A stretch of 23,431 nucleotides of DNA, taken from a bacterium. Its GTDB lineage: Bacteria > UBP14 > UBA6098 > 4484-93. Under the pieces are notes generated by a model. It did not search any database. It had not been told where the DNA came from and was given only the letters and a program-made list of their open reading frames with translations. The stretch spans positions 1 to 23,431 of the forward strand of contig JAGGUN010000044.1 of assembly GCA_021158465.1 (NCBI GenBank), given 5' to 3'. Made by a program: the position numbers and the translations under genes. Position 1 is the stretch's first letter. Each line of letters starts with the position of its first letter. Shown one piece after another: positions 1 to 23,431 of this stretch.

Positions 1-312
1 AAGCCCTCCGTCCGTGGGAAGATTATCTCCCAGAAAGAATACTATATTCCGATCCTCGAGGCTCTCGTCGAGCTCGGTGGAAGTGGAAAGGTTCGAGAGG
101 TGCTGGATATCATTCATAGGAAGATGAAAGATAGATTTTCTCCGCTCGACCTCGAGCCGGTTCCAAGCGGGAAAGATATAAGATGGGAAAGCACCGTCAA
201 GTGGGCTCGTAATTGGCTGAGGGAGCAAGGCTATATCTCTTCAGATTCCCCTTGGGGTGTCTGGGAGATAACGGATAAAGGTCGTGAATATCTGAAAAGC
301 AAGAATAGGTGA
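1..312 (+). CDS. Mrr N-terminal-like winged-helix protein, 5'-truncated by window edge
   Basis: The reading frame is open from the first base to the TGA at 310-312, so the gene begins outside the window; 103 C-terminal residues are visible. The pattern (ILEALVELGGSGKVREVL near the start, then RWESTVKWARNWLREQGYI, then GVWEITDKGREYL) is that of the Mrr N-terminal winged-helix domain. That domain is known at the N-terminus of Mrr-type restriction enzymes and also as a free-standing DNA-binding module. No PD-(D/E)XK nuclease domain follows: the protein ends right after the winged helix. It may be the tail of a longer protein or a stand-alone module. Fold assignment is fairly sure; function is unknown. 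Confidence 0.7.
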   Translation, partial: KPSVRGKIISQKEYYIPILEALVELGGSGKVREVLDIIHRKMKDRFSPLDLEPVPSGKDIRWESTVKWARNWLREQGYISSDSPWGVWEITDKGREYLKSKNR

Positions 313-468
313 GGCGAGGTATAAACACTATATATAAAGGAAGCGGTAGGACTGCTCGAATAAATCCTTTGGAGTTAACCTGAGTCTCTCTCGCTTGGTA
401 ATGTTGTTAGTGAAGGTCAGCCTGAAGAAGCATTGTTGGGCGGAGAGAAAAAAGAAAGGGAGGTTGAA

Positions 469-735
469 GTGCAAGGCAGTAAGCTTTATGTGGGGAATCT
501 CAATTATTCCGCGACCAGTGGGGATTTGAGAGAGCTGTTTTCCAAGTATGGTGAGGTTAGGAGTGTCAATGTGATCCAAGGGAGAGGCTTTGGATTCATT
601 GAGATGTCCAGTCCATCGGAGGCTGAGAAAGCAAAGGAGGCACTGGACGGTTCCGAATTTCAAGGACGCTCTCTGAGGGTCGATGAAGCTCGCCCACCAA
701 GAGGCAGACCGAGAAGGGATTATCGAGGATATTAG
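469..735 (+). CDS. Single-RRM RNA-binding protein
   Basis: An 88-residue RNA recognition motif protein of the small bacterial glycine-rich RNA-binding (Rbp) type. RNP2 is KLYVGNLNY near the N-terminus and RNP1 is GRGFGFIEM in the middle; the aromatic residues that stack on RNA bases are present in both. The C-terminus is a short arginine/proline/glycine tail (ARPPRGRPRRDYRGY), as in cyanobacterial Rbp proteins. I chose the GTG at 469 because GGGAGG lies just upstream at proper spacing and the domain starts immediately. A TTG at 433 would add 12 residues but has no clear ribosome site. Such proteins bind single-stranded RNA and are often cold-induced in other bacteria; nothing here shows its regulation. 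It appears monocistronic. Confidence 0.88.
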   Translation: MQGSKLYVGNLNYSATSGDLRELFSKYGEVRSVNVIQGRGFGFIEMSSPSEAEKAKEALDGSEFQGRSLRVDEARPPRGRPRRDYRGY

Positions 736-842
736 AATAATCACAGGATAATCCAGATTTAGCAGTAAGTTCAGCAAGATTGTCTTTTACCGTCTCCCTC
801 AGCACCACTGAGTTGAGATTAGTATCAATACAAGGAGGATAA

Positions 843-1484
843 ATGAGGGTTACGATAATCTATGACAACACGGCTTACAGAAGAGACCTTCTGGCTGACT
901 GGGGGTTCTCCTGCCTGGTTGAGGTGGAGAATACACCGAGGATTCTTTTCGACACCGGGACAAACGGCTCAATCCTGCTTTCCAATATGGAGAAACTCAA
1001 GATTGACCCTGCCACGATTTCTGAGGTCTTCATCTCTCACCCCCATTTCGACCATATAGGCGGACTCTCGGCGTTTCTCAATGTGAATAGCGATGTTAAG
1101 ATCTATGTTCCTGCTTCGCTCCGAGGGGTTCGTGGTGCAAAGGAAGTAATCTCTGTGAAGGGGGCTGTGAAGCTCCACGAGAAGGTTTTCTCCACTGGCG
1201 AGCTTGACCATATAGAGCAATCGATGGCAGTTAAAACAGACAAGGGGATAGTCTTAATTGTGGGATGCTCGCATCCGAGGATGGCACATATTCTCAAGGC
1301 AGCTTCAGAGTTTGGCAAGGTTTACGCAATTATTGGCGGTCTACACGGGTTTAGAGAATACCATCTGTTTGAGGACTTGGAGCTGATTTGCCCTACCCAT
1401 TGCACCCAACATAAGCGGGAGATAAACTCTTTGTATCCGGATAAGTGCATCGAGGGTGGAGCAGGAAAAGTAATCGAGATTTAG
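843..1484 (+). CDS. Metallo-beta-lactamase-fold hydrolase
   Basis: 213 residues with an AAGGAGG site just upstream of the ATG. The zinc-binding HxHxDH motif is present (SHPHFDHIGG), preceded by FDTG. The later ligands appear as VGCSHPRM and GGLHGF, and a terminal THCTQHK supplies another His. The order and the GCSHPG-like motif resemble the subgroup containing the archaeal 7,8-dihydropterin-6-methyl-4-(beta-D-ribofuranosyl)aminobenzene 5'-phosphate synthase-like proteins, which are often so annotated in bacteria without proof. It is cytosolic (no signal peptide). The active site looks intact, so it is probably a functional hydrolase, but the substrate cannot be told from the sequence. No operon partner is evident. 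Confidence 0.85.
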   Translation: MRVTIIYDNTAYRRDLLADWGFSCLVEVENTPRILFDTGTNGSILLSNMEKLKIDPATISEVFISHPHFDHIGGLSAFLNVNSDVKIYVPASLRGVRGAKEVISVKGAVKLHEKVFSTGELDHIEQSMAVKTDKGIVLIVGCSHPRMAHILKAASEFGKVYAIIGGLHGFREYHLFEDLELICPTHCTQHKREINSLYPDKCIEGGAGKVIEI

Positions 1485-1555
1485 CCGTTTAATATGTTAA
1501 GCAAAAGGTCAAAAGAGGAAGCGTATTTTTAGCATCGTCTGGTGATTGCCAAATG

Positions 1556-1693
1556 CTACTTTGTTTCGCGGACAAGTTCCCAGTCGTTATTATCGCATTT
1601 TGAACAGGGAGCAAACGGCTTTCCCTTCACATGTGTCTCCTCGTTTCCGCATTTTGTGCATCTATAGATGCCGGATGGCGCATTTCTATCCAT
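1556..1693 (-). CDS. Small zinc-ribbon protein (45 aa)
   Basis: A tiny minus-strand gene. The ATG at 1693 is preceded by a strong AGGAGG (GAAGGAGGTCAAA-ATG on the minus strand), and the frame runs to the TAG at 1558-1556. The product has two CxxC knuckles, CTKC at residues 12-15 and CSKC at 30-33, separated by 14 residues with a THVKGKPFAP turn. This is the layout of a rubredoxin-type or RPB9-type zinc ribbon. It ends in NDWELVRET. Similar mini zinc ribbons are common in anaerobic bacteria and are of unknown function. It reads against its neighbours. The same frame continues open upstream of the ATG without a recognisable domain, so the Shine-Dalgarno-supported ATG is taken as the start. Confidence 0.8.
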   Translation of the reverse strand: MDRNAPSGIYRCTKCGNEETHVKGKPFAPCSKCDNNDWELVRETK

Positions 1694-1779
1694 TTTGACC
1701 TCCTTCTGATTTGAGTTCTGCTTGTTTTCGGTGTTGTTACAATCTATTATCTCCCCTACACCGTCAGTTTTCGGCTTTA

Positions 1780-1842
1780 TTATTTCCGTTGCTTGCTGGT
1801 TTGAATGTCTTCGAGGTTATCACCGAGAATAAGCTGGTTCAT
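1780..1842 (-). pseudogene. N-terminal stub resembling a site-specific DNA methyltransferase
   Basis: On the minus strand an ATG at 1842 opens a 20-codon frame beginning MNQLILGDNLE and closing at a TAA. The NxLILGDNLE start is characteristic of the N-terminus of amino-group DNA methyltransferases of the N6-adenine/N4-cytosine class, where it is normally followed by the D/NPPY-type catalytic region. Here similarity stops after about 11 residues and the rest of the gene is absent. A good promoter-like sequence lies about 50 bp upstream (1890-1918). The likeliest reading is the 5' end of a deleted methyltransferase gene. The match is short, so the call is tentative. Confidence 0.4.
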
Positions 1843-1889
1843 AAATGTCCGTTAATTGGGCATGAAAAGCTCTCTTTATCTATAATAAC

Positions 1890-1918
1890 AAAATAAACGG
1901 CAAATGAGGAGAAGTCAA
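1890..1918 (-). promoter_or_regulatory. Sigma-70-like promoter reading toward 1842
   Basis: On the minus strand TTGACT (1918-1913) is followed by a 17-bp spacer and TATTTT (1895-1890). It would start transcription near 1883, about 40 nt before the methyltransferase-like stub and about 190 nt before the zinc-ribbon gene, which it may now drive with a long leader. Confidence 0.45.
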
Positions 1919-1952
1919 GACAATTTTCAAGACTGCTCTATCTAAATTTTAT

Positions 1953-1980
1953 TTGCTGAAATTAGTTTTCCGCTTATATT
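1953..1980 (+). promoter_or_regulatory. Putative hutU promoter
   Basis: TTGCTG at 1953-1958, a 16-bp spacer and TATATT at 1975-1980 (five of six bases match the -10 consensus). The start would be near 1987, leaving a leader of under 30 nt that contains the AGGAGG at 2004-2009. Confidence 0.45.
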
Positions 1981-2014
1981 TTATCAAGTGAAACAGACAA
2001 ATCAGGAGGTTGCA

Positions 2015-3694
2015 ATGCCAGAGCATATCATTCATGCACCGCGGGGGAATAAACTTTCCTGCAAGGGTTGGCATCAGGAGGCTGCAATGCGTATGCTTAT
2101 GAACAATCTCGACCCTGATGTCGCCGAGGACACCGATAACCTCATCGTCTATGGTGGCACGGGCAAGGCTGTCCGAAATTGGGACTGCTACGAGGCTATC
2201 ATCCGCACATTGAAAGAGCTCGAGAACGATGAAACACTGCTCGTTCAATCGGGCAAGCCGGTCGGTGTGTTCAAGACGAGCGAATGGGTGCCGAGAGTTA
2301 TTATTGCCAACTCGAACCTTGTTCCACACTGGGCAAGCTGGGACTATTTCAACGAGCTCGACCGCAAGGGCTTGATTATGTATGGTCAGATGACCGCCGG
2401 TAGCTGGATTTATATCGGCACGCAGGGAATTCTTCAGGGGACTTATGAGACATTCGCCGCCGCTGGACGCAAGAGGTTCGGCACGGATGACCTTAGAGGG
2501 CATCTCATCGTTTCCGGTGGTTGCGGTGCAATGTCAGGTGCGCAGCCGCTCGCCGCTACGATGAACAATGCAACATATCTCGCCGCCGAGGTGCAGAGAC
2601 CCCGAATCGAGAAGCGCATCAGGTCCAGATACCTCGATGAGATAGAAGAAAGTCTGGATGCGGCAATCAATCGAGCGTTAGACTATGCCAAGAGGGGAAT
2701 AGCCAAGAGCATCGTCTGGCACGGTAATGTCGTTGACCTTCTGCAGGCTCTTGTTGATAGGAATATCACCCCTTCGCTTCTCACCGACCAGACATCGGCA
2801 CACGACCCGCTCAACGGTTATGTCCCACAGGGGTTGAGCTATGAGGAGGCAGTTGAGCTCCGTAAGAGAGACCCCGTGGAGTACAAGAAGCGCTCTTTCA
2901 AGACGATGGCAAAGCATATCCGCCTGATGATGACGCTTCAGGAGCGTGGTGCAGAGACGTTTGACTACGGCAATAATCTTCGTGGGAATGCCGTTGCTGG
3001 TGGCTACATAAAGGAGGAAGAGGTTAGGAATCCTGACGGCAGCTGGCGGTATCCTGGTTTCGTGCCGGCATACATAAGACCGCTATTCTGCGAGGGGCAG
3101 GGACCCTTCCGTTGGGCGGCGCTGTCTGGCGACCCAGATGACATTTACCTAATCGATGAGGAACTTATGAAGCTCTTCCCCGAGAAAACTCATCTTCGCC
3201 GCTGGCTGACGCTTGCTCGTGAGCGTGTTGCGTTCCAAGGGTTACCGACAAGAATATGCTGGCTTGGATACGGTGAGCGGGATAAAGCTGGCTTGATGTT
3301 CAATCGTCTGGTGCGTGAGGGCAAGCTCAAGGCTCCGATTGTCATTGGTCGTGACCATCTCGATGGTGGTAGTGTGGCATCGCCGAACCGTGAGACCGAG
3401 GGTATGAAGGATGGCAGCGACGCTATCGCCGATTGGCCACTGCTGAATTTTGCCCTCAATGCAATATCCGGTGCTTCTTGGGTGTCGTTCCATCACGGCG
3501 GAGGAGTGGGTATCGGCTATTCGCTCCACGCCGGGCAGGTAATTGTTGCCGACGGAACGGAGATGATGGATGTTCGCTTGAAGCGGGTATTGACCAACGA
3601 CCCAGGCACAGGAATTATGCGCCACGCCGACGCCGGATATGAAAAGGCAATCGAGTTCGCAAAAAAGTATGGTGTGAAGATACCGATGATATGA
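2015..3694 (+). CDS. hutU: Urocanate hydratase
   Basis: Second enzyme of histidine degradation: NAD+-dependent hydration of urocanate to 4-imidazolone-5-propionate, cytosolic. 559 residues, the usual length. Hallmarks are [52 protein letters not shown], and [14 protein letters not shown] with the conserved Cys at residue 415 (equivalent to Cys410 of the Pseudomonas enzyme). [31 protein letters not shown] and the terminal [10 protein letters not shown] follow. The dinucleotide-binding loop reads [14 protein letters not shown] instead of the commoner GLGGMGGAQPLA. I chose the ATG at 2015 because AGGAGG lies 5 bp before it; a GTG at 1988 is in frame but lacks a ribosome site. No hutH, hutI or hutG lies nearby. 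Its last 23 codons recur downstream at 4330. Confidence 0.97.
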
Positions 3695-3706
3695 CAGAAA
3701 AATCTG
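3621..3706 (+). repeat. Direct repeat, copy A (hutU 3' end)
   Basis: The last 24 codons of hutU plus 12 bp beyond its stop. It matches 4330-4415 without gaps; I count 12 mismatches in 86 bp (86% identity). Repeat spacing is 709 bp and the hicBA pair lies between the copies. Confidence 0.9.
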
Positions 3707-3735
3707 TTGTAATTTTGCGTCTAAGGAGTATATTT

Positions 3736-3849
3736 GATGGTGTGCAATATGAGAGGTATTTATAACTACGAGAGAAATTGCCCTTGATGAGAAGGCTATG
3801 GACGAGCTAAAACAACCTATCCGCCGGACGATACGGGTAATCTTGTGAG
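3736..3849 (+). other. Short eroded-looking coding stretch before hicB
   Basis: AAGGAG followed by an ATG at 3736 opens a 16-codon frame that ends in TGA. The neighbouring frame then stays open (ITTREIALDEKAMDELKQ...) to a TGA at 3847-3849 that overlaps the hicB ribosome site. This could be a frameshifted gene of about 40 codons or chance. I do not recognise either part. Confidence 0.2.
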
Positions 3850-3857
3850 GAGGCGAA

Positions 3858-4088
3858 GTGCGAGATACTATTCAGTGCATTATCTACAAGGGAGAGGAGT
3901 ATTATGTTGCCGAATGCCTCGATTTCCCGGTTGTGACGCAGGGTAAGACCCTCGATGAGGCTGTTGCAAATCTTGAAGAAGCTATTGCACTTCATCTTGA
4001 GGGAAAAAACCTGAACGAACTGGGGTTTGTTTCCTCGCCGAGGCTGGAGATAAGAATCGAGGCGGAAAAAATTCCTGATGTCTCATAG
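3858..4088 (+). CDS. hicB: HicB-family antitoxin, minimal form (locus 1)
   Basis: 76 residues starting at a GTG with AGGAGG (3848-3853) just upstream. The central block YYVAECLDFPVVTQGKTLDE followed by an EAI..HLE helix is the HicB/UPF0150 partial RNase-H-like fold that sits on the toxin. There is no C-terminal ribbon-helix-helix or HTH domain, so this antitoxin is unlikely to repress its own promoter by itself. It precedes the toxin gene and overlaps it by 11 bp, which implies translational coupling. The antitoxin-first order is the reverse of E. coli hicAB but common for the short form. The pair lies between two copies of the hutU 3' end. Confidence 0.9.
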   Translation: MRDTIQCIIYKGEEYYVAECLDFPVVTQGKTLDEAVANLEEAIALHLEGKNLNELGFVSSPRLEIRIEAEKIPDVS

Positions 4089-4323
4089 GCTGCGCAGGTT
4101 ATCGGGTTGGGAGATTGTCCAGATACTGAAGAAATTCGGTTTCAGTGTTGTTAGGCAGCATGGGAGTCATATCAAGCTAAGGAGAATTGGCGAAGGCTCA
4201 CAGCAGACCATTACAATACCTCTTCATAAGGAGCTCGATACTGGCACGCTCCGCGCAATCATCCGGCAAGCGAGCAGGTTCATTCCGTTTGAAGAGCTCA
4301 GAAAAGTATTCTGGATAGATTAA
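4078..4323 (+). CDS. hicA: HicA-family mRNA interferase toxin (locus 1)
   Basis: 81 residues with the double-stranded-RNA-binding-like HicA fold: an N-terminal GWEIVQILKKFGFSVVRQ helix-strand, then the catalytic GSH (HGSHIKLRR), then IPLHKELDTGTLRAIIRQAS. HicA toxins cleave mRNA using the His of the GSH motif and are neutralised by HicB. All key residues are present, so the toxin should be active. Its ATG lies within the last codons of hicB (11-bp overlap). The stop codon is only 6 bp before the second hutU-tail repeat (4330), so the cassette ends right at the repeat border. Confidence 0.92.
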   Translation: MSHRLRRLSGWEIVQILKKFGFSVVRQHGSHIKLRRIGEGSQQTITIPLHKELDTGTLRAIIRQASRFIPFEELRKVFWID

Positions 4324-4329
4324 TCGCTT

Positions 4330-4415
4330 GCCACGCCGACGCGGGATATGAAAAGGCGATTAGGTTCGCAATAAGGTATGGCGTGAAGATACCGAGGATA
4401 TGATAGAGAAATCCG
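4330..4415 (+). repeat. Direct repeat, copy B (displaced hutU 3' end)
   Basis: Encodes in frame [18 protein letters not shown] and a TGA; by hand 19 of the last 23 HutU residues are identical. It has no start codon or upstream part of hutU, so it is a gene-end fragment. The 12 differences from copy A change E, K, K and M to R, I, R and R. It has thus drifted, or it came from a related hutU. Confidence 0.9.
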
Positions 4416-4471
4416 GAGCCTCGATAACAAATAGCTGGTTTTTTCCTTGTATTATGAGATTTTTCGGGTAA

Positions 4472-4477
4472 TATAAT
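4472..4477 (+). promoter_or_regulatory. Putative -10 element for the secreted-protein gene
   Basis: A perfect TATAAT about 70 bp upstream of the ATG at 4545. The only -35 candidate, TTGTAT at 4447-4452, is weak and spaced 19 bp. It lies between the repeat and the gene, as a promoter for a gene cut off from hutU should. Confidence 0.4.
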
Positions 4478-4544
4478 CATGTGCATGAGGTTGCTAAGGA
4501 TGAAAGTTGTTAAACCCAAAACCTTATTTTTAAGGAGGACACTA

Positions 4545-5213
4545 ATGAAAAGGGCGATTCTATCCTTTCTGGTTCTGTTTCTGTTTGTCGGTTCACTTTT
4601 TGCCATTCAGATTAACATCCGCCGCCTGCCAGGTGGACCGCCTGTTTGCTATGAGATTGAGGTTATCCACGATGGCGAGCCGCCAGACCCCATTACCGAT
4701 TTTCATTTTGATGTCTCGATGCCCTGTCAGATTGTTGAGGCAGGAGGTCCCGAGGGATGGGAGCTTCGATACGCTTTGCCCAACTCGTTCGTCGAGATGG
4801 ATGCTGCAGGAGAAGGCTCTGAGATACCAGCTGGTGAAACCGGGACATTTATTGTCTGTGTCGATGGCGAGTGCGAAGATGCCACATACAGGCTCTATCT
4901 GACGAGTGGAGGAGCTGTCATACCTGGCACGGAGCGAAGCGGACCACTGGGAGGTCTGAGTGTGGACAGCAGAGAGTCCACTGAATATTTTTCCCTCAAT
5001 ATTTCCCCCAATCCTTTCAATTCTGCTTGCTGGATTATTGCTCCAGCGGATGCAACAATAGAGATATTCGATTTGCAGGGTAGGATGGTTGCTCGGTTGC
5101 CAGAGGGGAAAAGTATGTGGCAGCCTGATGGGCGGCTTGGCGGCGGGATATACCTCGTGAGGGCGACGAAAGAGGGATGCACGAAAATAAAGAGAGTTAT
5201 ATATCTGAAATAG
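4545..5213 (+). CDS. Secreted protein with C-terminal sorting/FlgD-Ig-like domain
   Basis: 222 residues. The ATG at 4545 has AGGAGG 6 bp upstream and opens a clear signal peptide (MKRAILSFLVLFLFVGSLFA, cleavage likely after A20). The in-frame start 22 codons earlier would bury the signal and has no ribosome site. Residues about 21-135 are a beta-rich module of unknown family containing three Cys. From about residue 150 comes a module beginning FSLNISPNPFN, then IEIFDLQGRMVARLP, GGIYLVRAT and KRVIYLK at the very end. That is the pattern of the type A sorting domain of the type IX secretion system and of the related FlgD Ig-like fold. The protein is therefore probably exported and perhaps surface-attached. 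A protein with the same C-terminus is encoded at 23243-23431. Confidence 0.85.
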   Translation: MKRAILSFLVLFLFVGSLFAIQINIRRLPGGPPVCYEIEVIHDGEPPDPITDFHFDVSMPCQIVEAGGPEGWELRYALPNSFVEMDAAGEGSEIPAGETGTFIVCVDGECEDATYRLYLTSGGAVIPGTERSGPLGGLSVDSRESTEYFSLNISPNPFNSACWIIAPADATIEIFDLQGRMVARLPEGKSMWQPDGRLGGGIYLVRATKEGCTKIKRVIYLK

Positions 5214-5281
5214 CCGCAATCCCTGGGAGTGCCTTCTATTACGATTGAGCCATCGAAGTTCAATAAGAAAAGAGGCGAGAA

Positions 5282-6604
5282 GTGACAAGGGATGAACTGT
5301 TGGTTGAGGTTAAAAATTCAGAGGTTGAGGTTGTCAGGCTCTGGTTCACGGATGTATTGGGTATGCTAAAGGGGTTTTCGCTTCGAGTCGAGGATTTGCC
5401 TAAGGCTCTGGATGAGGGTATCGGTTTCGATGGCTCGTCGGTTGAGGGGTTTGTGAGGATTGAGGAGAGCGACCTTCTCCTTCTTCCCGATCCATCGACT
5501 TTTACGCTTTTGCCTGCGGAATTTGGCGGGGTCAGAACCGCGGTGATGATTTGCGATATCGTTTATCCCGACGGAACAGCTTTCGAGTCCGACCCTCGTT
5601 TCGTTCTGAGAAATACTCTCGAGCGTGCAATGTCCTTTAAATTCGAGCAGTTCTATGTTGGTCCGGAGTTGGAGTATTTTTACTTTCCGTCGGAGTCGGA
5701 ACCGGTGCCATTGGACTCTGGAGGGTATTTCGATATCCTGCCCCTGGATAGGGTTGCCTGTGCACGGAAGCAGACCTTTATCGCTCTGAGGAGACTGGGA
5801 ATTGATGTTGAGGCAAGCCATCATGAGGTCGCCAAGAGCCAGCACGAACTCGATTTCCGCTACACCGACGCACTCACTATGGCTGACAGGCTCCAGATGA
5901 CGAAGTTGATTGTCAAGGAGATTGCGCGGAAGAACGGTTTATTCGCATCGTTTATGCCGAAGCCCATATTTGGTCAGAATGGCAGCGGGCTTCATATTCA
6001 CCAATCCCTGTTTTCTGACTCCAAAAATGAATTCTATAGCCCGAGCGACCCATATAACCTCTCCGAGACGGCGAAGCATTATGTCGCTGGATTGCTGAAG
6101 CACTCGAAAGAGATAACAGCTGTGACGAACCAATGGGTGAACTCGTATAAGCGTTTGGTGCCAGGATATGAGGCTCCTACATATATATCCTGGGGACGGC
6201 GGAACCGTTCGGCTCTCGTAAGGGTGCCATCGTTCAAACCATCTCATCCGCTTTCATGCCGCGTTGAATACCGCGCTCCTGACCCAGCCTGCAATCCGTA
6301 TCTGACTTTCGCCGTTATGCTTGCCGCAGGTCTCGAGGGTATCCAAAAGAAATATCCACTGAGTGAGCCCATCGAACTCGACATCTATACTATGCCCCAG
6401 AAAGAGCGGAATGAAAGGGGGATTGAATCTCTTCCGGATTCGCTTTATGCGGCAGTGCTTGAAATGGAACGCAGCGAGCTTGTTAAAAAGACTTTCGGGG
6501 AGAAACTGTTCGCAAAATATGTTATGAACAAGCATAAGGAGTGGGAGCGATATCGTGTGCAGGTGACCGACTACGAACTTCGAGAATACCTTCCAACGCT
6601 GTGA
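5282..6604 (+). CDS. glnA: Glutamine synthetase, type I
   Basis: ATP-dependent ligation of ammonia to glutamate; a cytosolic dodecamer in this family. 440 residues, the length of the GSI-alpha group (for example Bacillus subtilis), which lacks the 25-residue insertion of the adenylylated GSI-beta enzymes. Visible motifs are the Asp/Ser latch loop FDGSSVEGF followed by ESDLLLLPD, metal-ligand GPELEYF, HHEVAKSQHELDF, NGSGLHIHQSLF, the flap and ATP region GYEAPTYISWGRRNRSALVRVP, and CRVEYRAPDPACNPYL. The tyrosine that is adenylylated in E. coli aligns to DIYTMP, but the surrounding NLYDLPPE motif is not conserved, so adenylylation is unlikely. The start is a GTG at 5282 with GAGG 6 bp before it. 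No glnB or glnR gene is near. Confidence 0.95.
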   Translation: MTRDELLVEVKNSEVEVVRLWFTDVLGMLKGFSLRVEDLPKALDEGIGFDGSSVEGFVRIEESDLLLLPDPSTFTLLPAEFGGVRTAVMICDIVYPDGTAFESDPRFVLRNTLERAMSFKFEQFYVGPELEYFYFPSESEPVPLDSGGYFDILPLDRVACARKQTFIALRRLGIDVEASHHEVAKSQHELDFRYTDALTMADRLQMTKLIVKEIARKNGLFASFMPKPIFGQNGSGLHIHQSLFSDSKNEFYSPSDPYNLSETAKHYVAGLLKHSKEITAVTNQWVNSYKRLVPGYEAPTYISWGRRNRSALVRVPSFKPSHPLSCRVEYRAPDPACNPYLTFAVMLAAGLEGIQKKYPLSEPIELDIYTMPQKERNERGIESLPDSLYAAVLEMERSELVKKTFGEKLFAKYVMNKHKEWERYRVQVTDYELREYLPTL

Positions 6605-6649
6605 GGCAGATTCCTTTGTTGAGAGACTTATCTGTCTAAAGTAGGGCTT

Positions 6650-7186
6650 ATGCATCCTGTTCGCAGGGTAGCGCTATCTGGGATATTTGTTGCGCTCGGT
6701 GTAGCAGTTGGTTTTCTGCTTGCTTCTGTTCCGAACATCGAGCTTGTAACATTTATTATCTTTATTGGCGGAGTTTGTCTCGGAGCTTTCTCCGGTGCCG
6801 TTGTGGGTGGCACGACATTCTTCCTCTTTTCTCTGTTCAATCCGTATGGCATAGCGCCTCTTCCGCTTCTCGTTCTGCAGATACTGTCAGGTATAATAAT
6901 CGGTGTATCGGGTGGAATGCTCGGTCGGCTCGGCGTCCGACGGCTTCCTGTGCCGATGAGGTTTGTTATCGGTGCTGCGTTCGGCTTCCTCCTCACACTT
7001 GTGTATGATATTTTAACCAATATCGGTGCCTACATTGCAGCAGGCACGCCCGATACATTCTGGGCGTTTATCATAAGTGGTTTATCATTCTCTGTGATAC
7101 ACATAGTATCGAATGCGCTCATATTTGCTGTGCTGTTTCCTGCTCTGGTTTCCCGCCTTCCCGATGCCCTGTGGAAAGATAGATGA
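6650..7186 (+). CDS. ECF transporter S component (substrate-binding membrane protein)
   Basis: 178 residues, almost wholly hydrophobic, with five to six predicted membrane segments. The features SGIFVALGVAVGF near the N-terminus, PNIELVTFIIFIGGVCLG, a loop ending FNPYGIAPLPLL and a final SNALIFAVLFP segment match S components of energy-coupling factor vitamin importers. These bind a vitamin or precursor and work with a shared EcfT/EcfA module, which is not in this window; that fits the group II (shared-module) arrangement. The substrate cannot be deduced. It lies 45 bp after glnA on the same strand and has only a weak ribosome site (AGGG), so it may be co-transcribed with glnA. Confidence 0.78.
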   Translation: MHPVRRVALSGIFVALGVAVGFLLASVPNIELVTFIIFIGGVCLGAFSGAVVGGTTFFLFSLFNPYGIAPLPLLVLQILSGIIIGVSGGMLGRLGVRRLPVPMRFVIGAAFGFLLTLVYDILTNIGAYIAAGTPDTFWAFIISGLSFSVIHIVSNALIFAVLFPALVSRLPDALWKDR

Positions 7187-7194
7187 GTTTCCAC

Positions 7195-7223
7195 TTGACA
7201 TTTATTTTGAAGCTAAGTTAAAT
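7195..7223 (+). promoter_or_regulatory. Consensus-like sigma-70 promoter of hicBA locus 2
   Basis: TTGACA at 7195-7200 (perfect -35), exactly 17 bp, then TTAAAT at 7218-7223. Transcription would start near 7230, about 20 nt before hicB, whose ribosome site AGGGGG is at 7238-7243. I see no inverted repeat that would serve as an operator. Confidence 0.65.
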
Positions 7224-7248
7224 TAAAACCTGAAAACAGGGGGTTTCA

Positions 7249-7470
7249 ATGGGCAAGTATAAATATACCATAGTGATAGAACAGGATGAGGATGGAATGT
7301 ATATCGCTTCCTGTCCTGCCTTGCAGGGGTGCTATACTCAGGGAGAAACATTTGAGGAAGCTGTGAACAATATTAAAGATGCGATGAGGCTTCATATAGA
7401 GGCGAGGAACTCCCTCGGTGAGCGAATCCCTGTTGAGAGGGTGGTCGAAGAGGTGGAAATAGATGTCTAA
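7249..7470 (+). CDS. hicB: HicB-family antitoxin, minimal form (locus 2)
   Basis: 73 residues: YTIVIEQDEDGMYIASCPALQGCYTQGETFEEAVNNI... is a textbook HicB/UPF0150 core. The C-terminus, VERVVEEVEIDV, is a strand that pairs with the toxin in known structures. As in locus 1 there is no DNA-binding domain. The ATG is supported by AGGGGG 5 bp upstream. It overlaps the hicA start by 8 bp. Its sequence differs clearly from the locus-1 HicB, so the two loci are not a recent duplication. Confidence 0.93.
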   Translation: MGKYKYTIVIEQDEDGMYIASCPALQGCYTQGETFEEAVNNIKDAMRLHIEARNSLGERIPVERVVEEVEIDV

Positions 7471-7666
7471 GCTAATGCCTGTGAAGCCACGGGAGATAAC
7501 TGCTGTTCTTGAGAAGCTGGGTTTTATTCTTATCAGGCAGAGTGGAAGCCACGCCGTGTATCGCCACCCGGATGGAAGATGGTCTTCACTGGTATCCTTA
7601 CCCATTCCGGAGAATTTGGACGGAAGATTGCGAAGATATATATTTAACTCCATAAGGAGCAAATAG
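7463..7666 (+). CDS. hicA: HicA-family mRNA interferase toxin (locus 2)
   Basis: 67 residues; the catalytic GSH is intact (RQSGSHAVYRHPDGRW) after the KPREITAVLEKLGF helix-strand. The second HicA motif, usually P-x-H before the C-terminal helix and present as IPLHKE in locus 1, reads LPIPENLDG here. A His that is commonly conserved is therefore replaced by Pro, and the last helix is shortened (LRRYIFNSIRSK). The toxin may be weakened or of a divergent subtype. Its TAG at 7664-7666 is followed after one base by the ATG of the lipoprotein gene, so three genes form one transcription unit. Confidence 0.88.
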   Translation: MSKLMPVKPREITAVLEKLGFILIRQSGSHAVYRHPDGRWSSLVSLPIPENLDGRLRRYIFNSIRSK

Positions 7667-7667
7667 A

Positions 7668-8358
7668 ATGAAAGGGTTAATTATTCTTCTGTTCATCCTC
7701 TCACTGCTGTTTATTTCTTGTTCTTCTATGTTTTCTTCACCCCCTGATTCTGTGCGATTCTGTATTGTCGTTAAGGAGTTGCCAGATACTATCACCTATG
7801 CCAGAAGCGGTGTTCATTTAGGAGATGTGGAATATGCCTGGTCGATCCTTCTGGATGCGGATGGGAAACAGATGACGGGAATGAGAAATGCAAAGAAGGG
7901 TTTCGACGCCCAGCCGATGCTCTGGGTGGTTGCAAGGGATACAATCGAAAGAAACAAAAAGCTGGCACTACATGACAGGAGGGCAAAAAGAACTCATCTG
8001 CCATACTTTGACAGGGAAAATATGAGGTTCGAGCGGGAGGTCACCGATACCTTGTCAGGGGGGGCTGGTTTGCTTCGTTGGCGGTGCCGATATAAAATTC
8101 ACCGGGCTTGCATTCTCTGCGATCTCAGGTGATACAATAATAATTACCGTGCCGGGGAACTCTAACCTTTTGAAGAATAATCTTGGCTTTTCATCCGAAA
8201 CAAGATTCTACGCCCTAACTTTTATGCTTGACGATTCTCTCAGGGCAATATTCGACTCAACCGATGTAGGAACGGGAGTTGTATTAGATACAACCGGAGA
8301 TGCTCCCCCTATGATTGACATTATTTCAGCCTGGTTCGAGATATTTCCAAAAGAATAA
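7668..8358 (+). pseudogene. Lipoprotein gene interrupted by a frameshift at a G7 run
   Basis: The ATG at 7668 (AAGGAG upstream, inside the hicA 3' end) starts a lipoprotein signal: MKGLIILLFILSLLFIS followed by Cys at residue 18. As written the frame closes at 8132 after 154 codons. Its last residues (LRWRCRYKIHRACILCDLR) are unlike an exported protein. At 8058-8064 there are seven G. If one is skipped, the frame continues as SGGLVCFVGGADIKFTGLAFSA and on to the TAA at 8356-8358, giving a plausible 229-residue lipoprotein. I therefore treat the two reading frames as one gene. The family is not recognised. The break may be a mutation, a phase-variable tract, a recoding site or a sequencing error. 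It is the third gene of the hicBA locus-2 unit. Confidence 0.8.
8058..8064 (+). repeat. Homopolymer G7 tract inside the lipoprotein gene
   Basis: Seven consecutive G within the codons for S-G-G. Six G would restore the frame. Tracts of this kind are known slippage sites in phase-variable surface-protein genes and also a common sequencing error. Confidence 0.85.
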
Positions 8359-8425
8359 AAGCCACCAACATGGAACAAATCAGCAGAGTGGTCGAAGACC
8401 TCAATGCTCAGAAAAGAGAAGCAGG

Positions 8426-9178
8426 ATGTCCGGGGGTGTAAAAAAGTATTCTGCTGGGGAACTCTTAAAAATTCCTGCTTGGAGTTGGTATCTTGCGGTT
8501 TCCTTGTTAGGGATTGCGTCTGTTATTTCAGAGCTATATATATTTTGCTCTAAAACGCCCCTGGGGATTATCGAGAACTGGAAGCTCCTTGGAGACCTCG
8601 CACTATACTATGGACCAAGTTTCTTCAGAACTAACACCTTCTCGGTTTCTCCCTTCTTTCTTCTGCTTTTACTTGCAATGCACTCAGTCCTGCATAGATT
8701 TCTGCATTCCTTGCAAATCCCGCATTTATTCGACATATACCTTTTCTCGCTAAAACCTCGATGGAGGGAATGGACGCTAACCTTCTTGAGCATCGGCGGA
8801 GGTGCTCTGATTGTTTTTCATCGCTTTTCTCCCTCCACACTTACCGAGCTTGGGATGTATTATGGGAACCTGTTCATCATCTGGGGGATAACCCTCTATG
8901 CGTTCTTGGCACTTGAAGATTTTGCGATAAGAACAATGAGGAAACCTGAAGGATATCGTGCTCTGAATGTGGGAAAGCTAAAGGGAATAGGAACAGTTTT
9001 TAATAAAAAATCAGTTTTCGTGCTGGGGCTGGGTGCGTTCATTATCATCTCGCTCCTATCGCTGGGGAATCCTGCGTTCGTATTTTATTCTCTTGTCTTC
9101 CTTGCTATTTTTTGGCTCATAACCTATGTTAGCATGACAGAGACCCTAAACATATTCGCACCAATGAAGAAAAAATAG
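8426..9178 (+). CDS. Six-helix integral membrane protein of unknown family
   Basis: 250 residues from the ATG at 8426; an in-frame ATG at 8315 lies inside the lipoprotein gene and would add a hydrophilic, implausible N-terminus. Six hydrophobic segments are visible, beginning about residues 17, 69, 112, 143, 193 and 216. They include YLAVSLLGIASVIS, FFLLLLLAMHSVL, FIIWGITLYAFLAL and FVLGLGAFIIISLLSL. Between segments 4 and 5 is a basic cytoplasmic-type loop (RTMRKPEGYRALNVGKLK). The C-terminus is KKK. I do not recognise a family. It starts 67 bp after the lipoprotein end on the same strand, so it may belong to the same unit. The sequence just after its stop is RHS debris. Confidence 0.65.
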   Translation: MSGGVKKYSAGELLKIPAWSWYLAVSLLGIASVISELYIFCSKTPLGIIENWKLLGDLALYYGPSFFRTNTFSVSPFFLLLLLAMHSVLHRFLHSLQIPHLFDIYLFSLKPRWREWTLTFLSIGGGALIVFHRFSPSTLTELGMYYGNLFIIWGITLYAFLALEDFAIRTMRKPEGYRALNVGKLKGIGTVFNKKSVFVLGLGAFIIISLLSLGNPAFVFYSLVFLAIFWLITYVSMTETLNIFAPMKKK

Positions 9179-9180
9179 AG

Positions 9181-9810
9181 TTATTTGTCGCTTATGAGAT
9201 ACTGGGCAGAATGGTAGGAGTGAAAACAAAGGACAAGAACGAGAGTCTGGTATATAATGCCGATAAGATTCTCTGGGAGGAGGATAAGGCGGTCGGGAAG
9301 AAAACACTATATCTCAATTCGCCATCTGGTGCACTTGTGGGATACAAATATGACACCGATAGGCGGAATGTGATAACAGATTTGATTGGCAGTGTGAGAA
9401 GAATATATGACTTCAGCGATGGATTGAATAACTACCTCAACTTTGACGCTTTCGGGAATACATTGGAACAGGGTTCATCTCCGGAAGAAGATATTTTATG
9501 GAATGGTAGTTATCTTCTTCAAGACGACGAGGCTTACAAGCTCGCGAGGTGGTATTCCCCCGAATTTGCAATTAGCAACCAAGGGAATTGCCCACACGAG
9601 AGAAAGCCGTCAGAAGTAGAACCGGATTTTATTATTCTTGTTGCTGACCTCAAAAACCATCGTAGACTGGCAATCCTTCCTGTGCCCTTTACCAAAGTCT
9701 GGTTCTCACCTTCTCTTGAAGGAGGGTCTTACCTCCAATCTCGCCCCGGCAGCGGTTTGCCAGAGTGTCAATGGATACACAGCGGGGCACGGATGAGACC
9801 TCTGTTGTAA
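9181..9810 (+). pseudogene. RHS-repeat core fragment, truncated at both ends
   Basis: The frame is open across 9181-9810 and joins no convincing start; an ATG at 9211 falls inside the homologous region. The part up to about 9570 matches RHS/YD-repeat core proteins: YEILGRMVGVKT, LVYNADKILWEED, KKTLYLNSPSGALVGYKYD, ITDLIGSVRRIYD, FDAFGNTLEQGSS and LARWYSPEF. A normal RHS protein would continue with GRF..PDP and a toxin domain. Here the sequence after SPEF becomes unrecognisable (NQGNCPHERK...), as after a deletion or rearrangement. RHS proteins are very large surface or secreted toxins, so this is a remnant of about 130 codons. Confidence 0.72.
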
Positions 9811-9975
9811 ATGGCCCGGTGATCGCCGCTGGACCTGCGGATATTGGATAGATGCAACAAAGGTGGTCGGGTAGGCGTGTCAAAGCTGAGTTACCAAACT
9901 TAATACAAACAAACCATCGCTCACTTGATGAGATAAAGGATTGTAAGAAGTATTTTGTAGGGGGTATTAGAGAGT
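9811..9975 (+). other. Non-coding or decayed stretch before hdeD-like gene
   Basis: Short frames with stops are present. One, 9852-9992, gives 46 residues (RRVKAELPNLIQTNHRSLDE...) of protein-like composition that I cannot assign, and it overlaps the start of the next gene. It most likely belongs to the same rearranged debris as the RHS fragment. Confidence 0.3.
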
Positions 9976-10575
9976 ATGAAGGAGGGAGTTAAAAATACAA
10001 AAGCTTTATTAGGGCGATTGTGGCAGGCTTCGGCATTGCGCGGGATAATTAGCTTATTCTTTGGAGTGGGCACCTTAGTTCGCTGGTCCGGTATCTCCTA
10101 TGTGGATCTAATAGTTCTGTTTGGCTTATATGCGTTGATGGATGGCGTAATTTCCTTTGTTGGTTCGGTTGCGAACCGCAAGGAGAATAGGGACTGGTGG
10201 CTTATGGCACTCTCTGGTCTGTCCAGCTTTATAATCGGGTATATCGTTTTTGTCTTGCCTGATGCTGGTGCTACCGGTGAGGCCCTATGGCTTCCAATGG
10301 GGGTTCGTGCGCTTCTTATGGGCTGCTTGGATATTATTATAGCAATACGACTATGGAAAACAATCAAAGAAGAGAGATTTCTCATCTTAACCGGTTCCCT
10401 CTCGGTGCTCTTAGGTGCAATACTCTTATTCTTCCCGCTTTATCTGTTCCCATTCTATACGACTATCTTCGACTTTTTGAAGAGGTTTTTTATCTTTTTT
10501 ACCATAGCCTTGGGCTTGTTACAGTGTGGTTTTGCTTATAGGGTGTGGAGGGGGCGACCACGATGGCAACCCTGA
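9976..10575 (+). CDS. HdeD-family (DUF308) membrane protein
   Basis: 199 residues with six membrane segments arranged as three paired repeats, the hallmark of the HdeD/DUF308 family. ALRGIISLFFGVGTLV and IVLFGLYALMDGVISFVGS form the first pair, WWLMALSGLSSFIIGYIVF and MGVRALLMGCLDIIIAIRLWK the second, and RFLILTGSLSVLLGAILLFFP the third. HdeD of E. coli is an inner-membrane protein linked to acid resistance at high cell density; for distant homologues the role is unproven. The ATG at 9976 has a purine-rich GGGGG stretch upstream. It begins just after debris and appears to be transcribed alone. Confidence 0.85.
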   Translation: MKEGVKNTKALLGRLWQASALRGIISLFFGVGTLVRWSGISYVDLIVLFGLYALMDGVISFVGSVANRKENRDWWLMALSGLSSFIIGYIVFVLPDAGATGEALWLPMGVRALLMGCLDIIIAIRLWKTIKEERFLILTGSLSVLLGAILLFFPLYLFPFYTTIFDFLKRFFIFFTIALGLLQCGFAYRVWRGRPRWQP

Positions 10576-10848
10576 GGGATCGGTTTTCTGCGGACAGTGG
10601 AGAAATTTCGTGCGTTACTAGACGACAGAGGTAGAAAGCTACCTATAACGGCTATGCTGATTTTACGGTTGTCATATATCGCCAGCGAGACAGCGAGTTT
10701 TCTTGACCTCTTCTCCACTCAACGGGTTTCTTCTATTCTGTGCTCTTCATCGGGATGAGTTCGCTCGACTGTAGCCGTTGTAAATCGTGTTTGGAGACAG
10801 TCTTGCCCGTTTAAAGACCTTCACACTATGTGACAGGTCAGTCATTTC
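10576..10848 (+). other. Intergenic region without recognisable gene
   Basis: No frame with a ribosome site or known domain on either strand. A minus-strand frame at 10536-10718 is basic, lacks any recognised pattern and runs through the end of the DUF308 gene. The right end leads into the promoter of the radical SAM gene. Confidence 0.5.
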
Positions 10849-10876
10849 TTGACTTTTTTCCTATCTTGCTTATAAT
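10849..10876 (+). promoter_or_regulatory. Sigma-70-like promoter of the radical SAM gene
   Basis: TTGACT at 10849-10854, a 16-bp spacer and a perfect TATAAT at 10871-10876. Transcription would begin near 10883, about 30 nt before the ATG at 10914, with AGGAGG at 10904-10909. Confidence 0.7.
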
Positions 10877-10913
10877 GATATAAAAATTTATGCTTCTCTG
10901 GTTAGGAGGGAGA

Positions 10914-12416
10914 ATGAAGATTCTATTGGTGTATCCGGAGTATCCAAGCGATACATTTTGGGGATACAAGTATGCTTTGCGCTTCATATCGAAGAAGACT
11001 GGGTTACCTCCACTTGGTCTTCTGACGGTTGCAGCGCTTCTGCCGAGCGACTGGGAGCTGCGCCTTGTCGATATGAATGTTTCAGCACTCCACGAGAAGG
11101 ATATCTTATGGGCTGACTATGTCTTCATCAGTGCTATGGTGGTTCAAAGGCAGTCTGTGAAGAAGGTTGTTTCGGCTTGTAGGAGGCTTGGTAGAAGGAC
11201 GGTGGCAGGTGGTCCACTCTTCACCGAGGAGCCTGAGAAGTTCGACGAGATAGATTACCTCGTTCTCAATGAGGGTGAGGTAACGTTACCTCTTTTCCTT
11301 GATGATCTGGAGAAGGGTTGCCCGAAGCATATCTACACCACTGACAAGAAGCCAGAGCTTTCATCCTCGCCTGTTCCACTCTGGCGGCTGGTCAATACAA
11401 GGTATTACGAGGCGGCATGTGTTCAGTATTCGAGGGGATGTCCGTATGACTGTGAGTTTTGCGACATAACGCACCTGTATGGTCGGCGAGTGAGGGTGAA
11501 GAAGAAGGAACAGATAATAGCCGAGCTCAATGCCCTATACGATATTGGCTGGCGTAGGAATGTGTTCTTTGTTGATGACAACTTCATTGGCAACAAGGTA
11601 GCACTCAAGAACGATGTTCTCCCTGCTATAATTGAGTGGATGGAGGAAAGGAAGTATCCTTTCCGCCTGTTTACAGAGGTGTCGATCAATCTCTGTGATG
11701 ATGAGGAGTTAATGAACCTTATGGCTGAAGCAGGGTTCTACAAGGTCTTTGTTGGGATAGAGACCCCCAATGAGGACAGCCTTGCTGAGTGCAACAAGTT
11801 CCAGAACAAAAACCGCGACCTTGTTGCGTCAGTCAGGGTTCTGCAGAGGCATGGGTTTGAGGTTCAGGGTGGGTTTATTGTGGGGTTTGACAGTGATCCG
11901 CCAACGATATTCGATAGTCAGATAAAATTTATCCAGAAGAGCGGAATAGTTGAGGCGATGGTCGGACTCCTTAACGCTCCACGAGGGACGAGACTGTATA
12001 AACGGCTCAAGAAGCAAAACCGCCTGCTATCCGATATATCGGGCAACAACACTGACTTGTCCACAAATTTTATCCCGCTGATGGGGATGAAAAGGCTAAT
12101 TGAGGGATACAAGCGTGTCGTTAATACAATCTACTCACCCAGATACTACTACGAACGCGCCAGGATAGCACTTCGGGAACTCGCTACGCCGAAGAAGGGG
12201 AAGTTCAGGGTAGGACTTGCGGAGATCAAAGCGTTTTTAAGGTCTATATGGCATATCGGGATAAGGGGACGGGAGCGGTTCTATTACTGGCGGCTGTTCT
12301 TCTGGACAATTTTCAGACGTCCGGCACTGCTGCCGCTTGCCATTACATACTCGATTTATGGCTATCACTTTAGGCGGATATTCCAGGAGAAGGAACCTCT
12401 CTCGAGATCAGATTAG
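10914..12416 (+). CDS. B12-binding-domain radical SAM enzyme (class B type, DUF4070-like C-terminus)
   Basis: 500 residues from the ATG at 10914 (AGGAGG 4 bp upstream; an earlier in-frame TTG/ATG lacks one). Residues about 1-135 form a cobalamin-binding Rossmann domain: KILLVYPEYP, PPLGLLTVAALLP, RLVDMN, GGPLFT, DYLVLNEGE. The radical SAM barrel follows, with C176, C180 and C183 in SRGCPYDCEFCDI binding the 4Fe-4S cluster, then FFVDDNFIGN, GFYKVFVGIET and GFIVGFDSD. The C-terminal part resembles the DUF4070 extension seen in HpnP-like hopanoid methylases and related lipid or cofactor enzymes. The reaction is probably a methylation or rearrangement; the substrate is unknown. It ends 2 bp from the stop of the convergent gene at 12419. 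Confidence 0.88.
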   Translation: MKILLVYPEYPSDTFWGYKYALRFISKKTGLPPLGLLTVAALLPSDWELRLVDMNVSALHEKDILWADYVFISAMVVQRQSVKKVVSACRRLGRRTVAGGPLFTEEPEKFDEIDYLVLNEGEVTLPLFLDDLEKGCPKHIYTTDKKPELSSSPVPLWRLVNTRYYEAACVQYSRGCPYDCEFCDITHLYGRRVRVKKKEQIIAELNALYDIGWRRNVFFVDDNFIGNKVALKNDVLPAIIEWMEERKYPFRLFTEVSINLCDDEELMNLMAEAGFYKVFVGIETPNEDSLAECNKFQNKNRDLVASVRVLQRHGFEVQGGFIVGFDSDPPTIFDSQIKFIQKSGIVEAMVGLLNAPRGTRLYKRLKKQNRLLSDISGNNTDLSTNFIPLMGMKRLIEGYKRVVNTIYSPRYYYERARIALRELATPKKGKFRVGLAEIKAFLRSIWHIGIRGRERFYYWRLFFWTIFRRPALLPLAITYSIYGYHFRRIFQEKEPLSRSD

Positions 12417-12418
12417 TT

Positions 12419-12667
12419 TTATTCCTTGTTTTCTGGTTTCTCTTCCTTTTCTTTTTCCTCTCTTTCCTTTGCCTTTTTCTGCTCCGCCTTTTCTGCTGCT
12501 TTCTCTTTTATCGAGATAACACCGAATATAAAGGAGAAAACGCCTCCAAGGAGCAGCACTATCGGTATTGCCCCGAGGATAAACTGTCCCACATACTTTC
12601 CCCAAGGGGCAACTATTAGCCATATCCCGATGATGAAGAGAATTATCGCCAATATTATCCCTAACAT
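12419..12667 (-). CDS. Small two-helix membrane protein with charged tail
   Basis: 82 residues on the minus strand. The ATG at 12667 is preceded by AAAGGAGGGCAGAGC, a strong ribosome site. Two hydrophobic segments (LGIILAIILFIIGIWLIV and FILGAIPIVLLLGGVFSFIFGV) are joined by a short loop, PWGKYVG. The last 30 residues are almost entirely Lys and Glu (AEKAEQKKAKEREEKEK...), a predicted cytoplasmic charged helix. No family is recognised. A matching promoter lies at 12712-12740. It converges on the radical SAM gene with only 2 bp between the stops, and it diverges from the peptidase-barrel gene. Confidence 0.8.
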   Translation of the reverse strand: MLGIILAIILFIIGIWLIVAPWGKYVGQFILGAIPIVLLLGGVFSFIFGVISIKEKAAEKAEQKKAKEREEKEKEEKPENKE

Positions 12668-12711
12668 GCTCTGCCCTCCTTTGGATTTGATTTTCTATCT
12701 TTTGGTCGGAC

Positions 12712-12740
12712 AATGTAAAATGATTATTGCCGTTTGTCAA
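12712..12740 (-). promoter_or_regulatory. Sigma-70-like promoter of the small membrane-protein gene
   Basis: On the minus strand TTGACA (12740-12735), a 17-bp spacer and TACATT (12717-12712). The start would be near 12705, about 40 nt before the ATG at 12667. Confidence 0.6.
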
Positions 12741-12769
12741 TCAAAAATTTTCTCATTTGGATAATTTTA

Positions 12770-12798
12770 TTGAAATTCTCACCTGTCTTGTGTAAATT
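12770..12798 (+). promoter_or_regulatory. Putative promoter of the peptidase-barrel gene
   Basis: TTGAAA at 12770-12775, 17 bp, TAAATT at 12793-12798. The start would fall about at the ATG (12806), and there is no Shine-Dalgarno sequence, so the mRNA could be leaderless. Confidence 0.4.
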
Positions 12799-12805
12799 TA
12801 AACAT

Positions 12806-15553
12806 ATGAAATGGGCAACATTCTTTTCTCTGTTTGTTTTTTCTCCTGTTCTGCTTTTTGGGCAGTTTTATTTTGGTAAGAACAAGATACAGTATTCCGA
12901 CTACCGCTGGAAGGTGCTTTCTACCAAGCATTTTGATGTCTTTTTCTACGAGGGGGAGAGGGAGCTTGCATCGTTTGCTGCCGCTGTTGCTGAGAGTTCG
13001 TACCGCGAGCATTCCATCCGGTTCAGGTTTTATCCCTCTTCTCGGATACCGCTCATCGTCTATCACACCCCGAACCTGTTTCAGGAGACAAATACCATCC
13101 CGTACATTCTGCCCGAGGGTGTTGGTGGTTTTACCGAGTATCTGAAGGGGCGGATTGTTGTGCCGTATAACGGTTCCTGGGCAGATATGGAGCACACGAT
13201 CCGTCATGAACTTGTCCACATCTTCCAGCTCTATTATGCAGAGAGGATGCTTGACAAGAATAATGTCTTCTATTTTTCCTGGTTTCCTCTGTGGTTTGTT
13301 GAGGGGCAGGCGGAGCATCTTTCGGAGGCTAACCGTTTTGAGATGGAGATGTTTCTTCGCTCGGGTATCCTCGAGGGTGGTTTTGTCCCGATGACCTCTC
13401 TTGAGGAACACTCTGGTAGCTTTCTTATGTACAAGGAAGGGGAAGGTTTTCTACAGTATCTTGGGGAGCGCTTCGGTGAGGATCCTGTGATTGAGCTTCT
13501 TGCATCCTGTTGGGAGGGGAAATCGTTCTATGAGCGGTTCGAGGAGGTGTTTGGTATGCCGTTTGAGAAGGTGGCTGGCGATTGGGAGCTTTATCTCAAG
13601 CACCGATATTTTCCACTTATACCATCCGGGCTTTTGCCGAAGGAATGGGGAAAAGCGCTCTTCACAAAAGGCTTGGTCTCCTCGCCAAGGGTTATCCGCT
13701 CGGATTCTGCTTACTCTGTTTTCTTCAAGAGCAATCATATGGGATACACTGGGATATACCGTCTCGATTTTCCTTCTGGTAAACTTGATGTGGTGTTCAA
13801 GGGTGAGCATACGGGAAAGGCTGAACTGCTCCATCTCCTTGAGAACAACTTCTCACTCTTTGGGGATTCGCTTCTTGTTTTTTCTGCCAAATCTCAGGGA
13901 GGGGATAAGCTCAATATTCTTGATATAAGAAAGGATGAGCTTATTCTTTCCACTCGGTTTGCTGGTATTGCCTCTATACGGGACCCTGCATTTTCTCACG
14001 ATGGTGGGTGTATCGTTTTCTCTGGTGTCGATTTCTCTGGGTTTCCTAACCTGTATGTTTACGACATAGAGAGTGATAAGCTTCTTCCCGTTACCGATGA
14101 TATTTACAACGAGGAAGCGCCTGTGTTCCTTCCTGGAGATACCTCTATTCTTTTCATTGGGGACAATCTTGTTGGTGGAGCGGATGGCTTAACATCCCTT
14201 TTTCGTCTCAACCTATCCGATAGCACGGTGTTGCGTCTGGCTGGAACGGAGCGGGTGACGGGTTTTGATGTATCATCAGACGGTTCTATCCTCTTCTCTG
14301 CGGTGAGAGATAGCGTTCCCAATCTATTTTTTGTGAGTTCTGATTCGATATTCTCACTTCCGCGGATACTAACAGGTGCATTTTCGCCTGCTTTTTTGGG
14401 GAGGGATTCGCTTCTCTGTGTTGTTTTCTCAGAGCTGAACTACTCGCTTTACAAGCGTGATATTCCTGATTCCCTTGAATTTCTCGGTATGGTCAGATAT
14501 CTTCCCTCTGACACTGCTTTTTGGGAGCCGGCTTCTGTGATCGACAGTTCGCTTGCGCTGTCGCCGGTGGGTTATAAGCCGAAGTTTTCGCTCGACATTG
14601 CGCAAGGAACGATGATGACCGATGCGGCGATGCAATCGGGAGGTGGTCTGGAGGGTATGTTCTCGGATATGCTCGGTGACCATCAGCTATTCTTTCTCGT
14701 CTATGACCAGGCACAGCAGTGGAGTGATGTGCTTAGACAGTTTAATATAATGGTTCAGTATGCGAACCAGAAGAAGCGTCCGAATTGGGCTGTTGGAGCA
14801 TATCGTCTGTTTGACTACTATTACAACCGGATAGAGGGTGGGTTCGAGGAGGAGGATGTCGGTCTCTCCTTTTCTATCAGCTATCCGTTCACGAGGTTCT
14901 TTCGCATATCAGGGAATGCGTTTGTTCGATATTCGGCGAGAGATTACTACGGAAAGAAGAAGGAGGGCTACCTTATCAGTCAGAACACATCGTTGGTCTA
15001 TGACAATTCGCTCTGGTGGACGACAGGACCGATAGATGGTAGTCGAACCAATCTAACTGTTGGCACGGCTGTGGACATAAGAACAGGCGCTCTGAGCTCT
15101 GTTCTCCTTTCCCTCGATACAAGGAGGTATTTCAGGCTTACTCGCCATAGCTGTTTTGCTACCAGGTTTGTTGGGAGGACATCTTTTGGAGATGAGCCAG
15201 AGAGGTTTTATATGGGAGGCACCTGGAGCTTTCGAGGCTATCCGATGTATTATTTTTACGGTAGAAATTCTGTTCTTCTGAATACAGAGCTCCGTTTTCC
15301 GCTTTTCAGGCGGATTATTCTTGGTCTGCCGTTCGGTGATATGAGGCTTGGGGGGATAAATTCCGCGATATTCTTTGACACAGGTAACGCTTGGGAGGAT
15401 AAGTTTGATGGGCTTCTCTGCACCGCTGGCTTCGGTTTTAGAACTAACCTTGGTGGATACACGGTATTAAGGATGGATTTTGCTTGGCGTTCCGACTACC
15501 ATAAGATCGAGCCGTGGACATACTTCGATATATTCTTCGGTTGGGATTTCTAA
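12806..15553 (+). CDS. Outer-membrane fusion: HExxH peptidase, TolB-like propeller, Omp85-type barrel
   Basis: 915 residues from the ATG at 12806, which opens a signal peptide (MKWATFFSLFVFSPVLLFG). Starting earlier would put a hydrophobic stretch before it. Residues about 20-260 resemble a gluzincin metallopeptidase: H134-E-L-V-H138 is the zinc motif and E166 in WFVEGQAEH is the likely third ligand. Residues about 285-560 hold repeated PD40/TolB-like blades (PAFSHDGGCIVFSG, NLYVYDIESDKL, APVFLPGDTSILFIG, GFDVSSDGSILFSA). Residues about 610-915 are an Omp85/BamA-like 16-strand barrel. FYMGGTWSFRGYP contains the conserved RGY, LLNTELRFPLFRR and FFDTGNAWE follow, and the C-terminal residue is Phe, as expected for outer-membrane insertion. 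Related proteins are known, often misnamed TolB, but their function is unsettled. The active site looks intact. Confidence 0.85.
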   Translation: MKWATFFSLFVFSPVLLFGQFYFGKNKIQYSDYRWKVLSTKHFDVFFYEGERELASFAAAVAESSYREHSIRFRFYPSSRIPLIVYHTPNLFQETNTIPYILPEGVGGFTEYLKGRIVVPYNGSWADMEHTIRHELVHIFQLYYAERMLDKNNVFYFSWFPLWFVEGQAEHLSEANRFEMEMFLRSGILEGGFVPMTSLEEHSGSFLMYKEGEGFLQYLGERFGEDPVIELLASCWEGKSFYERFEEVFGMPFEKVAGDWELYLKHRYFPLIPSGLLPKEWGKALFTKGLVSSPRVIRSDSAYSVFFKSNHMGYTGIYRLDFPSGKLDVVFKGEHTGKAELLHLLENNFSLFGDSLLVFSAKSQGGDKLNILDIRKDELILSTRFAGIASIRDPAFSHDGGCIVFSGVDFSGFPNLYVYDIESDKLLPVTDDIYNEEAPVFLPGDTSILFIGDNLVGGADGLTSLFRLNLSDSTVLRLAGTERVTGFDVSSDGSILFSAVRDSVPNLFFVSSDSIFSLPRILTGAFSPAFLGRDSLLCVVFSELNYSLYKRDIPDSLEFLGMVRYLPSDTAFWEPASVIDSSLALSPVGYKPKFSLDIAQGTMMTDAAMQSGGGLEGMFSDMLGDHQLFFLVYDQAQQWSDVLRQFNIMVQYANQKKRPNWAVGAYRLFDYYYNRIEGGFEEEDVGLSFSISYPFTRFFRISGNAFVRYSARDYYGKKKEGYLISQNTSLVYDNSLWWTTGPIDGSRTNLTVGTAVDIRTGALSSVLLSLDTRRYFRLTRHSCFATRFVGRTSFGDEPERFYMGGTWSFRGYPMYYFYGRNSVLLNTELRFPLFRRIILGLPFGDMRLGGINSAIFFDTGNAWEDKFDGLLCTAGFGFRTNLGGYTVLRMDFAWRSDYHKIEPWTYFDIFFGWDF

Positions 15554-15575
15554 TGCGAAGATATTCAGAAAATCC

Positions 15576-15606
15576 TTGCTAATCGCCAATAATTTATTAG
15601 TATGAT
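15576..15606 (+). promoter_or_regulatory. Weak candidate promoter for the sugar-isomerase operon
   Basis: TTGCTA at 15576-15581 and TATGAT at 15601-15606, but the spacer is 19 bp, longer than ideal. It sits correctly between the barrel gene and the long operon. Confidence 0.3.
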
Positions 15607-15636
15607 AAATTTAGTTTTTGAGATTAAGGAGGTAGG

Positions 15637-16704
15637 ATGGATTTGCTGAATAGTCGGGAGGTATATTCAGAGGTTGACCAGAGCGGTATGTTAAGACTTC
15701 TTATGGAGTTTTACCAACAGTTTGATACGGGTGTTAAGCTTGCCCGGGAGGTTGATCTAACATCTTTTGCTGGATATGAGATTTACAATATAGTTCTCTG
15801 TGGGATGGGTGGTTCTGCGATAGGGGGTGACCTTCTGCGTGCATATCTGTTTGACGAACTTCCCGTCCCGATGTATATCAACCGTGACTACGATATCCCT
15901 GGCTTTGTGGACGAGCACACACTTCTCATCGGTTCGAGCTATTCTGGCAACACGGAAGAGACCATCTCAGCATTTGTGGAGGCAAAGAATAGGGGTGCGC
16001 TTCTTTTTGCCATATCGACTGGTGGAGAGCTTATCAGGCTTGCAAACTCTTTTGGCGTTCCGTATATTGAGATACCGTCAGGTCTTCCGCCGAGGACAGC
16101 GCTTGGCTATTCGTTTGTTCCTTTGCTTGGTCTGTTCATCAGGCTTGGGTATGCTCGCGACCACTGGGCGGATATAAAGTCAACAGCAAGACTTCTGAGG
16201 AAAGGAGCGGAGAAGTTTTCCCCGTCTGTTCCTGATAACCCGGCAAAGAAGCTTGCCAGCCGTATCTTTGGAAAGCTACCGTTGATATATAGCTCGACGA
16301 GGTATTTTGATGTTGTTGGAACGCGTTTCCGTGGTCAGATAAACGAGAATGCGAAGATGCTTGCGTACTCGTCGCTTCTGCCGGAGATGAACCACAACGA
16401 GCTTGTCGGGTGGAGGCATCTTTTCGAGTTTGGCAAACATCTTGCTCCTGTGTTTTTGACCGACAGAGATGACAATCCTCGTGTTCGTTATCGAATGAAG
16501 CTAACATCCGGAGTTATGGAGGAGCTTGGTATTGAGCCGATATTTCTTGAGAGTGAAGGTAAAAGCCTTCTTGAACGGATATTTTCCCTGGTTCAGCTTG
16601 GGGACTTTACAAGCTACTATCTTGCGATCTTAGCTCGTGAGGACCCTGGACCAGTGAAGGTAATAGACTATTTAAAGTCAAGGTTAAAGGAATTTAAGGG
16701 ATGA
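15637..16704 (+). CDS. Bifunctional phosphoglucose/phosphomannose isomerase
   Basis: 355 residues; AAGGAGG is 4 bp before the ATG. Two SIS folds are visible: CGMGGSAIGGDLLRAYL with GSSYSGNTEETISAF in the first, and the C-terminal domain with RGQINENAKMLAY and PEMNHNELVGW in the second. The last motif is the signature of the archaeal/bacterial bifunctional PGI/PMI family rather than classical PGI. It interconverts glucose-6-phosphate or mannose-6-phosphate with fructose-6-phosphate in the cytosol. Its TGA overlaps the ATG of the nucleotidyltransferase gene (ATGA at 16701-16704), so the two proteins are probably made together to feed sugar-nucleotide synthesis. Confidence 0.93.
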   Translation: MDLLNSREVYSEVDQSGMLRLLMEFYQQFDTGVKLAREVDLTSFAGYEIYNIVLCGMGGSAIGGDLLRAYLFDELPVPMYINRDYDIPGFVDEHTLLIGSSYSGNTEETISAFVEAKNRGALLFAISTGGELIRLANSFGVPYIEIPSGLPPRTALGYSFVPLLGLFIRLGYARDHWADIKSTARLLRKGAEKFSPSVPDNPAKKLASRIFGKLPLIYSSTRYFDVVGTRFRGQINENAKMLAYSSLLPEMNHNELVGWRHLFEFGKHLAPVFLTDRDDNPRVRYRMKLTSGVMEELGIEPIFLESEGKSLLERIFSLVQLGDFTSYYLAILAREDPGPVKVIDYLKSRLKEFKG

Positions 16705-17696
16705 TAAAGGTAATAATTCCGGCGGCAGGGCTTGGAACTCGGCTTAAGCCATTTACTCACACGACGCCGAAAGCGCTTTTGCCTGTTGCTGGTAAGCCGA
16801 TTATATCGCATATAGTTGACCAGCTCGCTGGACAGGGGTTGAGCGATTTTGTCTTCGTCGTTGGCTATATGGGTGAGAAGATAGAGGAATATATAAGGGC
16901 TAATTATGCTATCTCTGCGAGCTTTGCCTATCAGGAGGAGTTGCTCGGGCTTGGTTACGCTATTCACCTCGGACTATCCTTTGTCTCTGATGATGATACG
17001 GTTGTTATCCTTCTCGGTGATACGATAACCGAGGTGGACCTTTCCAAGATATTTGATATAGGTGGGAATGTAATTGGTGTTCACTTGGTTTCGGACCCGA
17101 GGCGGTTCGGGGTTGTGACTGTGAAGGCAGGGAAGATAATCGAGTTTGTGGAGAAACCCGAGCATCCCAAGAGTAACCTTGGCATTGTTGGTCTTTATCT
17201 TGTTCGGGATACATCTCTTTTGCGCCGCAGTTTAAGAGAGATTATAGAGACGAATAAGAAGACAAGGGGTGAGTTTCAGCTGACCGATGCTCTTTCTCTG
17301 ATGTTGTCTTCCGGTGCAGAATTTTTTCCGTATGAGATATCTGGCTGGTTTGACTGTGGCAGTCCGGAGACGCTCCTTGAGACGAACAGGCACATCCTTA
17401 CGACACTTGATAGCTCGCCGGCTATCGAAGGCTCGGTTGTCATACCGCCCTGTTTTATTTCCCCTGATGCGGTTGTGAAAAGCTCGATAATTGGTCCATA
17501 TGTTTCCGTTGCTGCTGGCTCTTCTGTGGAGGAAAGTATCGTTAGGAATAGCATCTTGGCTGAAGCTGTTCATCTTAAGCATTGTCTGCTGGAATCATCT
17601 ATTCTGGGGACAGGTGCCGAGTTTGTCGGCAGATTTTATAGGCTGAATATGGGCGATTCCTCTCAGGTAATCCTCGACTGGGGGAAAGAGAGATGA
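16701..17696 (+). CDS. Sugar-phosphate nucleotidyltransferase (NDP-sugar pyrophosphorylase)
   Basis: 331 residues. The N-terminal Rossmann-like domain starts IIPAAGLGTRLKPFT with TPKALLPVAGKPII, the NTP and sugar-phosphate binding signature; LLGDTI carries the metal Asp, and IEFVEKPEHPKSN is the conserved ExxEKP. FDCGSPETLLETN closes the catalytic domain. The last 90 residues are a short left-handed beta-helix (SPDAVVKSSIIGPYVSVAAGSSVEES). It couples a sugar-1-phosphate to NTP, giving NDP-sugar and pyrophosphate; base and sugar are not certain (RmlA or mannose-1-phosphate guanylyltransferase-like). It is translationally coupled to the isomerase by a 4-bp overlap, and its TGA overlaps the ATG of the stub at 17693. 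Confidence 0.9.
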   Translation: MIKVIIPAAGLGTRLKPFTHTTPKALLPVAGKPIISHIVDQLAGQGLSDFVFVVGYMGEKIEEYIRANYAISASFAYQEELLGLGYAIHLGLSFVSDDDTVVILLGDTITEVDLSKIFDIGGNVIGVHLVSDPRRFGVVTVKAGKIIEFVEKPEHPKSNLGIVGLYLVRDTSLLRRSLREIIETNKKTRGEFQLTDALSLMLSSGAEFFPYEISGWFDCGSPETLLETNRHILTTLDSSPAIEGSVVIPPCFISPDAVVKSSIIGPYVSVAAGSSVEESIVRNSILAEAVHLKHCLLESSILGTGAEFVGRFYRLNMGDSSQVILDWGKER

Positions 17697-17749
17697 ACCT
17701 GCTCGTGCATTCCGATAATATCGAGGCAAAGAGGAAAAATAATAATTGA
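17693..17749 (+). pseudogene. Second N-terminal stub resembling a DNA methyltransferase
   Basis: An 18-codon frame starting in the ATGA overlap with the preceding gene. Its beginning, MNLLVHSDNIEA, resembles the NLLIHGDNLEAL start of N6-adenine/N4-cytosine DNA methyltransferases, with G changed to S; after that it turns to KRKNNN and stops. It lies 10 bp before the Bpu10I-like nuclease pseudogene, where a modification gene would be expected. The resemblance is short and could be chance. Confidence 0.35.
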
Positions 17750-17759
17750 GGGATGATTC

Positions 17760-18439
17760 GTGCTTAACTCGAGTTACATTCATGGATTAAACATAGAGAA
17801 AAAGAAAAGCAAGCCCGGTTATCCTAAGATATTGGACGAAATTGAGACCAAGTATAAGAATTGGAGGGAAAAGACAGAGAAACTAAATTCTGAAATCGAG
17901 GAGGAACTGAAGAGAAAGGTATCTTTGCTAAATGAGTATAAGGATTATCTCGATTCGGTATCGAGATATTTCAAGCCTCTAAGAGTTTAGCGGATTTTGT
18001 CACGAATCCGGGTGTTTATATAAACCGAAAGAGGCAAGATTTTACAATTTCTAAAAAGGTAAGATGTGTTTTTAGAACAGATAAAAAGGAGGAAAAAGTA
18101 GAGTTAATTGTGCCAGCAGTCGCAATTGAGTGTAAAACATATATTCCCAAGACAATGTTTGACCAGGCAGCTTATGAGGCTGAGCGATTGAAGGAAGGTA
18201 ACCCATATGCCCTTTATATCATTGTAGCTGAGCAAAATGCCCTAAGCAATGGGGTAAATTTGAAGAATACAAAGATAGATGAGATATTTATTTTGAGAAA
18301 GCAAAAAAGAAGTAAACGAAAGAAACCCATCGATTCTGGGGTTGTATCTGATTTGTATGGATTTGTAAAGGACTATCTTAGAGCAGATTGGTTTGATAAT
18401 GAAAAAGCTACGGAATTGGGGAGGTTGATAGGTATTTAA
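17760..18439 (+). pseudogene. Bpu10I-family type II restriction endonuclease, broken
   Basis: Two pieces of one nuclease in different frames. The first (17760-17990, GTG start) reads SSYIHGLNIEKKK..., KNWREKTEKLN and SLLNEYKDYLDSV, the N-terminal pattern of Bpu10I enzymes (HGNNL..., LLNEYK.Y). The second is open from 17942 to 18439 in another frame: TNPGVYINRKRQDFTISKK, then VPAVAIECKTYIPKTMFDQA. The latter hold the PD-(D/E)XK catalytic Asp (QDF) and E-x-K (ECK). The middle of the family, containing the conserved EEFL region, is missing, so there is a deletion as well as a frameshift. The stretch is AT- and Lys-rich compared with its neighbours, suggesting horizontal origin. It sits between a sugar-nucleotide gene and metK in an otherwise tight gene run. 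The GTG at 18110 is not a real start. Confidence 0.75.
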
Positions 18440-18495
18440 GGAATAAGGGACATCCACCCTGTTTTAATCTGGGATTATGAGAAAGGAGATATAGA

Positions 18496-19635
18496 ATGAA
18501 CGGTAGGTTTTTCTTCTCATCGGAGTCTGTTACCGAGGGTCATCCGGATAAGATAGCTGACCGTATATCCGATGCAATTCTCGATGCTACCCTCGAGCAG
18601 GACCCGGACAGCAGGGTAGCGGTCGAGTCTTTCGTGACCACAGGGCTTGCTTTCATAGGGGGTGAGATAACGACTGAGGCGGTGGTGGAGTTTCCTGCAA
18701 TAATCAGGGACACGATAAGGGATATAGGTTATACCGACCCGCACTGCGGCTTCCACTGGGAAAACTGCTCTGTGGTAACATCGATTCACAAGCAATCCCC
18801 GGATATTGCTCTCGGTGTCGACCGTGACGGTGCAGGTGACCAGGGGATAATGTTCGGCTATGCCTGTCGTGAGACGGATGTTTATATGCCGCTCCCGATA
18901 ATACTTGCTCACAGGCTTGCTGAGAGGCTTGCGTTTGTTAGGAAGGAAAGGATACTCGATTTCCTGCGCCCTGATGGGAAGACCCAGGTTACAGTGGAGT
19001 ATAACGACTCGACGCCGGTCAGGGTCGATGCTGTTGTCCTTTCAGCCCAGCATGCCCCTGGTATCTCGTATGAAATGCTCTGTGATGAGTTGGAGCGTGA
19101 GGTCATCTTCAAGGTTATCCCCGAGGAGATGATGGATGAGAATACAAAATTCTACATCAATCCGACAGGTCGGTTTGTGATAGGCGGTCCTATGGCAGAC
19201 ACTGGGTTAACCGGTCGGAAGACGATAGTTGATACATACGGTGGTTTTGCCCGCCATGGAGGTGGCTGTTTTTCTGGCAAGGACCCCACGAAGGTTGACC
19301 GCTCCGCCAGCTATATGGCTCGATACATCGCCAAGAACCTTGTCGCAGCTGGAATGGTTGATAGGGTTGAGCTGCAGCTCGCTTATGCGATAGGGGTCTC
19401 AGAACCTGTCTCTGTGGCTGTCGAGACATTTGGAACAGGGAAACTCCCCGATGAAGAGATAACCAGAATTGTTCGGAAGGAGTTCCCGTTAACACCTAAG
19501 GGTATGATAGAGTATCTTAAGCTCAAGCGCCCAATATACACAAAGACCTCGTGTTATGGTCATTTCGGCAGAGAATTGCTGGAGTTCACCTGGGAAAACA
19601 CGGATAGGGTAGGGGATTTGAAGAAATATCTATGA
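18496..19635 (+). CDS. metK: S-adenosylmethionine synthetase
   Basis: Makes S-adenosylmethionine from methionine and ATP; cytosolic. 379 residues, usual for the bacterial enzyme; AAAGGAG lies 7 bp before the ATG. Motifs are [20 protein letters not shown] (His and Asp for phosphate and Mg), [12 protein letters not shown], and [17 protein letters not shown] at residues 255-271. In the last, Cys replaces the usual Ala in [16 protein letters not shown], which is uncommon but next to, not in, the catalytic Lys and Asp. C-terminal TSCYGHFGR is typical. I see no SAM riboswitch in the 56-bp gap upstream. It is immediately followed by ahcY, so synthesis of the methyl donor and removal of its product are linked. 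Confidence 0.97.
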
Positions 19636-19655
19636 AAAAGTTTAAGGGGAGGAAA

Positions 19656-20918
19656 ATGCAGTACGAGATTCACGACATCTCACTTGCTGAGGCAGGTAAG
19701 AAGCGTATCGAATGGGCAGGTCGGGATATGCCTGTTCTTAGGAGTATCAAGGCACGTTTCAAAAGGGAGAAGCCGCTTGATGGTGTGAATATTGGCGCCT
19801 GTCTCCATGTGACGGCTGAAACAGCCAATCTTGTGATAACGCTCGCATCTGGCGGTGCGAATGTCAGGCTTTGCGCCTCGAATCCGCTCTCCACGCAGGA
19901 CGATATTGCGGCGTCACTTGTCAGGGATTTTGGAATAGGGGTCTTTGCTGTCAGGGGTGAGGACAGGGATACATATTATAAGCATATTCACTCGGTTCTG
20001 GAGATATCGCCGACCATCACCCACGACGATGGCGCTGATCTCGTCTCAACGCTGCATAAAGAGTATTCGGACACGCTCGCGAAGAATATCTGGGGTTCAA
20101 TGGAGGAGACGACGACAGGTGTTATAAGGCTTAAGTCTCTTGAAAGGGATGGAGATCTCCTTTTCCCTGTTTTTGCTGTGAACGATGCCGATACCAAGCA
20201 CCTGTTCGACAACCGCTACGGGACTGGTCAGTCAACGCTTGATGGGATAATGCGGGCAACGAATTATCTTGTTGCTGGTAGAACGGTCGTTGTGGCAGGG
20301 TACGGATGGTGTGGCAGAGGTTTTGCTATGCGCGCGAGGGGGCTTGGAGCGAATGTTATTGTGACCGAGGTAGACCCCATCAAGGCGATAGAAGCTGTAA
20401 TGGATGGCTTCCGTGTGATGAGGATGGATGAAGCCGCTGCGATAGGTGATATTTTCTGCACACTGACAGGCAATATAGATGTGATTGTTCCGCGCCATTT
20501 CGAGATGATGAAGGATGGTGCGATAGTTGCGAACTCTGGTCATTTCGATGTTGAGATAGATGTTGCAGGGCTTGAGAAGATGGCAAAGAGTATTCGGCGG
20601 GATGTGCGCCCGCTGGTGGACGAGTACACCCTTCCGTCGGGCAAGAGGATATACCTTCTTGCTCGGGGCAGGCTTGTGAACCTTGCATGCGGGGAGGGAC
20701 ATCCTCCCGATGTTATGGATATGAGCTTCGCCGTTCAGGCTCTCACCGCTGAGTATGTGGCAAAGAATCATGAAAAGCTTGCCGTGAAGGTTCACTCTGT
20801 TCCAAGGGAGATTGATGAGACAGTTGCAAGCCTTAAGCTTGCATCAATGGGTGTGGAAATAGATAGGTTGACTCAAAAACAAGAGAACTACCTTAGCTCC
20901 TGGGAGATAGGAACATGA
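19656..20918 (+). CDS. ahcY: S-adenosylhomocysteinase
   Basis: NAD-dependent hydrolysis of S-adenosylhomocysteine to adenosine and homocysteine; cytosolic tetramer in the family. 420 residues from the ATG at 19656 (GGGGAGG upstream). An in-frame ATG at 19632 overlaps the metK stop as ATGA and would add 8 residues; coupling could use it. Motifs are [58 protein letters not shown], the NAD site [14 protein letters not shown] (G215, G217, G220), and GHFDVEID. At this length it lacks the roughly 40-residue insertion of eukaryotic and many proteobacterial enzymes and is like Thermotoga and archaeal forms. The C-terminus lacks the usual K-x-x-x-YRY ending and carries KQENYLSSW instead. Confidence 0.95.
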
Positions 20919-22474
20919 GAAAAATTGCCTTGATTGTCCCGTTTTTGCTTCTTTCCTTTGGTGTTGGAGATGCTCTTACTGTCTATGACATCCAGTTCAC
21001 CGATGACCCCTCCGGCGATTCGCCTTACAACGGGCAGACAGTGACTGTTTCTGGGATAGTTTTTGCAACAGGGTATTCTGGTGATAAGTATTTCATCTGT
21101 GACCCTGGTGGTGGTCCTTGGCATGGTGTATATGTTTATGACTACTCGCATTCCGTTTCACCTGGGGATTTCATCACCATAACAGGCACCGTTCAGGAGT
21201 TTTACAATATGACGGAGATAACGGATCTGACGGACTTTTCTGTGGATTCGACTGTCTCTGTCCCTGAGCCTTGTGATACAACAACAGGAGCGCTCTCTTC
21301 CTCTGAGGCTTTTGAGGGTGTTCTTGTCCGAGTTGACAGTGTTGTTGTTACGGAGGAACAGGGTGCGTATGGGCTCTGGCGTGTTGATGATGGTACCGGT
21401 GAGCTCGTAGTGGATGATACCTGGGACTATTCTTATACTCCGACTCTCGGCGACACAATAGCGTCCCTTGTTGGTGTTGTAGTGTACTCCCATGGTGAAT
21501 ATCGCCTCGAGCCTCGTGGGGATTCTGATTTTGGCATTCCCGAAACAACCGATACAAGCCTCACTCCTATTGCTGATATCCAGGCTGACCCGTCTGCGTT
21601 CACCACTGTTACGGTTGAGGGGGTTGTTACTATAGGTGCAGGCATCCTTGATACATCTATGACCAAGGCGTACATTCAGGATTCATCGGGCAGGGGCATC
21701 CAGCTTTTCGACTACGATGTTACCGCTGCTTACAGGCGGGATATCCGCCGTGGCAACCTGCTCCGCGTCACAGGTGATGTTGAGGATTATCAAGGGACAA
21801 CCGAGATAAAGGATTTCAGCTATGAGCTGCTCGACACGAATCAGGCGCTTCCCGAGGCTTATCCTGTTTCTTGTGCTGAGGCAGCATCGGCAGACTGGGA
21901 CGGAACGCTCATATCGCTCACAGGCAAGATAGCCGAGATTTACGAGGTGGGAGGTGGAACGAATGTGACCGTTCAGGATGCGACAGGTGATATCAAACTC
22001 CGCATCTGGGGGACAACAGGCATTGAGCTGGATACATTTGCGGTCGGCGATTCGGTAACGGTTATGGGTATCGGCAATTTCTACTTCACTGGAGAGGAAT
22101 ATCAAGTTCTGGTGGCTTATGAGGAGGATATCGTAAAGCACATCGTTTCTGCTGATGTGCCACCCGAGGAGGTTTTTCTCACCATACCCGATGCTGTGTT
22201 TGTCCCTTCTGTTGACGGGGCGATGCCCATTCAGTTCGGTGCGCCGGCTGGCTGGAGGATAACCCTGAAGCTCTTCGATATGGAGGGGTATGCTGTCAAG
22301 CTCTTCTACTCTGGCATAAGCACAGGCTCATATTCGCTTAATTGGACAGGTCTCGGCGATGGAGGGAATGTCCTTCCTGTTGGAACATATATCCTGCTTT
22401 TGACCGCAGAGAACACAACGGCGGGGACGCTCAAGTCGGAGCGGAAACCTCTGGTCATCGGAACGAGGTTTTAG
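20915..22474 (+). CDS. Secreted multi-OB-fold protein with FlgD-Ig-like C-terminus
   Basis: 519 residues; its ATG overlaps the ahcY stop (ATGA), so it is translationally coupled. The signal peptide is [20 protein letters not shown]. Then come about four beta-barrel units of 80-95 residues with the same theme. The theme runs (V)TV.G.V, a ligand or description strand ([44 protein letters not shown]), then GD.I.ITG.V and .G..EI. Units run at roughly residues 22-110, 120-205, 212-310 and 320-405. These are OB-fold domains of the kind found beside extracellular nucleases, but no nuclease domain is present. The last 95 residues are a FlgD Ig-like module ([37 protein letters not shown]). The role is unknown; the link to methylation genes may be only positional. 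Confidence 0.8.
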
Positions 22475-22482
22475 GCTATTTT

Positions 22483-23223
22483 ATGAAAAGGTTTCTTGTA
22501 ATACCCCTCCTTCTTTTGACAACAGTTCTGCTCGCCTATCAGTTCCCCAGACCATCGGGTTATGTGAATGATTTTGCAGGCGTCATCTCACCGGAGTATG
22601 AAGCGAAGATAGAGTCATTCTGCCGTGAGCTTGAGCAGAAAACCGGCGCCGAGCTTGCTATTGTGACAATAAACGACATCGATGATTACACCTATCAGGA
22701 GTATGCAAACGAGCTTTTCACACGCTGGGGGATAGGCAAGCGTGGCAAGGATAACGGTGTTCTGGTGCTCGATGTTCCCAGCCAGCGCAAGCTCTGGATT
22801 GAGGTAGGATACGGTCTTGAGGGGATACTGCCCGATGGTCTTGTCGGAGAGGTCCGTGATAGATACTACCGCCCGTATCTAAAAGATAATGACTACGACC
22901 ACGCCCACTATTATGGTGCCCTTGCAATAGCCAGAATCATTGCGAAGGATGCAGGTGTTACCCTTTCCGGTGGGCAGGATGTCTCTCTGCCGACTGGAAC
23001 AGGAGGAAAGCGGAGTATCTGCTCGACCATATTCGGGATAATATTTCTGGTGTTCCTGATAATGTTCTGCATTCGCCATCCCGAGCTTGGCTGTCTGATG
23101 CTGATGCTCGGCTCACGAGGCTTTGGCGGTGGGATGATGACGGGTGGCGGATTTGGTGGAGGTGGTTTTGGTGGTTTTGGCGGCGGAATGTCTGGCGGTG
23201 GTGGTGCCGGTGGCGGATACTGA
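22483..23223 (+). CDS. TPM-domain membrane protein (YgcG/TPM_phosphatase family)
   Basis: 246 residues from the ATG at 22483, 8 bp after the previous stop; a longer in-frame start lies inside that gene and would precede the signal peptide (MKRFLVIPLLLLTTVLLA). The TPM domain occupies about residues 22-150: YVNDFAGVISPEYEAKIES, TGAELAIVTINDIDDYT, RWGIGKRGKDNGVLVLD, YGLEGILPDGLVGEV. A single membrane helix follows at about 178-197 (TIFGIIFLVFLIMFCI), then a tail of about 36 residues very rich in Gly (GGGFGGGGFGGFGGG...GGGY), typical for the family. Family members are envelope proteins; a phosphatase activity has been reported for a plant thylakoid member (TLP18.3), but the bacterial role is unclear. 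Confidence 0.9.
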   Translation: MKRFLVIPLLLLTTVLLAYQFPRPSGYVNDFAGVISPEYEAKIESFCRELEQKTGAELAIVTINDIDDYTYQEYANELFTRWGIGKRGKDNGVLVLDVPSQRKLWIEVGYGLEGILPDGLVGEVRDRYYRPYLKDNDYDHAHYYGALAIARIIAKDAGVTLSGGQDVSLPTGTGGKRSICSTIFGIIFLVFLIMFCIRHPELGCLMLMLGSRGFGGGMMTGGGFGGGGFGGFGGGMSGGGGAGGGY

Positions 23224-23242
23224 GATTAGAAAATCCTACTGG

Positions 23243-23431
23243 CTATTTCAGATATATTATCCGCTTAGTCGCTGACCTGTTGCCAGCTGTTGCACGGACA
23301 ATATAGACGCCGCTTGGCAATCTCTCATCGGGTTGCCAGACCAGCTTCGCTTGAGCTGACCGGGGGACAACTTCACTCCATACACGGTTGCCAAGTAAAT
23401 CATATATCTCTATTTCCGCTCCCGACGGCGC
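23243..23431 (-). CDS. C-terminal end of a secreted sorting-domain protein, cut by window edge
   Basis: Minus-strand frame open from the right edge to the TAG at 23245-23243; 62 residues are visible. IEIYDLLGNRVWSEV, then LPSGVYIVRAT and KRIIYLK as the last residues, form the second half of a type A sorting (type IX secretion) or FlgD-Ig-like domain. The end is closely similar to the secreted protein at 4545-5213 (GGIYLVRAT...KRVIYLK). The gene converges on the TPM gene with 19 bp between stops. What the rest of the protein does lies outside the window. Confidence 0.8.
   Translation of the reverse strand, partial: APSGAEIEIYDLLGNRVWSEVVPRSAQAKLVWQPDERLPSGVYIVRATAGNRSATKRIIYLK

Follow-up and report, generated by a model that had tools for sequence, protein, structure and literature searches.

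A hicBA toxin-antitoxin cassette between direct repeats of the hutU 3' end, with possible insertion by general host recombination

The window, i.e. the whole stretch of 23,431 nucleotides that was analysed, carries a recombinase-free hicBA toxin-antitoxin (TA) cassette. We put the probability that general host recombination placed it at the hutU 3' end at roughly one half (0.52). Comparison with related loci suggests that TA pairs move as cassettes which lack an integrase of their own and sometimes form arrays. All the genomes compared (designated G000 for the genome of the window, G003, G004 and so on for its relatives) are draft assemblies.

Results

The locus consists of the following features:

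2015..3694, + strand: hutU (urocanate hydratase), the target gene; Pfam Urocanase N, Rossmann and C; TIGR01228, E 2e-271
3621..3706, + strand: copy of the repeated gene end that is joined to hutU, covering the last 23 codons, the stop and 12 bp; 86 bp, 12 mismatches against 4330-4415
3707..3857, + strand: cassette leader, the hutU-hicB interval, defined from the sequence
3858..4088, + strand: putative HicB-type antitoxin, 76 aa; position before hicA, sub-threshold Pfam DUF7387, similar proteins preceding hicA at hutU in G007 and G004
4078..4323, + strand: HicA toxin, 81 aa, with an 11-bp overlap with hicB; PF07927, E 1.2e-18, above cut-off
4330..4415, + strand: displaced copy of the hutU 3' end; 86-bp alignment to 3621-3706

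The initial annotation had reported an 86-bp repeat of the hutU end around hicBA, with 12 mismatches and no gaps, and its coordinates are correct to the base; the homology ends sharply on both sides. The second copy begins 6 bp past the hicA stop (4323), codes for 19 of the 23 terminal HutU residues and the TGA stop, and contains nothing of hutU upstream, as had also been described. A repeat search in the window recovered the same pair (84 nt, 87%, spacing 709), and the 28-base core of the repeat is present at both sites and nowhere else in the window, 0 occurrences being expected from shuffled sequence. In the 2.04-Mb genome G000, the repeat matches these two places only.

HutU and HicA of the window are firmly identified, the former clearly being a urocanate hydratase, with an alternative ORF start possible at 1988. 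The genes hicB and hicA are the sole genes of the 709-bp unit, and the integrase typical of an element residing in a gene 3' end is absent from it. The putative HicB matches Pfam DUF7387 below the cut-off and has no NCBIfam match; its probable identity follows from its place and from its similarity to HicB-like proteins at other loci. The leader (3707-3857) is, by inspection, not common to the other family-A cassettes.

A scan of 409 kb of G000 revealed no other gene-end-bounded cassette, so that cases like that of the window are rare in this genome. A second hicBA pair (HicB_lk_antitox and HicA) lies at 7249-7666 of the window, about 3 kb away and after a membrane-protein gene, and is without flanking direct repeats. 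The third hicA-like gene of this genome (G000:C51, ~2338-2484; L180), which has close kin in most class genomes in the HicA tree, is located closely downstream of a repeat-rich stretch with a period of ~156 bp.

A HutU search over 61 genomes gave extra matches to the last 25-40 HutU residues, a few hundred bases behind hutU, in G000, G004, G007, G008 and G015, which belong to one class and to several genera and families. In G004, five displaced tails follow hutU, together with a HEPN-like gene (assigned by eye, Pfam being uninformative) and four different hicBA pairs, and in G007 hutU is followed by two different hicBA pairs with two displaced tails; G000, G008 and G015 also hold displaced tails, with one hicBA at hutU of G008 and a toxin-antitoxin pair in hicA-hicB order at that of G015. 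The copies match the attached tails over 41 to 119 bp and start about 30-120 nt before the stop. Their borders are sharp and differ in every cassette, and a fixed att core was rejected for this variation. In G010, hutU is followed by hicBA, and a tail copy was not found there. The protein sequences behind hutU indicate a methyltransferase-like gene in G003 and an HNH-like gene in G011, while hutU of G005 is directly followed by the neighbour gene, with no cassette.

A hicA gene is present within 2.5 kb downstream of hutU in 6 of the 10 class genomes as against none of the 41 hutU loci outside the class (Fisher p 1e-5); hutU as a hotspot in all bacteria is thus rejected. The possibility raised in the initial annotation, that the second tail belongs to an old full hutU paralogue degraded in place, is excluded in practice, since no copy extends upstream of the last ~120 bp of hutU; G000 has no further hutU match, and it is only the gene end that is ever duplicated.

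Some further observations were made at the hutU loci. In G003 (L040, hutU-oriented 2908-4624, reverse strand of the locus) hutU is immediately followed by the methyltransferase-like gene and by a second gene that possibly encodes a nuclease, without a tail copy, and hutU may be a wider defence hotspot in the class. In the G004 array, a similar leader follows the tail copy in three unrelated hicBA pairs (L036, 3880-3920, 4955-4998 and 5445-5485), so that the repeated module looks like tail plus leader. A short ORF of G008 (L034, 3020-3054) ends like the last 8 HutU residues (DVKIPMMK), and this end may be one more displaced tail, joined to the remnant of another gene.

According to the HicA tree of 68 sequences, hutU has been hit repeatedly: the label 'at hutU' changes 7 times on it, and at least 4 of these changes are forced by well-supported branches. 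The displaced tails share 90-98% identity with the resident hutU in G004 and 98% in G015, whereas hutU of different families of the class is only about 64-74% identical in the last 42 nt. Tails so much closer to the resident gene speak against a single ancient array, unless their similarity is maintained by gene conversion.

The hutU end of G008 is informative about which copy is native. The attached hutU of this genome is 84-86% identical to family members until the last 42 nt, where identity drops to 50%, while the displaced tail is 81-88% identical to the family over those 42 nt. This indicates that the displaced copy is the native one and that the functional end came with the cassette. The pattern is that predicted for recombination with incoming DNA, and the reverse of decay after self-duplication. 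A donor-derived attached end is clear in G008 only, the signal in the other genomes being weak or equivocal; the tails of G015, which are 98% alike, would also be explained by simple duplication. The cassette mobility proposed in the initial annotation is thus borne out, as relatives hold non-identical, independent cassettes at the same place and the attached end of G008 is foreign while its displaced end is native.

The same arrangement was observed away from hutU. Sixty other hicA loci of the class were fetched, and the 54 usable ones were subjected to one uniform test for direct repeats not more than 1.6 kb apart around hicA. Such repeats bracketed hicA in 21 of the 54, as compared to 0/25 response-regulator loci, 3/120 random positions in response-regulator loci, 11/214 random positions near hicA and 3/37 hicA loci in two other classes (Fisher p 1e-3 to 1e-9 for the excess over these sets). 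Repeat flanking as a property of hicA everywhere is not supported, given the last of these counts. PIN toxins were repeat-flanked in 1 of 11 loci, at a T9SS-type gene tail whose motif is itself repeated, which makes the evidence weak.

The flanking direct repeats are 26-123 bp in length and variable, as in insertion with long target duplication. They correspond to the 3' ends of upstream genes for an aldehyde dehydrogenase (G013), a 418-aa gene (G004) and a 451-aa gene (G012), and to the 5' starts of downstream genes for a 587-aa iron-sulfur protein (G011) and a glycosyltransferase (G004). Two 3' ends of T9SS-type genes in G005 also serve as repeats, a weaker case as the tail motif is itself repeated; this caution applies to three loci (L126, L132 and L223). 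In every classified gene-end case, the cassette has the same orientation as the gene. Of the repeat-flanked hicA loci, roughly one in two has dispersed intergenic repeats or unassigned sequence at its borders in place of recognised gene ends; L147, L157 and L159 are among several loci with dispersed intergenic repeats and were not counted as gene-end cases. At these three, the dispersed repeats are GC-rich and about 40-120 bp long; in G004 and G007 they lie on either side of hicBA and of other genes.

Arrays and presence/absence pairs were evident at several genes. At the glycosyltransferase of G004, MNT-HepT, HicBA and a ParE-type pair lie in a row, with a copy of the first ~40 bases of the gene after each. 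The corresponding locus of G007, a genome of the same genus, holds MNT-HepT and the ParE-type pair without HicBA, so that the two genomes differ by the clean presence or absence of one HicBA cassette and one gene-start repeat. The proposal to look for related loci with and without the cassette was sound, relatives being decisive here, and both kinds exist: a related genome with a single target copy and no insert is available at this otherwise matching array and at hutU of G005, in both instances outside the window's own genus. Behind the aldehyde dehydrogenase, the same hicBA is accompanied by a tail copy in G013 and by none in G004, and hicBA is absent in G011 and G007. When 387 kb of G004 was scanned, leaving aside repeats within one ORF, the repeat-bounded units with a gene end or start were found mostly to hold TA genes, and NYN-domain proteins were found between similar repeats elsewhere. 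Overall, the cassette cargo comprises HicBA, MNT-HepT, ParE-type toxins and NYN-domain proteins; it is of the TA kind and not restriction-modification genes, and no recombinase was seen in the cassettes read.

Discussion

Insertion by general host recombination would begin with the entry into the cell of a fragment joining a hutU end to hicBA. DNA uptake is plausible in the class, as ComEC is encoded in 13 of its 17 genomes. The ends of the fragment might then be trimmed and ligated into a small circle, which would integrate through one crossover in the hutU tail; alternatively, homology would anchor the hutU side and an illegitimate joint would be formed on the other. By either route, hutU would keep a complete, partly donor-derived end, and the recipient's original end, truncated at a random position, would come to lie beyond the toxin gene. 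The addiction module would resist loss, and through ordinary recombination between the new direct repeats further cassettes could be gained, lost or stacked, giving arrays. The same process at gene starts would yield the mirror image.

Both routes have precedents. In E. coli, fragments with a lacZ end form circles that integrate by a RecA-dependent single crossover, with gene-end duplications of 109-950 bp (PMC3240628), and one-sided capture has been proposed for the formation of T6SS effector-immunity arrays in Vibrio (PMC5361080). For the present cassettes we infer the source of the DNA, the circle or one-sided intermediate and the dependence on RecA. No donor molecule or circle was found, and the hutU-hicB leaders differ between genomes with the same hicBA family, a conserved anchored side not being seen. 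Further points against host recombination are that RecA would have to act on short homologies (26-120 bp, mismatched by up to 15%), that later deletion or gene conversion could have blurred the borders, and that recognised gene ends bound only about half of the repeat-flanked hicA loci. Homologous capture from a relative is the best fit among the three options offered in the initial annotation.

A different origin of the repeats, which we regard as rather doubtful, is that TA modules insert by a process resembling transposition or involving break repair, in which 30-120 bp of the target become duplicated, both copies being originally the recipient's own. The long target duplications reported in PMC3874152 and PMC3031569 vary in size and measure on the order of 100 bp, as do the repeats observed here. 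Such a process would account for the unrelated targets, for the fact that both starts and ends of genes are hit, and for the near-identical copies of G015; the methyltransferase fragment behind the aldehyde dehydrogenase of G007 and the methyltransferase-like gene behind hutU of G003 also agree with it. However, G008 has a foreign functional tail attached and a conserved non-functional tail displaced, opposite to decay after self-duplication, and the classified cassettes point the same way as the target gene, which random insertion without selection would not give.

It is unlikely that the arrays descend vertically from a class ancestor with hutU, several hicBA cassettes and their tail copies, modified by differential loss and border erosion. 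The recurrence of the same hicBA families at hutU across families of the class (tree groups G007_2/G004_1/G008 and G004_2/G010) would be expected from such descent; the high identity of displaced tails to their resident hutU would not, gene conversion apart, and neither would the different cassette order and borders of G004 and G007 nor the location changes forced on the HicA tree. Also unlikely is a capture system that resembles integrons and is unrelated to them, in which a trans-acting enzyme or competence-linked pathway would prefer joining TA cassettes to host gene ends or starts, with the gene ends acting as reusable attachment repeats.

Site-specific integration by a tyrosine or serine recombinase acting in trans appears very improbable; the hutU end would then be the attachment site, and the 709-bp unit a minimal or deleted element. 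It would explain why the gene end is restored at one border and pushed out at the other, and the repeated use of one gene. The copy starts, however, differ from cassette to cassette, the unrelated targets have no evident common core, and gene starts are hit too; together with the lack of anything recombinase-like in any cassette read, these sharp but variable borders argue against an attachment site. The initial annotation had considered a mobile cassette with a hutU-tail attachment site, of which the mobile cassette displacing a gene end is supported and the attachment site, in the integrase sense, is not. An assembly artefact or chance similarity is hardly credible, even with draft metagenome-assembled genomes, as in any one genome the copies diverge by 2-15%, genomes that were assembled separately show the same pattern, 0 chance matches are expected and the controls are clean.

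How small TA modules move without a recombinase is an old open question. The class offers many cassettes with readable insertion scars, stacks at one gene and with/without pairs, which make the rules of the borders and the origin of the donor testable. If general recombination at gene ends suffices, TA modules would spread with the homology of their neighbours, and this would explain why the same toxin family recurs beside the same gene in distant relatives.

In chromosomal integrons, TA cassettes form arrays at one fixed position, are bounded by attC sites and come and go as whole units. The arrays of small TA cassettes described here and their unit-wise gain and loss are similar, but the repeats are the end of the neighbouring gene rather than attC, and arrays occur at several unrelated genes. 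Elements that integrate into gene 3' ends restore the gene end and displace the native one, a likeness shared by the present cassettes, which differ in being units of 0.5-1 kb with no integrase, with variable borders and with gene starts as additional targets.

Homology-facilitated illegitimate recombination and single-crossover capture (PMC3240628; PMC5361080) share with these cassettes one-sided homology, a free joint, partial duplication of a gene end and successive insertions giving arrays beside one gene. Those cases are laboratory events or effector-immunity replacements, whereas the present cassettes add intact TA modules and leave the target gene whole.

A literature search, confined largely to openly accessible papers, gave no direct match for TA modules moving by gene-end duplication. 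As far as the literature so covered goes, TA cassettes that lie between duplicated gene ends and form stacked arrays appear to be a new form of insertion with long target duplication. The latter is known for restriction-modification genes (Nobusato 2000; Furuta 2010), as outlined in PMC3031569, PMC3874152 and PMC1643837. There, as here, a small addiction-type gene set is bounded by long, variable repeats of the target, on the order of 100 bp in size, and a transposase is lacking; the cargo there is restriction-modification genes, with Helicobacter pylori as the example, and here TA modules. The present cassettes further differ in that the repeats are often gene ends or starts, the cassettes stack in arrays and one attached end is foreign.
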